This document shows positions 1 through 64,000 of a DNA stretch of 64,000 nt, in pieces. The first letter of the stretch is position 1; each line of letters opens with the position of its first letter. A program made the position numbers and the translations under genes. The stretch is from Paenibacillus sp. E222 (GTDB lineage Bacteria > Bacillota > Bacilli > Paenibacillales > Paenibacillaceae), in assembly GCF_013401555.1 (NCBI RefSeq), contig NZ_CP058552.1:1550001-1614000 (forward strand), given 5' to 3'. Under the pieces are notes generated by a model. That model was not told the origin of the DNA. It saw nothing but the letters and a program-made list of their open reading frames with translations, and did no database searches.

Positions 1-174
1 AGCCGAATCGTTCTGATTGCCGAAGGACGTGTGATGGCTGATGGTACGTTCAGGCAGCTTCAGCAGCAATCCATGGAAGGCTCACTAGAGGAAGTATTCA
101 ATCAACTGACGGGCTTCAATGAGCATCGAGCAATTGCAGAACGCTTCGTGTCCATCGTGCAGGAGGTGTACTGA
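1..174 (+). CDS. ABC transporter ATP-binding protein, C-terminal end (partial)
   Basis: An open frame enters from the left edge and stops with TGA at 172-174. The tail reads like the end of an ABC ATPase after the H-loop: a strand ending in IAEGRVMADGTF, then a helix ending LEEVFNQLTG, which is typical of ABC-2 type exporter ATPases. The Walker motifs lie outside the window. The permease gene begins 1 nt after the stop and its ribosome site lies inside this frame, so the two are translationally coupled and probably form one exporter. The substrate cannot be read from this fragment. Confidence 0.75.
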   Translation, partial: SRIVLIAEGRVMADGTFRQLQQQSMEGSLEEVFNQLTGFNEHRAIAERFVSIVQEVY

Positions 175-175
175 T

Positions 176-1837
176 ATGGCGGAATCCTCCGACTTCCGCA
201 CGCTGAAGATTCTGGATCGTTTTCGGTCTGTCATCGTCAAAACAGGGGCGGATTATGATGTATTGCGTTTGATTCTACGGGTGAAGTTCCAGATGGATCA
301 GCGGAGGGTGCCAACGGTATTGTCAGCGCGCAATGGCAATAAGGAGCAGAAAGAAGGCAACCTGTATCTGCGTTCCCTCTGGTTGTATGCACTGATGGGG
401 CTGATTATGGTTCCGTTTGTTGTCTGGGATACGGGACATTATATGCTCCAGATGGGTCTAGTGACTGCCATGCTGATGTTTATGATCATGACCTCCATGA
501 TCTCCGACTTTTCTTCGGTGCTGCTCGATATTCGGGATCGTAATATTATCATGACCAAGCCGGTAAATGGACGCACTGTTGGCTTGGCCCGTGCCATCCA
601 CGCAGGAGTTTATCTGCTGCTGCTGACAGGCTCCCTGACGGCTGCACCGCTGATAGCGGGATTGATTACCCACGGAATCGGCTTTTTCCTGCTTTTTCTG
701 GTGGAACTGATTCTGATTAATATGTTAATTCTGGTGACCACGTCCCTGATCTATCTATTCATGATGAAGTTTCTGGATGGGGAGAAACTGAAGGACATGA
801 TCAATATGGTGCAGATTCTGCTCTCCATCGGGATCGCTGCAGGTTATCAGCTGGTCATACGTTCATTTAGTATCATCGATTTTAATATGGTGTTCACACC
901 TGCCTGGTGGCAGTTGCTGCTGCCTCCGGTATGGTATGCAGCAGCATTTGAGCTGCTGTTCGGCGGCGAGGGAAATGCCTGGCTGTATACTTTCTCGGCG
1001 CTTGCTGTGATCGTTCCGCTGGTCAGTTTGTTGGTGTACGTGAAGCTTATGCCTTCGTTCGAATTGTATTTGGAGAAAATGGCACACGCAGGTCAGGCCT
1101 CTGGACGAAGACGTGGGGGTTGGGATCGCATCATGGCGAAGGTATTCTCCCGTTCCAGAGAGGAGCAAGCGTGCTTTCGTTTATCTGCCAGTATGATGCG
1201 AAGTGAAAGGGAGTTTAAGCTGAAGGTATACCCTTCAGTTGGTTTAGCTTTTGTATTGCCCTATGTATTCTGGTTCACCCAATTGCAGAGTTCTTCGTGG
1301 GCAGAATTCAGGGAAAGCTCCTTCTTTTACACGCTATATATTGTGCTCTTGCTGATTGTCTCAGTTGTGACTATGCTGAAGTATTCCGGGCAATACAAGG
1401 CGTTCTGGACTTTCCGGGCAGCCCCTCTGGCCAACGAGAATCTGCTATATAGTGGAGCGCTGAAAGCTTTCTTATGCAATATGTTTCTGCCCGTATTTAT
1501 ATTGAACGCTATCGTATTTGTGTGGACCTTCGGGTTAAGAATTCTTCCTGATCTAATCATTATATTTTTGGTGGCAACTGCACTTATTCCGCTGTCTGGA
1601 AAGCTGTTGATGCGAAAACCGCCGTTCTCCCAATCCTTTAGTGTGGCCGGGCAGAGTGATGGCTGGCTCATCTTTGCCTTCTTTCCGCTCATGGGTTTGT
1701 TATGGGGATTACATGTATTTATCCGCACCCTACCAGCAGGCATCTGGATCTATGTAGCGCTCCTGGTCGTGATCAATATGCTGTTCTGGGCGATGCTGCA
1801 TCGGGTGAAGCGGGCCTCTGTAACGGTTGAAGGGTAA
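176..1837 (+). CDS. ABC-2 type exporter permease
   Basis: This is a 553-residue integral membrane protein with many hydrophobic segments: a cluster in the first 250 residues, a soluble loop near 300-350, then a second cluster to the end. It pairs with the ATPase that ends 1 nt upstream. The ATG at 176 is chosen because AGGAGGT at 161-167 lies 8 nt before it; an earlier in-frame ATG at 119 has no such site and sits inside the ATPase gene. Its size and topology fit large ABC-2 permeases of Bacillales, but the substrate is unknown. A terminator follows at 1912. Confidence 0.75.
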   Translation: MAESSDFRTLKILDRFRSVIVKTGADYDVLRLILRVKFQMDQRRVPTVLSARNGNKEQKEGNLYLRSLWLYALMGLIMVPFVVWDTGHYMLQMGLVTAMLMFMIMTSMISDFSSVLLDIRDRNIIMTKPVNGRTVGLARAIHAGVYLLLLTGSLTAAPLIAGLITHGIGFFLLFLVELILINMLILVTTSLIYLFMMKFLDGEKLKDMINMVQILLSIGIAAGYQLVIRSFSIIDFNMVFTPAWWQLLLPPVWYAAAFELLFGGEGNAWLYTFSALAVIVPLVSLLVYVKLMPSFELYLEKMAHAGQASGRRRGGWDRIMAKVFSRSREEQACFRLSASMMRSEREFKLKVYPSVGLAFVLPYVFWFTQLQSSSWAEFRESSFFYTLYIVLLLIVSVVTMLKYSGQYKAFWTFRAAPLANENLLYSGALKAFLCNMFLPVFILNAIVFVWTFGLRILPDLIIIFLVATALIPLSGKLLMRKPPFSQSFSVAGQSDGWLIFAFFPLMGLLWGLHVFIRTLPAGIWIYVALLVVINMLFWAMLHRVKRASVTVEG

Positions 1838-1911
1838 GGCGGACGGTAGCAGATTGAGATTGAATGTGAAGTGTAGTAGATGTGTATGTGAAGAAAAGTG
1901 GCTTAAAGCCT

Positions 1912-1949
1912 AAAGCCAATCCGGTTTTGATGACCTGGATTGGCTTTTT
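1912..1949 (+). terminator. Rho-independent terminator after the ABC exporter
   Basis: An 11-bp stem (AAAGCCAATCC paired with GGATTGGCTTT) is followed by a T-run. It ends the exporter operon. Confidence 0.85.
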
Positions 1950-2096
1950 GCGTTATTTCCCATTTTTTATGTGACTCGCTGAATTTTAAAAATGGAGAAA
2001 ATAAATGATAGGGCGAACGGTAACAGAGATCTCGATTCTGGAGCCCTTATAAGATTAGAAGATTGAATTAGTGTGCTAAATCGGTAGCATTGGTTG

Positions 2097-3272
2097 TTAA
2101 GCATGGGGGTTTCCGCTTTGCAGGACAGCCACTGCCAGCTGATCGGCTGCATCCGCCGTGGAGAGGGCAGACTGCGCTGCTATCGCATAGACCTTGGACA
2201 GCGTGCCCGCAATCCCCGCCACCTTTTGGCGGATCAGGTCGGGCCCTGCGCCTTCCAGCTCGTAGGCGGTGCTGATGATTCCGCCTGCGTTGAGCACATA
2301 GTCAGGCGCGTACAGGATGCCGCGCGCCTGCATGCGGCGAACAACCAGCTCCCGATGGCTGAGCTGGTTGTTCGCCGCCCCGGCAACGATGGAGCAGCGC
2401 AGCTCCTCCACCGTTGCCGGGGTCAATACGCCCCCTAGGGCACAGGGGGCGAACACCTTGCAGTCAGCGGCGTGAATATGGGCCGGATCGGCCGAGGTGG
2501 CGCCGCTGAACTGCAGAAGGGCACGTTGTACACGCTCCGGTACAACGTCTGCCACGATGAGCCGTGCCCCAACTGCATGCAGGTGACGGCACAGGGCATA
2601 CCCAACCTTGCCCAGTCCCTGGACAGCAATGGGAATGCCCTGTAATGTGGCGATGCCTTGATGACTTAGCGAGGTCACGATGCCGGTGTACACACCGTAA
2701 GCGGTCATCTCGGCGGTGAAGTCATCCTGTGCGCCCAGTGATCCGGTCATATCGGTCACATAGGAAGTCTCCAATCCGATCTGATCCATGTCAGTGGACG
2801 TGGTGCCTAGATCAAGACCGGTAATATAGCGACCGTTCAGTCGTTCAAGAAAACGTCCAAGGGCTCGAAAGATATGGGCTCGCCCTGTGTTGGTGTTGGG
2901 AATGGTGAGTTGATGGGAACTAGAATCGGAATCCACGACGTTCTTAATGGGGAATGAAGAACTAGCTTGGGATTTAGGCTGTGCAGGGGAAGTGTTTACC
3001 TTCCACTCCGTGGGGATATTCCAGACAACCGCTTTCCCGCCGCCATAAGGCAGACCGGAAACGGCTGATTTATAGGTCATACCTCTAGCAAGCTGCATAG
3101 CATCGCGGATTGCATCCTCTTCTGAGGCGTATGCCCAGCAGCGACATCCTCCGAGCGCTGGCCCGAGTGCCGTACTATGAATTGCGACCACTGCTTTCAG
3201 CCCGCTACTTGGGTCGTGACAAAATAGGAGTTCTTCCATCCCTTCCTGCTCCATCTCCTGCCATAGCTGCAT
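2097..3272 (-). CDS. Glu/Leu/Phe/Val-type amino acid dehydrogenase (leucine dehydrogenase-like)
   Basis: The 391-residue protein matches leucine/phenylalanine dehydrogenases, which reversibly deaminate a branched-chain or aromatic amino acid with NAD. Visible landmarks are GLKAVVAIHSTALGPALGG (24-42), LARGMTYK with substrate lysine K68, GGGK with catalytic lysine K80, the Rossmann motif QGLGKVG, and APDYVLNAGG. An extra stretch of about 35 residues rich in Ser, Pro and Gln lies just after GGGKAVVW (about 88-125), where leucine dehydrogenases normally run straight into the next helix. The 3' half (about 2100-2600) is visibly more GC-rich than the rest. The ATG at 3272 has a G-rich ribosome site (AGGGGGGAG). 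The substrate could be Leu, Val or Phe. Confidence 0.85.
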   Translation of the reverse strand: MQLWQEMEQEGMEELLFCHDPSSGLKAVVAIHSTALGPALGGCRCWAYASEEDAIRDAMQLARGMTYKSAVSGLPYGGGKAVVWNIPTEWKVNTSPAQPKSQASSSFPIKNVVDSDSSSHQLTIPNTNTGRAHIFRALGRFLERLNGRYITGLDLGTTSTDMDQIGLETSYVTDMTGSLGAQDDFTAEMTAYGVYTGIVTSLSHQGIATLQGIPIAVQGLGKVGYALCRHLHAVGARLIVADVVPERVQRALLQFSGATSADPAHIHAADCKVFAPCALGGVLTPATVEELRCSIVAGAANNQLSHRELVVRRMQARGILYAPDYVLNAGGIISTAYELEGAGPDLIRQKVAGIAGTLSKVYAIAAQSALSTADAADQLAVAVLQSGNPHA

Positions 3273-3584
3273 GGATGCTCCCCCCTTTTTGATGTATCAT
3301 TGATGGGTATCGATTGTTCGCATGGTGTATCCCATGGTGTTCGGCGATTACTAATGCTTCAGCATATTCAACGATAGAGCCTTTCGCCCCTAGGTCTGTT
3401 ACCGGGTTGATAATCGCAGTAAACAATTCTATAATGGCAGTTCTGGCACCATATCGATTGCAAGTAGACCGTTTAAAATCACACCATAACGTCCAATGAT
3501 GAAGATAAGAATTAATAATACTTGGTTAGTCTGAGAGCAAACGGAAGATCAGGAACTTAGGCTGGCAGTAACAGGTCTGATCAT

Positions 3585-3748
3585 TAGGACGTGTCTCAAA
3601 ACTTGCTGAAGTGTATCTTTCACCGCCTTTTCGCCCCTTGCTGCGTCAGTCTCCCTTGATGTGCCTCGGCACGCCTGCGGAAAACTTCCTGACTTGGAAC
3701 GGAAATTCGGCAAAATCTGCGTCCTGCGGAGTTTTCAGACACGCCCTA
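3585..3748. mobile_element. MITE-like element with 19-bp terminal inverted repeats
   Basis: The left end TAGGACGTGTCTCAAAACT (3585-3603) matches the reverse complement of the right end (3730-3748) at 17 of 19 positions. The 164-nt interior has no convincing gene. Size, inverted ends and position between genes fit a non-autonomous element mobilised by an IS transposase elsewhere. No clear longer target duplication is visible. The right end stops 17 nt before the start of the next gene, so the element may supply its leader. The rest of the 3273-3765 gap shows nothing else I can support. Confidence 0.6.
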
Positions 3749-3765
3749 GGAAAGAGGGATGCAAA

Positions 3766-4281
3766 TTGTTTAAAATACTCGTGTTTATTTTTCTGATTCA
3801 AATTGTTTACGTATCGGCGTACACGCTGCGTATGATACTGACGCTTAAAGGTCAGAAATACATCGCCGCACTGATCAGTACGGGGGAGATTGTGATCTAT
3901 GTACTCGGATTGAACTTGGTGCTGAGCTATCTGGATCAGACGGTTGCACTCATTGTTTATGCAGTAGGATATGGACTTGGTGTGTTACTAGGTGCTTGGA
4001 TTGAGGAGAAGATTGCGCTTGGCTATGTTACGGTGAAGGTGATCTGTAATCAGATGGATGGCAATGTCGCCAATTCTCTGCGGGACAAAGGATATGGCGT
4101 TACCGCATGGGTAGGCAGTGGGCGCGATGGGGACAGACTGGTGATGGAGATTTTGGCGAAACGCAAAAACCAAAAGCTGCTCTACCAGACGATTCTCGGG
4201 TTAGACCCCAAAGCCTTCGTTATTACGGTGGAGCCAAAACAATTCCATGGTGGCTTCTGGACACGTTCTATTAAGCGATAA
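3766..4281 (+). CDS. UPF0316/DUF2179 family membrane protein
   Basis: This is a 171-residue protein with two or three membrane segments in the first 90 residues and a soluble alpha/beta tail ending near ...KAFVITVEPKQFHGG. The block YVSAYTLRMILTLKGQKY is the hallmark of UPF0316, whose tail belongs to the DUF2179/YitT-type domain. The function is unknown. The TTG at 3766 is chosen because AGAGGG lies 7 nt upstream and because family members begin just before this block; the frame stays open upstream only through the MITE-like element. Confidence 0.8.
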   Translation: MFKILVFIFLIQIVYVSAYTLRMILTLKGQKYIAALISTGEIVIYVLGLNLVLSYLDQTVALIVYAVGYGLGVLLGAWIEEKIALGYVTVKVICNQMDGNVANSLRDKGYGVTAWVGSGRDGDRLVMEILAKRKNQKLLYQTILGLDPKAFVITVEPKQFHGGFWTRSIKR

Positions 4282-4477
4282 CTTGTAATGATGCAACATG
4301 GTAGAATCAAAAAACTCGCCAATGACTTTTCTGGCATCGTTATATTGCATAGTCACTTCTTTAATTTTTTGAATAAGATACACTATTTATCACACCTGTA
4401 GGTTATATGTTATGGTTAATGTACCACTTCAGGGTGCATTTATAACCATAAATTTGTGTGCTACCATAACCGCGAAC

Positions 4478-4512
4478 AAAAAGGAATCCCGGCACATCAT
4501 GTCCGGGATTCC
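4478..4512 (-). terminator. Terminator of the VWA protein gene
   Basis: A perfect 10-bp stem, GGAATCCCGG paired with CCGGGATTCC, is followed on the minus strand by CCTTTTTG. It serves the minus-strand gene that ends at 4552. Confidence 0.85.
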
Positions 4513-4551
4513 GTTTCATTTATGAATGGGAGAGATCGCACAGCTAACGTA

Positions 4552-6543
4552 TCACTTGTTCAGCGAGAGTACCGAAGCATCTTTGATATCATAGAGAACT
4601 CCGTCAGGGGTACTTTTAACGAGTTGGATAATCTGTCTGTAGGCATCACCGTCTGATGGGGCGATGGCATCAAATACAATCTCGTCTGCTTTCAGTTTAT
4701 CAGCTATTTCTTTAATGCTAAAGGAAGACAAGGGGAGTGACTCATGGACAGGGGCATCGGTAATGAATATAATCCGTTTGGCGTTGTCGCTGCTGAACTC
4801 CGAGAGCTTATTAGTAGCTAAGTTAATAGCCTCCAGTCCCGATTCTCTTATATCCCCTCCGCCAGAAGCCACCAATGTATTCAAATCCCCCTTTAACTTA
4901 TCTTTATCCTGGGTAAAATCAAAGAACTTCAAATTGTAATCGCCATTTCTGTAAATGTTAATGTCCCGATAGGTGATAACCGCAAAATTCGAACCGGCAG
5001 GTACGGAATCAACGAAGCTCTTAACCGTTTCTTTGATATAGTCGATTACTTCACCCATACTGGCCGTCACGTCTATAACAAATATAATATCAGACGGAGT
5101 ATTAATTCCCTTCGATATATTATTTAAAATAGGCGAGGTACTTGAAGACCCAGATTCTGTTGTTTTTGTTGCTCCCGAAGCCGGTTCTTCGCTTTCAGCA
5201 GATGTAGGAATGGATGGCTTATTTAGAAAAATGGTAACCGAACCAGCTTCTCCGTGCCACTCTACTTCTCCTCCGAATGCTTCACTGACGAACCGTAGTG
5301 GCACCATGGTTACGCCGTTAATGATCTGTGGTTTTGCACTTAAGGTTACAGCGACACCGTTAATGTAGGCAATTTTAGAGCCGATCGTCAGCACGATAGT
5401 CCGGCCTTCTCTAATTGCCGTAACCGTTTGAGTGGAACTGTTCCATTTAACATCGGCTCCCAACGATTCGAAGATTCCTCGAAGCGGCACGAGCACACTC
5501 CCCTTGAAATTAGTCGGGGGTTGCTTGTAAACCTGCTTCTCACCTTCAATAAACACCTGAATATTCGTAGGCTCATGGTTGATTATAACGAATTGAGGAA
5601 TAGAAGCAGACAATTCACCTGACTGATTGGCCGATTTTAGGTAAAAATAATATCCGCCTGTTGGAAGCCCCATCTTTCTTAGTGAGAAACTGAAGGTCTT
5701 TCCTGGCTCAATCTTTATTTGCCTAACCACTTGCCCGCTTGCATTTTTCACCATTAAATAGGAGGTGTACCCGGAAACGGAGGCCGATTCAGACAGTTTG
5801 ATGGTAATGGTATTGCCTGATCTGATCGTAATACTGCCGGGATAGCGCTCTCCTGTTGGAATTTGAACAAGAGGCTCCGATGGTTTGTTTGGAGTTGGAC
5901 TCGGACTCGGACTCTCAATCACTTCTTCGGAAGGAGAGGGTTTACTGGAAATAGAAGCCTTAGGGATATAGAAATAGACTTTGGCACCGGAGTGCGGAAC
6001 CTGCTGTTTTTCGGATAGGGTTACGGTATTCGTTGTTGCGTTGAAGGTAAATCGGGACGTGGCTACCTTCGTTAGGTCAATGGAAAGACTGATCTGTTTG
6101 GTTGAATTTAGCGTATAGTTTAACGACACTGGAAAATTCCGTGTGGAGCCATCTCCCTCAGGCAAGGCAAAACCCATATTGGCACCTTCTTCCCACTCAA
6201 ATCCGGGAATAATGCCGTATTTAATATGAATCTCGGCACCTCTGTCGGGAGCTTTATTGAAGGTGATGCTATAGTTGGCATAATCCACAACATAGTCCTT
6301 GGAGTCCACTTCTATCGCATTGACATACAAGCGCAAAGTGGTATTGGATGCGGTCAACTTGTTCTTCGTTGTAAATCCGAAGACGCGGTTTTCTCCATCA
6401 CCATCTTTTAGAATATTGATTAAATCATCGTGCTCCCTGAATTCAAGGGAATCAGCAGCGTGCACAATTACGCTGTGAAGGCCCAAATTGCCAAAAATAA
6501 AAATAGAAATAAACGATATCAAGAGCATCTTTCTAAACTTCAT
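4552..6543 (-). CDS. Secreted protein with copper-amine-oxidase-N-like and von Willebrand factor A domains
   Basis: The roughly 663-residue protein has a signal peptide ending near VHAAD. Two similar N-terminal modules each open with GDG and carry a beta-rich pattern (about 50-205). A Ser/Pro linker follows, then a beta-sandwich region, a copper-amine-oxidase N-like domain (about 330-445, with VPLRGIFESLGADVKW and VPLRFVSEAFGG), and a C-terminal VWA domain (about 485-660). The MIDAS-type motif is DVTAS rather than the usual DxSxS, and ITDAP is also present. The copper-amine-oxidase N-like module is a common wall-associated unit in Paenibacillus and does not imply copper. The ATG at 6543 is preferred over GTG at 6552, which overlaps the GGAG ribosome site. 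The gene stands alone. A wall or matrix interaction role is an inference. Confidence 0.8.
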   Translation of the reverse strand: MKFRKMLLISFISIFIFGNLGLHSVIVHAADSLEFREHDDLINILKDGDGENRVFGFTTKNKLTASNTTLRLYVNAIEVDSKDYVVDYANYSITFNKAPDRGAEIHIKYGIIPGFEWEEGANMGFALPEGDGSTRNFPVSLNYTLNSTKQISLSIDLTKVATSRFTFNATTNTVTLSEKQQVPHSGAKVYFYIPKASISSKPSPSEEVIESPSPSPTPNKPSEPLVQIPTGERYPGSITIRSGNTITIKLSESASVSGYTSYLMVKNASGQVVRQIKIEPGKTFSFSLRKMGLPTGGYYFYLKSANQSGELSASIPQFVIINHEPTNIQVFIEGEKQVYKQPPTNFKGSVLVPLRGIFESLGADVKWNSSTQTVTAIREGRTIVLTIGSKIAYINGVAVTLSAKPQIINGVTMVPLRFVSEAFGGEVEWHGEAGSVTIFLNKPSIPTSAESEEPASGATKTTESGSSSTSPILNNISKGINTPSDIIFVIDVTASMGEVIDYIKETVKSFVDSVPAGSNFAVITYRDINIYRNGDYNLKFFDFTQDKDKLKGDLNTLVASGGGDIRESGLEAINLATNKLSEFSSDNAKRIIFITDAPVHESLPLSSFSIKEIADKLKADEIVFDAIAPSDGDAYRQIIQLVKSTPDGVLYDIKDASVLSLNK

Positions 6544-6791
6544 CTGTTTCACTCCATTTTATGTAACTTATAGATAAGTCAGCGGCTGTTTGTCCTATTA
6601 ATACACTCTATCCACAATGTGGAATTGCCTGCTGCTCTCTTACTTTATCACAGGAAGTAGGACTTAACTATATATATCGGAAATGTAGTCATCCTGAAAC
6701 CAAGTTAAACCTATACGATTCATAGTTGATTACAGTATAACCTCTTACCAGATTTGGTTTTTCCACATGGATGTGAGATTAAGATTATTGT

Positions 6792-6805
6792 TGTAATCGC
6801 TTTCA
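6792..6805. promoter_or_regulatory. cre (CcpA) site upstream of the pectate lyase
   Basis: TGTAATCGCTTTCA fits the cre consensus TGWAANCGNTNWCA at every position. It lies about 90 nt before the pectate lyase start in the 350-nt gap 6544-6893, so carbon catabolite repression by CcpA is likely. Nothing else in that gap is clear enough to call. Confidence 0.6.
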
Positions 6806-6893
6806 AAATATACAGTGAGGACATGTCCTTCATGACACGGTATGGCAGCGAGGGACGAGCCTTATCAATTATGAAATGGGAGGAATGAATGGG

Positions 6894-8321
6894 ATGAAAA
6901 CAAAATTAAGAAGCTGGTGCAGTGCAGCCGTGGCTGTAACGTTGGGGATCACACTAATGTCGGGTCCTGCAAGTGTGCAGGCAGCAGGGAATGCAGATTA
7001 CAATCTCACGGGATTCTCCCAAGGTAACACGGGCGGTGGCATCATCAGTGAGTCGAACACGTCCACGTATAAGAAGGTATACAATGCGACTGACCTGGCA
7101 CTGGCGTTGAAGAAGAACTCCGGCGTCAAAGTGGTGGAGATTATGAATGATTTGAATCTAGGGTGGAACGAAATTCCGAGTGCCGCGCAGACATCACCTT
7201 TTGCCAAACACAATGATGCCTTAACGCATCCTGTATTGAAACAGACTGGCGTAAGCAAGATTACAATTGACGGTTTTAATGGACTCACTATTTTCTCCGC
7301 TAACGGTTCCAAAATCAAACATGCTGCCATTAGCGTGAAACGAAGCTCCAACGTCATTATCCGTAACCTCGAATTTGATGAGCTCTGGGAGTGGGATGAA
7401 TCCACCAAGGGTGATTATGATAAGAACGACTGGGATTACATCACTCTGGAGGAGAGCAGCGGTGTGTGGATTGATCACTGTACATTTAACAAAGCCTATG
7501 ACGGACTCGTTGATTCGAAAAAAGGAACAAGCGGCGTGACCATCTCCTGGTCTACCTTCAAGGGCGATGACGGCAGCTCAAACAGCTGGGTTACCCAGCA
7601 GGTTAACGAGTTGGAAGCGAACAAGGCTTCCTATCCAATGTACAACTACCTGCGCAGCAGCGCGGTTGGGCTCAGCAAAGCCGATATCATTGCCATTTCA
7701 TCTCCTCAGAAAAAAGGTCATCTGGTAGGTTCGACCAGCTTCGAATCGGCCAATGCCAATCTGTCCATAACCCTGCACCATAACTTGTACAAAGATATCC
7801 AGGATCGCATGCCGCGTCTGCGCGGAGGCAATGCGCATGCCTACAATATTGTGATGGATGCGACAGGGGCGCGTGCAGCCAAATCCAGAATCACTTCTGC
7901 GATGGCAGCGGCGATTTCGTCCAAAGGGTATCATTTTGATATCATCAGCAACGGAGCGATTTCCACTGAAGATGGTGCAGTGCTGGTCGAAAAATCCGTG
8001 ATCAAGGACGTACTGTTCCCGGTCCGCAATAACCAGACCGATCCGGCCGATGCAACGTATACAGGTAAAATTCAGGTGAATGACACGATGTATTCTCTGG
8101 ATGGAAGCTCATTCCGTGGAAACAGTGATGCATCCGGCAGTCCGCTCAGCCCGGTTCCGGCCGCAGTGAAAGCTTTCTCCTGGAACGGATTCTCGACACT
8201 TCCTTACAGCTACACTACCGATGATCCAGCGACGCTGAATGCACGCCTCACCGGTTCAAGCGGAGCAGGTGCAGGCAAATTATCCTGGTCCAAAGACAAC
8301 TGGCTGAAGACGAGCTACTAG
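6894..8321 (+). CDS. Secreted pectate lyase, polysaccharide lyase family 1
   Basis: The protein cleaves de-esterified pectin by beta-elimination outside the cell. A signal peptide (KTKLRSWCSAAVAV... ending SVQA) precedes a parallel beta-helix domain. The family signature WIDHCTFN is present, and DRMPRLR carries the likely catalytic arginine of PL1 (RxPxxR), preceded by LSITLHHNLYKDI. The mature length of about 445 residues is usual for the family. The ATG at 6894 lies 9 nt after GGGAGGA; two earlier ATGs (6876, 6885) sit within or against the ribosome site. The gene stands alone, with a cre site upstream and a terminator downstream. Confidence 0.9.
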   Translation: MKTKLRSWCSAAVAVTLGITLMSGPASVQAAGNADYNLTGFSQGNTGGGIISESNTSTYKKVYNATDLALALKKNSGVKVVEIMNDLNLGWNEIPSAAQTSPFAKHNDALTHPVLKQTGVSKITIDGFNGLTIFSANGSKIKHAAISVKRSSNVIIRNLEFDELWEWDESTKGDYDKNDWDYITLEESSGVWIDHCTFNKAYDGLVDSKKGTSGVTISWSTFKGDDGSSNSWVTQQVNELEANKASYPMYNYLRSSAVGLSKADIIAISSPQKKGHLVGSTSFESANANLSITLHHNLYKDIQDRMPRLRGGNAHAYNIVMDATGARAAKSRITSAMAAAISSKGYHFDIISNGAISTEDGAVLVEKSVIKDVLFPVRNNQTDPADATYTGKIQVNDTMYSLDGSSFRGNSDASGSPLSPVPAAVKAFSWNGFSTLPYSYTTDDPATLNARLTGSSGAGAGKLSWSKDNWLKTSY

Positions 8322-8406
8322 GCTAGGCAGCAACAGGATCCGGGTGTTGAAACGAATGGCTGTGCCTACAAGGATTTTAAGCCACGTTATCGTTTTTTCA
8401 TAAGCA

Positions 8407-8447
8407 AAGAGTGCTCCTGCAGCCGTAATGGCCGGGAGCACTCTTTT
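8407..8447. terminator. Bidirectional terminator between pectate lyase and LacI regulator
   Basis: GAGTGCTCC pairs with GGAGCACTC, with a T-run on the plus side and an A-run before the stem. It can therefore serve both converging genes. Confidence 0.85.
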
Positions 8448-8474
8448 TGTGGAACGGAGAGTCTTCGTTCCTTT

Positions 8475-9488
8475 TTAGTTAGATTCGTCATCCGAAAGTG
8501 CAGGTGCAGCACTCACGGAATCACGATAAATGATATTGCCCTTCACGTGTACGCGGCCGAAGCTGCGACTCGGGTTATCAATCTTTTTGAGCATGGAATG
8601 AACCGCAGTACGCGCCATCTGTTCCACATCGACCTCAACCGTCGTTAATTTGGGCTCGGAGAGTGTGGCATAGATATCATTATCGAACCCAACCACAGAG
8701 CATTGTGCAGGCACCTGAATACCCAGTGAAGTCAGTTTTTGAACAAGCAGATGGGCCACCTGATCACAGTTGCATACAAAAGCCGTAGGCAGCTGCTCTG
8801 GCAGATCAATTTCAATAAACGTACCTCGCTCATCGCGGTCATTAAGCACGAGATCCGGATTCATCGGCAACCGATGCTCCAGCAATGATTTGTAATAACC
8901 GAGGAACCGGTCCTGAATGCTGCTTGTCGAATAGAGATTCCCCACATAAGCGATGTGGCGGTGTCCCTGCTGTACCAGAACGTTTGTCAGCTCATAGGCA
9001 GCGTAAAAGTTATCGGTTACGACAGAGTCGATATCAGAATGCTCATCGTAGAAATCGAGAAACATTTTAGGTACCTCCATCGACTGGACCAGCTCGATAT
9101 ATTCCTTGCTGACTTGTCCAAGCACAATGAAACCATCCACTTTGTTGTCACTATAGAGCTTTGGCAGGATTAATTCCTCTTCATCCTCCACATTCAGAAT
9201 ATGCAGAATGCCGTAGTATCCCTGATCCTCCAGATGTTTGGTGATGCGCTGGAATACACGTACATAGAACGATTGTGTAGGTCCGGTAAACCGCTCCGGG
9301 ATAATAACACCAATATTATGAGTTAAGCCTTCCTTCATCGAACGAGCCGCGGCGTTATACCGATAGCCCATCTGAACGGCAAGCACTTTAATTTTTTCCT
9401 TCAATTCGCCACTGACGCCATCTTTGTCGTTTAATGCTTTCGAGACCGTCACACTGCTAACTCCGAGCTTGTCGGCGATATCCCGCAT
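8475..9488 (-). CDS. LacI-family transcriptional regulator of the manno-oligosaccharide locus
   Basis: The 337-residue protein has an N-terminal LacI helix-turn-helix (MRDIADKLGVSSVTVSKAL) and a periplasmic-binding-protein-like effector domain (PTAFVCNCDQVA, SVVGFDNDIYATLSEPKLTTVEVD). It presumably responds to a manno-oligosaccharide or a phosphorylated product. It lies downstream of, and on the same strand as, the epimerase and phosphorylase genes. The start is uncertain: ATG 9488 has no good ribosome site, whereas a CTG at 9506 lies 9 nt after a strong AAGGAGG and would add six residues, giving the usual few residues before the first helix. LacI-type palindromes with a central CG occur in its upstream region and in both promoters of the locus. 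Confidence 0.88.
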   Translation of the reverse strand: MRDIADKLGVSSVTVSKALNDKDGVSGELKEKIKVLAVQMGYRYNAAARSMKEGLTHNIGVIIPERFTGPTQSFYVRVFQRITKHLEDQGYYGILHILNVEDEEELILPKLYSDNKVDGFIVLGQVSKEYIELVQSMEVPKMFLDFYDEHSDIDSVVTDNFYAAYELTNVLVQQGHRHIAYVGNLYSTSSIQDRFLGYYKSLLEHRLPMNPDLVLNDRDERGTFIEIDLPEQLPTAFVCNCDQVAHLLVQKLTSLGIQVPAQCSVVGFDNDIYATLSEPKLTTVEVDVEQMARTAVHSMLKKIDNPSRSFGRVHVKGNIIYRDSVSAAPALSDDESN

Positions 9489-9555
9489 GGTGATATTGTT
9501 CTTCAGCTTTGGTCGCCTCCTTCAAGCCGGTTTACGTACAATGTGCTGTCATTAT

Positions 9556-9568
9556 GGTTAACGCTTCC
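9556..9568. promoter_or_regulatory. Candidate LacI-family operator upstream of the regulator gene
   Basis: GGTTAACGCTTCC has a central CG and resembles the two operators in the divergent promoter region at 12101 and 12206. Autoregulation is an inference. Confidence 0.4.
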
Positions 9569-9691
9569 TTCAAACATAACAACAATCCATATTAGTATAC
9601 ATCGTTACCTACATGGAATAAAGAAATTCTGGTTAGCGCTGCGCTAATTTTTCAGCATGCTGCATTTTCCGCCTGAACGCTGATCGTCGGT

Positions 9692-10876
9692 TTATACCAA
9701 TTGCTTTTGGAGAAGCTTCTCATTCCGCTCAATCAGGTCACTGCGCTGGCTGGCGCAATCCAGGGAACGATACGGATCGGCCGGGGTATTGAAGGTGTAA
9801 TCAATCAATTGATCAAGCGTTGTGGCCGCCACATGACAGCGCGTATCGCTGGATGCATAATAAATGAAAACCTCACCCTGTTCGTTGACCACTGCACCGT
9901 TGCAAAAGATAACATTGGACACATCGCCCACACGCTCGTCGTCATAAGGAGCAATGAAATGCCCACCCGGCTTGGCGATGATGCATGCGGGATCATTCAG
10001 ATCCGTAGCGAACGTGTACAGCACATAACGAAGGCCCGCTGCCGTATTGCGAACCCCGTGGGCAATGTGAATCCAGCCGCGATCCGTTTTGAGCGGAGCA
10101 GGGCCCTGGCCATTTTTCACTTCGTATACAGTATGGTATTTCCGTTCATCGATGATTGTCTCTTCCTCAATCACTGGATTCAGGATATCATCGCACAGAC
10201 CAAAGGCAATCCCGCCACCGCTGCCTGTGGAGATGAATCCGTCTTGTGGACGGGTGTAGAAGGCATATTTACCCTTTACAAATTCGGGGTGCAGTACAAC
10301 ATTTCGCTGTTGAGGGGAGTTGGTCTTGATGTTGGGTAGACGCTCCCAGCTGACCAGATCACGTGTCCGCACAAGCCCAGCCTGGGCTACGGCACTGGAT
10401 GTATCAAATGCCGGAGCTCCCGGGTCTTTGCGCTCCGAGCAGTAGATGCCATAAATCCAGCCATCTTCATGCTGAACCAATCGCATATCATACTGGTTGG
10501 TTTCGTCAGCATCGATATCTTCCCACACTAATGGTTTGCCTGTGAAGCGAAATCCGTCGATGCCGTTATCACTTTCAGCTAGAGCGAAGAAGGATTTACG
10601 GTCTAATCCTTCGGTACGGATGACCACCACGTATTTGCCATTGAAATAGATGGCGCCCGGATTAAGCGTAGCGTTAATGCCCAGACGCTCCATGAAGTGG
10701 GGATTCGTCGTTTCGTCCAGATCAAATCTCCAGTGCAGCGGTACATGATGGCGCGTGATTACCGGATAACGGTACCGATCATATACGCCGTTGTAGAAGG
10801 AAGGATCAATTTCATTTTGGCGTGTAAGCAGCTGCTCCTGTTGCTCCAACAATTCATTGTATTTGGGGTGTATCAT
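9692..10876 (-). CDS. GH130 4-O-beta-D-mannosyl-D-glucose phosphorylase
   Basis: This cytoplasmic enzyme phosphorolyses mannosyl-beta-1,4-glucose to mannose 1-phosphate and glucose. The sequence follows the GH130 subfamily 1 type enzyme closely: [51 protein letters not shown] with the catalytic Asp (about residue 130), [43 protein letters not shown] and [11 protein letters not shown]. Length is normal for the group. It is cotranscribed with the epimerase: the epimerase stop (TAG) is 2 nt before this ATG, and an overlapping GTG at 10879 is an alternative start. It consumes the product expected from the epimerase. Confidence 0.9.
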
Positions 10877-10878
10877 CA

Positions 10879-12060
10879 CTATCCCATCCTCTCCATTAGT
10901 TCAATACAAAACCTGCTGTTGTGATACGGGCATTTCCAAGGTCCGGCGATTTCGCTTTGATCCGGCGTGCCGTCCCCGTCTACCGACCAGTACCATTCCC
11001 CGCCAGCTCGGTGATCGACAATATGTTCCTTCGTATAGGTCCACAAGCGTTCTACTCTCTCCAAAAACAAAGGGTCACCTGTACGCTCATAAGCATTATA
11101 AAATCCGACCATTGCCTCGGCCTGAACCCACCATATTCGCTTCTCATCCACATGATCGCCCTCTTGTTCATTCATCAGGGAGCCATCGTCCTGTACTGCC
11201 ACATTGGAAATGTTATAGGCAATATCCGTAACCATCGCGGAATACTCCGGGTGTTGGTCCAAGCCCAGCACTTTTAACGTTTCGTCTATCAGCCAGCTGG
11301 CCTCAATGTCATGCCCGAATGAGCGCAGATCGATGATGGATTGCCAATCCTTGTTGAAAAATACACCGAGAAACTTTGTGTCCTTGTCATACACTCGTTC
11401 ATATAAGATGCCGAGCAGGCGTTCCAGCGCCGTCTTCACCTGCGGATCTGGCCACACTCGGTAGAGCGTGGTATAGGCCTCCAACACGTGAATATGCGTA
11501 TTCATCGTGTAATCCGCAATCACACCATTTTCGCTCAGCATTTCATTGGGTTGTTCCTTCCAAAGGCGGTCAAATTGTTCCTTATATGCAGGTAGTTCGG
11601 CATTCAGCCCTCGATCCTCAATCAGAGCAAAAAGCGTTTTCGCAAGTTCCAAAGCAGCTGCATCCCCGGTGGCACGATAGTACTCACTCAATGAGTAGAC
11701 GCCGAAGGATTGCGTATACACATGTTTGCTTGTGTCCATTGGTTCTCCATTGGCGTGGACCATCCAGTACATGCCGCCATATTCCGTATCCATCACATGA
11801 TCCACAAGGAAACGGTAAGCATGTTCAGCGTGATCACGCCAGATTTCATTTCCGGTTACCCGGTAGGCAGCTGCAAAGGACCATAATTGTCGTGCCGTGG
11901 CGATTCCGCCTTTGGGAGCGAGTGGATCGACCTGAAGGTCATTGCCAACCCAACCATAGAATCCGCCGTTGTTATGATCTTTGAGGGCAGACCAGAATGG
12001 CAGAATATGACCTTCCCAGTGTTCTTTTATTTCAGTTTTGATGTCATTGATGTGAGTCAT
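10879..12060 (-). CDS. AGE-family cellobiose/mannobiose 2-epimerase
   Basis: The 393-residue protein belongs to the N-acylglucosamine 2-epimerase superfamily, cellobiose 2-epimerase type, which epimerises the reducing-end sugar of beta-1,4 disaccharides (cellobiose to glucosylmannose, mannobiose to mannosylglucose). Visible landmarks are [11 protein letters not shown], the catalytic-region histidines in [12 protein letters not shown] and [11 protein letters not shown], and the tail [16 protein letters not shown] 12060 follows AAGGAG by 9 nt; a TTG at 12078 lies within the ribosome site and is rejected. It is first in a two-gene operon with the GH130 phosphorylase. That pairing makes mannobiose 2-epimerisation the likely role, as in the known mannan pathway. 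Confidence 0.9.
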
Positions 12061-12100
12061 AAGTGAGCGCTCCTTCAAAGTGCAGGGATAAAGTTTAATT

Positions 12101-12116
12101 AAGTTAACGTTAACTT
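12101..12116. promoter_or_regulatory. Perfect 16-bp palindrome, operator of the epimerase operon
   Basis: AAGTTAACGTTAACTT is a perfect palindrome with a central CG, typical of LacI-family operators. It lies just downstream of the predicted -10 of the minus-strand promoter, where a bound repressor would block initiation. Confidence 0.7.
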
Positions 12117-12125
12117 TATTTTATA

Positions 12126-12154
12126 ATACTAGTGTCGGGAAAAAGCATTGTCAA
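12126..12154 (-). promoter_or_regulatory. Promoter of the epimerase/phosphorylase operon
   Basis: Read on the minus strand, TTGACA (12149-12154) and TAGTAT (12126-12131) are separated by 17 nt, as for a sigma-A promoter. The start would fall near the operator palindrome. Confidence 0.65.
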
Positions 12155-12199
12155 CGCGTCCGGGGATAAAAACTTGTTGTTAAGTAATAAATAATTTAA

Positions 12200-12228
12200 T
12201 TGACAGGTAAGCGTTACCATAATAAAAT
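12200..12228 (+). promoter_or_regulatory. Promoter of the manno-oligosaccharide importer with an operator in the spacer
   Basis: TTGACA (12200-12205) and TAAAAT (12223-12228) are separated by 17 nt. GGTAAGCGTTACC (12206-12218), an imperfect LacI-type palindrome with central CG, fills most of the spacer. A further similar sequence, CCTTAACGATAACTT, lies at about 12240-12254. Repression by the nearby LacI protein is likely. Confidence 0.7.
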
Positions 12229-12283
12229 TCATTTTGTAACCTTAACGATAACTTAAATTAACTTAAGAAAGGGGTCAAATCAA

Positions 12284-13597
12284 TTGAATAAAAACAAAGG
12301 TTGGATGGTGCTGCTCACCATGCTGCTCATCACTTCTCTGCTCGCAGCATGCTCTTCTGGAGGTGGATCCTCGCAGGCAGGAGAGGAAATCAGTACAGAT
12401 CCTGCAGATATCAAGGGCGAGATCACCGTTCTCACGCAGCGTACAGATATTGTTGATACGGTATTTAAAGACTATGCTGTGGAGTTCAATAAAGAATACC
12501 CGGATGTCAAAGTAAACTTCCAGGCGCTGGCTGACTATGAGGGACAAGTGAAGATTCGTATGAGCACCAAAGATTATGGTGACGTGCTGATGATCCCCAC
12601 CAGCGTACCGATTGCGGACATTCCGGACTTTTTCGAACCGTTGGGCACGTACGATGAGTTGAAAGATAAGTACACAGCCATTGAAGAGCGTATGGTTGAC
12701 GGCCAAGTCTATGGTATTCCAACCGTTATCACGTTCTCCGGCATCATCTATAACAAGCAGGTGTTCAAGGATGCTGGCATTGCGGAAGTTCCCAAAACAC
12801 CTGAGCAATTTCAGGCTGCACTCCAACTGGTGAAAGACAATACAGCCGCCATTCCACTGTACACCAACTATGCCTCCGGTTGGGCTTTGACACAATGGGA
12901 AGCAGATCTGCCGACGGTTGCAGGCAGTGTGGACTACGTAAACATTGATCAACCGAACACGGATGAAAACTTTGTGGCTGGCAAGCCGCACTATGAATTA
13001 TACAAAGTGCTTTATGATGCAGCCAAGAATGGCCTGATTGAGAAAGATCCGACCACAACCGACTGGGAAAGCTCCAAGGCTGATCTGGCGAACGGGAAAA
13101 TTGCAACGATGGCACTTGGATCATGGGCAATTACCCAAATTCAAGGCTTGACGGATACACCAGATAATATCGGATTCTTGCCATTTCCTACGAATGCAAG
13201 TGATGTGGTCGTTCCGCTCGCAGCAGACTACAACATCGGCATGAACGTGAACAGCGAGAACAAACCTGCTGCTAAAGCTTGGATTGACTGGTTCCTGGCG
13301 AAATCGAATTACGCGGTTGAGCAAGGCGGGGGCATGAGCGCAGACAAAAATGCGGAATTGCCACCGATTTTGGATCAATACAAAGACGTTACATTCTCCA
13401 CACTGACTCCTGCCAAAGAAGGACAGGAAGGTCTGGTTGACAAAATCGACAACGAAGGCGAGATTGGCCTCTGGCAGCCTGACTTCAAGAAACGCATTAT
13501 CGAAGCTGCCATCGGTAATCGCAGCGAATCGTACGACGACATTATGAAGGATCTGAATGACAAATGGGTTAAAGCACGGACAGAACTGACGAAATAA
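12284..13597 (+). CDS. Sugar ABC importer, substrate-binding lipoprotein (manno-oligosaccharides)
   Basis: The 437-residue family 1 extracellular solute-binding protein has a lipobox (LLAACSS) after a short hydrophobic signal, so it is tethered to the outer face of the membrane. Motifs such as GIPTVITFSGIIYNKQVFKDAG and LANGKIATMALGSWAI are typical of CUT1 binding proteins. The start is TTG at 12284, 9 nt after AAAGGGG. It is first in an operon with two permeases and a GH130 phosphorylase. That context points to beta-1,4-manno-oligosaccharides as ligand, an inference from neighbours rather than from the sequence. Confidence 0.88.
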   Translation: MNKNKGWMVLLTMLLITSLLAACSSGGGSSQAGEEISTDPADIKGEITVLTQRTDIVDTVFKDYAVEFNKEYPDVKVNFQALADYEGQVKIRMSTKDYGDVLMIPTSVPIADIPDFFEPLGTYDELKDKYTAIEERMVDGQVYGIPTVITFSGIIYNKQVFKDAGIAEVPKTPEQFQAALQLVKDNTAAIPLYTNYASGWALTQWEADLPTVAGSVDYVNIDQPNTDENFVAGKPHYELYKVLYDAAKNGLIEKDPTTTDWESSKADLANGKIATMALGSWAITQIQGLTDTPDNIGFLPFPTNASDVVVPLAADYNIGMNVNSENKPAAKAWIDWFLAKSNYAVEQGGGMSADKNAELPPILDQYKDVTFSTLTPAKEGQEGLVDKIDNEGEIGLWQPDFKKRIIEAAIGNRSESYDDIMKDLNDKWVKARTELTK

Positions 13598-13661
13598 GCA
13601 GATTATGGGTATACATCGATCTGTAAAGGTGCTACCAGTGTCCGACCACCGCTGAAATGAT

Positions 13662-13681
13662 GCCAGGCAGAACGCCCTGGC
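13662..13681 (+). other. Intercistronic hairpin after the binding-protein gene
   Basis: GCCAGG pairs with CCTGGC in the 248-nt gap between the binding protein and the first permease, and a second short AGAGA/TCTCT stem follows at about 13690. There is no good T-run. Such hairpins often stabilise the binding-protein message relative to the permeases; that is inference here. Confidence 0.35.
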
Positions 13682-13845
13682 TGAGGGGAGAGAATTTCTC
13701 TTTTGGTACGGTATTTTGCATCTGGATGCAGGAAAAATCAGATGTAAAATGCCACCTTTGGTGGTTGATTATTTAACATCATTTGTGATTTGGACTGGAG
13801 TCTTTCGATATAAAAGCGGCAGAACCGCTTGGAGGTGTGGAGAGC

Positions 13846-14733
13846 ATGAAATACTTGAAGATTTCGAACTGGGGCTACTCAGCGCAACGCATATTTATCA
13901 TCTGTGCCTTCTCGATCATTCCACTGGCACTGCTGTTCACGTTTGCTTATTTACCTGTCATTAACATGTTCCAATACAGCTTCACCGATTGGAACGGATA
14001 CAGCAAAAGGTTTGACTATGTCGGATTTGAAAACTACACGCGGATATTCAGTGACCCTGAATATTTTAAAGTGTTTATTGTCAGTTTGTATTATTTTGTA
14101 GCCACATTCGTACAAATGGGTCTGGCCCTCTACTTTGCAACAATTCTGAGCTTCAAAATCCGCGGCAAAAACTTTTTCAAAGGCATATTGTTTTTCCCCT
14201 ATCTGCTGAATGGCGTAGCCATCGGATTTATCTTCCTCTTTTTCTTCAAACCGGATGGTACCCTCGATACACTCATGCAGGCCGTAGGGCTTGGACAATA
14301 CACTCAGCTCTGGCTTGGGAATCCGAATATTATTAACGTGTCGCTCGCAGGCGCATCGGTATGGAGATACATGGGCTTTAACTTCATCATCTTCCTGGGT
14401 GCGATCTCTTCCATCCAAAAAGATGTCTATGAAGCGTCAGATATTGACGGGGCCAATCGCTGGCAGCAGTTCCGCCATATCATCCTGCCGAGCATTACGC
14501 GCATCCTGCAGCTCAACCTGATTTTGGCGATTAGCGGCGCAATCAGTGCGTTCGATATTCCATATATTATGACCGATGGTTCCAACGGTAGTGAGACATT
14601 TGTCATCCAGACGGTTCACCTCGCATTCAAATACGGCAAGCTGGGCTTGGCATCGGCAATGGCTGTTGTGCTGCTGTTTATCGTCATTCTTGTTACGCTG
14701 GTTCAGCGTGTCACCATGAAAGGGGAGGAATGA
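13846..14733 (+). CDS. Sugar ABC importer permease (MalF/UgpA type)
   Basis: The 295-residue CUT1 permease has six predicted membrane segments and the cytoplasmic EAA loop (YEASDIDGANRWQQFRHIILP) that contacts the ATPase. ATG 13846 lies 10 nt after GGAGG; GTG 13837 is too close to it. No ATPase gene is present in the cluster, so a shared MsmX-type ATPase encoded elsewhere probably energises the importer. It overlaps the next gene by 4 nt. Confidence 0.88.
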   Translation: MKYLKISNWGYSAQRIFIICAFSIIPLALLFTFAYLPVINMFQYSFTDWNGYSKRFDYVGFENYTRIFSDPEYFKVFIVSLYYFVATFVQMGLALYFATILSFKIRGKNFFKGILFFPYLLNGVAIGFIFLFFFKPDGTLDTLMQAVGLGQYTQLWLGNPNIINVSLAGASVWRYMGFNFIIFLGAISSIQKDVYEASDIDGANRWQQFRHIILPSITRILQLNLILAISGAISAFDIPYIMTDGSNGSETFVIQTVHLAFKYGKLGLASAMAVVLLFIVILVTLVQRVTMKGEE

Positions 14734-15569
14734 ACGTGCAACCATTCAAATACACTCTTGCGAGCATATTTAAATATGCTTCACTCATTCTCGCAGCGTT
14801 CATTGCACTTGTACCCATCGTTGTGGTGCTGTTTGCATCACTCAAAACCAATGCAGAGTACGCGACCAGCAGTCCGCTTGCCCCACCAGCCAACTGGCTG
14901 AACTTTGCAAACTATACCAAGGCTTTTGTGGACGGCAACATGCTGGTCGGTTTTAAAAATACGATTATCATCCTGATCATCTCCATCGTGGGTGCCACTT
15001 TAACGGGTTCCATGATTGCGTATGTGCTTGATCGGTTCAAATTCAAAGGCAAAAAGATCATGGTCGCCGCATTTCTGCTCGCTACCCTCATTCCAAGTGT
15101 GACGACGCAAGTCGCTACATTCCAGATCATCAATGCGCTCGACCTGTTCAATACCCGTTGGGCAGCCATTGTGATGTACCTCGGTACAGATATCATCGCG
15201 GTATATATCTTCCTGCAATTTCTGGGTTCCATCTCAAACGCATTGGATGAATCCGCCATGCTGGATGGCGCTTCCTACTTCACGATCTATTGGAGAATCA
15301 TTCTGCCACTCCTGAAACCGGCGATTGTAACGGTCATTATCGTGAAGGGTGTCAACATCTACAACGATTTTTACACACCATTCCTGTACATGCCCAAGAC
15401 AGACTTGCAGGTCATATCCACGGCTCTTTTCAAATTCAAGGGGCCGTTCGGATCACAGTGGGAAGTCATCAGCGCCGGCATCATGATCGCCATCATTCCA
15501 ACGATGATCATCTTCCTGCTGCTACAGAAGTACATCTACAACGGCTTCGCACAAGGCTCTGTTAAATAA
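14730..15569 (+). CDS. Sugar ABC importer permease (MalG/UgpE type)
   Basis: The 279-residue second CUT1 permease has about six membrane segments, the EAA loop DESAMLDGASYFTIYWRIIL and the usual tail YNGFAQGSVK. The ATGA overlap with the preceding permease indicates translational coupling. It forms the heterodimeric channel of the manno-oligosaccharide importer. Confidence 0.88.
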   Translation: MNVQPFKYTLASIFKYASLILAAFIALVPIVVVLFASLKTNAEYATSSPLAPPANWLNFANYTKAFVDGNMLVGFKNTIIILIISIVGATLTGSMIAYVLDRFKFKGKKIMVAAFLLATLIPSVTTQVATFQIINALDLFNTRWAAIVMYLGTDIIAVYIFLQFLGSISNALDESAMLDGASYFTIYWRIILPLLKPAIVTVIIVKGVNIYNDFYTPFLYMPKTDLQVISTALFKFKGPFGSQWEVISAGIMIAIIPTMIIFLLLQKYIYNGFAQGSVK

Positions 15570-15592
15570 AAAACGAAGGGAGAAATGAAACG

Positions 15593-16630
15593 ATGACAGT
15601 TGTTGGTACGAAAAACGTACACATTGTTGGAGATGCATTGCCGAATATGCCTTGGGAGGATAAACCGGAGGGAACGGAAGGTCCAGTATGGAGACACTCC
15701 GCCAACCCGATTGTGCCGCGTAACCCGATCAAAGGAGTTGCCCGTATTTTCAACAGTGCAGTGATTCCTTATGAAGGGAAATTCATCGGAGTATTCCGCG
15801 CAGAAACGATCAATGGCCGCCCACACCTGCACATGGGATCGAGTGAGGATGGTCTGGAGTGGAAAATTGAAGAGGAACGTATTACTTTTGTGGATGAGAA
15901 GGGCGATCCCTTCATGCCGAACTATGCATACGACCCACGTCTGGTGAAAGTGGAAGATACGTATTACATCATCTGGTGTACCGATTTCTACGGTGCTGCG
16001 CTGGGTCTGGCAAAGACCGAGGATTTCAAAACGTTTGTCCGTCTCGAAAACCCGATGCTGCCGTTTAACCGTAATGGCGTGTTGTTCCCGCGCAAAATGA
16101 ATGATAACTATGTGATGTTGTCCAGACCAAGCGACAGTGGACATACGCCGTTCGGGGATATTTTTCTGAGCGAAAGTCCGGATCTCGTGTACTGGGGCAA
16201 GCACCGTCATGTCATGAGCAAAGGCGGTCAGGGCTGGTGGCAGTCGGTCAAAATTGGCGGCGGTCCGGCACCGATCGAAACGTCCGAAGGCTGGCTGATG
16301 TTCTACCACGGCGTAACCGGGACTTGTAATGGTTTTGTCTACAGCATGGGTGTGGTCATTCTGGATCTGGAGGAGCCATCGAAAGTAAAATATCGTTCCT
16401 CCAACTTTGTACTGACACCGGAAAAGTGGTACGAGGAGCAAGGGTTTGTAGACAATGTCGTCTTCCCGTGCGCCACATTGCATGATGCAGAGACCGGACG
16501 GATTGCCATCTATTATGGTGCAGCCGACACATACGTTGGAGTAGCTTATACCACTGTCGAAGAGATCGTGAACTACGTCATTGAGACCGACGAAGTCATT
16601 GCAGGAGACCGTGAGGAAGGCAAGCTGTAA
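15593..16630 (+). CDS. GH130 beta-1,4-manno-oligosaccharide phosphorylase
   Basis: This 345-residue GH130 protein differs from the mannosylglucose phosphorylase at 9692. It is shorter and shows the catalytic Asp in NYAYDPRLVKVEDTYYIIW (D114), a phosphate/sugar-binding pattern RNGVLFPRKMNDNYVMLSRP, and GGGPAPIETSEGWLMFYHGV. It fits the subfamily that phosphorolyses longer beta-1,4-manno-oligosaccharides (or mannosyl-GlcNAc) to mannose 1-phosphate. Its place 23 nt after the importer permeases, opposite an epimerase and a mannosylglucose phosphorylase, favours manno-oligosaccharides. There is no signal peptide, so it is cytoplasmic. Exact specificity is not certain. Confidence 0.85.
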   Translation: MTVVGTKNVHIVGDALPNMPWEDKPEGTEGPVWRHSANPIVPRNPIKGVARIFNSAVIPYEGKFIGVFRAETINGRPHLHMGSSEDGLEWKIEEERITFVDEKGDPFMPNYAYDPRLVKVEDTYYIIWCTDFYGAALGLAKTEDFKTFVRLENPMLPFNRNGVLFPRKMNDNYVMLSRPSDSGHTPFGDIFLSESPDLVYWGKHRHVMSKGGQGWWQSVKIGGGPAPIETSEGWLMFYHGVTGTCNGFVYSMGVVILDLEEPSKVKYRSSNFVLTPEKWYEEQGFVDNVVFPCATLHDAETGRIAIYYGAADTYVGVAYTTVEEIVNYVIETDEVIAGDREEGKL

Positions 16631-16832
16631 TGCATATCGAGCATTAAGGAATTTACATTTGACTGGATGTGTGGAAGGGGAGATTTTGAGATGTTCATTG
16701 CAGGGACGGATACAAAGTTGACGGTAAACCTGCTGAGCAGGTGATTTGCCAGTTCTATGAGTGCATTTAAGTAGAAGTTTAAACGCAAGTCAGGAGACAT
16801 ATCTGAATATGAATCTCAATCAGGTCAAGAAG

Positions 16833-16864
16833 CCCGTCCTCCCGCCTGCAGGAAGGGTTTTTTG
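16833..16864 (+). terminator. Terminator of the manno-oligosaccharide importer operon
   Basis: CCCGTCCT pairs with AGGAAGGG with one internal mismatch and is followed by a T-run. The rest of the gap 16631-16902 has no gene I can support. Confidence 0.65.
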
Positions 16865-16902
16865 GCTGTTTTAATAAACCACATATACAATATCGAATTT
16901 TG

Positions 16903-16931
16903 TTGACAAAAGAAGGACTCCTGCCTATTCT
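16903..16931 (+). promoter_or_regulatory. Promoter of the nik-type operon
   Basis: TTGACA (16903-16908) and TATTCT (16926-16931) are separated by 17 nt. The predicted start falls just before the Fur box. Confidence 0.7.
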
Positions 16932-16944
16932 TAATGGATGAATA

Positions 16945-16959
16945 TGATAATCATTATCA
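16945..16959. promoter_or_regulatory. Perfect 7-1-7 Fur box
   Basis: TGATAATCATTATCA is the exact 7-1-7 inverted repeat recognised by Fur in Bacillus. It differs from the PerR type (TTATAAT-N-ATTATAA) and the Zur type. It sits directly downstream of the predicted -10, so iron-replete cells should repress the importer. Confidence 0.85.
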
Positions 16960-16987
16960 TGAAATAGAGAAAAGGGGTTCTACATCC

Positions 16988-18622
16988 ATGTCTGTACAAC
17001 ATCGCAAATCTTCGGCCCTCACGCTGGCAACGATGCTCTTGTTGCTATTCGTTATCGTGGGCTGCAGCAATACAGGAAGTGGAGATGAATCCTCATCTGC
17101 TGCTTCGGATCAAACGTCTACGAAGTCGATTACGATGTCATGGCCACGTGATATCGGTACAATGAATCCGCACACGTACAATCCTTCGCAATTATTTGCC
17201 CAATCCATGCTCTATGAGCCGCTAATCAGTTACCAGAAGGACGGAAAACTGGAACCTGCGCTGGCAGAATCATGGACCATCTCCGATGACGGCAAGGTAT
17301 ATACATTCAAGCTTCGCCAAGGTGTGAAATTTTCAGATGGTACGCCATTTAATGCTGAGATCGTGAAAAAGAATTTTGATGCTGTGATGAAAAATAAAGA
17401 CACACATAGCTGGCTGGGCATTGTAGGCGTGCTCGACAAGACGGAGGTTGTGGATGACCAGACTTTCCGACTGACACTCACAGAGCCATATTATCCTGTT
17501 CTTCAGGACTTGTCGGTGGTTCGTCCTTTCCGCTTCCTGGGTGAAGCTGGATTCCCGGATGATGGAGATACTTCCCAAGGTATCAAAGAGCCGATTGGAA
17601 CAGGCCCGTGGATGCTGGCTGATTACAAGCAGGACGAATATGCTGTTTTCAAACGTAACCCGAATTATTGGGGAACAGCACCAAAGGTAGATCAGATTAC
17701 GGTCAAAATCATTCCTGACGGTGAAACCCGTGTCCTTGCTTTTGAAAAAGGCGATCTCGACCTGATCTACGGGGAAGGTGTGATCAGTCTGGATGCATTC
17801 CAACAGCTTCGTGACAACGATGAATATGTGACCCAATTGTCTGATCCGGTGGGCACACGCAGTCTGCTGCTGAACTCATCCAATCCAAAGTTATCCGATG
17901 TCAGAGTACGGATGGCGCTCCAGCAAGGGTTTAACAAACAAGCGATGGTTGAAGGCGTCACTTCCGGTTTGGAAGAACCAGCCGATACGGTATTATCCAA
18001 AAACTACCCGTACACTAATGTAAACCTGGAACCGATCACGTATGATGTGGAGAAATCCAAAGATTTACTGGATGAAGCGGGCTGGAAGCTACCGGCTGGT
18101 GGTACGGTTCGTGAGAAAGACGGTCAGCAGCTTGATTTCGAGATGATTTTTGACAAAACGGACCCGATTCAGAAAGCGATGGCTGAGACCATTCAGGCTG
18201 AGTGGAGCGAGCTGGGGGTTAAAGTAAACCTCACTGGACTGGAACTTACGGTACAGATCAAACGTTTGAAAGCTAATGATTTCGACCTGTATTTCTGGTA
18301 CAACTATGGTGCTCCGTATGATCCACATTCCTTCATTAACGTTGTAGCGAGCCCTGGATTCGGGATTTCCGAGACCCTGAGTGCGCTGCCGATGAAAAAG
18401 GAACTGGACGAGCAGGTGCATGCAGCACTGTCATCTACAGACGAGACGAAACGCCAGGAGTTATATGGCTCTATCCTGAAAACACTTCAGGAGCAATCGG
18501 CGATCGTACCCATCTCTTATATTAAGAAAACAGCTGTATATCAGAAGAAAATCTCCAACTTTATTTTCCCGGCGAACCGTGATGAAAATCCGTTTGTGGG
18601 CATTGAATTAGGCAATCAATAA
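16988..18622 (+). CDS. nikA: Nickel/metallophore-type ABC importer, NikA-like binding lipoprotein
   Basis: The roughly 544-residue family 5 solute-binding protein has a lipobox (VIVGCSN). It tracks E. coli NikA closely: SWPRDIGTMNPHTYNPSQLF, AQSMLYEPL, RPFRFLG (the conserved metal-chelate-binding arginine region), GTGPW and GAPYDPH. At the position of NikA His416, the nickel ligand, the aligned residue is Phe in ASPGFGISE. ATG 16988 is chosen (AAAGGGG upstream); an earlier ATG at 16934 would place the Fur box inside the gene. Fur control and loss of the histidine suggest it binds a metal-metallophore complex rather than Ni-(His)2. That part is inference. Confidence 0.85.
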   Translation: MSVQHRKSSALTLATMLLLLFVIVGCSNTGSGDESSSAASDQTSTKSITMSWPRDIGTMNPHTYNPSQLFAQSMLYEPLISYQKDGKLEPALAESWTISDDGKVYTFKLRQGVKFSDGTPFNAEIVKKNFDAVMKNKDTHSWLGIVGVLDKTEVVDDQTFRLTLTEPYYPVLQDLSVVRPFRFLGEAGFPDDGDTSQGIKEPIGTGPWMLADYKQDEYAVFKRNPNYWGTAPKVDQITVKIIPDGETRVLAFEKGDLDLIYGEGVISLDAFQQLRDNDEYVTQLSDPVGTRSLLLNSSNPKLSDVRVRMALQQGFNKQAMVEGVTSGLEEPADTVLSKNYPYTNVNLEPITYDVEKSKDLLDEAGWKLPAGGTVREKDGQQLDFEMIFDKTDPIQKAMAETIQAEWSELGVKVNLTGLELTVQIKRLKANDFDLYFWYNYGAPYDPHSFINVVASPGFGISETLSALPMKKELDEQVHAALSSTDETKRQELYGSILKTLQEQSAIVPISYIKKTAVYQKKISNFIFPANRDENPFVGIELGNQ

Positions 18623-18701
18623 GAAGTAGCAATTACTTTAATTTTGGAAGTGGTAAGGCCTTGGTAAGGTCATGTAGCTTGATAAAGGGGAGGAACGTTT
18701 G

Positions 18702-19646
18702 GTGATCGGTTATATTGGTAAACGAATGATCGCGATCATTCCTATCGTTTTTATCGCTACACTTGTTACCTTTGCGCTTATTCATATCTCACCAGTTGAT
18801 CCGGCCGAGGCTTATCTGACAGCAGCTCATATCTATCCAACACCGGAGCTGCTTGCGCAAAAGCGGCATGAATTCGGACTGGATCAGCCCTTGTTAACCC
18901 AATATGCGCATACGCTTCAGAAGATTGCCAAGCTCGACTTCGGCACCTCCTATCTCACCAACAAACCCGTATGGGATGAAGTGAAATTAAGGCTTCCGGC
19001 TACGGCTGAACTGGCCTTCTGGAGTATGTTGTTATCGGCTCTGGTGAGCATCCCTTTGGGAATACTGGCCGCAGTGTACAAGAATAGCTGGATTGACATG
19101 GTCAGCCGGGCCATTTCCTATTTTGGAGCATCTATTCCGCAATTCTGGCTCGGTTATCTGCTGATCTTCTTTTTCTCGGTGAAATTGGACTGGCTGCCTG
19201 TGGAGGGGCGTGGATCGTGGGAGAATCTGGTTCTGCCTACGATTACACTCTCCTTGATTCTTATTGCGATCTACACCCGATTGTTGCGTTCCAGTGTACT
19301 GGAGCAATTGCAGGAGACCTATGTACAGTACGCGAGAACACGCGGGATTCGCGAACGAGTCATCATGCTGAAACATGTCCTGAAAATCGCCATATCGCCC
19401 CTCATTACGGGGATGGGGATGAGTATGGGCAAGCTGCTCACGGGCACCATTATTGTGGAGCAGGTATTTTCCTGGCCGGGGTTTGGGCGTTATTTTGTCG
19501 ATGCGATATTTAACCGGGATATCCCCGTAATACAATGTTATGTCTTTCTGGCAGCATGCCTGTTCATCGGTTGCAATCTGCTCGTTGATCTGGTGCAGTT
19601 TGTGATGGACCCACGGATTTCAGCGAAAGGACGGGCCGAACATTGA
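18702..19646 (+). CDS. nikB: Nickel/peptide-type ABC importer permease (NikB-like)
   Basis: The roughly 314-residue DppB/NikB-type permease starts with a membrane helix and the motif TFALIHISPVDPAEAYL, and carries the EAA-like loop YVQYARTRGIRERVIMLKHV. GTG 18702 lies 8 nt after GGAGG; TTG 18699 is an alternative. It overlaps nikC by 4 nt. Confidence 0.87.
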   Translation: MIGYIGKRMIAIIPIVFIATLVTFALIHISPVDPAEAYLTAAHIYPTPELLAQKRHEFGLDQPLLTQYAHTLQKIAKLDFGTSYLTNKPVWDEVKLRLPATAELAFWSMLLSALVSIPLGILAAVYKNSWIDMVSRAISYFGASIPQFWLGYLLIFFFSVKLDWLPVEGRGSWENLVLPTITLSLILIAIYTRLLRSSVLEQLQETYVQYARTRGIRERVIMLKHVLKIAISPLITGMGMSMGKLLTGTIIVEQVFSWPGFGRYFVDAIFNRDIPVIQCYVFLAACLFIGCNLLVDLVQFVMDPRISAKGRAEH

Positions 19647-20473
19647 TAAATAAATGGCGTGCGGTATTTAAAGGACAGAGAGCCATCCAGATATGCTCGG
19701 TGATCATATTGCTTTTTTTCGTGATGGCGTTATTAGCCCCATGGATTGCTCCTCATGACCCTGTGAAGGTGAATCTGTTACAGAAGCTGGCGAGTCCATC
19801 GCTTGAGCATTGGCTGGGAACAGATCATCTGGGACGCGACAATCTCACCAGGCTGATGTATGGAGCGCGGGTATCGCTCGGTTTTGCGACCCTGATCTTT
19901 CTGTCTTCTTTGCTTATAGGTGTCATTGTAGGCTCAATCTCCGGTTACCTTGGTGGCTGGGTGGACAGTCTGCTGATGCGCTTGTGTGAAGGCATTATGG
20001 CGTTTCCGAATCTGGTGCTGGTTCTGGGCATTGTGGGGATCTTTGGTCCAGGTCTAATGCAGGTGCTTCTAGCCCTCATGATGGTGCAGTGGGTGTATTA
20101 TGCACGCATCTGCCGGAATATGGTCGTTAGTCTGAAGGAGCGGAACTTCATCGCAGCGGCGCGAATTAGCGGTTCCTCTTCGTGGACAATTATCCGCAGA
20201 CATATCATCCCCAACGTGCAGCGTCCGATCGTTGTGATGGGTACGCTGGAGATGGGTTGGGCGATTATGGATATATCTGCACTGTCCTTCCTGGGACTCG
20301 GTATTCAACCCCCGAATGCAGAATGGGGCGCCATGATTCATGAAGGAACAGGTTATATTCGCAGTCATCCGGAGTTGATGATCTACCCGGGTGCATTGAT
20401 TCTGCTGGTCGTCATTACGTTCAACATCTTGGGAGAAGCGTTATCCGAGCGTTATGGCATTGCAAAAAGGTAG
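19643..20473 (+). CDS. nikC: Nickel/peptide-type ABC importer permease (NikC-like)
   Basis: The 276-residue DppC/NikC-type permease has the typical N-terminal APWIAPHDPVKVN, GTDHLGRDNLTRLMYGARVSL and the loop ERNFIAAARISGSSSW. The start is TTG overlapping the nikB stop (TTGA). It pairs with NikB to form the channel. Confidence 0.87.
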   Translation: MINKWRAVFKGQRAIQICSVIILLFFVMALLAPWIAPHDPVKVNLLQKLASPSLEHWLGTDHLGRDNLTRLMYGARVSLGFATLIFLSSLLIGVIVGSISGYLGGWVDSLLMRLCEGIMAFPNLVLVLGIVGIFGPGLMQVLLALMMVQWVYYARICRNMVVSLKERNFIAAARISGSSSWTIIRRHIIPNVQRPIVVMGTLEMGWAIMDISALSFLGLGIQPPNAEWGAMIHEGTGYIRSHPELMIYPGALILLVVITFNILGEALSERYGIAKR

Positions 20474-20513
20474 TTGGTTCGGAACCGAAGGCATATAAGG
20501 GGTGAACGTAACG

Positions 20514-21320
20514 ATGGATGATGCAGCGAAGGTGCTCGAAGTTCGTGGTCTGCAAGTGAATCTTAGAACAGCGGAGGGTTTAGTCCCGTTACTGGAGCCC
20601 CTTGATTTCGAATTGGAAAAAGGCCGTGTCCTCGGTCTGGTCGGCGAGAGTGGTAGCGGTAAGACCGTTACGTGTAACGCGCTGCTCCATCTGCTTGATC
20701 CGCGCAGGATGGAAGTGTCGGGCAGCATCCGTCTAAATGGACGGGAGCTTGGCTCGTTGTCAGGTGAGGAGATGCGGCGCATCCGGGGCAAGGATATCGG
20801 ATTTATTATGCAGAATCCGATGAATGCTTTTACACCCGTATATACGATCGGATCTCAATTCATTGAAACCTTGCGTACGCACACGGGGATGTCGAAAGCA
20901 GCGGCCCGAGAGCAGGCTATTACTGCCTTGGCAGACATGAACCTGCCCGAGCCAGCCAAGCTGATGAAGCGATATCCCTTCCAACTGAGTGGTGGTATGT
21001 TACAGCGGGTGATGATTGCCATATCGATGTGCCTGCGACCCGCCTTGGTAATTGCTGACGAACCAACGACGGCACTGGATGTCGTGAATCAGTTGAAGGT
21101 GCTTCAGGAATTGGATCGGCTACGTACGGAATACGGCACATCCATTTTGCTCATCTCTCACGATCTGGGTGTGATCTCGCAAATGGCGGATGAAGTCGCG
21201 GTTATCCAGAAGGGTCGAATTGTGGAGCAGGCGGATGTGTACCAACTGTTCGATGACCCGCAGCATGAGTATACACGGATGTTGTTAAATGCCAGGCCCA
21301 GTTTGCCTTTAGGACGATAG
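20514..21320 (+). CDS. nikD: Nickel/peptide-type ABC importer ATPase (NikD-like)
   Basis: The 268-residue ABC ATPase has Walker A GESGSGKTV, Q-loop IMQNPMNAF, signature LSGGMLQRV, Walker B LVIADEPTTALD and switch His ISHDLG. The C-terminal stretch HEYTRMLLNA is typical of oligopeptide/nickel ATPases. ATG 20514 follows AAGGGGTG; GTG 20502 lies in the ribosome site and is rejected. Confidence 0.87.
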   Translation: MDDAAKVLEVRGLQVNLRTAEGLVPLLEPLDFELEKGRVLGLVGESGSGKTVTCNALLHLLDPRRMEVSGSIRLNGRELGSLSGEEMRRIRGKDIGFIMQNPMNAFTPVYTIGSQFIETLRTHTGMSKAAAREQAITALADMNLPEPAKLMKRYPFQLSGGMLQRVMIAISMCLRPALVIADEPTTALDVVNQLKVLQELDRLRTEYGTSILLISHDLGVISQMADEVAVIQKGRIVEQADVYQLFDDPQHEYTRMLLNARPSLPLGR

Positions 21321-21479
21321 CGAATCACAAATGAATTGAATTGTTCAGTGAGTGTTTATATGGAGCGGGTATGAATTGTATTTTGAGTGGTAGGCGTAGG
21401 TTGGAATGGACAGGGTAATGTGTAATTTCGGCTTCTTCGGAGATTGATTCTGCCAAGTACGAGAGAGGAGGATGACCTG

Positions 21480-22280
21480 ATGCTTCAGGTACGTGAAGTA
21501 AGCCATAGCTATGGCAAACGCAACTGGATGGATCGTTCGGGAGCGCGTCCTCCTGTGCTGTCAGACATTTCGCTTACGATTGAAAAGGGTGTTTGTCTGG
21601 GGCTGCTGGGTACAAGTGGGGCAGGTAAAAGCACCTTGGGCAAAATCATTCTTGGTTTGGAAAAGCCCAGCAAGGGTCAGGTTTTATTTCAAGGTCAGGA
21701 TATATACCGGGCCAGCAAACCCGTACTTAAGGGATTACGACGTGATCTGCAAGTCGTGTTCCAGGACTGTTATTCGGCTGTGAATCCGCTTATGACTGCC
21801 GCGCAGATCATCGGTGAGCCGCTGGATAATTACGAGCAATTGTCGGCAAAAGAACAACTGCGTGTGGTTGGACAACTGCTTGAGCAGGTTGGACTTACAC
21901 CTGAGGATGGGATTAAGCTTCCGCACCAGTTCAGCGGTGGGCAATTACAGCGAGTCAACATCGCACGAGCTATCGCGCTCAAGCCGAAGTTAATCGTACT
22001 GGACGAATCAATCAGCAGCCTGGATATGGTGCACCAGACACAAATTCTATCTTTGCTGGCAGAGCTCAGAGCATCGTATGGGTTGTCGTACCTCTTTATC
22101 ACGCATGATATTCGGGCCGCCATGACGATCTGTGATCGCATTGCCGTAATGGATCAGGGCAAGCTGGTTTATAGCGGAGATGCAGGTGATTCGGTGCTGC
22201 AGTCGGATCATCCGGCTGTGCAGCAGTTGGTTACAGCTATTTTGCCTGAGCATCCGTCGGGTCGTATTTCGTTTGGGTAA
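21480..22280 (+). CDS. nikE: Nickel/peptide-type ABC importer ATPase (NikE-like)
   Basis: The 266-residue ABC ATPase has Walker A GTSGAGKST, signature FSGGQLQRV, Walker B LIVLDESISSLD (serine where many have Pro/Thr) and switch ITHDIRAA. ATG 21480 lies 8 nt after AGAGGAGG. A 159-nt gap separates it from nikD, longer than elsewhere in the operon and without a clear promoter. The two ATPases, two permeases and binding protein make a complete importer. Confidence 0.86.
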   Translation: MLQVREVSHSYGKRNWMDRSGARPPVLSDISLTIEKGVCLGLLGTSGAGKSTLGKIILGLEKPSKGQVLFQGQDIYRASKPVLKGLRRDLQVVFQDCYSAVNPLMTAAQIIGEPLDNYEQLSAKEQLRVVGQLLEQVGLTPEDGIKLPHQFSGGQLQRVNIARAIALKPKLIVLDESISSLDMVHQTQILSLLAELRASYGLSYLFITHDIRAAMTICDRIAVMDQGKLVYSGDAGDSVLQSDHPAVQQLVTAILPEHPSGRISFG

Positions 22281-22434
22281 TGCATTATTTGTATTGTTGT
22301 AGATGGCTGTTCATTGGGGTTGCTTACCATGGTTGCTCCATTGCATTACTGATGCGAAGTCGACTTTCTAGAGGCGGGGGATTGGCGTATTACGCTGACC
22401 TGCCGTGCGGCTTTTTCTCTCTAAGTGGAAGTCG

Positions 22435-22629
22435 CTAACGAACCTAGTGAGCGTTAAATGGCGATTTAGCGCGGAATGCAAAATGTAACGAACTTCAGTG
22501 AAGTTATTCCGATGCAAACCTGCCAAAACCTGCGAAAGCACATACAGATTGGGATAATAACGTTTCTACGATTCGTTAAACCGCAGACTTGTAGGAAATG
22601 GAGCTATTAACGTGTGTAAGATTCGTTAG
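22435..22629. repeat. 195-nt four-module intergenic element, copy 1
   Basis: Four 22-nt modules of the form YTAACGAA-N10-GTTA lie at 22435-22456 and 22485-22506 (plus) and at 22558-22579 and 22608-22629 (minus). Each module is a loose palindrome (TAACG...CGTTA), and the whole element is symmetric in orientation. The offsets 50, 73 and 50 nt are identical to those in the second copy at 34889. It fills most of the gap between nikE and the convergent oxidoreductase gene (22281-22884). Function unknown. Confidence 0.75.
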
Positions 22630-22650
22630 ACCATAATGAAAATGAATGCT

Positions 22651-22702
22651 AAAAGGGTTGTCCCCTACGCCTTGAACAAGACGTAGGGGACAACCCTTTT
22701 TT
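22651..22702. terminator. Bidirectional terminator with a perfect 19-bp stem
   Basis: The arms 22651-22669 (AAAAGGGTTGTCCCCTACG) and 22682-22700 pair perfectly around a 12-nt loop, with a T-run on the plus strand and T-rich sequence on the minus strand. It separates the nik operon from the convergent oxidoreductase gene. Confidence 0.85.
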
Positions 22703-22884
22703 GTACCTGGGAATAGGCACATTTCCTGCTTTCTGATATAAGTTAAACTAAAATTGCACTTACGCCACTCGGATTACAGGACTACCTTTGAATTACGCTT
22801 ATCCCCAGATTTTTGATTTAACTTATAAGGTGAACATCTGGAGAGAAGCCTATACTTCCGATGAGGATTTCTTGCAGAAATCTT

Positions 22885-23466
22885 TTACCCCATCTTCCGC
22901 CCAAGCTGCTCAATCTTCTCCAGCCATTTCTTTCTCTGTTCCTCGGACTGTTTGCCGACCAGATCTACAGGTGTTATACGCACAGGTTTGATGCCTGTTA
23001 GAGCAAAGGTGGAGATCTTCATCATTTTGTGTGCAGGTTCACCCTGGAACCATTTGTAGTACCAGTTCGGACCATCCATGGTGGTGATCATGCGTGCGGT
23101 GCGACCTTTGAGCAGTTGATCCGGGAAAAGTTTACCTTTGTGATACTTGAAGGCATAGCCTGGCATGAAGATGCGGTCGATGAATCCTTTGAACAAAGCT
23201 GGTGGTCCTCCCCACCAAATCGGAAACACCCATACGAGATGCTCTGCCCATTTAATCGCCTCTTGGGCTTCCAGCAAGTCGGGTTCGAGGGGAAGTTTAT
23301 TTCGGTATCCACCGGCTAAATTCATGTTAAATTCCAACTCATTGAGGGTGATCATGCGAACCTCGGCACCTGCCTGCACAGCACCTTTACGATAGGCTTC
23401 GGCGATTGCGCCATTGTAACTGGGGGAGACGGGGTTGCCTTGAATAATTAATATTTTCTTCATCAT
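22885..23466 (-). CDS. NAD(P)H-dependent flavodoxin-fold oxidoreductase (quinone reductase family)
   Basis: The 193-residue protein has the flavodoxin-like fold of NAD(P)H quinone oxidoreductases (YwrO/MdaB/KefF type). It begins KKILIIQGNPVSPSYN (FMN phosphate loop), then HLVWVFPIWWGGPPALFKGFIDRIF, TTMDGPNWYYKW and a basic tail. It probably reduces quinones or electrophiles with FMN. Upstream lies an operator-like site shared with the neighbouring TetR gene, so induction by an electrophile is likely. Confidence 0.85.
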   Translation of the reverse strand: MMKKILIIQGNPVSPSYNGAIAEAYRKGAVQAGAEVRMITLNELEFNMNLAGGYRNKLPLEPDLLEAQEAIKWAEHLVWVFPIWWGGPPALFKGFIDRIFMPGYAFKYHKGKLFPDQLLKGRTARMITTMDGPNWYYKWFQGEPAHKMMKISTFALTGIKPVRITPVDLVGKQSEEQRKKWLEKIEQLGRKMG

Positions 23467-23486
23467 GATGACACGTCCTGACTATT

Positions 23487-23504
23487 TTAGTTAATGAACA
23501 CTAA
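23487..23504. promoter_or_regulatory. TetR operator upstream of the oxidoreductase gene
   Basis: TTAGT-N8-ACTAA lies 21 nt before the oxidoreductase start. The same half-sites with the same 8-nt spacing occur upstream of the TetR gene. Confidence 0.65.
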
Positions 23505-23512
23505 CCTCATGT

Positions 23513-23539
23513 GCAAAAAGAAAAGGTCACGAATGACCT
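23513..23539 (-). terminator. Terminator of the TetR gene
   Basis: On the minus strand AGGTCA and TGACCT pair around a 4-nt loop, followed by a T-tract. It separates the TetR gene from the oxidoreductase gene. A second hairpin without a T-run (CGTTCAGG/CCTGAACG) lies at 23546-23566. Confidence 0.7.
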
Positions 23540-23673
23540 GGCCATCGTTCAGGAACCTCCTGAACGTTAGTTGAAGCCGGAGCTTCTATTTTAAACGAAT
23601 GATTTTACACTGGAGCACTGGGCGATTAGATGCATCTCTTGATCCCTGACAGACCGGAACAACCTTCGCAAAG

Positions 23674-24285
23674 CTATTCGGCCCGCTTCTGCCCCATATT
23701 AGTTGCCCCCTGTCCCAACATCGATGCGAGTCGGTGAACGGTCTCTCCAGTGTATGGAACAAGCAGCTCTGGCAGTTCACCTTGCATACTGGATACGGCC
23801 AGACGCGTAATTGCACCAATGACCAGAACGGCTGTGAGCCGTGAATCCTGATCTGGTAGTTCACCTCGCATAATCCCCTGATCGATAAGATCAATCAACG
23901 CATCAAGCGGCTGACGGTAATCCTCGCTGCTTCCAGCTTCAATGAAAATCTCATGATTTTGTGAAATCAGCAGCAGTCCGTAGGGATCTTCATCATGCAG
24001 GTGGAGAACTTCGGTAATCAGTTGCCGGAAGCGTTCCAGCACCGGACCTTCCTGGCGAACATACCCGTCAATCAAGGCGGTATAGTCCGCGCAATATTGG
24101 GTGAAGGCCTCAAGGGCAACAGCATCTTTGTTTTTAAAATGTTTGTAGATCGCCGCATCCGTTACTCCGGCGGCGTCACCGATCTCTTTGACGGAAATGC
24201 CGTCAACGCCTTTGGTTGCAAACAAGCGCATCGCCGCTTGTAGGATGTCTTTCTTTTTGCTGTCTACATGAGGTTTGTTCTTCAT
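23674..24285 (-). CDS. TetR-family transcriptional repressor
   Basis: The 203-residue protein has an N-terminal TetR helix-turn-helix (ILQAAMRLFATKGVDGISVKEI, DAAIYKHFKNKDA) and a helical ligand domain. It sits upstream of the oxidoreductase gene on the same strand, separated by a terminator. The operator TTAGT-N8-ACTAW is found 7 nt before its own start and before the oxidoreductase, which supports autoregulation and control of the neighbour. Confidence 0.88.
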   Translation of the reverse strand: MKNKPHVDSKKKDILQAAMRLFATKGVDGISVKEIGDAAGVTDAAIYKHFKNKDAVALEAFTQYCADYTALIDGYVRQEGPVLERFRQLITEVLHLHDEDPYGLLLISQNHEIFIEAGSSEDYRQPLDALIDLIDQGIMRGELPDQDSRLTAVLVIGAITRLAVSSMQGELPELLVPYTGETVHRLASMLGQGATNMGQKRAE

Positions 24286-24291
24286 GATTTT

Positions 24292-24309
24292 ATAGTAAGT
24301 GATTACTAA
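24292..24309. promoter_or_regulatory. TetR operator upstream of the TetR gene
   Basis: Read on the minus strand this is TTAGT-N8-ACTAT, within the palindrome TAGTAAGTGATTACTA (24293-24308). It matches the site at 23487. Confidence 0.7.
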
Positions 24310-24518
24310 CTAAATTGCAACTGCCATTTTGAAATCTCTTATTTAATGCTACGAAAAGTGCTGTCGCTCAAAGCTTGCAGGCTTGTGAACGGCAACGTAT
24401 GATGGATAGAAATAATAACGGATAGACGGGCGCGGAGCATGGGCAGATGTAGGTCTGCAAAGGCAAGCATGAATAGAACCAGCTCCAAGCCTGGGGAACG
24501 AAATGGAAGGTGAATGGC

Positions 24519-25490
24519 GTGAATGAAGACGTGCAGGCGCATCGCTGGGTGACTCCCGCAGGGACGTTGAATGAACAATATATAACAAGCAGGGAACGGC
24601 TCTACAAAGGAATGAATGGTAAATATGTGGAGCGTTTCACTGTTCATACCGGGGAAAGTTATATTTTCAAACCACTGACCAATCCCGCACAATATGGACG
24701 TGAACAATGGATGTCCAGGCATGTGCTGTCTGTACTGCCGCCCATATATCCAGAATTAATTGCTGCATCAGACTGCGAAATTGACGCGGAACAGAGCTGG
24801 ATCATCTATGAGGATCTGGGTGAACTGGTGCATGATTCGCGGGAAGAGACGATGCTGGCTGCTGCTGTACATATGGCGGAGTGGCACACGTTATCTGTTA
24901 CAGATTGGGGTGAACTGCCCCGGGTGGGTCAGAAACCGCCAATCCGAGACATGCTGGATGATCTGCTTGAGCAGAAGGAATCCACTGCTGATTTGTTGTC
25001 CAAGCTGGAGATCACGCTGTCACCATCGGATTGGCACAACATCGCCGCGCTAATCCATACGGCAGAGGAGGAGTTACCTCGTGTTTTGTGTCACGGAGAT
25101 CTCCATCCCGGCAACATGGCGAATGTGAATGGCAGGCTGGTAATTATCGATTGGGAGCATGCGCATCTGAATACGGCTCTCTGGGACGTGTATCATCTGG
25201 TGGATCTATCACATCCACTGTTCCCGAGAACCGTTACGTCTGAGCTGCGGGAGCGGATGATCGATGTTTATCTGGACGGGCTGGAGCGGCATAGCGTTCA
25301 GGTTGACCGGGTTTCTTTTAAAAGGTGGTACTGTGCATATGCCATTGTATTCTCGCTCTGGATGCTGCGTCTGATTGATGGAGATCTGAGAAGTGTAGAC
25401 TGTGTATGGCCGGAGGAACAGCTGCGGAACCAGCGGCACGAGACGGCAAAGACGCTGGAACAGTGCATGAAGCAGTGTTGTAGGGAATAG
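24519..25490 (+). CDS. Aminoglycoside-phosphotransferase-fold kinase (APH family)
   Basis: The roughly 323-residue protein has an APH/choline-kinase fold. The catalytic loop reads VLCHGDLHPGNM and the metal-binding motif IIDWEHAHL, both near residues 190-215. The N-terminal lobe includes SYIFKPL, with the probable ATP lysine. Small-molecule phosphorylation is expected, but the substrate cannot be read. GTG 24519 lies 8 nt after GGAAGG. The next gene, a glycosyltransferase, starts 18 nt after its stop, so the pair may act on one sugar compound. Confidence 0.75.
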   Translation: MNEDVQAHRWVTPAGTLNEQYITSRERLYKGMNGKYVERFTVHTGESYIFKPLTNPAQYGREQWMSRHVLSVLPPIYPELIAASDCEIDAEQSWIIYEDLGELVHDSREETMLAAAVHMAEWHTLSVTDWGELPRVGQKPPIRDMLDDLLEQKESTADLLSKLEITLSPSDWHNIAALIHTAEEELPRVLCHGDLHPGNMANVNGRLVIIDWEHAHLNTALWDVYHLVDLSHPLFPRTVTSELRERMIDVYLDGLERHSVQVDRVSFKRWYCAYAIVFSLWMLRLIDGDLRSVDCVWPEEQLRNQRHETAKTLEQCMKQCCRE

Positions 25491-25508
25491 AAATGAGGGG
25501 TGCAGAAC

Positions 25509-26507
25509 ATGCGTAAAGTAGGACTCGTAATGCGTAAAATTCAATTCACGGAGGCCCAGGGCCCGCGCGTATTTGCAGATCGTCTGAAGCAGATCGGGCT
25601 GGAGCTGGGCGTGGAGATTGTGTTCATCTCGCCTGAGCGCCATGTCAGCGGGTATGACTGGTTGCCGGGTTATGAGCATGAGAAGGGCGACCTGGTGAAC
25701 TATGATATTGTACTGGACCAGATATATAGCCAAAATATAGAGCATGTCATCTACACCGTATCCGGGTTTACGTTCCTGAAGATGTTTTTACCGAAGAGTG
25801 TGTTGTTCCCGCACAGCTTTCCCGACCCGGCGCTGACGGGGTACGAGATGATGAAGCCATTTTATACGATGGTGGATAAAGCAATTGTGCAGACAGAGTT
25901 TTTGAAAACGGAACTGGGCCGCAATTTTGGTGTACATGACGTGAACGTCATCCCGATTGGCTTCAGCGAAGAGCTCGCAAACCGCCACTACGACCCGAGT
26001 CAGGTTGTGCATAATCGCGTGCTCTGGATCGGTCGGGATGAAGCGAATCGTCGCCCGGATCTGGTGCTGGAATACGCCCGGCAGAACCCGGACAAGGAAG
26101 TATACATGGTATTCGGCGGTCGCCGCTATGAGGAAAGCATGAAGAAATACAACATTCCGGACAATGTAAAATTGCAATTCGCGCTGACACAGGATGAAGT
26201 ATTTACCCTGATGAACTCGTCCAAGGTGTATTGGAGCTGTTCTGCCTTTGATACGTTTGCAATGCCGCTGACCGAAGCGATGGCGATGGGCAAAATGGTG
26301 GTGAAACCGGAGCATGCCTGCTATGGTCACATTCGATCAACGCATGCCTTTGCAGGCAACGAGGATAACTGGTTTGAACTGGTGAACATGGCTGCTGCTG
26401 CGCCGCGCAGTGTGTCGGAAGACAACCGGGAGTATGCCTTTGGTGCTTTTTCGCGCACGATCATGAAAGAAGGATATCGGGAGTTCTTTGCCAACTGGTT
26501 GAAGTGA
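25509..26507 (+). CDS. Family 4-type glycosyltransferase
   Basis: The 332-residue protein has a GT-B pattern. The N-terminal domain ends near VIPIGFSEE, and the C-terminal domain has RVLWIGRDEANRRPDLVLE, VYMVFGG and the nucleotide-sugar-binding stretch DTFAMPLTEAMAMGK. There is no signal peptide. ATG 25509 follows GAGGGG; GTG 25500 is too close to the ribosome site. It is cotranscribed with the kinase-like gene. Donor and acceptor are unknown. Confidence 0.75.
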   Translation: MRKVGLVMRKIQFTEAQGPRVFADRLKQIGLELGVEIVFISPERHVSGYDWLPGYEHEKGDLVNYDIVLDQIYSQNIEHVIYTVSGFTFLKMFLPKSVLFPHSFPDPALTGYEMMKPFYTMVDKAIVQTEFLKTELGRNFGVHDVNVIPIGFSEELANRHYDPSQVVHNRVLWIGRDEANRRPDLVLEYARQNPDKEVYMVFGGRRYEESMKKYNIPDNVKLQFALTQDEVFTLMNSSKVYWSCSAFDTFAMPLTEAMAMGKMVVKPEHACYGHIRSTHAFAGNEDNWFELVNMAAAAPRSVSEDNREYAFGAFSRTIMKEGYREFFANWLK

Positions 26508-26641
26508 AACTTGCAGATGCAGGCTCTAGCGACGTCGGGTTCTATTGGAGCAACAATAGCAACGAGGCAACAGGGCCAGAAGGACAGGTGCAGGATGAGC
26601 AGCCAGTGGTGAATAGAAAACGGAGACAAAAAGGCTTCTAA
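26504..26641 (+). CDS. Possible small protein overlapping the glycosyltransferase stop
   Basis: A GTG start overlaps the glycosyltransferase stop as GTGA, and a 45-codon frame follows. It encodes a hydrophilic Asn/Ser/Glu-rich protein with a basic tail (NRKRRQKGF). The 4-nt overlap is the usual form of coupled translation. The stop lies exactly where a tandem 12-bp repeat and the terminator begin. I recognise no family, and a chance frame is possible. Confidence 0.35.
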   Translation: MKLADAGSSDVGFYWSNNSNEATGPEGQVQDEQPVVNRKRRQKGF

Positions 26642-26684
26642 AAAGGCTTCTAATTGGGCAGGGCACCCGATCAGGAGCCTTTTT
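26640..26684 (+). terminator. Terminator after the glycosyltransferase genes
   Basis: AAAAAGGCTTCT (26640-26651) pairs with AGGAGCCTTTTT (26673-26684) apart from one mismatch. The left arm is an exact tandem duplicate of 26628-26639. Confidence 0.75.
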
Positions 26685-26826
26685 GTTGTGCCGAAATCAA
26701 TAGGTGTTCCGATAGCGCTGAACAGGAGCTGTATTAATTTGACCCGAATGAAATGGACATATTTTAGTATTTATCAAAAAAAGGCCGGGTGTTATGCTTT
26801 GGGCGTAAGGAAGGAGTGATTTCCTA

Positions 26827-28878
26827 ATGAAAGCGCTATCTGCGAGAGAATATCAGATTCTGCATTTTCTGTTGGAGCGTCGGGATTTCGTTCCGGTCAA
26901 AGAAATGGCCAGTCAGATGAACTGGTCTGAAAAAACGATTTACAGGGAACTGAATGCGTTGGAGCACAGCTTGAATCGTCGGGGGATTCACCTTGAACGA
27001 AAGCCGGGAACGGGGATTGCACTTGCATTAACGCAGGAGCAGACGATGGAGCTGAGAAGCACGCAGTTGATGCCTGGAAAAAAGATGGTGCCCAGCCTTT
27101 CAGTCGAGGCCAGAAGAATCAAAATATTGACGAATCTGCTATACGATTCTCCTGAGGAAACCTCCATCAACAAGCTGTCGGAGCAATATTTTATTGGTAA
27201 GGCATCGATTGTGAATGATCTCAAGGCGATTGAAGAACGAATTGCACCTTTTCAACTGCGGCTGGAGAAAAGTCAGCTTGGGACCCGTCTTATCGGATCA
27301 GAGATCGATATCCGCAAAGCGATGGCCTCTCTGATTCACGAGCTTGTCAATGAGGACCAGAAGCAGGAAGAGGAGCATGCACAGGAGCATGAAGCCCGGA
27401 TCGATGGCAATACGCTAGGAGAGCTGGTCAGGCATTTTGGCTCCGATCCGGTAGAAGGTATACGGTGCATTCTGGAAGAAACCGAGCAGCAATTAGGGTA
27501 CACCATTGGTGATCCATATTACATCAACCTGCTGACTCACCTGCTGATTTGCATCCGCAGATTGAAGAATGGCAAAGCCCTTCGCCTGGCCGACGGTGTT
27601 TCTGAGCATCCGGTAACCGATCCCAGTGTGTATGCCATTGCCAAAAATATGGCCGCAAGGATCAGTGAGCAATGCGAGCTGGAGCTGCCGGGAGAAGAAA
27701 TTTATTTTATCTATCAGTATCTGATCTCTTCAGGCATGAGCTTGCCTTCCCTGAACCTGGAGCTGTCGGGTCTGATGGACAAGGCGTGTGCACAGTCCCA
27801 AGCGATGGTCCGGGAATTGATTCAGACTGTGTCCGTAATGATTCATCGTGACCTCACAACAGACGAGCAGTTGTATAAGGGACTGATCATTCATTTCAAA
27901 CCGATGCTGAACCGTCTCAAATACAACATCGCCATTCATAATCCTCTGCTGGAGGATATTCGCAGGGAGTATGCCGAGATTTTTACCTTGGTTAGCCTGG
28001 GAATGCTGCCCATTGCTGAGGCCTCCGGTTTAAACTCGTTCAGTGATGATGAGATCAGTTACCTGGTCCTTTATTTTCAGGCGTCCATTGAGAAAAACAG
28101 TAAAAAGAAAAAAGTCGTTCTGGTCTGCTCTACGGGAATAGGCACCTCCCATTTGCTGAAAAGCCGGATCAATCGTTCATTCCCTGAATGGGAGGTCGTG
28201 GACGTCATTTCAGCAAGCTGGTTCAAGCAAATGGAGGATTGGGCAGATATCGATCTGATCATATCGACCGTGAAACTGGAGCATCAGAATCTGCCGATTG
28301 TGTATGTGTCAGCACTCCTGAATGACACCGATGTCAGTCAAATCAAGGCCAAGCTTGATGAGGAAAGGGTCATTCCCGATCCCAACAAGATGCCGTCGTT
28401 TTCACTGCTCGAAGCGTACTTCCAGCCCTCTTGTTTCCATATGGAAACAAATACAAAAGAGCAGGCGGCAGAAGAGATAACATCCCGTAGGAAGCTGTTT
28501 GCATCCGTACTCACAGCCGCAGGTGCGGACGGTAACCTGCATAACCGAATGTTTGCCGAGGCCAGGCTGAACAAGCATTTGTCCATTTTCCTGCTGCGCA
28601 GTGAGCTGACCGCCAATCCGGTCGTCGGTTTTAATGTAACGAAGGGCGAAGCGGGAAAAGGCAAACTTGAAATTGTAATCGCTTTCTCTAACGACGGACC
28701 ATTCATTGAATTGTTGATGGAGATAAACAGCTTGTTCAAGTGCAAGTGGATATATGACCAGATTATGAGGGTGAACACACCTCTGGAGCTTGCAGAGATT
28801 TTACAATCCCGTCAGTCCGGCAAGTCCGGGCATACCCAGAAGGAGGAGACGTATGGATATCACCAAAATTATCAATGA
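26827..28878 (+). CDS. PRD-domain PTS-dependent transcriptional activator (MtlR/LicR type)
   Basis: The 683-residue regulator reads, in order: HTH_11 (about 1-60, VKEMASQMNWSEKTIYREL), a second HTH (about 95-170), PRD1 (about 195-300, H238), PRD2 (about 315-420, H356), an EIIB-like domain (about 428-510) with phosphocysteine C434 in VCSTGIGTSHL, and a C-terminal EIIA-like domain (about 525-662). The EIIA-like domain lacks a recognisable PHG-type active histidine. In PRD2, YLVLYFQASIE has Tyr where relatives usually have the second regulatory His. Phosphorylation by the PTS should tune its activity. Its 3' end overlaps the IIA gene by 26 nt. A near-perfect cre sequence (TGAAAGCGCTATCT) covers its start codon. 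Confidence 0.87.
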   Translation: MKALSAREYQILHFLLERRDFVPVKEMASQMNWSEKTIYRELNALEHSLNRRGIHLERKPGTGIALALTQEQTMELRSTQLMPGKKMVPSLSVEARRIKILTNLLYDSPEETSINKLSEQYFIGKASIVNDLKAIEERIAPFQLRLEKSQLGTRLIGSEIDIRKAMASLIHELVNEDQKQEEEHAQEHEARIDGNTLGELVRHFGSDPVEGIRCILEETEQQLGYTIGDPYYINLLTHLLICIRRLKNGKALRLADGVSEHPVTDPSVYAIAKNMAARISEQCELELPGEEIYFIYQYLISSGMSLPSLNLELSGLMDKACAQSQAMVRELIQTVSVMIHRDLTTDEQLYKGLIIHFKPMLNRLKYNIAIHNPLLEDIRREYAEIFTLVSLGMLPIAEASGLNSFSDDEISYLVLYFQASIEKNSKKKKVVLVCSTGIGTSHLLKSRINRSFPEWEVVDVISASWFKQMEDWADIDLIISTVKLEHQNLPIVYVSALLNDTDVSQIKAKLDEERVIPDPNKMPSFSLLEAYFQPSCFHMETNTKEQAAEEITSRRKLFASVLTAAGADGNLHNRMFAEARLNKHLSIFLLRSELTANPVVGFNVTKGEAGKGKLEIVIAFSNDGPFIELLMEINSLFKCKWIYDQIMRVNTPLELAEILQSRQSGKSGHTQKEETYGYHQNYQ

Positions 28879-29317
28879 ACGGTTGATCAAGCTGGATCTC
28901 CAGGCACGAACCAAGGATGAAGCCATTGAGGAGCTGGCAGATTTGCTGGAAAAGGACGGCGCCTTGTCCTCCAAGGAGGCTTTTATCAAGGATGTGTATT
29001 TAAGGGAGGAAGAAGGCCAGACGGGTCTGGAGAATCATGTCGCTATTCCTCACGGCAAATCAGCCGCTGTACTCAAAACCTCGCTTGCCATCGGGCGGAC
29101 AGCACATGCGCTTGAATGGGAAACGCTGGATGGCAAACCGGTGCATGTCATTATTATGTTTGCCGTACGGCTGGTGGATCGAAATACAACCCACATGAAG
29201 CTGCTGGTCCAGGTTGCAGAGATGCTTGCCGATGAGGAGGTGTTGGAGCGTTTGCTGCACGAGCCTGATCCGGCCATGATTATGGATCTGTTTGCGCGCA
29301 GGGAGAGTGTGTCGTAG
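28853..29317 (+). CDS. PTS fructose-family EIIA component
   Basis: The 154-residue EIIA of the fructose/mannitol family has its phosphohistidine in VAIPHGKS (H67). It takes phosphate from HPr and passes it to the separate EIIB encoded 63 nt downstream. ATG 28853 follows AAGGAGGAG; the earlier in-frame start at 28790 lies within the regulator gene and is rejected. Confidence 0.88.
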   Translation: MDITKIINERLIKLDLQARTKDEAIEELADLLEKDGALSSKEAFIKDVYLREEEGQTGLENHVAIPHGKSAAVLKTSLAIGRTAHALEWETLDGKPVHVIIMFAVRLVDRNTTHMKLLVQVAEMLADEEVLERLLHEPDPAMIMDLFARRESVS

Positions 29318-29380
29318 AACAGAGGGTATTACGATGTTGATTAAAAAGGAACGCACGACATCATATTTGGAGGGATACGG

Positions 29381-29698
29381 ATGAACATTGTAGCTGTAGC
29401 CGCTTGCACTGCAGGTATTGCCCACACCTATATTGCCAAGGAAAAATTGATCAAAGGTGCAAAGGCCCGCGGACATGAGATTAAAGTGGAGACTCAGGGA
29501 ACCATTGGCACAGAAAACGAGCTTAGCCGGGAAGAAATTCGAGATGCTGATGTGATTATAGTGGCCGCAGATATCAAGATTGGTGGAGAAGAACGGTTCA
29601 AAGGCAAACGAATCATTCGAGTGAAAACGGAAACGGTCATTAAAGCCCCGATTAAATTTATTGAAAAGGTGGAGCAGACTTTAGGCATATCCTCATAA
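29381..29698 (+). CDS. PTS fructose-family EIIB component
   Basis: The 105-residue stand-alone EIIB-Fru has its phosphocysteine in AACTAGIAHTYIA (C9). It transfers phosphate to the sugar carried by EIIC. EIIC begins 15 nt downstream. Confidence 0.9.
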   Translation: MNIVAVAACTAGIAHTYIAKEKLIKGAKARGHEIKVETQGTIGTENELSREEIRDADVIIVAADIKIGGEERFKGKRIIRVKTETVIKAPIKFIEKVEQTLGISS

Positions 29699-29713
29699 AA
29701 GGGAGGCAGGACG

Positions 29714-30805
29714 ATGAGCGCAAAATCCAATCACGCAGGTTCAGTCATCAAGGGCCATCTGTTAACAGGCATTTCCTATATGATTCCTCTGATCGTTGCA
29801 TCAGGTCTGTGTATTGCGCTGGGTCAGGTGTTGGGCGGGGCGGATGTGGGCAAGGCGGAAGGAACGATTCCGTATATGATCAACCAGATCGGCGGTTGGG
29901 GCATGGGGCTGGTTGTACCTTTAATCTGCGCAGCGATTGCGTATTCGATCTCTGACCGCCCAGGCATTGCTCCGGGATTGATTGTTGGTTTTATATGCAG
30001 TCAGATTCAGGCGGGGTTTATTGGTGGCATGCTGGGAGGTTTTCTGGTGGGTTACGTCGTGGTTGCCATCCGAAAATATGTGAAGCTGCCCAAGTCCATG
30101 CAGGGATTAATGCCTGTGCTTGTGATTCCGTTTCTGGCTACACTCATATCCGGTTTGGGTATCTTCCTCGTCATCGGTCAGCCGATTGTCTGGCTGCAGG
30201 ACAGCCTTACCCATGTGCTTGAATCGATGCAGGGCGGTTCCAAATTTGTATTGGGGGCCATTCTTGGCCTGATGGCGACCTTTGATTTTGGAGGACCTGT
30301 CAATAAAACGATGTCGCTGTTTGCGGATGGCATGTTGGTCCAGGGCATCTACGGGCCGGAGGCGGTCAAGTTTGTCGGCTCAATCATTCCACCACTCGGC
30401 ATTACCCTGTCGTATTTCCTGACGAGAAACAAATATACGGCGGCAGAAAAGGAATCATTAAAGGCAGCATTTCCCATGGGCATCTGTATGGTGACGGAGG
30501 GCGTCATTCCGATTGCCGCAAGAGATCTGATTCGGGTGGTGACTTCCTGTGTCATCGGCTCAGCGATAGCGGGCGGTCTGATTATGATCTGGGGTGTTGA
30601 AGCTCCGGTACCGCATGGCGGGCTGTTTGTTGTCCCTCTTTTCACGCATCCGTGGCTGTTTATGTTGTCGCTGCTCATTGGAACCAGCATCTGTGGCGTA
30701 ACCTTATCGCTGTTAAAGAAGCCGGTTACAGCGATGGATGAAGAATTCGACGATACCGAAGACGAAAGCGTAAGCTTCGACGACATTGTGTTCAAGGTGG
30801 AGTAA
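29714..30805 (+). CDS. PTS fructose-family EIIC permease
   Basis: The 363-residue membrane permease of the fructose PTS family begins GHLLTGISYMIPLIVASGL. The internal FDFGGPVNKTMSLFADGM and GICMVTEGVIPIAARD are characteristic sugar-channel motifs. About nine to ten membrane segments are expected. The acidic tail (DDTEDESVSFDDIVF) is short. With IIA and IIB as separate proteins it forms one complete transporter. The substrate is probably a ketose or a related sugar. Confidence 0.88.
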   Translation: MSAKSNHAGSVIKGHLLTGISYMIPLIVASGLCIALGQVLGGADVGKAEGTIPYMINQIGGWGMGLVVPLICAAIAYSISDRPGIAPGLIVGFICSQIQAGFIGGMLGGFLVGYVVVAIRKYVKLPKSMQGLMPVLVIPFLATLISGLGIFLVIGQPIVWLQDSLTHVLESMQGGSKFVLGAILGLMATFDFGGPVNKTMSLFADGMLVQGIYGPEAVKFVGSIIPPLGITLSYFLTRNKYTAAEKESLKAAFPMGICMVTEGVIPIAARDLIRVVTSCVIGSAIAGGLIMIWGVEAPVPHGGLFVVPLFTHPWLFMLSLLIGTSICGVTLSLLKKPVTAMDEEFDDTEDESVSFDDIVFKVE

Positions 30806-30897
30806 GGTTTGTTGAAGATGGGTCGGGCGCGAGCACACGCTGGTCATGTTTCATGACGAATTTTAATTTGAATACCATCCAAGGGAGATGTGAGCTT

Positions 30898-31806
30898 ATG
30901 TTGATTACGATGAAGGAATTGCTTAAAGCAGCCAAAGAACACAAATTTGCAGTAGGCGCGTTTAACGTAGCGGACAGCACCTTTTTAAGGGCGGTCATTG
31001 AGGAGGCGGAGCATTCCAATTCCCCGGCAATTATCGCCATTCACCCCACCGAGCTTGAATTTTTGACGGATGAATTTTTGGCGTATGCCAGACAGCGTGC
31101 ACTGGCCAGCCATGTTCCGCTGGTGATCCATCTCGATCATGGTGGCTCCATTGCTGATATCATCCGGGCGATCAAGTGTGGATTTACATCTGTCATGATT
31201 GACGGCTCTCTGCTCCCTTATGAAGAAAATGTGGCGTTGACCAAACAGGCGGTGGAGATTGCGCACGCTGCTTCCGTATCGGTTGAAGGGGAATTGGGCA
31301 CGATCGGTCAGACCGGCAACTCGATTGAAGGCGGCGTATCGGTGGTCACTTACACAGACCCGGCGCAGGCGCAGGATTTTGTAGCCCGTACGGGGATCGA
31401 TACACTCGCGGTGGCTATCGGTACAGCCCATGGCATATATCCAAAGCATATCAAACCGGAGCTGCAAATGGATATTCTGAAAGAAATCAGCCAATTGGTC
31501 GATATTCCTCTCGTTCTTCACGGTGGCTCTGCCAACCCGGATCAGGAGGTATCGGACTCCGTTCAGCTGGGCATTTGCAAAATTAATATATCCAGCGATA
31601 TGAAGCACGCATATTTCAAAAAAGCTCGCGAAATTTTAAGCACAACCGAGTTATGGGACCCTAACGCGATTTACCCGGAATGCATTACTGAGGCCCGAAA
31701 CGTCATTCGCTATAAAATGGAGCTGTTCCATTCGGTCGGCAAAGCCGATTTGTACAAAGGATTGCGTTATGAACAGCGCCAGGCTGAAAGTGTCAGCCTT
31801 TACTGA
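30898..31806 (+). CDS. Class II ketose-phosphate aldolase (GatY/KbaY/FbaA family)
   Basis: The 302-residue zinc aldolase has VIHLDHGGS (catalytic D80, zinc ligand H81), VEGELGTIG, GTAHGIYP and LHGGSA carrying the remaining metal and phosphate contacts. It cleaves a ketose (bis)phosphate to dihydroxyacetone phosphate and an aldehyde. ATG 30898 follows AAGGGAG by 10 nt; the upstream ATG at 30853 has no site. It is last in the PTS operon. No sugar-phosphate kinase is present in the operon. Confidence 0.87.
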   Translation: MLITMKELLKAAKEHKFAVGAFNVADSTFLRAVIEEAEHSNSPAIIAIHPTELEFLTDEFLAYARQRALASHVPLVIHLDHGGSIADIIRAIKCGFTSVMIDGSLLPYEENVALTKQAVEIAHAASVSVEGELGTIGQTGNSIEGGVSVVTYTDPAQAQDFVARTGIDTLAVAIGTAHGIYPKHIKPELQMDILKEISQLVDIPLVLHGGSANPDQEVSDSVQLGICKINISSDMKHAYFKKAREILSTTELWDPNAIYPECITEARNVIRYKMELFHSVGKADLYKGLRYEQRQAESVSLY

Positions 31807-31881
31807 GGCTTGCGCTTGCTGGTGACCAGGCGCAAGGAACCCTGAGTAATTGGCCAATCTCATCATCACATAAAAATCAGG

Positions 31882-31927
31882 AAGCCCTCATTCACGAACT
31901 CAAATGTTTGTGGAATGAAGGGCTTTA
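31882..31927 (+). terminator. Terminator of the PTS/aldolase operon
   Basis: AAGCCCTCATTC pairs with GAATGAAGGGCTT with a single bulge and is followed by TTT. A smaller hairpin without T-run (CTTGCGC/GCGCAAG) precedes it at 31809-31836. Confidence 0.75.
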
Positions 31928-32031
31928 TGATGTGATACAATCCTGTCATATTCATATCTCAAGTCAACGGATATCAGCTTCAGTTTGGAATCGTGAGAAA
32001 CGAGCTGAGCTTAGGAGAAGGGGGCGTTTCA

Positions 32032-32316
32032 ATGACAGGGCTAGTTCTATGGATACTCCTTGTTTGGGTTGGACTGCTGTTGATCGAGTGGGTGATCTAT
32101 CGATTGCAGGGACGTCGAATGACCGGGGTCCAATATATACTGCCATGTGTGGCCTTGCTCGGCGGAGCCGTTGTGATCATGATTAGCATCGATATTGGCG
32201 GGTGGAACGGCATTGGTTATGCCTTGCTTGGCGTATCGCTGGGTACAGCGGGGATGTTGACACTCATTACGGTGGCGATCATGGATGTGGTGTTTCGGCG
32301 TCGGAGAAGGAATTAA
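32032..32316 (+). CDS. Small three-helix membrane protein
   Basis: The 94-residue protein has three hydrophobic segments (about 2-20, 33-53, 58-82) and an Arg-rich tail (RRRRRN) placing the C-terminus inside by the positive-inside rule. ATG 32032 follows AGGAGAAGGGGG; the upstream ATG 31993 lacks a site. It loosely resembles YesK-type proteins, but I do not recognise it with confidence. The gene is monocistronic. Confidence 0.6.
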   Translation: MTGLVLWILLVWVGLLLIEWVIYRLQGRRMTGVQYILPCVALLGGAVVIMISIDIGGWNGIGYALLGVSLGTAGMLTLITVAIMDVVFRRRRRN

Positions 32317-32429
32317 TCGCAGGGTTAAGCTGCGGTACAGTTAGAGTGAATTGGGCGGACGGGATGGTTGCAGGAATACATTCGTCTGTGATATATTGAC
32401 ATTAATTATGACAAGGGAGGTGAAGACAG

Positions 32430-32591
32430 GTGAATCACGAGATGTTTAACAACCGTATTAGCCAGCTGCCGATTGCTATGGCTGGCATTGTTCATACTTT
32501 TCTGACCAACGGGAGAAGTCTGTCCAATTTTGAATATACGGAAGTTAACATTTGCGAGAAGATGCCTGCCTTGACCTCATTCGGACGATAA
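32430..32591 (+). CDS. 53-residue ORF upstream of the ABC-F gene, possible leader
   Basis: GTG 32430 lies 9 nt after a strong GGGAGG ribosome site. A 53-codon frame runs to TAA at 32589 and reads like a real protein start (MNHEMFNNRISQLPIA). Nineteen nt after the stop a terminator stem begins, and 98 nt after the stop the ABC-F gene starts. ABC-F resistance genes in Firmicutes are often controlled by ribosome stalling on an upstream ORF with a terminator, so a leader role is plausible. At 53 codons it is longer than the usual leader peptides, and it could be an independent small protein. Confidence 0.5.
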   Translation: MNHEMFNNRISQLPIAMAGIVHTFLTNGRSLSNFEYTEVNICEKMPALTSFGR

Positions 32592-32610
32592 GCAATTTTG
32601 CTTGAATTCT

Positions 32611-32646
32611 GAAGGGCCGCGGAGCTAACCTCCTGCGGCTCTTTTT
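32611..32646 (+). terminator. Terminator or attenuator before the ABC-F gene
   Basis: GCCGCGGAG pairs with CTCC-T-GCGGC around a 5-nt loop and is followed by CTTTTTG. A short AAGCAA/TTGCTT hairpin at 32590-32603 precedes it. It lies between the short ORF and the ABC-F ribosome site. Confidence 0.8.
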
Positions 32647-32689
32647 GTGTTGCGGTCAGGATCTTCCAATCCATAGGAGGAACCTTATT

Positions 32690-34681
32690 ATGATGATAAT
32701 TAGTGCACAACAACTGACCCAATACCACGGAGCACATCTGGTGCTGGATGGCATTGCGTTTGAAATTATGGAAGGCGACAAGGTCGCCTTGATCGGTCGC
32801 AACGGAAGCGGCAAAACGACATTAATGCGTCTGATGGCACGATTGAACCAGCCAGATGAAGGACAATTGATGATCAAGAAGGATACACGTATCGGATACG
32901 TTGCTCAGGTGCCGGAAGGAATGGACGATTACACGGTGCTTGATGTGCTGAGTCTTGGATTCAGAGAGCTTATGGCGTGCCGGAGTCAAATGAAGGATAT
33001 GGAGCAGCAGATGTCCGATCCAGACTGTGTAGCCGATCCGAACCAATTGGAACGACTGTTAAAGCGGTACGCGGCATTGCAGGAACAGTTTGAGCGTGAG
33101 GGTGGATATGAGATGGATGCCCGGATCGATCAGGTGGCGGGCGGTCTGGATATTGCCAAGGAGCATTACGGATGGCGTTTTGGTTCGTTGTCTGGTGGTG
33201 AACAGACCCGGGTTGTGCTGGCTTCACAGCTAATTGTAAGGCCCGATCTGTTATTGCTGGATGAGCCGACCAACCACCTTGATCTGGAGCGGGTGGAATG
33301 GCTGGAAGGATTTTTGCGCGAGTACACAGGTACGATTATCCTGATCTCACATGATCGCTACTTTTTGGACCGTGTAGCATCCCGGACGTTGGAGCTGGAA
33401 GATGGAGAAGCGCAGACGTCAGCTGGTGGTTATACGGAATATATGAAAGTGAAGGAACAACGACTGCTGCAGCAATTTGAGGCGTTCAAGGAGCAGCAGA
33501 AGGTGATCAAAAAAATGAAAGAAACGATCCGCCAACTGGAAGAATGGGGCCGAGTCGGGGGGAATGAAAAGTTCTTCCGGCGCGCGGCTTCGATGCGTAA
33601 AGCAATCGAACGGATGGAACAGGTGAAACGCCCGGTATTGGAGCGGCGTAACGCCGACTTCGATGTACATCCTACAGACCGTACGGGAAAACGGGTGGCC
33701 GTTATGGAACAGGTCGAAAAGGCTTATGGAGAACGCCAGATTCTGCGCGGTGTATCAGGATTACTCGAATATGGCGACAAAATTGCCCTTATTGGACGTA
33801 ATGGTTCAGGCAAAACAACGTTGTTCAAGCTGTTGCTTGGAGAGGAACAGCCAAGTGCAGGCAACCTGGAGTGGGGTGCACGTGTAGATGTTGGTTATCT
33901 GGCCCAGCAGGAGGAGCCTTCCAATCCGAAGCTGAATGTGCTGGAGTACTTCCGTCTGGAAGCGGGCGTGGAAGAAGGAGAAGCACGCGGCATTTTGGCC
34001 CGGTATCTATTCTATGGAGCAGATGTATTTCGCTCGGTAGGACAGTTATCCGGCGGTGAATGGACACGGCTAAGGCTTGCATTGCTGGTGCAGCGCAAGC
34101 CGAATGTGCTGCTGCTGGATGAACCGACCAACCATCTGGATATTGCTTCAAGGGAAGCACTCGAAGAGTCGCTGGTTGATTTCGAAGGCACGGTGCTTGC
34201 CATCTCGCATGACCGCTACTTCGTCAATCGACTCGCTTCCCGTGTGTGGGAACTGGAGAATGGGCGGATGACTGCTTATCTTGGAGATTATGAAGCCTAT
34301 CGCGAGAAGAAGCTTGATCTGCAAGCCCGCGCAGCCGCGACAAATCAGGCTACAGCAGGAGCGGAGACGTCACCCCGAGGTACTGCCGTTGGGGCAGGAG
34401 CAGGGGGTTCTTCTCACGGGACTGCTGCTGCGGCTGGATCAGGCAAGCTGAACAATCCTTGCTTCTTCCAGGCTGGGAACACTGGAAAGAGCCGTGACAG
34501 CGAGCGTACTGCGGAGAAGCTGGAGCAGGTCATGGCACACCTGGAGACCCGGCTCCGGGAACTGGATCAACAGCTCGAAACGGTGGCGAATGATCCGTTT
34601 GCTTTGGAACAGATGTGGAACGAGCGAGAGCAATTGTCGGCGGAATACAATGAACTGCTCGCCCAATGGGCCGAATTATAA
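32690..34681 (+). CDS. ABC-F family ATPase (ribosome-associated)
   Basis: The roughly 663-residue soluble protein has two ABC domains and no membrane segment. Domain 1 has Walker A GRNGSGKTTLMRL, signature LSGGEQTRV and LLLDEPTNHLDLE. A charged interdomain linker spans about 245-310. Domain 2 has GRNGSGKTTLFKL, LSGGEWTRL and LLLDEPTNHLDI. A Gly/Ala/Ser-rich linker and C-terminal coiled coil follow (EKLEQVMAHLETRLRELDQQ). ABC-F proteins act on the ribosome in translation or in antibiotic protection. ATG 32690 lies 9 nt after AGGAGG. The upstream short ORF and terminator suggest antibiotic-inducible attenuation. Confidence 0.87.
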   Translation: MMIISAQQLTQYHGAHLVLDGIAFEIMEGDKVALIGRNGSGKTTLMRLMARLNQPDEGQLMIKKDTRIGYVAQVPEGMDDYTVLDVLSLGFRELMACRSQMKDMEQQMSDPDCVADPNQLERLLKRYAALQEQFEREGGYEMDARIDQVAGGLDIAKEHYGWRFGSLSGGEQTRVVLASQLIVRPDLLLLDEPTNHLDLERVEWLEGFLREYTGTIILISHDRYFLDRVASRTLELEDGEAQTSAGGYTEYMKVKEQRLLQQFEAFKEQQKVIKKMKETIRQLEEWGRVGGNEKFFRRAASMRKAIERMEQVKRPVLERRNADFDVHPTDRTGKRVAVMEQVEKAYGERQILRGVSGLLEYGDKIALIGRNGSGKTTLFKLLLGEEQPSAGNLEWGARVDVGYLAQQEEPSNPKLNVLEYFRLEAGVEEGEARGILARYLFYGADVFRSVGQLSGGEWTRLRLALLVQRKPNVLLLDEPTNHLDIASREALEESLVDFEGTVLAISHDRYFVNRLASRVWELENGRMTAYLGDYEAYREKKLDLQARAAATNQATAGAETSPRGTAVGAGAGGSSHGTAAAAGSGKLNNPCFFQAGNTGKSRDSERTAEKLEQVMAHLETRLRELDQQLETVANDPFALEQMWNEREQLSAEYNELLAQWAEL

Positions 34682-34717
34682 GCCATACGTGTCAGCTGGA
34701 AGGGCATTGGCAACAGA

Positions 34718-34767
34718 ACATTAATAGAAATAGCAAAAACAATAACAATAGCAATAGAAATAGAATA
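34718..34767. repeat. A-rich low-complexity stretch
   Basis: Imperfect repeats of hexamer-like units (AATAGA, AATAAC, AATAGC) run for about 50 nt just after the ABC-F gene. Probably slippage-derived. Confidence 0.6.
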
Positions 34768-34790
34768 GGAACTAGCATCTTGAGCAAGCA

Positions 34791-34838
34791 AGGAGGCTGT
34801 CTCATAAGTCATGTATTGGCTTTGGGACAGTTTTTTTG
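34791..34838 (+). terminator. Terminator after the ABC-F gene
   Basis: CTGTCTCA pairs with TGGGACAG with one G-T pair and is followed by TTTTTTT. Confidence 0.75.
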
Positions 34839-34888
34839 CGCTTCAGGGACGACTCCCCATGATTCAACGGATTCAAGTATCCGACATT

Positions 34889-35083
34889 CTAACGAACCGA
34901 GGAGATCCTATTGGCTTCAAAATCCACACATCGAATATCTAACGAAACACAGAGATGTTAATCCCTCATAAAGTGGAGGTTATCGTTGTTTTAGGCCGTT
35001 TTTTTCCGTAATAACATCTCTCAGGTTCGCTAAAATCTGGATTTCACATGTAATCACCATATAAGGCTTGTGAGATTCGTTGA
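34889..35083. repeat. 195-nt four-module intergenic element, copy 2
   Basis: Modules lie at 34889-34910 and 34939-34960 (plus) and at 35012-35033 and 35062-35083 (minus). Two keep the full YTAACGAA-N10-GTTA form closely; the outer ones are degenerate at the GTTA end. The 50/73/50-nt offsets match copy 1 at 22435 exactly. It lies in the 557-nt gap between the ABC-F gene and the ATP-grasp operon. Confidence 0.75.
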
Positions 35084-35238
35084 CGCTTGAGTCCCATACT
35101 CTGGGAACGAGATCGATAACCTGTTCTTTTTTACATGTCATCGGGAATAGTGTAACTTTTTTCCTTCTCATGCGTTTAATACGTTTGTGTGTATTGAAAC
35201 GGCTCCTCTTAGAGCTCACAGAAAGGCAGGTTATCTTT

Positions 35239-35718
35239 ATTTATTATTCATTGACTTATCGGAACTGGTCGGATGACCGGCAGGTGGAGACGGGGGTACT
35301 GGAGCAGGTATCGGTTACTCGCGATGAGCTGTTCATGCGCAAGCTGGTCGATGCGACCCTGATGAAAAATAAGCTATGGGTGCATCTATCCAATGAATGC
35401 GAGGATCGTCGGGAGCATGCAGTCTACGTGACCGAGTATGACAATCAAAAACCTGCGGAATACGGTACAGCGATTGCGGACGCTGCACTGGCGATGTGCA
35501 AAATGACCTCCATGTACAGTGCGGAATATATGCTCTGGAATGGGAGTGCATTTCAGGAATTGGACTTGGCAGAATCCTCATCGTACACGATGGAGCTTGC
35601 CGAGCAACTGCTGGACCATTACATGGTGCGGGGCGGTACGACCTATGAATTTGTGTATTCCGTGCTGGATGCGGATCGCAAGAAAGTGTTGTTTTTGATG
35701 AAGGAGGTGGATCTGTAA
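35239..35718 (+). CDS. Uncharacterised protein, first gene of the ATP-grasp/DUF350 operon
   Basis: About 159 residues, hydrophilic, no membrane segment: it begins IYYSLTYRNWSDD and ends VLDADRKKVLFLMKEVDL. I do not recognise the family; its place resembles that of DUF2491-type (YjfK) proteins in related operons. The start is unusual: AAAGGCAGG at 35222-35230 lies 8 nt before an ATT codon at 35239, and the nearest conventional start downstream is TTG 35251 without a well-placed site. The frame is open upstream to 35080, but only through intergenic repeat sequence. Its stop overlaps the lipoprotein start (TAATG). Confidence 0.6.
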   Translation: MYYSLTYRNWSDDRQVETGVLEQVSVTRDELFMRKLVDATLMKNKLWVHLSNECEDRREHAVYVTEYDNQKPAEYGTAIADAALAMCKMTSMYSAEYMLWNGSAFQELDLAESSSYTMELAEQLLDHYMVRGGTTYEFVYSVLDADRKKVLFLMKEVDL

Positions 35719-35993
35719 TGGATGACAATTCCAAACCCAAACCCGGATCACGTGCCAAGCTGGTTGCCTTCTCGCTAATGCTCGCAGTTCCAGCCGTATT
35801 ATCCGGTTGCAGCAGCAATAGCGACGAATGTGACCCGGAATACGATACCGGATGTGAATATGACTCCAGCAGTGGGCACTATTACTACGGTGGCGGGTCG
35901 TCCTATCGGAGCAATAAGGACAGCAGCTCCTACAGCAAATCCAGTTCAAAATCGAGCGGCTTTGGCAGCTTCTTCCGCAGTTCAGGAGGTTAG
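35718..35993 (+). CDS. Small Ser/Tyr/Gly-rich lipoprotein
   Basis: The 91-residue protein has a lipobox LSGC (Cys31) after a hydrophobic signal, giving a 61-residue mature chain of low complexity. An acidic part with two cysteines (DECDPEYDTGCEYD) is followed by a Gly/Tyr block (HYYYGGGSS) and a Ser/Lys tail. It resembles in layout the DUF1190-type (YjfM) lipoproteins that accompany GSP-synthase-like genes. TAATG overlap with the gene before, and 6 nt to the next gene, indicate one operon. Confidence 0.7.
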   Translation: MDDNSKPKPGSRAKLVAFSLMLAVPAVLSGCSSNSDECDPEYDTGCEYDSSSGHYYYGGGSSYRSNKDSSSYSKSSSKSSGFGSFFRSSGG

Positions 35994-35999
35994 AACCTG

Positions 36000-37397
36000 A
36001 TGAGGCATATATACCAGCTGCCGTTCAGTCATGAAGAAGTGTTCAGGGGCGAAGCAGGGCAGCAGGTTCCCTACCATCGGATGTATGGCAAGCAATATTG
36101 TGTGCCTGCGTTGACGGTCTATTCCCCTGAGGAGATGCAGGAATTGCGTACGGCAGTTGAGGCTGTAGACGGGATCTATTGCAAGGTGATGCGTTTTATT
36201 CAGCAATACATGCCCGACTCATTTCTGGAGCAGCAGTTGGGCATTCATCCCGGGCTGATTCCGACTGCGCGTATGGAGATGGTGACAGGCGGGATCACTC
36301 GGCAGGACTGGATTATCGGAGAAGCCGGGCCTAAATGTATTGAGAATAATACGGATACCCCAACCGGCATACCTGAAGCAGCTGCATTGGAAGGGTTTTT
36401 GGTGGGGATGGCTGAAAAAACATCGCTCCATGCTCCGTCCATAGGAATGGATGAATGTATCCGGGAATGCTTTCGCCGCTGGCTGGATGCTTACGCACAG
36501 CAGGGTTTGCTGGGCTCGGTGACCTTTACTTCGTTTGGGGAGCATGTGGAGGATCGGACCAATACCGAGTATCTGATGAAGCTGTGCCAGGAGGCGGGGT
36601 ATGAAACGTTTTACGCTCCACTGGAGGAGTTGGAGATTGTTCCAGGGGAGGCGCTCTACCATCAAGGACGCGAGATCAACCTTCTGTACCGGCTCTATCC
36701 CCTGGAATATCTAATCGATGATCGAGATGAAACGACCGGCGTGGACATCGGCGCAGCGCTGCTTGAATTGGTTCAGAATGGCCGCCTGGGCCTGATGAAT
36801 CCTGCACAGCATGTGCTGATGCAGAGCAAGGGCTTCATGGCGGCGATCTGGTCACTCTATGAACGCAATGAACAAACCCCGGAGTATTGCGGGTTTCGGC
36901 TGTTTAACGATGCAGAGTTGTCTGCAATCTCCCGGTATCTGCTGCCGACTTATTTTGAAGCCGGGCCATTCGAATGGAGCGCAATGCCTTATGTGGCCAA
37001 AAGCTATTGGGGCCGTGAAGGTCGAGGCACCTCGCTGCTGGGTGAGGGATCGGATCATCATGGGCGCCATGCTGCTAATTCTTATCAGCTGCACGCCACG
37101 ATGAACTCCAACACCACAGACGAACTGGAAGAAGATGAGGAAATCGCAGCCTACTATAATAATCAGCCTAAAATATATCAGCAGCTGGTACCGATGGAAC
37201 AGGCCGTGATTCAGACAGAGGATGGCGAATACAGCGGTTATTTGCTTACAGGGGTCTTTGTCATCGGTGGACGTTTTGCCGGTGTGCTGCCCCGGATCGG
37301 GGAGAAGGTAACCGGAGATATGGCCTATTATTGTGCGGCTGTGGTCAATGAACGGATGGATGATGAGGAGGAGAAGGAATGGACAATTTGGGATTGA
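36000..37397 (+). CDS. Glutathionylspermidine-synthase-like ATP-grasp amide ligase
   Basis: The 465-residue protein matches the C-terminal synthetase family of glutathionylspermidine synthase (YjfC/YgiC type). Signatures are IENNTDTPTGIPEAA (about 115-129), FTSFGEHVEDRTNTEYL, KSYWGREGRGTSLLGEG (around 333-348) and a tail with GYLLTGVFVIGGRFAGVLPRIG. Such ATP-grasp enzymes join a carboxyl group to an amine or polyamine. The real substrate is unknown. ATG 36000 follows CAGGAGGT. The last 19 nt overlap the DUF350 gene. Association with DUF350 and a lipoprotein is conserved in other bacteria and tied to envelope stress. Confidence 0.85.
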   Translation: MRHIYQLPFSHEEVFRGEAGQQVPYHRMYGKQYCVPALTVYSPEEMQELRTAVEAVDGIYCKVMRFIQQYMPDSFLEQQLGIHPGLIPTARMEMVTGGITRQDWIIGEAGPKCIENNTDTPTGIPEAAALEGFLVGMAEKTSLHAPSIGMDECIRECFRRWLDAYAQQGLLGSVTFTSFGEHVEDRTNTEYLMKLCQEAGYETFYAPLEELEIVPGEALYHQGREINLLYRLYPLEYLIDDRDETTGVDIGAALLELVQNGRLGLMNPAQHVLMQSKGFMAAIWSLYERNEQTPEYCGFRLFNDAELSAISRYLLPTYFEAGPFEWSAMPYVAKSYWGREGRGTSLLGEGSDHHGRHAANSYQLHATMNSNTTDELEEDEEIAAYYNNQPKIYQQLVPMEQAVIQTEDGEYSGYLLTGVFVIGGRFAGVLPRIGEKVTGDMAYYCAAVVNERMDDEEEKEWTIWD

Positions 37398-37783
37398 ACC
37401 TGCTGAATGTAGCGGTAGGTATAGGCATTTTGCTGGTTGTATTGGTATGCGGGTATTTCGCTTTTAGCCAATTGACCCGGTATAACGATAGCGAGGAAAT
37501 CGCGAAGGGCAACGAGGCGGCAGGTATGTATATGGGCAGCAAATTGCTGGGCCTGTGTATCATTGTGGGCATGGTGTCCTTTTCTACGCATTCGTGGCTG
37601 GATATGCTGCTCTGGTCGGCGCTGGGAATCATTATTTTGTGTCTGGTCTATATTATATTTGACTTCCTTACCCCCAAGATGCGGGTATGTGACGAAATCG
37701 CACGAGGCAATATGGCGGTAGCTCAGCTGCTGCGTTCGATTATCATCGGTGTTTCCATCGTCATCGGTACGTTTTTGATGTAA
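37379..37783 (+). CDS. DUF350 membrane protein (YjfL-like)
   Basis: The 134-residue protein has four membrane segments arranged as two repeats. Each repeat contains an amphipathic E-I-A-x-G-N motif (EEIAKGNEAAGM near residue 39, DEIARGNMAVA near residue 104), characteristic of DUF350. It overlaps the ATP-grasp gene by 19 nt, so coupled expression is expected. DUF350 proteins have no proven biochemical role. Confidence 0.85.
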   Translation: MDNLGLNLLNVAVGIGILLVVLVCGYFAFSQLTRYNDSEEIAKGNEAAGMYMGSKLLGLCIIVGMVSFSTHSWLDMLLWSALGIIILCLVYIIFDFLTPKMRVCDEIARGNMAVAQLLRSIIIGVSIVIGTFLM

Positions 37784-37918
37784 AATAAACCCTAGCGATA
37801 AACGATAATTTAGATTGAATATCATAATTACACATTAACGAAGAGGACAGAAAAAATCTGGAGAAGCGGAGCGTTCGCCTTTATCATCGGATTTTTACCT
37901 TTGAGAGAAGGTATATAG

Positions 37919-37978
37919 AAAATCTGAGGATAACAGCGATCGTAAGATTGTTCTGTAAGCGGAGTGCTGAGTGTAGTG
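37919..37978. repeat. Dispersed intergenic repeat, copy 1
   Basis: About 60 nt sharing the core GGATAACAGCGATCG (37928-37942) and the following TTGTTCTG and CGGAGTG blocks with 50527-50586. It occupies the gap between DUF350 and nucleoside hydrolase genes (37784-38026), which also holds a T-rich stretch and no gene. Confidence 0.6.
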
Positions 37979-38026
37979 TTATATGTTCGTTCTAAATGAT
38001 ATCCAACCAAGAAGGAGCGCGGCATC

Positions 38027-38974
38027 ATGAGAAAAGTCATCATCGATACAGATACAGCAGGAGACGATACGATTGCGATTCTGACGGCACTGCACCATTT
38101 CCAGGTGGAGGGCATTACAATTACAGGCGGGAACGTACAGTTTGACCAGGAGGTTGAAAATGCCCTGTACACGGTACAGGTTGCAGGACATGGCGGCAAG
38201 GTGCCTGTGTACAAAGGGTGCGAACGCCCATTGATGGCCTATGGCAAGGCCCAGCACCGCACGGTGGAAGACGTACATGGCGATGACGGCATGGGCGGAG
38301 CCCATTTCCCGAAGGCAGACCAGCGTCCAGAGGCAGGGCATGCGGTTGATTTTATCATTGAAAAGGTACATGCACATCCGGGCGAAATCTCGCTTCTGGC
38401 CATTGCACCCCTGACCAACATTGCGATGGCAATCCAGAAGGACCCAACCATTATTCCGGAGATTGCCCACCTATACATCATGGGTGGAACGAATAATGCA
38501 CTGGGTAATATCACACCAGCCGCGGAGTATAACTTCTATGTAGATCCGGAAGCAGCCAAAATTGTATTGCACGCGGGCATTCCGATCACCATGGTTGGCT
38601 GGGAGATGTGTACGCAGTATTCTGTTATGGATGATGACGATCACGCTGAAATTGCAGCACTGGGTACATCTGGTGCCGATTTCTTCACAGCCATCAACAA
38701 AGTGGTTATGCAGTTTAACAAATCGGTACATAAACTGGATGGCACCACTCACCCGGATACGTTGCTGATGGCTGTTGCCGCAGATGAGTCGCTCATGACC
38801 CAATCCGGTCAGTATTATGTGGATGTAGAAGCAGCAGGAGAGTTAACACGTGGATATAGCGTTGTAGATATCAACGGACGTTTTGGCAAAGAGCCGAATG
38901 TACGCGTCTGTGAGGCCATTGACCGTCCGAAGTTCAAATCCATGCTGCTGGATGTGCTCTCTGCTATTCAATAA
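38027..38974 (+). CDS. Inosine/uridine-preferring nucleoside hydrolase family protein
   Basis: The 315-residue enzyme hydrolyses ribonucleosides to base and ribose. The N-terminal VIIDTDTAGDD is the calcium-binding signature, with Asp residues 7, 9, 13 and 14. SLLAIAPLTNIA and YIMGGTNNALGNITPAAEYNFYVDPEAA are also family motifs. ATG 38027 follows AAGGAG. It is monocistronic with its own terminator. Base preference cannot be read. Confidence 0.87.
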   Translation: MRKVIIDTDTAGDDTIAILTALHHFQVEGITITGGNVQFDQEVENALYTVQVAGHGGKVPVYKGCERPLMAYGKAQHRTVEDVHGDDGMGGAHFPKADQRPEAGHAVDFIIEKVHAHPGEISLLAIAPLTNIAMAIQKDPTIIPEIAHLYIMGGTNNALGNITPAAEYNFYVDPEAAKIVLHAGIPITMVGWEMCTQYSVMDDDDHAEIAALGTSGADFFTAINKVVMQFNKSVHKLDGTTHPDTLLMAVAADESLMTQSGQYYVDVEAAGELTRGYSVVDINGRFGKEPNVRVCEAIDRPKFKSMLLDVLSAIQ

Positions 38975-39009
38975 AACGGTGGATTTCAACTCAAATAAAC
39001 GTATATATC

Positions 39010-39040
39010 ATCCGTGCCTATTCCAGGTACGGATTTTTTT
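39010..39040 (+). terminator. Terminator of the nucleoside hydrolase gene
   Basis: ATCCGTGCCT pairs with AGGTACGGAT (10 bp, one G-T) and is followed by TTTTTT. Confidence 0.88.
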
Positions 39041-39066
39041 GCCTATTTTAGGTCTAACTACTTCAC

Positions 39067-39115
39067 CTGTCGTAGTAAATTGTGATATACTTCATCTACT
39101 ACGACAGATGAAGTA
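39067..39115. promoter_or_regulatory. Compound PadR operator
   Basis: TACTTCATCT (39088-39097) and AGATGAAGTA (39106-39115) form a perfect 10-bp inverted repeat with an 8-nt spacer. CTGTCGTAGTA (39067-39077) is the exact inverse of TACTACGACAG (39097-39107). The nested repeats lie just before the PadR gene, so autoregulation is likely. Confidence 0.7.
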
Positions 39116-39135
39116 ACGGAGGAGGATTACCTTTT

Positions 39136-39462
39136 GTGATCAGCAGTGACGTTATACGCGGCTACAACGATACGCTAATTCTCTATATGCTGCTGGAAGG
39201 GGAGTCGTATGGGTACGAGATTTCCAAAAACATCAGGCAGCTGACAGATGAGAAGTATGTGATGAAAGAGACGACACTATACTCTGCCTTCACCCGATTG
39301 GAGAAGAACGGGTATATTGAATCATTCTACCAGGATGAGAGTCTTGGGAAGCGGCGTACGTATTACCGGATCACGCCGCTCGGCCTCGATTATTACAAGG
39401 AAAAATGCGAGGAATGGAAGGTTACGCAGGAGGTTGTGAATCTATTTATCAGGGAGTGGTGA
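39136..39462 (+). CDS. PadR-family transcriptional regulator
   Basis: The 108-residue winged-helix protein has the PadR patterns ILYMLLEGESYGYEI, TLYSAFTRLEKNGYI and RRTYYRITPLG. GTG 39136 lies 9 nt after GGAGGAGG. A compound palindromic operator precedes it. It is cotranscribed with a HAAS-domain membrane protein 6 nt downstream, the standard PadR partner. Confidence 0.9.
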   Translation: MISSDVIRGYNDTLILYMLLEGESYGYEISKNIRQLTDEKYVMKETTLYSAFTRLEKNGYIESFYQDESLGKRRTYYRITPLGLDYYKEKCEEWKVTQEVVNLFIREW

Positions 39463-39468
39463 CAGAGC

Positions 39469-40446
39469 ATGGAGACGATTATGGTGTATCTGGAAAACAT
39501 GTTTGCTGGTCTGCCGAAGACCTCCGAGGTGGAGCATTTGAAACAGGAGCTTCTCTCGGGGATGGAAGATAAATACTTGGAACTGAAGCGGGCGGGTAAA
39601 TCGGAGAATGAGGCGATTGGTATTGTGATTTCGGAATTTGGCAATATCGAGGAGTTAACAGCTGAGCTTGGTATTCAACCAGCCGGGATTGAGGAAGCAG
39701 CACCTGTGCTGACGGAGGAAGAGGCTTATGATTATGCTGCTGTCAAACGCAGTGTGGGTCTGTGGACAGGACTTGGTGTTTTTCTCTGCGCATCCGGGGT
39801 GGCCTTCCTGATATTCCTTGATACATTTTTTGAACACAACAATATCAAGTCCATGACAGGGTCGATGGAAACGGGCAGCCTGCTGGGGCTCATCGGGATG
39901 TTTGTACTGATTGCCTTTGCAGTCGGCATGTTTATTCACAGCGGGATGAAGCTTGATCGTTTTAAGTATATGGAGAAGGGATTTCAGTTGCCCTATGCGC
40001 TCAAGATGTCACTTCAACGCAGTCAGGCCCATTTCGCGCTGACGTACCGCGTTTCAATCATTACAAGCGTCGGTCTGTGCGTGCTGTCACCCGTTTTTAT
40101 TTTCGCGGGTGCATATATTAACGATGACTACGCATCTTACGGTGTCTCTCTCTTTATGTTAATGGCAGCGGTGGGCGTGTTCCTGTTCATTTATTACGGC
40201 AATATCCAGGGGGCTTACACGAAATTGCTGGAGGAGCCACACTTTAGTGCTGATAAGAAGGAGCAGGAAAGAATGGTAGGCGCAGTGGGGGCAATCGTAT
40301 GGCCATTGGCTACGGCGTTATTTCTGTTCACGGGCTTTGTATACCAGCGATGGGACGTTAACTGGGCCATATTTCCGATTACAGGTGTGTTGTTCGGCAT
40401 GTTCAGCAATACCTATCATATATTAAAACGGAAAAATCCTTCCTGA
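39469..40446 (+). CDS. HAAS-domain membrane protein, PadR partner
   Basis: The 325-residue protein has an N-terminal HAAS/permease-prefix domain (about 1-70; LENMFAGLPKTSEVEHLKQ, EFGNIEELTAELG), an acidic linker, then about six membrane segments. Genes of this type usually follow a PadR gene and are thought to signal at the membrane. The role is not known. Confidence 0.75.
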   Translation: METIMVYLENMFAGLPKTSEVEHLKQELLSGMEDKYLELKRAGKSENEAIGIVISEFGNIEELTAELGIQPAGIEEAAPVLTEEEAYDYAAVKRSVGLWTGLGVFLCASGVAFLIFLDTFFEHNNIKSMTGSMETGSLLGLIGMFVLIAFAVGMFIHSGMKLDRFKYMEKGFQLPYALKMSLQRSQAHFALTYRVSIITSVGLCVLSPVFIFAGAYINDDYASYGVSLFMLMAAVGVFLFIYYGNIQGAYTKLLEEPHFSADKKEQERMVGAVGAIVWPLATALFLFTGFVYQRWDVNWAIFPITGVLFGMFSNTYHILKRKNPS

Positions 40447-40569
40447 TGGTTTGCAATGCGCGTGCGCTACCCACTTGGTGACTACGCTTCGGGTGTGTTA
40501 AAGTGAAGGAAAAGTTACAGCGGAGACCTTTAGTTTAACTTTGGAGCGTCCGGCAGGAGGAGTGGCACG

Positions 40570-41058
40570 ATGTTATTTTATTTTGTAGCACTGCTGGTGA
40601 CCTTGGTTGATCAGGGAACCAAGATGGCGGTGAGGATGTATATGGAAGTTGGCGACACGATGAGGCTTGGCGACTCGGGAATGCAATTGCAGCATTATGA
40701 GAACAGCGGAATGGCAGGCAGCCTGTTTCAAGGGAATGCGCGTTTGTTCGGTGTGGTTGCCATTCTGTTCGTGGCGGGCATAATGTATTATCGGAGAAAA
40801 GGTGAGATTCGCGGTTTCTGGATGCAGGCAGGTGCCGGTTTCATGGTCGGTGGTGCTTTGGGTAATGCAATCGATCGGTTTATCTACGCACGCGTAACGG
40901 ATTTTCTTGTATTTCCGTCGGGACGTGGTATTCTCAATTTGGCGGATGTAGCCATTAATGTTGGTGTGGTTATGCTGGTCATCGGCATGTTAATCCGTGC
41001 ATTTCAGAGTTACCGAGCCAAGCGTTTACGTAATGCTTTGCCGAAAATAGAGCGTTGA
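40570..41058 (+). CDS. Signal peptidase II-like protein (LspA family)
   Basis: The 162-residue membrane protein has four helices. The two catalytic aspartates are in GNAIDRF (D102) and NLADVAIN (D126), with the early motif VDQGTK and the NSG block (YENSGMAGSLF), as in LspA. It would cleave prolipoproteins. It stands alone here, without the usual ileS, rluD or pyr neighbours, so it may be a second LspA. ATG 40570 follows GGAGGAG. Confidence 0.82.
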   Translation: MLFYFVALLVTLVDQGTKMAVRMYMEVGDTMRLGDSGMQLQHYENSGMAGSLFQGNARLFGVVAILFVAGIMYYRRKGEIRGFWMQAGAGFMVGGALGNAIDRFIYARVTDFLVFPSGRGILNLADVAINVGVVMLVIGMLIRAFQSYRAKRLRNALPKIER

Positions 41059-41108
41059 TAAAGAGTTAACAACAGCTTTGATGTAAGTAGTGGTAACTGA
41101 ATACATGA

Positions 41109-41140
41109 GGGACATTGGAGATATTCCGATGTCCTTTTTT
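41109..41140 (+). terminator. Terminator of the LspA-like gene
   Basis: GGACATTGGA pairs with TCCGATGTCC apart from one mismatch and is followed by TTTTTT. Confidence 0.8.
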
Positions 41141-41256
41141 GTTATGTCGATGAACGGACTCGCGCTCAGTGGGCCTGATTCAATTTGATCGAAACCGTTT
41201 TAGGAATAATAGGACACATTATAGTCAACGCTCTAAGTATAAAACGATGGAAGGAT

Positions 41257-41270
41257 TAACCACGTGGTTA
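41257..41270. promoter_or_regulatory. 14-bp palindrome upstream of a sugar importer
   Basis: TAACCACGTGGTTA is perfectly palindromic and lies 54 nt before the binding-protein start, so it is a candidate operator. No regulator is adjacent upstream. Confidence 0.45.
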
Positions 41271-41324
41271 TTTCACTAATTTAATGGGTAAATCTTTACG
41301 TATATAAGCTGAGGGAGGTACAAA

Positions 41325-42563
41325 ATGAGAACATCGCTTACCAAGGCACTCGGGATAATGCTGCTTTGTGGAATAACGGCTGTACTTCTGTCTTCCTGCA
41401 CCAGCGGGAATCATGCCAACGGCAAAGTGCAGGTTGAATTTTTTCAGAATAAACCCGAAGCCAAAGGAACCTTTGACGAGTTAATCAAAATGTTCAACGC
41501 CGAACACTCCGATATTCAGGTCACTCAGGTGAATCCACCTGACGCGGAGACGGTGCTGAAGACACGTGTGGTGAAGAACGATGTGCCAGATATTATGGCA
41601 ATGGGGGCAACCGATACCTATTCCATTCTTGCACAGAGTGATATTTTCGCCGATCTGACAGACAGCCAACTATTGAAAACGATTGATCCCAACTACATAC
41701 AGATGCTAAAGGATGTCACGGGTATGGATGAAGTAACAGGTGTCCCTTACGCAACAAATGCAAACGGCATCATGTACAACAAAACGTTGTTTAAAGAGAT
41801 GGGTCTGGACGTACCCAAGACCTGGGACGAGCTGATTGCTACAGCCCAAAAAATTAAGGATGCGGGTAAAATTCCGTTTTACTTCACATACAAGGATGAC
41901 TGGCAGACCAATCTGCCGTTCAATGCACTCGGACCTAACTTGGTTGGTATTGATTTCTACCTGGAGCGTCGCGAGAACAAGGTGACCTTCAAGGAGAAAT
42001 ACCGCGAGGTTGCGGAGAAGCAGCTGGAGCTGATGAATTATGGTCACGGCGACAACTTCGGTAAAGCGTATTCGGATGGTAACCGTGCCTTTGCCAATGG
42101 CGAAGCGTATATGTACATCCAAGGTACCTGGGCCATCTCCGAGATTCGCAAAGCCAACCCGAATGTGGACATTGGTTTCTTCCCATTCCCGACAGGCAAC
42201 GATCCGAGCAAGATCAAGCTGGTGAACGGAATCGACTCCCTGTTTACCATTGCAGCAGATACACCGAACAAGGAGCAGGCCGAGCAGTTCATCGCGTTTC
42301 TGCTGGAGCCTGAGAATATAGGCAAGTACATTAAGGAACAGACGCTGTTCTCTGCGGTGGAAGGTGTAAAACAAGACGATCCTGCTGTACAGGAACTGAC
42401 ACCTTACATTGAGCAGGGCAAGGTTATCGATTTCGCCGATCACTATATTCCGGCTGCGGTGCAGCTGAATTCCATCGTACAGTCCTTTTTGCAGAACAAG
42501 AATATCGACAACTATCTGGATACACTCGACAAAGAATGGGACAAGGTAGCGAATCGGCGATAA
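41325..42563 (+). CDS. Sugar ABC importer, substrate-binding lipoprotein
   Basis: The 412-residue family 1 solute-binding protein has a lipobox (LLSSCTS). Motifs include GVPYATNANGIMYNKTLFKEMG and FANGEAYMYIQGTWAISEI. ATG 41325 follows GGGAGG. It is first of three genes forming a CUT1 importer without its own ATPase. The ligand is unknown; the adjacent YesMN pair may control it. Confidence 0.87.
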   Translation: MRTSLTKALGIMLLCGITAVLLSSCTSGNHANGKVQVEFFQNKPEAKGTFDELIKMFNAEHSDIQVTQVNPPDAETVLKTRVVKNDVPDIMAMGATDTYSILAQSDIFADLTDSQLLKTIDPNYIQMLKDVTGMDEVTGVPYATNANGIMYNKTLFKEMGLDVPKTWDELIATAQKIKDAGKIPFYFTYKDDWQTNLPFNALGPNLVGIDFYLERRENKVTFKEKYREVAEKQLELMNYGHGDNFGKAYSDGNRAFANGEAYMYIQGTWAISEIRKANPNVDIGFFPFPTGNDPSKIKLVNGIDSLFTIAADTPNKEQAEQFIAFLLEPENIGKYIKEQTLFSAVEGVKQDDPAVQELTPYIEQGKVIDFADHYIPAAVQLNSIVQSFLQNKNIDNYLDTLDKEWDKVANRR

Positions 42564-42588
42564 CGCCTTGTCCGAAGGAGGATGGAGT

Positions 42589-43455
42589 ATGAACAAGCGC
42601 ATCGCGCCTTATTACTGGATGACGGTTCCGGCGGTAGTATTGTTCTTCGTGTTTATGACGCTGCCGGCCCTCCAGGGGATTTATTATTCATTTACGAACT
42701 ACAACGGATTCGGTAAAGGTTATGATTTTGTTGGATTCAAAAACTATTTCAATCTGTTTCAAGATGACAATGTAGGCAATGCCTACTGGTTTACCTTCAA
42801 GTTTGCGATCGTTGTAACGATCCTGACGAATATTCTGAGCCTGCTCATTGCACTCGGGCTGAATGCCAAGATCAAGTTCCGTAACTTTTTCCGTGGCATC
42901 TACTTCTTGCCGAATATCCTGAGTGTATTGATCGTGGGTTACATATTTAACTACCTGTTCTCCAACGTATTCCCAATCTGGGGACAGAACCTAGGCATCA
43001 ACGCCTTATCCACCAACATTCTGGGCAGCGAAAGCCTGGCATGGATTGGGATCGTGATTGTGGCGGTATGGCAATCCGTCGCGTTGAATACGATTCTGTA
43101 TTTGGCGGGATTGCAGACGATCCCTACGACATTGTATGAAGCCTCAAATCTGGACGGCGCCGGCAAATGGCGTGAATTCTGGAGCATTACGTTTCCGCTA
43201 ATTGCCCCGTTCTTCACAATTAATATGGTGCTGGCGATGAAAAACTCACTGATGGTCTTTGACCAGATCGTAGCCTTGACGAATGGTGGACCGGGACGGG
43301 CAACACAGTCCATCTCCCACCTGATCTACACGGGTGGATTTGAAGGCGGCGAATATGCATATCAATCTGCGAACTCGGTTATCTATTTCATCGTTATTGC
43401 GGTGATTTCGATTCTGCAAATCCGGTTCCTGCAAAGAAGGGAGACGGATCTGTAA
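42589..43455 (+). CDS. Sugar ABC importer permease (MalF type)
   Basis: The 288-residue CUT1 permease has six membrane segments and the EAA loop LYEASNLDGAGKWREFWSITF. ATG 42589 follows AAGGAGGA; TTG 42568 lies before the site and is rejected. Its stop overlaps the next start (TAATG). Confidence 0.87.
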   Translation: MNKRIAPYYWMTVPAVVLFFVFMTLPALQGIYYSFTNYNGFGKGYDFVGFKNYFNLFQDDNVGNAYWFTFKFAIVVTILTNILSLLIALGLNAKIKFRNFFRGIYFLPNILSVLIVGYIFNYLFSNVFPIWGQNLGINALSTNILGSESLAWIGIVIVAVWQSVALNTILYLAGLQTIPTTLYEASNLDGAGKWREFWSITFPLIAPFFTINMVLAMKNSLMVFDQIVALTNGGPGRATQSISHLIYTGGFEGGEYAYQSANSVIYFIVIAVISILQIRFLQRRETDL

Positions 43456-44282
43456 TGAGAAGCCGTTTACGTACCAACTGGCCCGTTATGTTGTTGATTG
43501 TTCTGGGTACTTTATTCATTCTGTTCCCTTTATATATGACGGTTACGATCGCATTGAAGAATCCGGAGCAAATGGCCCAATCCGTCTTTGCTATTCCGAC
43601 GACGCTTCACTGGGAGAACTTTGCAAGTGCAATAGATATGACAAACTTCTTCCAATCGTTCCGTAACAGTGCCATTGTTACTGCGTCAACAGTCATTCTG
43701 ACCTTGCTCAGTAACTCCATGGTCGCTTACGCCATTGCGCGTAATATGGAGAAACGGAAATTTTTCAAAGGGCTGTACTATTACTTCGTCAGCGCGATGT
43801 TCATTCCGTTTCCAATCATTATGCTGCCGATTGTTAAGTTGACTGCATCACTGGAAATGACCAATTTGCTGGGTCTTATCCTGCTGCATACGGTGTATGG
43901 TCTCGCCTTTAACGTATTTGTGTATGTAGGTTATATTCGGTCCATTCCGGTAGCGCTGGAGGAGGCAGCCTTTGTAGATGGAGCGACAACTTGGGGCACG
44001 TTCTGGAAAATCATTTTCCCATTGATGGCGCCGATCAGTGCCACGGTTGGTATCCTAACTTGTCTGTCTACTTACAATGACTTCCTGCTGCCACTCATTA
44101 TTATTAGCGACCCGGCACAATACACACTACCACTGGTACAATATGTGTTCCAGGGTCAATTCAATACCGACTTCAACCTGGCGTTTGCATCGTACCTGCT
44201 GGCGCTGCTGCCAATGATCATCATTTATCTGTTTGCACAGAAGTGGATCATCAACGGTGTAACGCAAGGCTCAGTGAAATAA
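43455..44282 (+). CDS. Sugar ABC importer permease (MalG type)
   Basis: The 275-residue CUT1 permease has the EAA loop LEEAAFVDGATTWGTFWKIIF and tail NGVTQGSVK. It completes the importer started at 41325. Confidence 0.87.
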   Translation: MRSRLRTNWPVMLLIVLGTLFILFPLYMTVTIALKNPEQMAQSVFAIPTTLHWENFASAIDMTNFFQSFRNSAIVTASTVILTLLSNSMVAYAIARNMEKRKFFKGLYYYFVSAMFIPFPIIMLPIVKLTASLEMTNLLGLILLHTVYGLAFNVFVYVGYIRSIPVALEEAAFVDGATTWGTFWKIIFPLMAPISATVGILTCLSTYNDFLLPLIIISDPAQYTLPLVQYVFQGQFNTDFNLAFASYLLALLPMIIIYLFAQKWIINGVTQGSVK

Positions 44283-44288
44283 TGAAGA

Positions 44289-44322
44289 AAAGGGCGGACT
44301 CATGGAGTCCGTTCTTTTTTTT
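44289..44322 (+). terminator. Terminator of the first sugar importer
   Basis: CGGACT pairs with AGTCCG, extended by G-T pairs, and is followed by a long T-run. In the gap to the kinase gene, TGTAAACGCTTCAA (44455-44468) is a weak cre-like sequence. Confidence 0.8.
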
Positions 44323-44567
44323 GTTTTCATGAGCTTCTGGTTTGTGGTGCTGTCCTGTATTTAAGTGATTGATTAAGATTGGAATCTGTGCTATTTTTTA
44401 GTCGTTAGTTTAATCACTAAACAAAGATCGATGAAGGAGAACAATAAGCCAAAGTGTAAACGCTTCAATAATTGGCGATGATGGATTCCGGCATACTTGT
44501 ACTCAATCGTCACCCAACATGAGAAACGGGTGGCGATTTCTTTTACATGCGGGGAGGAGAATGGGGT

Positions 44568-46355
44568 TTGCGAGTGAATTGGGGCAGATGGAACTCGTTG
44601 CGCAATCAGATCTTTGTTGGTTTTGTACTGGTGATGCTGGTGGTGTTATTTATTGCAGGAATCGTCGCCTATGATCGGGTATCCGGTTTGCTGAAAACCA
44701 ATGCGGAGAAGCATATCCATCAAACTGCTGTTCAGGCTAATGGCAGACTGGATGCCTTAATCGCACAGGTTAACTCGCTGACGTCCCAAGTGGCAGATGA
44801 TTCTTATGTGCAGCGTTTGCTGAGCAATGAGAAGGGTGGGGAACAGGCTACGTTTAATCAGCGTCAAGCGCTCTTGCAGGTTGTGAGCAGCTATCCGTCC
44901 TTTATGAGCGGTGTGCAGAGTCTGGAAATCTATACGACAACTTACAGCAGAATATTTCCCATGGATGACCGATCTTTGGATGGAAGGCTCGGACGTAACT
45001 GGATAGCGGAAGCAGACGCGGAGAAGGGGAGGCTGGTCTGGGTCGGCCCCGACCCGGAAGATCCCGGAGTCATTATGGCTATTCGGCGAATCAGTCTGAT
45101 GGACCGGGCTTTTGAATCTGGCGGTTATGTCGTGGTGCGGATGCAGCGCAGCTTTTTTCAACTGAATGACTTGGATGCTGAGGACGACGTAGAGGATTCA
45201 ATTCTGCTGGTGGATGCAGCAGGAAGCGTAGTTACTTCCAATCTGGAGGCCAGTCTGGATGTGGAGGCACTCCTAAGCAGTGACAGCTCTGTTGTCCAGA
45301 CCCGGGATGAGCCTTATATCGTCGTCAGACAGCATTCCGAAATGACGGGATGGACACTCGCGGTTCTTACTCCTGTAAGCGAGACGACGGAGGGCGTGTC
45401 CATTCTTCGGACGGCACTGCTTATTTCCGGTTTGTTTGGCGTCGTGCTGTTCCTCATTATGTCTTTTCTCTTGTCTACCATGATTACACGTCCCATCACC
45501 CGTCTGATGAGGGCCATGCGCAGTGCACGCCCGGGAGCCATGAAGCCCAACATTATGTTCAGCTCAACGATGGAGATTCACAGGCTCAATGAAGTATACA
45601 ATCAGATGGTTTATCGGCTGAACGAGTTGACCGAGGAGATCTACGAGAAGGAAATCATGCATTCACGCACAGAACTGAAAGCTCTGCAGTCGCAGATTAA
45701 TCCTCATTTTCTGTTTAACACGCTGGAGGCGTTCTACTGGTCACTTGATGACAAGGGAGATGAGGAAATGGCGCGTATGGTTGTGGCGATGTCTCGCCTA
45801 TTTCGCTACATTATCTCCAGCCCCAATCAGGATGAATGGGTTACGATTGCCGATGAACTGGAGCACGCGGAACGTTATCTTCGAATTATGGAGATGAGGC
45901 TGGGAGAAAGGTTGCAATGGGAGATCAGACTGAGTGATGCGATGCGCACCGTGAGAATTCCCAAATTGCTCATACAGCCTTTGGTGGAGAATGCCATCCT
46001 TCACGGGATCGAGAGCAAAATCGAACCGGGAAAGGTAAGCATCCATGTAGATGCTTCCACGCAGGAGGGTCTGGTCCATATCGAAGTTCGGGATGATGGA
46101 CCTGGCATGGATGATTCTCGGCTTCAATCTGTTGTTCGCGCATTGAATGGTGGACCTGCTGTTTCCGACAAGGGAACAGGCGTGGGCCTGATTAACGTGC
46201 ATCGCAGGTTGAAGCTTTATTTTGGCAGTCAGCTTGGGGAATTGTGCAGACTTACCATTACGAGCAAGGTCGGTGAAGGGGCTGTTATTCGCTTTGAGAT
46301 TCCGAAGGATACGGAGGGTGCATATGATTCATGGCAGAACGATTCTAATCGTTGA
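44568..46355 (+). CDS. YesM-type sensor histidine kinase
   Basis: The roughly 595-residue kinase has a membrane helix near residues 14-36, an extracellular sensor (about 40-280), a second helix (about 283-305), a HAMP domain, a His_kinase domain with QSQINPHFLFNTLEAF (phosphorylated His about 380) and an ATPase domain with NAILHG and GTGVGLINVHRRL. TTG 44568 lies 8 nt after GGGAGGAG; ATG 44547 precedes that site. It overlaps the response regulator by 32 nt. It probably senses an extracellular sugar or a loaded binding protein. Confidence 0.87.
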   Translation: MRVNWGRWNSLRNQIFVGFVLVMLVVLFIAGIVAYDRVSGLLKTNAEKHIHQTAVQANGRLDALIAQVNSLTSQVADDSYVQRLLSNEKGGEQATFNQRQALLQVVSSYPSFMSGVQSLEIYTTTYSRIFPMDDRSLDGRLGRNWIAEADAEKGRLVWVGPDPEDPGVIMAIRRISLMDRAFESGGYVVVRMQRSFFQLNDLDAEDDVEDSILLVDAAGSVVTSNLEASLDVEALLSSDSSVVQTRDEPYIVVRQHSEMTGWTLAVLTPVSETTEGVSILRTALLISGLFGVVLFLIMSFLLSTMITRPITRLMRAMRSARPGAMKPNIMFSSTMEIHRLNEVYNQMVYRLNELTEEIYEKEIMHSRTELKALQSQINPHFLFNTLEAFYWSLDDKGDEEMARMVVAMSRLFRYIISSPNQDEWVTIADELEHAERYLRIMEMRLGERLQWEIRLSDAMRTVRIPKLLIQPLVENAILHGIESKIEPGKVSIHVDASTQEGLVHIEVRDDGPGMDDSRLQSVVRALNGGPAVSDKGTGVGLINVHRRLKLYFGSQLGELCRLTITSKVGEGAVIRFEIPKDTEGAYDSWQNDSNR

Positions 46356-47127
46356 TGATGAGCCGCGTACACGAGAAGGCATTCGCAAGACGCTGGAAGG
46401 TTGGTCAGCAGGTCGTAATGAAATTCGAACTGCGGCAAGTGGAGTAGAGGCAGCGGCATGGCTCCGGGAACAGACGGCGGACCTTTTAATTACAGACGTT
46501 CGCATGCCAGAATTCTCTGGTCTGTCGCTCGTTGAAGCCGTGCAGCAGTTTCCGAGCAAGCCAGTCGTGCTGATTATGTCTGGGCATGCCGACTTCCAAT
46601 ATGCCCAGCAGGCCATCAAACTGGGTGTGGTTGATTATCTGCTTAAACCGATTGAGAAGGAACAGCTGATTCAGACGGTAGAGAAAGCTTTGCAACTCAG
46701 GGACCAACAGCGGCGTATTCAAACGATGCAGAAGCTGGTTGACCCAAAGCTGCTGGATGCCAAGGAACGGGGAGACCAGAGGCTTAATCCCCAGATCAGT
46801 GAAGCTGTTGCTTATGTGGAAGCCCATCTCAGCGAGCATGTTACTCTGCGGGAAATCGCTGATATGCTGCATTTGAACTCAAGTTATTTTAGCGTTCTGT
46901 TCAAGGAGCAGATCGGGATTAATTTTAGCGAATTTCTAACCCGTACGCGTATTCAGCGGGCGAAGGAGATGCTTGTGCAGACGACTCTGCCCATCTCGGA
47001 GATTGCCGAACAGGTCGGCTACCAGACGGATAAATATTTTATTAAGGTATTCAAAAGTCTCGAAGGGCTCAGCCCAAGCAAATATCGTCATTCCATTACG
47101 GTTCGTAAAGAGACTGAATTACCATAA
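46324..47127 (+). CDS. YesN-type response regulator with AraC DNA-binding domain
   Basis: The 267-residue protein has a receiver domain (DD 11-12, phospho-Asp D58 in ITDVRMPEFSG, Lys in LLKPIEK) and an AraC-type double helix-turn-helix at the C-terminus (LREIADMLHLNSSYFSVLFKEQ, ISEIAEQVGYQTDKYFIKVFK). ATG 46324 inside the kinase end is the start. It is the partner of the YesM-type kinase and likely activates one or both flanking sugar importers. Confidence 0.88.
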   Translation: MIHGRTILIVDDEPRTREGIRKTLEGWSAGRNEIRTAASGVEAAAWLREQTADLLITDVRMPEFSGLSLVEAVQQFPSKPVVLIMSGHADFQYAQQAIKLGVVDYLLKPIEKEQLIQTVEKALQLRDQQRRIQTMQKLVDPKLLDAKERGDQRLNPQISEAVAYVEAHLSEHVTLREIADMLHLNSSYFSVLFKEQIGINFSEFLTRTRIQRAKEMLVQTTLPISEIAEQVGYQTDKYFIKVFKSLEGLSPSKYRHSITVRKETELP

Positions 47128-47191
47128 AATAGTGGAGTTTTTCCAAATCATCCTGGTCTTATGGGGGAGATGTACCCATGCTACAATTTTA

Positions 47192-47205
47192 TTAAAGCGG
47201 TTACA
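47192..47205. promoter_or_regulatory. Candidate cre site before the second sugar importer
   Basis: TTAAAGCGGTTACA matches the cre consensus at all defined positions but one and lies 33 nt before the binding-protein start. CcpA repression is plausible. Confidence 0.45.
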
Positions 47206-47238
47206 TCAACCGAATAACCATTACAGGGGGTTAGGAAT

Positions 47239-48558
47239 ATGAGAAAAAAGCCAATAGCAATGCTACTGACATTGACACTTATCCTCGCCGTGTTTTTATC
47301 CGGATGCAGCAATTCAGGTTCTGACGGAGAGGGTGAAGCGAGCGGTAGTGGCTCTGACGGAAAAGTGACCCTCAAGTTTATGCATCTTTGGCCAGCAGGC
47401 AGCTCTGCACAGCAGAATAAGCTGGTCAACGAGATCATCAAACAGTACCAGACCGATCATCCCAACGTGACCATCAAACAGGAAGTGCTGGAGAATGAGC
47501 AATATAAGAACAAATTGAAAATCCTTTCCGCATCCAATGAACTCCCGGATGTAGGCGTAACATGGGCAGCGGGTTTTTTGGAGCCTTATGTGAAGGGCAA
47601 TCTGTTTGCTCCGCTGGATGACCTCCTGAGTGGTTCGCTCGAAGGAAAATTCATTGCCGGAACAACCGAAGCGTATGCCGTAGACGGCAAAACCTATGCG
47701 CTCCCGATTGAATTGAACATATCTCCGATCTATTACAACAAAGACATTTTTGCCAAATATAATCTGCAGCCCCCGGCCACATATGATGAATTCCTGAATG
47801 TTGTGAAAACGCTGACAGACAATGGTGTGGTTCCCATCGCTCTCGGCAACAAGGATCGATGGACCGGATCTCTCTGGTATATGTATCTGGCCAATCGATT
47901 GGGCGGGGACGCATTGGAGAAGGCCATCAACGGCACAGGCAAGTTTGACGATCCTGCCCTGATCCAGGCGGCAGCCGAAGTACAGAAGCTGGTGGATATG
48001 AACGCCTTTAACAAAGGCTACAACGGCCTGTCCAATGATGAAGGTAAATCGGAATTCATGAATGAGAAAGCTGCCATGTACCTCATGGGCACCTGGGAAC
48101 TGCCGAACTATACCACCAATCCGGATGTCCCGCAGGAGTTCAAGGATAAAATCGGATTTTTCAAATTCCCGACAATGGATGTTGGCAAAAGCGATATTAA
48201 CAGTTGGGTTGGCGGCCCGGGTGTAGGCTTGTTCGTCGCACAGAACTCCAAGGTGAAGGATGAAGCTCAAAAATTTGTTCAATATTTTGTCGAAAAATGG
48301 GGCGAAAGCTCTGTAACCGAGGCGGGTGTAATTCCGGCAACAAAAGTGGATACAGCCGAAGTAAAACTGCCGCAGCTTTACACTGACCTGCTGAATGAAT
48401 TGAATCAGGCCAGCAGCCTGACATTATTCGCCGACGTGCAGATGAAACCGACCGCAGCTCAAGTCCATCTGGACATGATCCAGGCGTTGTTCGGAAAAGC
48501 GGTCACTCCTGAGGAATTTGTGAAGAATCATCAGGAAGCCATTGATAAAGGCAACTAA
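47239..48558 (+). CDS. Sugar ABC importer, substrate-binding lipoprotein
   Basis: The 439-residue family 1 solute-binding protein has a lipobox (LSGCSNS) followed by a Gly/Ser-rich spacer. Motifs are YALPIELNISPIYYNKDIFAKY and FMNEKAAMYLMGTWELPNY. It lies 111 nt after the YesN-type regulator, the usual arrangement for a YesMN-controlled importer. Ligand unknown. Confidence 0.87.
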   Translation: MRKKPIAMLLTLTLILAVFLSGCSNSGSDGEGEASGSGSDGKVTLKFMHLWPAGSSAQQNKLVNEIIKQYQTDHPNVTIKQEVLENEQYKNKLKILSASNELPDVGVTWAAGFLEPYVKGNLFAPLDDLLSGSLEGKFIAGTTEAYAVDGKTYALPIELNISPIYYNKDIFAKYNLQPPATYDEFLNVVKTLTDNGVVPIALGNKDRWTGSLWYMYLANRLGGDALEKAINGTGKFDDPALIQAAAEVQKLVDMNAFNKGYNGLSNDEGKSEFMNEKAAMYLMGTWELPNYTTNPDVPQEFKDKIGFFKFPTMDVGKSDINSWVGGPGVGLFVAQNSKVKDEAQKFVQYFVEKWGESSVTEAGVIPATKVDTAEVKLPQLYTDLLNELNQASSLTLFADVQMKPTAAQVHLDMIQALFGKAVTPEEFVKNHQEAIDKGN

Positions 48559-48586
48559 CGTACAACGCTCATAGGGAGGATATTGT

Positions 48587-49468
48587 ATGGATAAAGTCAT
48601 GTCCAACCGTTTAGTCGCTGCGTTGTACGTGCTTCCCGCACTGCTGCTGTTATTGGTACTGATCTATATCCCGATCGTGCTGACCGGATATTACGGATTG
48701 ATGCAGTGGGACGGGATCGGCGCAATGACCTTTATCGGTTTTGAAAATTATGCAAGATTGCTTCATGACGCAACGTTCTGGCAGAGTGCATATCATACCT
48801 TTTTGCTGGCCTTGTTCTCTGCACTGAGTCTGATCGGTTATCTTATGATTGCCCTGGTGTTGTCAGGAAAAATTAAGGGAGCCAACCTGTTTCGGAAAAT
48901 ATATCTGATTCCTATGCTGCTGTCCTCTGTAGCAATCGCACAGCTGTGGCTAAAGATTTACCATCCCAGCAATGGTGTGTTAAACACCTTTCTGGAAGCA
49001 ATCGGGGTTGCCAATCCGCCAGCCTGGCTGGCGGAGCCATCCCTGGTGCTGTATGCCCTGTTCGTACCGATCTTGTGGCAGTATGCCGGATTCTATATTC
49101 TGATCTACTATGCTGCGCTCAAGAATATCCCGGAATCGTTGATTGAAGCAGCGCGGATTGATGGAGCAAGCCCTTGGCAGATAGCCTTTCGCATCAAGCT
49201 GCCCCTGATCACGGAAGTGATCAAAGTGACGATCGTGCTGGCTGTCGTTGGCTCGCTGAAGTACTTTGACCTCATATATGTGATGACGGACGGTGGACCG
49301 AATGGCTCCAGTGAAGTGATGGCTTCTTATATGTATCATCAGGCTTTCCGTGGATTCGACTTTGGTTATGGGAGTGCCGTTGGTTTCTTCCTGCTCGTGA
49401 TCTGTCTGGTCGTTACCTGGCTGCTTCGGAAAGCTACAGCATCCAAAGACACCATTCAGTATTCTTGA
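48587..49468 (+). CDS. Sugar ABC importer permease (MalF type)
   Basis: The 293-residue CUT1 permease has six membrane segments and the EAA loop LIEAARIDGASPWQIAFRIKL. ATG 48587 follows AGGGAGG. Confidence 0.87.
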   Translation: MDKVMSNRLVAALYVLPALLLLLVLIYIPIVLTGYYGLMQWDGIGAMTFIGFENYARLLHDATFWQSAYHTFLLALFSALSLIGYLMIALVLSGKIKGANLFRKIYLIPMLLSSVAIAQLWLKIYHPSNGVLNTFLEAIGVANPPAWLAEPSLVLYALFVPILWQYAGFYILIYYAALKNIPESLIEAARIDGASPWQIAFRIKLPLITEVIKVTIVLAVVGSLKYFDLIYVMTDGGPNGSSEVMASYMYHQAFRGFDFGYGSAVGFFLLVICLVVTWLLRKATASKDTIQYS

Positions 49469-49498
49469 GTCAAGTGAAATGAAAGGAGGTTCATCCCT

Positions 49499-50386
49499 GT
49501 GAAGACCGATACTGCGGTTCGGTTGCCAGCCTATCCGGGAACAGGCACAGGACCCACTGTGCTGAGAAGGCTCGGCTATGTCCTGCTCTACAGCCTGTTG
49601 ATCTTGGTGGCGCTGCTGCAGATTCTGCCCTTGATATGGCTGCTGCTGTTCTCGCTAAAAAACAATCAGGAAGTATTCGATATGGCACCGTTTGCCCTTC
49701 CCGCGACTCCGCGTTGGGAGAACTATGTGAAGGTGTGGACGGAAGGCAACATCAGTTTATATTTCTTCAATAGTGTCTGGATCACGGTGGTATCCGTTGT
49801 GTTCACCGTCCTGTTCGCGAGTCTGGTCACCTTCGCGATAACCCGCATGCGCTGGAAAGGGCGTTCTCTGGTGCTCGGATTGTTCATGGTGGGTATGATG
49901 ATCCCTGTGCACTCTACGCTGATTCCGTTGTTCAGCCTGTTCCTGAAGCTTCACCTTACGGATCATCCATTGTCGGTCATTTTGTCATACATCGCGTTTA
50001 ATATGCCAATCACGATTATGATTCTGCTTGGCTTCTACTACGCCCTTCCGCGGGAAGTGGAGGAAGCAGCGGTGATGGACGGCTGTTCTGTTCATCGGAT
50101 TTTCTTCCGTATCGTCCTGCCAATGACAGCTTCGGTGATCGCTACGACAGCGATTATCAACATGATTTATGACTGGAATGAATTCATCTTCGTGAATACG
50201 TTCATTAGCACAGATGCGTACAAAACGCTGACCGTTGGGGTGCAGAATTTTATTGGACAGTATACAACCGATTGGGGAGCGATTGGTGCGACACTGATGA
50301 TCAGCATCCTGCCGATCCTGATCGCTTTTCTCGTCTTGAGCAATCGAATTGTGGAGGGCATCGCTGCCGGATCGGTAAAAGGATAA
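49499..50386 (+). CDS. Sugar ABC importer permease (MalG type)
   Basis: The 295-residue CUT1 permease has the EAA loop VEEAAVMDGCSVHRIFFRIVL and tail EGIAAGSVKG. GTG 49499 lies 8 nt after AAAGGAGGT. It completes the second importer. Confidence 0.87.
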   Translation: MKTDTAVRLPAYPGTGTGPTVLRRLGYVLLYSLLILVALLQILPLIWLLLFSLKNNQEVFDMAPFALPATPRWENYVKVWTEGNISLYFFNSVWITVVSVVFTVLFASLVTFAITRMRWKGRSLVLGLFMVGMMIPVHSTLIPLFSLFLKLHLTDHPLSVILSYIAFNMPITIMILLGFYYALPREVEEAAVMDGCSVHRIFFRIVLPMTASVIATTAIINMIYDWNEFIFVNTFISTDAYKTLTVGVQNFIGQYTTDWGAIGATLMISILPILIAFLVLSNRIVEGIAAGSVKG

Positions 50387-50447
50387 TCAGTAAACGTTTA
50401 AAGCCCTGCGTATAAAATACTTGTCATCGAAATGAGTTAAACCTTAG

Positions 50448-50490
50448 ACCCTTACATATCCCGATCCTAAAGGGATGTGTAAGGGTTTTT
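50448..50490 (+). terminator. Terminator of the second sugar importer
   Basis: ACCCTTACATATCCC pairs with GGGATGTGTAAGGGT (15 bp with G-T pairs) and is followed by TTTT. Confidence 0.88.
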
Positions 50491-50526
50491 GCTCATCGCC
50501 CCGGCGCTAGATAAATTGAAAGGAAT

Positions 50527-50586
50527 AAAATCTAGGATAACAGCGATCGGAAGGTTGTTCTGGCATCGGAGTGGCAAGTGTAAATA
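50527..50586. repeat. Dispersed intergenic repeat, copy 2
   Basis: Shares the core GGATAACAGCGATCG (50535-50549) and following blocks with 37919-37978. It lies in the gap 50387-50739; the rest of that gap after the terminator is AT-rich and probably holds the MATE gene promoter. Confidence 0.6.
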
Positions 50587-50739
50587 ATATTAGTTCAATT
50601 TATATAAATGAAAGATCTGAAAATACCTATTATTGGAATTTCAAAAAACTTTCAAGTTTTTTCGCAAAACTACTGCATTTTCAAACTACCTGTGCTAACA
50701 TACCCTAAGAATTAAAGCCCACACGGGAAAGGTGAGAAA

Positions 50740-52146
50740 ATGACAGCAATATCCTCAACCCAAGAGTCCCTGCGTTCGGATGCCAAGGATCTGAATCTGA
50801 TTCGGCTAACATGGCCAATTTTCCTGGAACTCTTCTTGTTTATGTTGATGGGGAGCGTGGATACGTTCATGCTCAGTTCGGTGTCCGATAATGCAGTATC
50901 CGGAGTCGGAGCAGCCAACCAGATTATCTCCATTGCGATTCTTGTACTGGAAGTCATTGGACATGGCGCTGCTATTGTAGTGGCACAATATATTGGTTCG
51001 AAGAAATTGAGTGAGGCGGCACAGGTCACAGGTAATGCGATTACGCTTAATCTAATTGTCGGACTGATTCTGAGCGGAAGCTTCCTTCTGTTCGGAGGTC
51101 ATCTGCTTACACTGCTTCATATCCAAGGTGAAATATACGATTTTGCCCGTTCTTATATAAGTATTGTCGGAGGCGGGATCTTCCTCCAGGCGCTGATTAA
51201 CGCGCTGGCCGCGACGATTCGGACGCATGGTTATACCAAAGAAACAATGTATGTTTCTGTTCTGATGAACGTGATTCACGTCGTTGGTAACTACGCCCTT
51301 ATTTTTGGCCATTTCGGCTTGCCAAAGCTTGGTGTGGAAGGGGCAGCGATCTCTACGGTGGGAAGCCGTCTGATCTGCTTGATTATTTTCTTCTGGTTGC
51401 TCTATCGGGTTATGGATGTAAGGGTGGAGTTCGGCTATTACATCAACCTTTCGAAGAAGTTTATTGGCAAAATATTACGAATCGGTATCCCCTCTGCGCT
51501 TGAATCCGTTGTGTATCAGTCCTGCCAGCTCGTCTTCACACTGTACGTGACCTATCTGGGGGCTGAAGCGATGGCAACCCGGCAATATGCGGGTAACATT
51601 TCAAGCTATATCTATCTATTCAGCATGGCGATCGGAATGGGGACATCCATTATTGTTGGTCGGCTGGTCGGTGCGCGGCGCAAGAATGATGCATACAAAC
51701 GTGTATTTGACAGTGTGAAGTGGGCGCTGCTCGCCACCATTGTGATCGATGTGATTATTATTCTCTTCCGTGTTCCGCTGATGAGTGTGTTCACGGATAA
51801 TCCGGAAATTATCAGGCTGGGCGCACAGGTCATCCTGCTCAGTCTTCTGCTGGAGACCGGGCGAACCTGCAATATTGTGATTATTGGTTCGCTACGAGCC
51901 GCAGGGGATGCGAAGTTCCCGGTATACATGGGACTGATCTCCATGGTCTGCATGAGTCTGCCGCTGGGCTACCTGCTGGTGTTCAAGCTTCATATGGGGC
52001 TCGCCGGTGTCTGGCTTGCGATTGCCGCAGACGAGTGGACACGCGCTGTCATTATGTATTTCCGCTGGAAGAGCCGGGCTTGGGAGAAACATGATCTGTT
52101 GGATCATGAGGAGGAAGTTGGAGCTCAGCCGGTGCCAGCAGTATAA
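50740..52146 (+). CDS. MATE-family multidrug/metabolite exporter
   Basis: The 468-residue protein has about twelve membrane segments in two similar halves. The first half opens TWPIFLELFLFMLMGSVDTFMLS, and the second opens IGIPSALESVVYQSCQLVFTLYV, as in MATE exporters. It would export cationic compounds using a sodium or proton gradient. It is monocistronic. Confidence 0.87.
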   Translation: MTAISSTQESLRSDAKDLNLIRLTWPIFLELFLFMLMGSVDTFMLSSVSDNAVSGVGAANQIISIAILVLEVIGHGAAIVVAQYIGSKKLSEAAQVTGNAITLNLIVGLILSGSFLLFGGHLLTLLHIQGEIYDFARSYISIVGGGIFLQALINALAATIRTHGYTKETMYVSVLMNVIHVVGNYALIFGHFGLPKLGVEGAAISTVGSRLICLIIFFWLLYRVMDVRVEFGYYINLSKKFIGKILRIGIPSALESVVYQSCQLVFTLYVTYLGAEAMATRQYAGNISSYIYLFSMAIGMGTSIIVGRLVGARRKNDAYKRVFDSVKWALLATIVIDVIIILFRVPLMSVFTDNPEIIRLGAQVILLSLLLETGRTCNIVIIGSLRAAGDAKFPVYMGLISMVCMSLPLGYLLVFKLHMGLAGVWLAIAADEWTRAVIMYFRWKSRAWEKHDLLDHEEEVGAQPVPAV

Positions 52147-52230
52147 TGATGGTTTGGAAAATAATTTCGATTTGATCGGGGTATAGAAATAAAAAGGCTC
52201 CGCACTTGGAGCCGTTAGTCTTATTCAAGA

Positions 52231-52279
52231 AGAGTCAATCATGGGATGGAGCATTTCTCCTTATGGTTGGCTCTTTTTT
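52231..52279 (+). terminator. Terminator after the MATE gene
   Basis: AGAGTCAATCAT pairs with ATGGTTGGCTCT (12 bp, three G-T) around an inner GGAG/CTCC hairpin, followed by TTTTTT. A separate GGCTCC/GGAGCC hairpin at 52199-52213 has its T-run on the minus strand. Confidence 0.8.
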
Positions 52280-52437
52280 CGTTAATTTGTGCGTCATTAC
52301 GTTGTTGCCTTGGAGAGGTGCAGATCATGGGCGCGGTTTGTATCGGAGCTTGTCCCCAGAACAATTTAGCAAAAATGATCAAAACGAGATGTGCAGCCTC
52401 ACGTATAGTAAGGATATGGAAAGGGGCTGTACTTTAT

Positions 52438-52732
52438 TTGAATTCATACAGTGAATTGATTCAGCAAAGTCTCTACTTAATTGAAACGAATCTGTACGAG
52501 GATATTGGGCTTGAAGAAGCGGCATCTGAAGTTCTCCTGTCACCCTATCATTATCATCGGGTGTTCCGCAGGGCAGTGCGGTCATCTCATTCGGGGTTAT
52601 TTTGAACGGCAAGGCAAAGTGTGGGTGAATAGGTTCCGCTTCGAAGAGGTTGATCCGAATAAACCATTGACTCATATGGAGACGGAGTATGAGATGTCGG
52701 TCGAGCCAATGAATTTGTCCTTTGAGGAGTGA
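52438..52732 (+). pseudogene. Remnant of an AraC-family regulator
   Basis: A TTG frame begins NSYSELIQQSLYLIETNLYED and continues IGLEEAASEVLLSPYHYHRVFRRAV, a clear first AraC helix-turn-helix. The frame then breaks near 52585. Another frame reads on through FRFEEVDPNKPLTHMETEYEM to TGA at 52730-52732, like the tail of an effector domain. The middle of the gene is missing, so a deletion with frameshift is the simplest reading. Confidence 0.6.
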
Positions 52733-52818
52733 TTAGATGTGAAAGCAGGTCCAACGTTAAGCTGAAGAAAGTATGGGAATTATGATATAATCTTGGGTAA
52801 GAATGGAGCTGATGCTGG

Positions 52819-53682
52819 ATGACGGATTTGCTCGATCCTCGAGTGGATTTTGTATTCAAACGTATTTTTGGAAGTGAGCAAAGTAAAGATGTTTTGTTAG
52901 CTTTCCTTAACAGCACGTTTATTGAAACCGGTGAGTCGCCTCTTACGGAGATTACACTTATTAACACGTTTACGGACAAAGATAGTCCGGAAGATAAACA
53001 ATCCATTTTGGATATCAAAGCGCGTACGGTGGAGGGCAAGTTAATCAACATTGAGATGCAGCTGTTTAATCCGTATAATATGGAAAAAAGGACGCTGTTC
53101 TACTGGAGCGAAATGTACTCTCACCAGATCAAGAAGGGCGAAAACTATAATCTTTTGAAAAAATGTGTGACGATAAATATTTTAAATTACTCATGTCTGG
53201 ACAATGAGCGATATCACAATGTTTTTCATTTACGCGAAGATCATACAGGTATTGGTTTGACAGATGATATAGAAATTCATGTGATGGAATTGACCAAACT
53301 GGATCAACACCCTGTCCCCATGGACAAGGGCGGTCTGGTGAACTGGCTTTTATTCTTAAAAGGGATTGATCCATCAAACTGGGAGGTGCTGGCGATGAAT
53401 GAACCGATGCTAAAAAAGGCGATGGACACGCTGGAATTTCTGAGTCAGGATGCAGCTACGAGAATGGCTTATGATGCACGGATGAAAGCATTAAGCGATG
53501 AAAAGTCGATGATAGAAGGTGCACGTGCTGAGGGTGAGGCCAAAGGGAAAGTAGAAGGCAGAGTAGAGGGTAAAGTGGAAATGGCGCGTGAGCTGCTTGC
53601 ACTTGGCGTAGATATGTCTGCTGTGGTGAAAGCCTCCGGACTCTCTGCAGAGGAAATTAAAAAGCTGCTGCCTAAGCAGTGA
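52819..53682 (+). CDS. Rpn-family PD-(D/E)XK nuclease (putative transposase family)
   Basis: The 287-residue protein begins LLDPRVDFVFKRIFGSEQSK, the family hallmark, and has the nuclease core ILDIKARTVEGKLINIEMQ with D65, E79 and Q81. The C-terminus has a short charged repeat (GEAKGKVEGRVEGKVE) and a helix AVVKASGLSAEEIKKLL, also typical. Rpn proteins are DNases linked to recombination. It sits next to a decayed AraC gene. ATG 52819 is the only good start. Confidence 0.87.
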   Translation: MTDLLDPRVDFVFKRIFGSEQSKDVLLAFLNSTFIETGESPLTEITLINTFTDKDSPEDKQSILDIKARTVEGKLINIEMQLFNPYNMEKRTLFYWSEMYSHQIKKGENYNLLKKCVTINILNYSCLDNERYHNVFHLREDHTGIGLTDDIEIHVMELTKLDQHPVPMDKGGLVNWLLFLKGIDPSNWEVLAMNEPMLKKAMDTLEFLSQDAATRMAYDARMKALSDEKSMIEGARAEGEAKGKVEGRVEGKVEMARELLALGVDMSAVVKASGLSAEEIKKLLPKQ

Positions 53683-53707
53683 TGTGAAACTGGATTTACA
53701 CTTTCCA

Positions 53708-53740
53708 GGGCTAATCCAATTACGGGTTGGCTCTTTTTGT
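53708..53740 (+). terminator. Terminator of the Rpn-like gene
   Basis: GGGCTAATCC pairs with GGGTTGGCTC over 10 bp with G-T pairs and is followed by TTTTTG. Confidence 0.75.
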
Positions 53741-53909
53741 TGTGTTTGGGGTATAAAAAAAGTGGAGCGAAGTCCAAGCTGAGAGGATACAGGCATTTCT
53801 CACGTTTTTCCCTCAATTCGTAAAGTCCTCCATAGCTAATCAGGCGATACCTTGTTAACATAGATCCAAAGAATACGATAACTCATGACAGATATAGAGG
53901 ATGATTCCG

Positions 53910-54620
53910 ATGAATAAAAAAGTGCTGGTCGTGGATGACGAGTCAAGCATCGTCAGTGCCATTGCTTACGCGCTGCGGCGTGAAGGATATGAAGTAGAGA
54001 CAGCAAATGACGGCGAAGAAGCGCTGGTCAAGGTGGCCTCATTCCATCCGCAGGTCATGATTCTGGACGTGATGATGCCCAAACTGGACGGATACGGCGT
54101 ATGCCGCAGGCTGGAGGATCGGGAGGATATCGGCATTATTTTGCTCACCGTCAAAAATGACATCGTGGATAAGATCGTTGGCCTGGAAATGGGGGCGGAT
54201 GATTATATGACTAAACCGTTTGAGATCCGCGAACTGCTCGCCCGGGTAAAGGCACTGATGCGTCGTGTAGAGAAAAGCAGTCCACCCTCTGATGATCCCA
54301 AGAATCAGGCAATCGTCAATGGTACACTGCGCATCCATATCGCTCACCGCACCGTGACGGTGAATGAGGAGAAGCTGGATCTGACGCCAAAAGAGTTCGA
54401 CTTGCTGACCATTCTGATGTCCAACCCTGAGCGTGTATACACGCGGGATGATCTGCTGGACCGGGTGTGGGGCATGGAATATGCCGGGGGCACACGCACG
54501 GTGGATATTCATATTCAGCGGCTGCGCAAAAAGATCGGCGATACCGACCAGCAAAAATTGCAGACGGTATACGGCATTGGCTATAAGGCCTCAGCCCCTG
54601 AACCGGGCGGCTTGGTATGA
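53910..54620 (+). CDS. OmpR-family response regulator
   Basis: The 236-residue protein has a receiver (DD 9-10, phospho-Asp D53 in ILDVMMPKLDG, TKPF) and a C-terminal winged helix (LTPKEFDLLTILMSNPERVY, TVDIHIQRLRKKI, VYGIGYK). ATG 53910 follows GAGG by 10 nt; ATG 53901 is too close. It overlaps the kinase gene by 4 nt. Confidence 0.9.
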   Translation: MNKKVLVVDDESSIVSAIAYALRREGYEVETANDGEEALVKVASFHPQVMILDVMMPKLDGYGVCRRLEDREDIGIILLTVKNDIVDKIVGLEMGADDYMTKPFEIRELLARVKALMRRVEKSSPPSDDPKNQAIVNGTLRIHIAHRTVTVNEEKLDLTPKEFDLLTILMSNPERVYTRDDLLDRVWGMEYAGGTRTVDIHIQRLRKKIGDTDQQKLQTVYGIGYKASAPEPGGLV

Positions 54621-56122
54621 GAGTCAGCATCAAGCTGAAGTTCAGCGTTTTTCTGGCCGCCTTGCTGATCCTGACCGTTGTTGTGCTCAGTTCTCTTGTA
54701 CTGCGCGGTATTGAGCGCAACCAGCAGACGCAGATCGAGACCATTTTGTCTCAGCAGACCCGTCTGGTGAATCTGAATGTGCGGCAGTCGTACTATACCG
54801 AGTCTGTTCGTCTGGAGCAGGAGGTTTTTTTACAGCAAAATGGCCGCAGGCTGGCGCAGGAGCTTGCAAGCTCCACAGGTCTGCCCATCGCGCTTTATGA
54901 TATGAAGGGACAGCAGGTGGGTTCATCGATCATGTCTGAAGAAAGTCCAGATATCACAGCGACGCTGAACTATGCGCTGCAAAATAAAATTGCTTACCAC
55001 GAACAGGGGGATACCCTGCTATATATGGCACCGCTCGACGGCCCGGATGGACAGATGGGTGTTGTGCGCATGCAGTATCCGGTTCAGAGCTATCATGAAT
55101 TTTATGCCCGTATTCTTCAGTTGTTTATGTGGGCGGGGATTGCGGTTGTTGGGTTAAGCTTCATTCTGGGATATCTCTTCTACAATCGCTTTGCCGTTGC
55201 CATAACCCGCTTGAAGAAGTCTGCCGATTCCATTCGTGAAGGGCATTATATTACCAAATCACCCGTAAGTCGCAAGGATGAGTTAGGTGAGCTGGGACAG
55301 GGCATTTATTATATGAGTACATCGATTCAGCAAAATATTGAAGCCATGCATGCGGAGCAGCAGAAGCTCCAGCTCGCTATCGAGAAGCTTCAGGCCCTGG
55401 AGCAGCAGCAGAAACAGTATATCGGCAACATCAGCCATGAGTTCAAGACGCCACTTACGTCAATTAAGGCGTATGTGGAGCTGCTGGACATGTATAAGGA
55501 TGATCCACAATTGCTGGATGATGCCACAAGCAATATTGGCAAGGAAACCCAGCGGCTGTACGAGATGGTTGAGAAGGTATTACATTTGTCAGCCCTGGAG
55601 AAATATGATTTTGAGAATCAGGCAGAAGACGTGGAGGTGCGAGTTCTACTGGAGGATGCCTGTGGCCGCATGCGGGGCAAAGCCGAGAAGTTTGGACTGA
55701 ACATGGAGCTGGCGTTACTGCCTGCGGTGATTCGCAGTGATCGGGAGAGCCTCATGCATATTTTCATCAATCTGTTGGATAATGCGATCAAATATAATGT
55801 GCCGGGAGGTGTCATCCGGGTAAGCAATGAACTGCGAATGCAGGAGCGACAAGCTGTGATTCGCATCTTCAACTCGGGTACGCCCATTCCGGATGAGGCG
55901 CGCGAGAAAATCTTTGAACCCTTTTACACCGTCAATAAAGACAGGGCCAGAAAAACCGGGGGCACCGGGCTGGGACTATCCCTCGTCAAGCAATTTGTAG
56001 AGAAGCAGGGCGGTACGATTACATTGTTGCCGGGCGATCCGAAACATGGGGAAGGAACAACGTTCCAGCTGGTTTTCCCTTTGGCGCATTCAAGTTTACA
56101 AGTTGGAAACAAGTCTGAATAA
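54617..56122 (+). CDS. Sensor histidine kinase, partner of the OmpR-family regulator
   Basis: The 501-residue kinase has a membrane helix (about 8-30), an extracellular sensor (31-167), a second helix (168-190), a HAMP domain, HisKA with NISHEFKTPLTSIKAY (H274) and HATPase (NLLDNAIKYN, GGTGLGLSLVKQFV). ATGA overlap with the regulator. A lipoprotein gene follows 55 nt downstream, and the three may form one signalling unit. Confidence 0.9.
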   Translation: MRVSIKLKFSVFLAALLILTVVVLSSLVLRGIERNQQTQIETILSQQTRLVNLNVRQSYYTESVRLEQEVFLQQNGRRLAQELASSTGLPIALYDMKGQQVGSSIMSEESPDITATLNYALQNKIAYHEQGDTLLYMAPLDGPDGQMGVVRMQYPVQSYHEFYARILQLFMWAGIAVVGLSFILGYLFYNRFAVAITRLKKSADSIREGHYITKSPVSRKDELGELGQGIYYMSTSIQQNIEAMHAEQQKLQLAIEKLQALEQQQKQYIGNISHEFKTPLTSIKAYVELLDMYKDDPQLLDDATSNIGKETQRLYEMVEKVLHLSALEKYDFENQAEDVEVRVLLEDACGRMRGKAEKFGLNMELALLPAVIRSDRESLMHIFINLLDNAIKYNVPGGVIRVSNELRMQERQAVIRIFNSGTPIPDEAREKIFEPFYTVNKDRARKTGGTGLGLSLVKQFVEKQGGTITLLPGDPKHGEGTTFQLVFPLAHSSLQVGNKSE

Positions 56123-56177
56123 CTTTGGAAGTATGCGATGTGTATGCTTGGTCTATAGAAAGCACTCAGGAGGGACC

Positions 56178-57287
56178 ATGATGAATTGGAAGCAGGCGGC
56201 TATGGGCACGCTCGGGGCAATCGTCCTATTATCGGCAACAGCATGCGGGGGAACAGCGAAACCAGGGGATCATGCACAGAACGGGAAATCAGGCACGGAT
56301 ATTACGGTGAAGGATAATACAAATACGTCGGTATACCAGAGCTTTAAACTGGAGAAAATCGATAAACTGCCGAATATGCGCGGGGTAGCGTGGCTGAGTA
56401 ATGACTTGATTTTGTCGGATAAAGAAAACGAGTCCATGAAGCCTGTCACGGTTGAGGGTGAGAAACGTTATCCGCATAACTTATACATGTATGATCTTAC
56501 GAAGGGCACAGATACACCCGTGAAGGAAAGTGAAGCGAGTCTGGGCTCACCACTGGTGTCACCGGATAGTCAGTATATTTTTTACAGAGAACCAGAGGAA
56601 TCGACAGGCAAAGGCTTCATTCTGAACCTGCACAACGGGGAAGTGGTACCTGCGGGCAAGGACGATGGATTTGTTTTTGAAGGCGCATGGCTGGATCAGG
56701 AGCATGTCGTCTTTCCAAACATGAATGGAGATATTATATCAGCAAGTGTAGATGGAACGACCAAAGCGCTGGTCAAGACGGGAAACTTCAATGTAAGCAG
56801 TGTCAGCGTTTCAGGGAATGTGATTTACTACATCACAGGCACGGACGGACAGTTGAATAGCTACGATACGAAGACCAGGGAAGTGAAGCAGGTGTTGAAA
56901 AGTGTAGAGAGGGTAATCCCGTCCAACGATGGCTCAAGACTGGCGATTGTGAAAAAAACAGCCGATACCAAACGGGCGCTGGTGCTAACCGATCTGGAAG
57001 GGAATGAAAAAGCCACACTTGCCAGAGGCATGCAGATCTTCGGCACGAGCTGGTCTGGTGACGATTCCAAAATCGCCTACACGATCAATTCAGAGAGTGA
57101 TGAGGAGAAAGGGCTGTTCGTCTCCAATACGGAATCGGCGGAGCAGTTCCAGGTCTCGGCCGAAATGGATAACGCATCTGATCCGTTGAGCTGGAGTCCG
57201 GAGGGCAACCGAATTTTGCTGTCACAGGCAGTGCAGGAAAATGAATCGTACCACTTTGTCACCTCGGTCATTACGATTTCGCAGTAA
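56178..57287 (+). CDS. Lipoprotein with TolB/WD40-like beta-propeller
   Basis: The 369-residue protein has a lipobox (LSATACGG). The mature chain has repeated blade-like segments (LGSPLVSPDSQYIFYRE, RVIPSNDGSRLAIVKK, FGTSWSGDDSKIAYTI, DPLSWSPEGNRILLSQ) resembling PD40/TolB propellers. It is anchored outside, next to the histidine kinase, so it may feed the sensor or be its target. ATG 56178 follows AGGAGGG; the long upstream frame overlaps the kinase gene and is rejected. Confidence 0.75.
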   Translation: MMNWKQAAMGTLGAIVLLSATACGGTAKPGDHAQNGKSGTDITVKDNTNTSVYQSFKLEKIDKLPNMRGVAWLSNDLILSDKENESMKPVTVEGEKRYPHNLYMYDLTKGTDTPVKESEASLGSPLVSPDSQYIFYREPEESTGKGFILNLHNGEVVPAGKDDGFVFEGAWLDQEHVVFPNMNGDIISASVDGTTKALVKTGNFNVSSVSVSGNVIYYITGTDGQLNSYDTKTREVKQVLKSVERVIPSNDGSRLAIVKKTADTKRALVLTDLEGNEKATLARGMQIFGTSWSGDDSKIAYTINSESDEEKGLFVSNTESAEQFQVSAEMDNASDPLSWSPEGNRILLSQAVQENESYHFVTSVITISQ

Positions 57288-57321
57288 ATCATCATCGAAA
57301 AAGAAACAAATCAGCAGGGCG

Positions 57322-57350
57322 GGCCTGACTCCTATTGAGTTGGGCTTTTT
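57322..57350 (+). terminator. Terminator after the lipoprotein gene
   Basis: GCCTGACTC pairs with GAGTTGGGC and is followed by TTTTT. Confidence 0.82.
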
Positions 57351-57416
57351 CTGTACCTGTAACGCTGGTTTTCTGGGTTATACTGAAGAGACGAGAAGTG
57401 AAGGGGGAACATGATC

Positions 57417-58325
57417 ATGGATGAAAAGGACTGCCGTCTGCTGCTGAGCGTTTCCGAGGAAAGCAGTCTGACCAAGGCTGCGGAGCGCATGTTTATGACC
57501 CAGCCGGCTTTGACATACCGTTTGCAGCAATTGGAGAAGGAATTTGGCGTGCCACTTATCGATAAAACGTTAAAAGGCGCCAGGTTCACTCCCGAAGGAG
57601 AACATCTCGCAATTTATGCCCGTAAAATGCTCAATGAGCTTAACCAGGTCAAGGAGCAGTTGTCGAACATTCGGAATGAAGTCAAAGGAACGCTGCGCCT
57701 CGGGATTGCCAATCATTATTCGTTGTACAAGCTTCCTCCCTTATTGAAGCAGTTCAAGGAGCTGTACCCTGAGGTTCAGTTTGCTGTGACCTGTGCACTG
57801 AGTGTGGAGGTTATGGAACTGTTGATGCGGGATGAAATTCAGGTAGGTGTCATACGGGGGGAGCATCCATGGTATGAGGGGAAACATCTGCTGCACGATG
57901 AACCGGTCTGCATTGTATCCCGTGAACCCATCAATCTAGATGAACTTCCCGAGCTTCCGCAAATCGCATTTCAGGAGCCCTTGACGAAAACGGGTGGATC
58001 TCCCGTGAGCCCATTCCGCGAGGGAGTGGCGGCCTGGTGGTATGAGCGCTATGAATGTTCACCAACTGTAGCGATGCGTGTGGACAGCTATGAGACATGC
58101 AAGGAAATGGTGCGTTATGGGCTGGGTTATGCGATTATTCCGGGCATTTTCGTATCTGCTTCGGATGGCCTTCATCAGCAGGAGCTAATCCGACAGAATG
58201 GACAGGGAGTGCGGCGTAATACGTGGTTGGTGTATAAGGAAAGTGTGCTGCAGCAGGCAACGGTGGGTCGCTTTGTTGACTTGATGAAAACGGATGGAAC
58301 ACAGCATGTTGTGGACGGAAGCTAG
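57417..58325 (+). CDS. LysR-family transcriptional regulator
   Basis: The 302-residue protein has an N-terminal LysR winged helix (LTKAAERMFMTQPALTYRLQQLE) and a periplasmic-binding-like effector domain (GTLRLGIANHYSLYKLPPLL). ATG 57417 lies 9 nt after AAGGGGGAAC; ATG 57411 is only 3 nt from it. It precedes, on the same strand, the amidohydrolase/transporter pair, which is a likely target. Confidence 0.87.
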   Translation: MDEKDCRLLLSVSEESSLTKAAERMFMTQPALTYRLQQLEKEFGVPLIDKTLKGARFTPEGEHLAIYARKMLNELNQVKEQLSNIRNEVKGTLRLGIANHYSLYKLPPLLKQFKELYPEVQFAVTCALSVEVMELLMRDEIQVGVIRGEHPWYEGKHLLHDEPVCIVSREPINLDELPELPQIAFQEPLTKTGGSPVSPFREGVAAWWYERYECSPTVAMRVDSYETCKEMVRYGLGYAIIPGIFVSASDGLHQQELIRQNGQGVRRNTWLVYKESVLQQATVGRFVDLMKTDGTQHVVDGS

Positions 58326-58614
58326 GTACAGACATAGCGGAATCGATGCATTGCTTTATGCATAATTATCCGGTGTTTTATTGTGAAAAAGGGTGATTTA
58401 TTGCTATTGGACAGTGTCGTTTTCATAGGGAGTACCCGTTCGAAGGATGTACATAAGATCAAAATGTATACCGGTTTAGTCTTAGCTAACATGCAAATAA
58501 ACCAGTCCTATACTAACATCTAATGATATTCATATGTCATGATCTAGCGAGTCCATAAAATTTTTTATGGGCTATTCCTTAATTTTTTTGAATTTACTTA
58601 TGGCTTGGCCGCAC

Positions 58615-58640
58615 ATACAATATATCCAATCTGATTGTAT
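58615..58640. promoter_or_regulatory. Inverted repeat before the amidohydrolase operon
   Basis: ATACAAT (58615-58621) and ATTGTAT (58634-58640) are separated by 12 nt, 60 nt before the amidohydrolase start. A second dyad, TGCAT-N6-ATGCA, lies at 58347-58362. Both are candidate sites for the LysR protein. The 374-nt gap 58326-58699 holds no gene. Confidence 0.4.
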
Positions 58641-58699
58641 ATTTATTCGATTGAATTGAATATAGAAATGCTGTAATTGGAGAAAGGCGGCCAAACAAT

Positions 58700-59893
58700 A
58701 TGTATCCTGACCCAGCTCATATGAAGCAAAAAATCAAAGAAACTGTAGATCGGCTGGACCCCGACTTGCGGGAATTATCGCTGCGCATTCACGCTAACCC
58801 TGAACTTAGCTTTCAGGAAGTCCAAGCACAACAATGGTTAACCGAACCGCTGGAAGCAGCCGGATTTCAGGTGGAAAAAGGCATTTCAGGCCTCGACACC
58901 TCGTTCCGAGCTGTATGGGAAGGCCAGCCAGGTGGACCCACGATTGCACTGCTCGCTGAATATGATGCACTGCCCCGCATCGGACATGCCTGCGGACACA
59001 ATCTGATCGGAACCTCTGCTGTAGGTGCAGCACTGGCGCTCAAGGAAGCTTGCCCTGATCTTCCGGGACGGATCATCGTTCTTGGCACACCGGCTGAAGA
59101 AGAGGGCGGCGGTAAGATCATTATGGTGAACGATGGCGTATTCAATGAGATGGATGCCGTCATGATGTGTCACCCGCAGCAAAAAACGATGGTACTGAGA
59201 GGTGCGCTGGCTTGTGTGGACGCAACCTTTACGTTCCACGGCAAACAGGCACATGCTGCCTCATCTCCTGAGAAGGGCATTAGTGCGCTAGATGCCTTGG
59301 TCAACGCGTACGCGGGAATAAATTCACTCCGTCCTTATTTGAAGGATGACGTTCGGGTGAACGGGATTATTACCAAGGGTGGAGATGCGCCCAACGTGGT
59401 GCCTGAGCTGGCTGAAGCCGTATATATCATTCGGGCGAAGACCGTTGAAGAACTGAAAGTCGTCATGGACAAAGTTTACCGCGTCGTGCGCCATGCTGCG
59501 GAAGGCGTTGGCGCTACGGTAGATATTACAGAAGGTCTGATCTATGCCGAGCGGAATAACAACAAAACTCTGGCGGGTCTGTTCCAGCAGAACCTGGAGG
59601 ATATGGGCATTGAAGTGCATGATCCACCGCAAACAGGCGGTGTGGGTTCCTCGGATATTGGTAACGTAAGCCAGATCACAGCCGCGATCCATCCGTATAT
59701 TCGGTTAGGAGATGCGACAACACACACACCTGAATTTGCCCGGCTTGCCGGAGCAGAGGAAGGCATGATTGAGCTAAACCGTGCGGCGAAGGCCCTTGCA
59801 CTGACAGCGTTCGACCTGTACGCAGACAAGGCAGCATTGCAGCAGGTACGGGATGAGTTTGAAGCATGGAAACAACAGAAGGACGAGGGATGA
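58700..59893 (+). CDS. M20-family amidohydrolase (AbgB/IAA-amino-acid hydrolase type)
   Basis: The 397-residue metal-dependent amidohydrolase has the metal-binding GHACGHNLIGT, PAEEEGGGK and MCHPQQ, a dimerisation insert (FTFHGKQAHAASSPEKGISALD) and a distal histidine in TTHTPEFARL. It would release an amino acid from an N-acyl or aminobenzoyl conjugate. The YfcC-type transporter gene starts 4 nt downstream, so the compound or product is probably imported or exchanged. Confidence 0.85.
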   Translation: MYPDPAHMKQKIKETVDRLDPDLRELSLRIHANPELSFQEVQAQQWLTEPLEAAGFQVEKGISGLDTSFRAVWEGQPGGPTIALLAEYDALPRIGHACGHNLIGTSAVGAALALKEACPDLPGRIIVLGTPAEEEGGGKIIMVNDGVFNEMDAVMMCHPQQKTMVLRGALACVDATFTFHGKQAHAASSPEKGISALDALVNAYAGINSLRPYLKDDVRVNGIITKGGDAPNVVPELAEAVYIIRAKTVEELKVVMDKVYRVVRHAAEGVGATVDITEGLIYAERNNNKTLAGLFQQNLEDMGIEVHDPPQTGGVGSSDIGNVSQITAAIHPYIRLGDATTHTPEFARLAGAEEGMIELNRAAKALALTAFDLYADKAALQQVRDEFEAWKQQKDEG

Positions 59894-59897
59894 TGAA

Positions 59898-61322
59898 TTG
59901 GAAAACATAACAAAACAAACACAACAACGGCGTACATGGTTCAAAATGCCTCACACCTTCGTCATTTTGTTCATTTTGGTGCTGGTAGCTACCGTGCTGA
60001 CCTACATTATTCCCGCTGGGGAATTTGATCGGGTCAAGGATGAGGCGACAGGCAAATCTTTGCTCGTTCCGGGTTCTTACCATCATGTAGAGGCCAATCC
60101 AACGGGACTATGGGATATTCCCAAGTCTATCGTTCGCGGACTGGTTGATTCTGCGGACGTTGTATTCTTTATTTTCATCATCGGCGGAGCATTTCAGATC
60201 ATTACGAGCACGGGAACGATTGAAGCTCTTACAGGTAGGGTAGCCCGTTCGTTCGCGAATAAAGGATTATGGGTCATCCCGGTATTCATCACCTTGTTCT
60301 CAGTTGGTGGCTTTACGATGGGGATGTCCACAGAGGTCATGGTCTTTGTACCAATCGGGATCGCCATTGCGCGTGCGCTGGGGTATGACGCTTTAACGGG
60401 TACGGCGATGATCTCGCTGGGGGCCTCGTGTGGTTTTACCGCGGGATTGCTTAATCCGTTCAATGTGGGACTGGCTCAAGCCATTGCAGAAGTACCGATC
60501 TTCTCGGGCATGTGGCTGCGCGCCATTATACTGGTGTGCCTCATCGCCGTGACAAGTATCTATATTATGCGGTACGCGTCCAGAGTGAAGTCTGATCCAA
60601 CTCGCGGTTTGGTGCATGAGCTGGAACAGGAGCAGGCAGCAGATACACCTGCGGTCGACCTGAACAAACTGCCAACGATTCGCATCACACATATTCTGAC
60701 CATCATTACAATTGTAGCTGGCTTTGCCCTGTTAATCTGGGGTGTGTCCAAAGAAGGCTGGTGGATGGAAGAACTGGCGGCTCTTTTCCTGAGCATGGGC
60801 GTGATCGCTGGTCTTGTCTCCGGGTTCGGTCCTAGCCGAATTGCGAGTGAATTCGTCAAAGGTGCAAGTGGCATTGCCTATGGTGCCTTTATCATCGGTC
60901 TGGCGAGAGGAATTATGGTTGTCCTCGATCAAGGCAACGTAATTGACTCCGTAGTATACGGGATGTCTACAGCGGTTGGCGAATTGCCGTCCTCCGTGCA
61001 GGTATTGGGTATGTACTTCTTCCAAAATATCATGAACGTGTTCATCACCTCGGGTACAGGTATGGCCGTAACAACGATGCCGATTATGGTTCCATTATCG
61101 GACCTGCTCGGAGTTACCCGTCAGACTGCCGTACTGGCGTTCCAGTTCGGAGACGGTTTTACCAACATGATTTTGCCAACGTCTTCAGCATTGATGGGCA
61201 GTCTCGCGGTATCCGGTATTCCGTATCAGAAATGGGTTAGATTCTTCTGGCCGCTGATGGTGATGTGGATCGCTATGGGTATTGTATTTATGCTTATTGC
61301 GAATGCCATTCAGTATTCTTAG
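59898..61322 (+). CDS. YfcC-family transporter
   Basis: The roughly 474-residue membrane protein has about twelve segments. It begins with a cytoplasmic basic stretch and MPHTFVILFILVLVATVLTY, followed by IIPAGEFDRV, then GGFTMGMSTEVMVFVPIGIA and FQFGDGFTNMILPTSSALMG, as in the YfcC/ArcD-like carboxylate and amino acid transporters. TTG 59898 lies 7 nt after GAGGGA; the ATG at 59853 lies inside the amidohydrolase gene. It is coupled to the amidohydrolase. Confidence 0.82.
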   Translation: MENITKQTQQRRTWFKMPHTFVILFILVLVATVLTYIIPAGEFDRVKDEATGKSLLVPGSYHHVEANPTGLWDIPKSIVRGLVDSADVVFFIFIIGGAFQIITSTGTIEALTGRVARSFANKGLWVIPVFITLFSVGGFTMGMSTEVMVFVPIGIAIARALGYDALTGTAMISLGASCGFTAGLLNPFNVGLAQAIAEVPIFSGMWLRAIILVCLIAVTSIYIMRYASRVKSDPTRGLVHELEQEQAADTPAVDLNKLPTIRITHILTIITIVAGFALLIWGVSKEGWWMEELAALFLSMGVIAGLVSGFGPSRIASEFVKGASGIAYGAFIIGLARGIMVVLDQGNVIDSVVYGMSTAVGELPSSVQVLGMYFFQNIMNVFITSGTGMAVTTMPIMVPLSDLLGVTRQTAVLAFQFGDGFTNMILPTSSALMGSLAVSGIPYQKWVRFFWPLMVMWIAMGIVFMLIANAIQYS

Positions 61323-61328
61323 AAAAAC

Positions 61329-61397
61329 AAAGAGCCTGTGTTTTATGGAGCCCCTCTCAAACTTCGAAAGGGTACTGCCAGAACGCAGGCTTTTATC
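61329..61397. terminator. Bidirectional terminator between transporter and SLH genes
   Basis: AGCCTGTGTT pairs with AACGCAGGCT apart from one G-T, with TTTT after the right arm and AAA before the left arm. It serves both converging genes; the loop is long (about 45 nt) with an inner hairpin. Confidence 0.7.
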
Positions 61398-61405
61398 TAT
61401 GTTTT

Positions 61406-64000
61406 TTATTTTGGCATGCTCAGCAATAATTTAACCGCTTCTGCACGTGTAGTGTTGTCTCTAGGAGCAAAGGAGTTCAACCCTTTGCCGTTCAGTAGCC
61501 CGAACTTTTGCAAGCCAGCAACAGCTGTTTTGGCCCAGGACGGAATCTGATCATCATCTGCAAAGGATGATTGGGTGCCAGAGTCTGCCTTTAATTGCAT
61601 GGCGTTGGCGACCATGACAGTCATCTCTGCACGAGTGACAGCTTCATTCGGGCGAAAAGCCCCTTTTGAGTCTCCTTGAATAAATCCCGCCTGTAAAGCA
61701 CGCGCTACAGCAGACTGTGCCCAAGCTCCTATGTTTGAACGATCGGTAAAAGATAATGTCGCTTCCGTGTACTCTGTGTTCAGGGTATTCATCAGCATCA
61801 CCGTAAACTCTGCACGTGTAATGGATGCATCCGGCTTGAATGTTCCATCAGCATATCCTTTAACGATGCCTTGAAGAGTAGCTTGCTGGATGACTTCTTT
61901 CGCCCAGTGTCCTTCGACATCATGAAACGAAATGTCTGCTGGCTCTTTGGGCTGATCAACCGCCAACACGGCGAATTTGGTAAAATGATCTACGTTCACC
62001 CGAATGTGCTTGCCTTCCACAGTAGGTTCACCAGCGGAAAGCCAAACCTGTTTTTCTTCATCAAAGTAGAATAGTTTAGCCTGCTGATTGCTCTGCAACT
62101 TTGATGGATCAAATGTCAGGGTTATGGTTACGGGCACAGTGAAGTTTTGAGGAGCGTTCTTGAGCAGTTCATATACCGGGCTGAGCAGCTGGACCTGGTG
62201 GGTCAGCGAGGCAGAAGGATCTGCAATCTGTTCAATGGTAACCTTGAGTTCCTGGTTCATCGCCCCGGCAGGGATGGATATCATAATGTCATTGCCCAAA
62301 CTTAATTGCCCGGCGTGCCCCGCTGCAAGTGTTAAACGTCCATTCGTGGACGAATGGGTTATGGTATCAGGCGGCGAAGGGGTACTGCTCGACCCGTTGT
62401 TATTCTGGTTACCAGAGCCGCCGCCGCTGCTGTTACCATCATTACCACCTGATGGTGGCGTGGAATTAACACTCCATTTGGCATATAAGGTCAGATCGGA
62501 TGTGATCTCTGTTTGAGTAAAGTTGAATGGAGTTTTCAACTCGGGGTCTGCATACCAGCCTGCAAACGTATAGCCAGAACGGCTTGGCGAAGCAGGTGCT
62601 GAAAGTTTCTTTTCGTATTCAACAGCTGCATCGGATACTGCTGATCCTCCAAGTGTATTGAACGTTACCTTATATGTGTTTGGTGTCCATTTTGCATACA
62701 ATGTGGTGTCCTGGACAATCGATCTAGTATTCAGGTCAAATGGCGTACTCCATTCAGGCTCAGTATACCAGCCAGCGAAAGTGTGTCCTGCTTTGGTTGG
62801 AACGTCAGGAGCTTTCACCAACTCACCATACGTGACTGTCTGATCAGGAACCACTGACCCACCATTAGTTTCGAAGTTAACGGTATAGGAGTTGACCATC
62901 CATTTCGCATACAGGGTGAGATTGTGGGTGACAGTTGTATTATTGAAATCGAAAGCTTGGTTCAAAGCTGAGTCATTATGCCAGCCAGCGAAAGTGTATC
63001 CTGCTTTAGTTGGATCTGCTGGAACAATAACCTTGTCACCGTAATATACCGTTTGTTCGGTTACTTCAGAACCACCGTTACTGTTAAACATTACAGTACG
63101 CGGTGTATAAAAACTGAAATGTAGGCTTGTGGTATTGCCTGCACTATCGGTAACAATCAGTACATATTCTCCTTCAGATTGGACCGTTTCTCCGCTGCTG
63201 AAGAGTGAACCGTTCAGAGTGGCTGTTCCTTCATTAAAAGTGATTGTTGGGCCTTCATTGTATTTTCCATTATCGGTGACACCCGATACAACAGGATCTG
63301 CTGTATCAATGGAAAAAGTCAACGTTGTACTGCCAATACTGTTGGTCACCACCAAAGTATAAACGCCGTCGGCCATTACTGTAGTGCCACTCGTGAATGC
63401 AGCGCCATTCAGCGTAGCCGTACCGTTATCAAAGGTTGGTGTCACCGTATGATTATATAATCCGCCGTCTGATACACCGCTGACTATTGGGGGGATGCTT
63501 TGCTTAACGGTTATGGTCACTAACACTGGAATACTTGTATCCCATTGATTCTTGGCACTGTAGGTGAAGCTGTCGCTGCCCACATAATTGGTGCTTGGAG
63601 TATAAGTAAACGCTCCATCCGCATGCAGTACCAGTGTTCCGTTCATCGGGCCACTTTTCAAAATAACGGAAGATGCATCGCTATCATTGGCAAGCAAACC
63701 AGGCGCAGGCACAACCAAAGCCGAGTTTGAGTTGGTGGTATAGGTGTCTTCGGCTGCTACTGGAAGTCGCACACCGTCTAAAATGGGGAATGTTCCTTCA
63801 TTTGAAATGTAATATACGAGGTCAGGCTGGCTGCCATTCAGATTGGGCACTTTAAATTCGCTCGAACCATTGCCGCCAAACTTGGTGCCCAATAGACTAA
63901 ACAGGGGCTGATTATTGTTGGTGGTAAGAGTGGAACCATTCGCCAATATCCAGTTTTTTAACGGAAGATTGACTAACATGGGAATAATCTCACCTATGAA
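61406..64000 (-). CDS. SLH-domain surface protein with tail-collar, cadherin-like and InlB-type repeats (partial)
   Basis: The frame is open through the right edge, so the gene begins outside the window. The seven codons before the ATG at 63979 read FIGEIIP, a natural continuation of a tail-collar fold. Domains, in residues from that ATG: tail-collar/microcystin-dependent-like (1-55, QPLFSLLGTKFGGNGSSEF), cadherin-like tandem repeat (about 75-160), two Ig-like repeats (about 165-295), three InlB B-repeats (about 300-505, each AGYTFAGW or close), a Gly/Ser linker, a ZU5-like region (about 550-675), and three SLH domains to the end (HDVEGHWAKEVI, ITRAEF). SLH domains bind pyruvylated wall polymer, so it is wall-anchored and displays the rest. 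Confidence 0.85.
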   Translation of the reverse strand, partial: FIGEIIPMLVNLPLKNWILANGSTLTTNNNQPLFSLLGTKFGGNGSSEFKVPNLNGSQPDLVYYISNEGTFPILDGVRLPVAAEDTYTTNSNSALVVPAPGLLANDSDASSVILKSGPMNGTLVLHADGAFTYTPSTNYVGSDSFTYSAKNQWDTSIPVLVTITVKQSIPPIVSGVSDGGLYNHTVTPTFDNGTATLNGAAFTSGTTVMADGVYTLVVTNSIGSTTLTFSIDTADPVVSGVTDNGKYNEGPTITFNEGTATLNGSLFSSGETVQSEGEYVLIVTDSAGNTTSLHFSFYTPRTVMFNSNGGSEVTEQTVYYGDKVIVPADPTKAGYTFAGWHNDSALNQAFDFNNTTVTHNLTLYAKWMVNSYTVNFETNGGSVVPDQTVTYGELVKAPDVPTKAGHTFAGWYTEPEWSTPFDLNTRSIVQDTTLYAKWTPNTYKVTFNTLGGSAVSDAAVEYEKKLSAPASPSRSGYTFAGWYADPELKTPFNFTQTEITSDLTLYAKWSVNSTPPSGGNDGNSSGGGSGNQNNNGSSSTPSPPDTITHSSTNGRLTLAAGHAGQLSLGNDIMISIPAGAMNQELKVTIEQIADPSASLTHQVQLLSPVYELLKNAPQNFTVPVTITLTFDPSKLQSNQQAKLFYFDEEKQVWLSAGEPTVEGKHIRVNVDHFTKFAVLAVDQPKEPADISFHDVEGHWAKEVIQQATLQGIVKGYADGTFKPDASITRAEFTVMLMNTLNTEYTEATLSFTDRSNIGAWAQSAVARALQAGFIQGDSKGAFRPNEAVTRAEMTVMVANAMQLKADSGTQSSFADDDQIPSWAKTAVAGLQKFGLLNGKGLNSFAPRDNTTRAEAVKLLLSMPK

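Follow-up and report, generated by a model that had tools for sequence, protein, structure and literature searches.

A dispersed four-site element with constrained spacing in intergenic gaps of Paenibacillus and its relatives

The window, a 64-kb stretch of DNA from Paenibacillus sp. E222 (NZ_CP058552.1), contains two copies of a 195-nt intergenic element which occurs in 46 four-module copies in the E222 genome and is related to elements found in further families of its order. The family has a constrained geometry with two alternative centre lengths, is conserved at orthologous sites, agrees in site type within nearly every element, and shows no covariation between its arms within genomes. On balance, we favour the reading that it is a DNA-level, helically phased element on which protein assembles at four sites, and that selection retains it in gaps that lie mostly downstream of genes. 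With dozens of non-coding copies in a genome, spaced to near base-pair accuracy, it points to an unstudied DNA-binding system in many members of a bacterial order common in soil and on plants. No published description of the element was found among the open PubMed Central papers searched.

Each copy in the window consists of four 22-nt modules in the order ++--, with starts 50, 73 and 50 nt apart, exactly as the first-pass annotation had described them:

22435..22456, plus strand: copy 1 module 1 (outer), CTAACGAACCTAGTGAGCGTTA, 0 mismatches
22457..22484: copy 1 spacer 1, 28 nt
22485..22506, plus strand: copy 1 module 2 (inner), GTAACGAACTTCAGTGAAGTTA, 1 mismatch
22507..22557: copy 1 centre, 51 nt (inner modules 73 start to start)
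22558..22579, minus strand: copy 1 module 3 (inner), 0 mismatches
22580..22607: copy 1 spacer 2, 28 nt
22608..22629, minus strand: copy 1 module 4 (outer), 0 mismatches
about 22651..22703: terminator-like hairpin with an A-tract and a T-tract, adjoining copy 1 outside the 195-nt element (by eye)
about 34797..34838, plus strand: terminator-like hairpin and T-run between the ABC-F gene and copy 2, outside the element (by eye)
34889..34910, plus strand: copy 2 outer module, degenerate, 2 mismatches
34911..34938: copy 2 spacer, 28 nt
34939..34960, plus strand: copy 2 inner module, 0 mismatches
34961..35011: copy 2 centre, 51 nt
35012..35033, minus strand: copy 2 inner module, 1 mismatch
35034..35061: copy 2 spacer, 28 nt
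35062..35083, minus strand: copy 2 outer module, degenerate, 2 mismatches

Scored over 48 fixed positions, copy 1 reached 47 and copy 2 reached 43, against a highest score of 31 among 300 windows shuffled base by base; with a family that spans the order, this refutes chance resemblance or the recent duplication of one locus, to which we assign a negligible probability and in favour of which nothing remains. The element is directional, and its two copies in the window lie in opposite orientations. Compared in the same orientation, the two share 9/28 and 8/28 positions in the spacers and 15/51 in the centre, about the level of chance, whereas with copy 2 reversed they share 17/28, 13/28 and 26/51. 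Because copy 2 matches better when reversed, the drift is less extreme than was claimed. Strong terminators had also been placed beside both copies; hairpins with T-runs are indeed seen by eye, but a terminator scan accepting loops up to 8 nt returned one short hairpin by copy 1 (22685-22698, the inner part of the hairpin seen by eye) and, with loops so limited, reported none near copy 2.

The E222 copies were retrieved with module distances of 40-60, 60-89 and 40-60 nt permitted; four of 50 loci (L099-L102) had no four-module match and were left out, and among the 46 retained, the third module of L046 is very weak. Within these wide limits the first pair of modules lay exactly 50 nt apart in 43 copies and the last pair in 45, whilst the inner modules were 73 nt apart, start to start, in 34 copies, 72 in nine and 63 in three. 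The statement that no spacing had changed by even one base therefore holds for the two copies in the window, but not family-wide, where 43, 34 and 45 of the 46 are exact. In 14 element-rich genomes, chosen mainly for their abundance of such pairs, 1365 of 1822 TAACGRA pairs were exactly 50 nt apart with 31 spacings permitted, the share ranging by genome from 18/51 (G027) to 112/125 (G168); a reversed-pattern control gave 187 pairs over the 31 spacings together. In named genomes, the centres of 130 elements measured 62 (8 elements), 63 (97), 64 (2), 72 (11), 73 (11) and 114 (1), with none from 65 to 71, and the two classes, 62-64 and 72-73, differ by one helical turn. The centre of L036 is 10 nt shorter than that of a copy identical to it at 139/144 positions outside the centre. 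There were exceptions: one ortholog (L343) has a centre of 76, the geometry of L365 and L368 is broken, and L367 is incomplete as it ends at a contig end; of the 64 relative loci, nine were left out for a low score or the lack of a match. Many further copies with the same spacing were found and spacings do not vary freely, the two outcomes that the first-pass annotation had named as refuting it being absent, and a geometry constrained well beyond the two window copies is supported.

At a single orthologous site chosen by its neighbouring gene, our one clean test of constraint, the element was retained at 14 of 30 loci. Divergence there was 0.105 in modules, 0.218 in spacers, 0.196 in the centre and 0.365 and 0.352 in the flanks, and gap events per 100 aligned positions numbered 0, 0.51, 1.09, and 3.35 and 3.57, respectively; modules evolve slowest, spacers twice as fast and flanks faster still, with indels suppressed within the element. 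Across 47 ortholog pairs, most of them chosen because both copies match the model and none with a flank match on one side only, divergence was 0.106 in modules, 0.191 in spacers and 0.194 in the centre, while the 200-nt flanks, which are partly coding, diverged by 0.157, less than the spacers; gap events per substitution were 0.055-0.072 in the element vs. 0.212 in the flanks. In both datasets sites and spacing are kept at orthologous places above their surroundings, as in a dispersed array of sites. The best reading of these data is that selection maintains the element, though not absolutely, as copies are gained, lost and truncated.

The modules of an element also agree with one another. In 128 of 129 elements (the one with the 114-nt centre left out) all four have the same base at the R position of TAACGRA, as expected for sites read by a specific protein; a uniform site type in a species also arises from shared descent of copies. 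Both the TAACGAA and the TAACGGA kind occur in G105 and G234, where by eye no mixed pair was present among the 13 and 12 listed, respectively, and among 150 pairs listed four were mixed (G025, G032, G175 and G214; by eye). Inner and outer modules were distinguishable (167/184, 71/80 and 74/80), less so in G034 (39/52) and in the named 62/63-type set (270/420), in a test which kept related copies in and left out three of 16 G034 loci.

The first-pass annotation had proposed selection on structure or on phased protein binding, and these alternatives fared differently. A structured RNA (a 3' UTR element or a small RNA) with a long hairpin formed by the inverted pairs of modules would accord with the ++-- order, palindromic at the module level, and with the pooled 63-type elements, where complementarity is in excess between the arms (z 8.5 and 10) and inside modules 1 and 2 (z 3.5 each). 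No arm excess was seen, however, in shuffles within genomes (G000, n = 46; G016, n = 20; G023, n = 20; G034, n = 13), three of which mostly have the longer centre and one (G034) the shorter, nor among the pooled 73-type elements (z 1.2 and -1.4). Since it is absent within genomes, the pooled arm signal was set aside, and we read it as genome-wide motif type. Against shuffled partners, the first 17 copies gave P 0.05 for modules 2 and 3 and 0.04 for their inner part, a borderline signal that vanishes with 46 copies, and P 0.80 for modules 1 and 4. The search for covarying pairs that had been suggested as a check yielded none within genomes, and none of the seven pairs returned by RNAalifold had a compensatory change. 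Folding energies were ordinary (z-scores -1.34 and -0.69), Rfam gave no match in the window at gathering cut-offs and nothing credible for eight loci at E up to 5, and a terminator-like hairpin, by eye, stands between copy 2 and its upstream gene. With no within-genome arm covariation, an unremarkable fold and no Rfam match, RNA structure is improbable; an RNA or DNA fold is unsupported, whereas phased protein binding fits, because the centre has two lengths one helical turn apart.

Mobility is more probable than an RNA structure, yet we consider it unlikely that the element is simply a miniature mobile element, with modules bound in trans by a transposase or recombinase, a geometry set by the need of that enzyme, and old copies left to decay. 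Many copies are dispersed in each genome, local clusters hold copies 84-97% identical (L148, L199 and L180), and seven copies share ~40 nt of left and ~65 nt of right flank with sharp ends, their elements being up to 91% identical; this subfamily spread as a unit of ~300 nt. Copy 2 is present in E222 and G257 but missing in G227, where the gene next to it is 92% identical and the empty allele shows no obvious duplication by eye. The earlier judgement against recent transposition was therefore too strong for one subfamily. A mobile element is expected to be free of constraint after insertion, yet at orthologous sites modules and length are kept over species divergence. A fixed centre is likewise unexpected for two transposon ends, no clear target duplication was seen by eye, and neither a transposase nor a parent element with the same ends was noticed by eye in the ORF lists of two extra regions of 16 and 14 kb. 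At the copy 1 site, of whose 13 syntenic loci 11 were read by eye, relatives show partial deletions and not empty sites: G011, G075 and G054 retain modules 3-4 and G008 retains module 4. Separate half units (L007/L021) were rejected, as halves stand at this site where relatives have the full element and were taken as deletions; L023 was rejected as a half unit, being one end of the full copy L053. Still less probable, in our judgement, is a Gram-positive version of REP/BIME that a REP-associated tyrosine transposase would have dispersed. Such a counterpart would be numerous and intergenic, with paired inverted units at regular spacing and few in divergent gaps, as here, and E222 encodes one Y1 transposase match, but PF01797 had no match in six element-rich genomes (G016, G023, G024, G029, G032 and G034), it matched in G007, G009, G018 and G019, where the element model finds nothing, and the modules show no sign of stem-loop behaviour. 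As presence or absence of the Y1 transposase does not track the element, RAYT was rejected as its mobiliser.

Among comparable known systems, the ends of phage Mu and Tn7 carry repeated transposase sites of ~22 bp in inverted orientation, and the element resembles them in this, unlike them in that its inner sites lie at a fixed distance of 62-64 or 72-73, too short for a transposase gene. Sites such as parS, matS and those of Noc are dispersed chromosome-organising protein sites, many copies of which are kept by selection; the element similarly offers many short candidate protein sites over the chromosome, kept by selection, but as a phased four-site array instead of single palindromes. As with MITEs (bcr1 of the Bacillus cereus group), it is short, non-coding and multi-copy, with inverted ends (the outer modules are inverted copies) and some unit spread, but unlike MITEs its internal sites and their distances remain conserved at orthologous positions, and no target duplication is apparent by eye. 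REP/BIME are described as binding sites for several proteins (PMC2817692). Like them, the element is dispersed and intergenic, with inverted units of alternating orientation at regular spacing; it differs in being four 22-bp sites in a 50/63 or 73/50 geometry, without hairpin evidence, its consensus module ends being only partly complementary rather than a stem-loop palindrome.

For the phased element that we favour, a putative sequence-specific DNA-binding protein would bind the four 22-bp sites arranged ++--; the imperfect dyad of the module ends, TAACG...CGTTA, suggests that it is probably a dimer. Pairs of sites would be held 50 bp apart, which is 4.76 turns at 10.5 and not an integer, and the inner sites at a distance of about 6 turns of the helix (63/10.5 = 6.0) or 7 (73/10.5 = 6.95), which would allow a folded complex with two-fold symmetry to form. 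Selection would then preserve sites and distances but not spacer sequence, with copies occasionally gained or lost. The two site types offer a route to the protein by genome comparison. A lone-module search in E222 for an autoregulated binding protein gave 152 matches vs. 58 in the control, and this candidate was rejected as none of the 100 listed pointed to a gene.

The element is dispensable, because its model had no match in 11 of the 23 further Paenibacillus genomes tested, about half of them. The named-genome scan returned at least 117 stretches, and all 80 matches listed were from Paenibacillus, Cohnella, Saccharibacillus, Fontibacillus or Paenibacillaceae bins. On crude ORF calls, genes flanking the 46 E222 copies were convergent in 27 cases, tandem in 17 and divergent in two, compared with 11, 54 and 12 among 77 nearby gene pairs and with four, ten and six among nearby gaps of ≥250 nt, which number only 20; most of the gaps that the element occupies are downstream of genes (convergent or tandem). 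Its chromosomal role may be architectural, or that of a boundary between transcription units; an architectural role would add a Gram-positive example of chromosome organisation between convergent genes. More tentatively, and with rather less than even confidence, we suggest an undescribed, order-wide chromosomal landmark, in which a putative protein of shifting specificity folds the phased four-site element into a defined complex, an insulator-like or anchor-like docking site between transcription units, some genomes (G105) appearing to run unmixed TAACGAA and TAACGGA systems. Along the E222 chromosome, 36 of the 46 copies fall in one half.

The two four-module copies that the first-pass annotation had placed at 50/73/50 nt are both there, scoring 47 and 43 of 48, whilst 300 shuffled windows scored for the same arrangement reached 31 at most. 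As read from the sequence, they are:

Copy 1, 22435-22629: modules starting at 22435 and 22485 (plus strand) and at 22558 and 22608 (minus strand)
Copy 2, 34889-35083: modules starting at 34889 and 34939 (plus strand) and at 35012 and 35062 (minus strand)

The two copies point in opposite directions. The drift of spacers and centre had been called heavy; read the same way, the copies match at 9/28, 15/51 and 8/28 positions, but with copy 2 inverted at 17/28, 26/51 and 13/28, leaving a milder drift than claimed. Copy 1 lies between convergent genes for an ABC transporter ATPase and a flavodoxin-like oxidoreductase, and upstream of copy 2 is a gene for an ABC ATPase with extension and C-terminal domains. 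The remainder of the copy-1 gap (22793-22885; CTTATCCCCAGATTTTT..., ...TTCTTGCAGAAATC) is similar by eye to sequence at another site in three relatives without the element there (loci L353, L354 and L356), and may represent another family of interspersed repeats.

Searching the window's own genome (a single contig of 7.5 Mb) at the DNA level turned up more copies, the near-full-length ones 65–71% identical, and a sequence-only model built from 17 copies aligned without gaps across 195 columns matched 47 near-full-length places and some fragments. Four modules were present in 46 of 50 loci examined, including L046, where the third is very weak. In these 46 copies the first pair is spaced 50 nt in 43 and the last pair in 45, the inner modules start 73 nt apart in 34, 72 in 9 and 63 in 3, and 31 copies are exactly 50/73/50 throughout. 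Same-spacing copies were also sought in related genomes and found: 55 of 64 loci (mostly top matches) score well, 43 of the 55 at exactly 50/73/50. Across 39 genomes the model matched the window's own, 12 of 23 congeners and 10 of 15 outside the genus, some of these weakly. The paired module core, TAACGRA-N43-TAACGRA (R variable), occurs at least once in 185 of 296 genomes of the order, with a maximum of 139 + 131; a reversed-pattern control gave 0–3 per strand, and one or two matches in a genome prove nothing.

When the gap was allowed to range from 28 to 58 in 14 genomes chosen mainly for many 50-nt pairs, 1365 of 1822 TAACGRA pairs stood at exactly 50 nt (from 18/51 in genome G027 to 112/125 in G168), and a control pattern gave 187 pairs across all 31 spacings. 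With pairs fixed at 50 and the centre free, inner-module start distances among the matches listed for the named genomes were 62 (8), 63 (97), 64 (2), 72 (11), 73 (11) and 114 (1), and none of the elements listed fell at 65–71, with 54–84 allowed when fetching. The family, taken with these named matches, points to Paenibacillus as the probable genus of the window. The shorter centre (63-type) is found in most named records and is usual in the other families sampled (G024, G034, G027 and the weakly scored G029 and G032), the longer (73-type) in the window's close relatives; the two differ by about one helical turn. Locus L036 has a 41-nt centre and is identical at 139/144 positions outside it to a relative with a 51-nt centre, a change of centre length that recurred within the window's genus, and L047 and L366 may form a further short-centre lineage. 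Phasing predicts one old change with later ones of this kind, which falls short of proof. Exceptions to the geometry are L343, with a centre of 76, and L365 and L368, which are broken.

Within an element, the four modules agree at the variable base R in 128 of 129 cases, 24 being expected under independence, a figure that ignores shared descent. By eye, four mixed pairs (TAACGAA with TAACGGA) occur among 150 listed, and none among those listed for G105 (8 GGA, 5 GAA) and G234 (1 GGA, 11 GAA). Such uniformity would be the expected product of one or two sequence-specific proteins. Inner and outer modules can be told apart in the window's genus (167/184, 71/80 and 74/80 correctly classified) and more weakly elsewhere (39/52 in G034, 270/420 in the named set), a difference that would be as in an ordered complex.

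In 47 pairs of orthologs whose flanks match to the left and to the right, a set biased to intact copies, modules diverged by 0.106, spacers by 0.191, the centre by 0.194 and the 200-nt flanks (partly coding) by 0.157, with 0.055, 0.062, 0.072 and 0.212 gap events per substitution, respectively. Choosing a site by its neighbouring gene removes most of this bias: at orthologs of the gene beside L042 the element is kept at 14 of the best 30 loci from 59 matching genomes (one of the 30, L344, being cut short), and L336 and L351 retain module remnants by eye. Divergence there was 0.105 in modules, 0.218 in spacers, 0.196 in the centre and 0.365 and 0.352 in the flanks, with 0, 0.51, 1.09, and 3.35 and 3.57 gaps per 100 positions. 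The copy-1 site holds a full element in 6 of the best 30 loci (39 matching genomes) and parts alone in some relatives, which suggests that an ancestral element was deleted there. The copy-2 site holds one in 4 of the best 30 (58 matching genomes), L293 among these with unrelated flanks; copy 2 is absent in G227, in which the gene next to the site shows 92% identity.

The evidence best supports an assembly site for protein, with four helically phased modules kept by selection, that spreads now and then; both the binding protein and the function are inferred. Selection on structure, offered earlier as an alternative, could in the case of an RNA draw on an excess of arm complementarity pooled over genomes in the 63-type set (z 8.5 and 10; none in the 73-type set) and on a borderline result for modules 2 and 3 in the first 17 copies (partner shuffle, P 0.05). 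Partner shuffles within each of four genomes gave no excess, the consensus fold held no compensatory changes, folding energies were ordinary and Rfam returned no match for the window and eight loci; on these grounds a structured RNA is unlikely. As to the spreading of the assembly site, seven copies (L026, L027, L029, L031, L032, L034 and L036) have common flanks, sharp at both ends and terminator included, which suggests that a unit of ~300 nt has been mobile in this genome. These flanks carry terminator-like sequence (GGGCTGTC.../...GGGACATCCC), which may itself be a dispersed repeat travelling with the element. A REP Y1 transposase was rejected as mobiliser, since its presence fails to track the family; the window's own genome has one match.

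By simple ORF calls, 27 of the 46 copies lie between convergent, 17 between tandem and 2 between divergent genes, the corresponding counts being 11, 54 and 12 for nearby gene pairs (n = 77) and 4, 10 and 6 for nearby gaps of at least 250 nt (n = 20). Terminator-like hairpins lie within 250 nt of 20 of the 46 copies and inside none, and control stretches 750–1000 nt off, mostly coding, held them in 2 of 46 cases on the left and in none of 46 on the right. The copies are skewed, with 36 of 46 in the chromosome half around position 1, which may not be the origin. Elements also sit in local groups of two or three, ~250–420 nt apart, at L148 (2628-3641), L199 and L180, where they share 84–97% identity, and in G024 (C1, 411034-411765). 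Two IMG/VR viral contigs, which may be phage or host DNA, bear the element (L316, 8803-8985; L317, 9541-9723), and in G027 some modules are full palindromes, TAACGGA-N7-TCCGTTA, giving sites readable on both strands.
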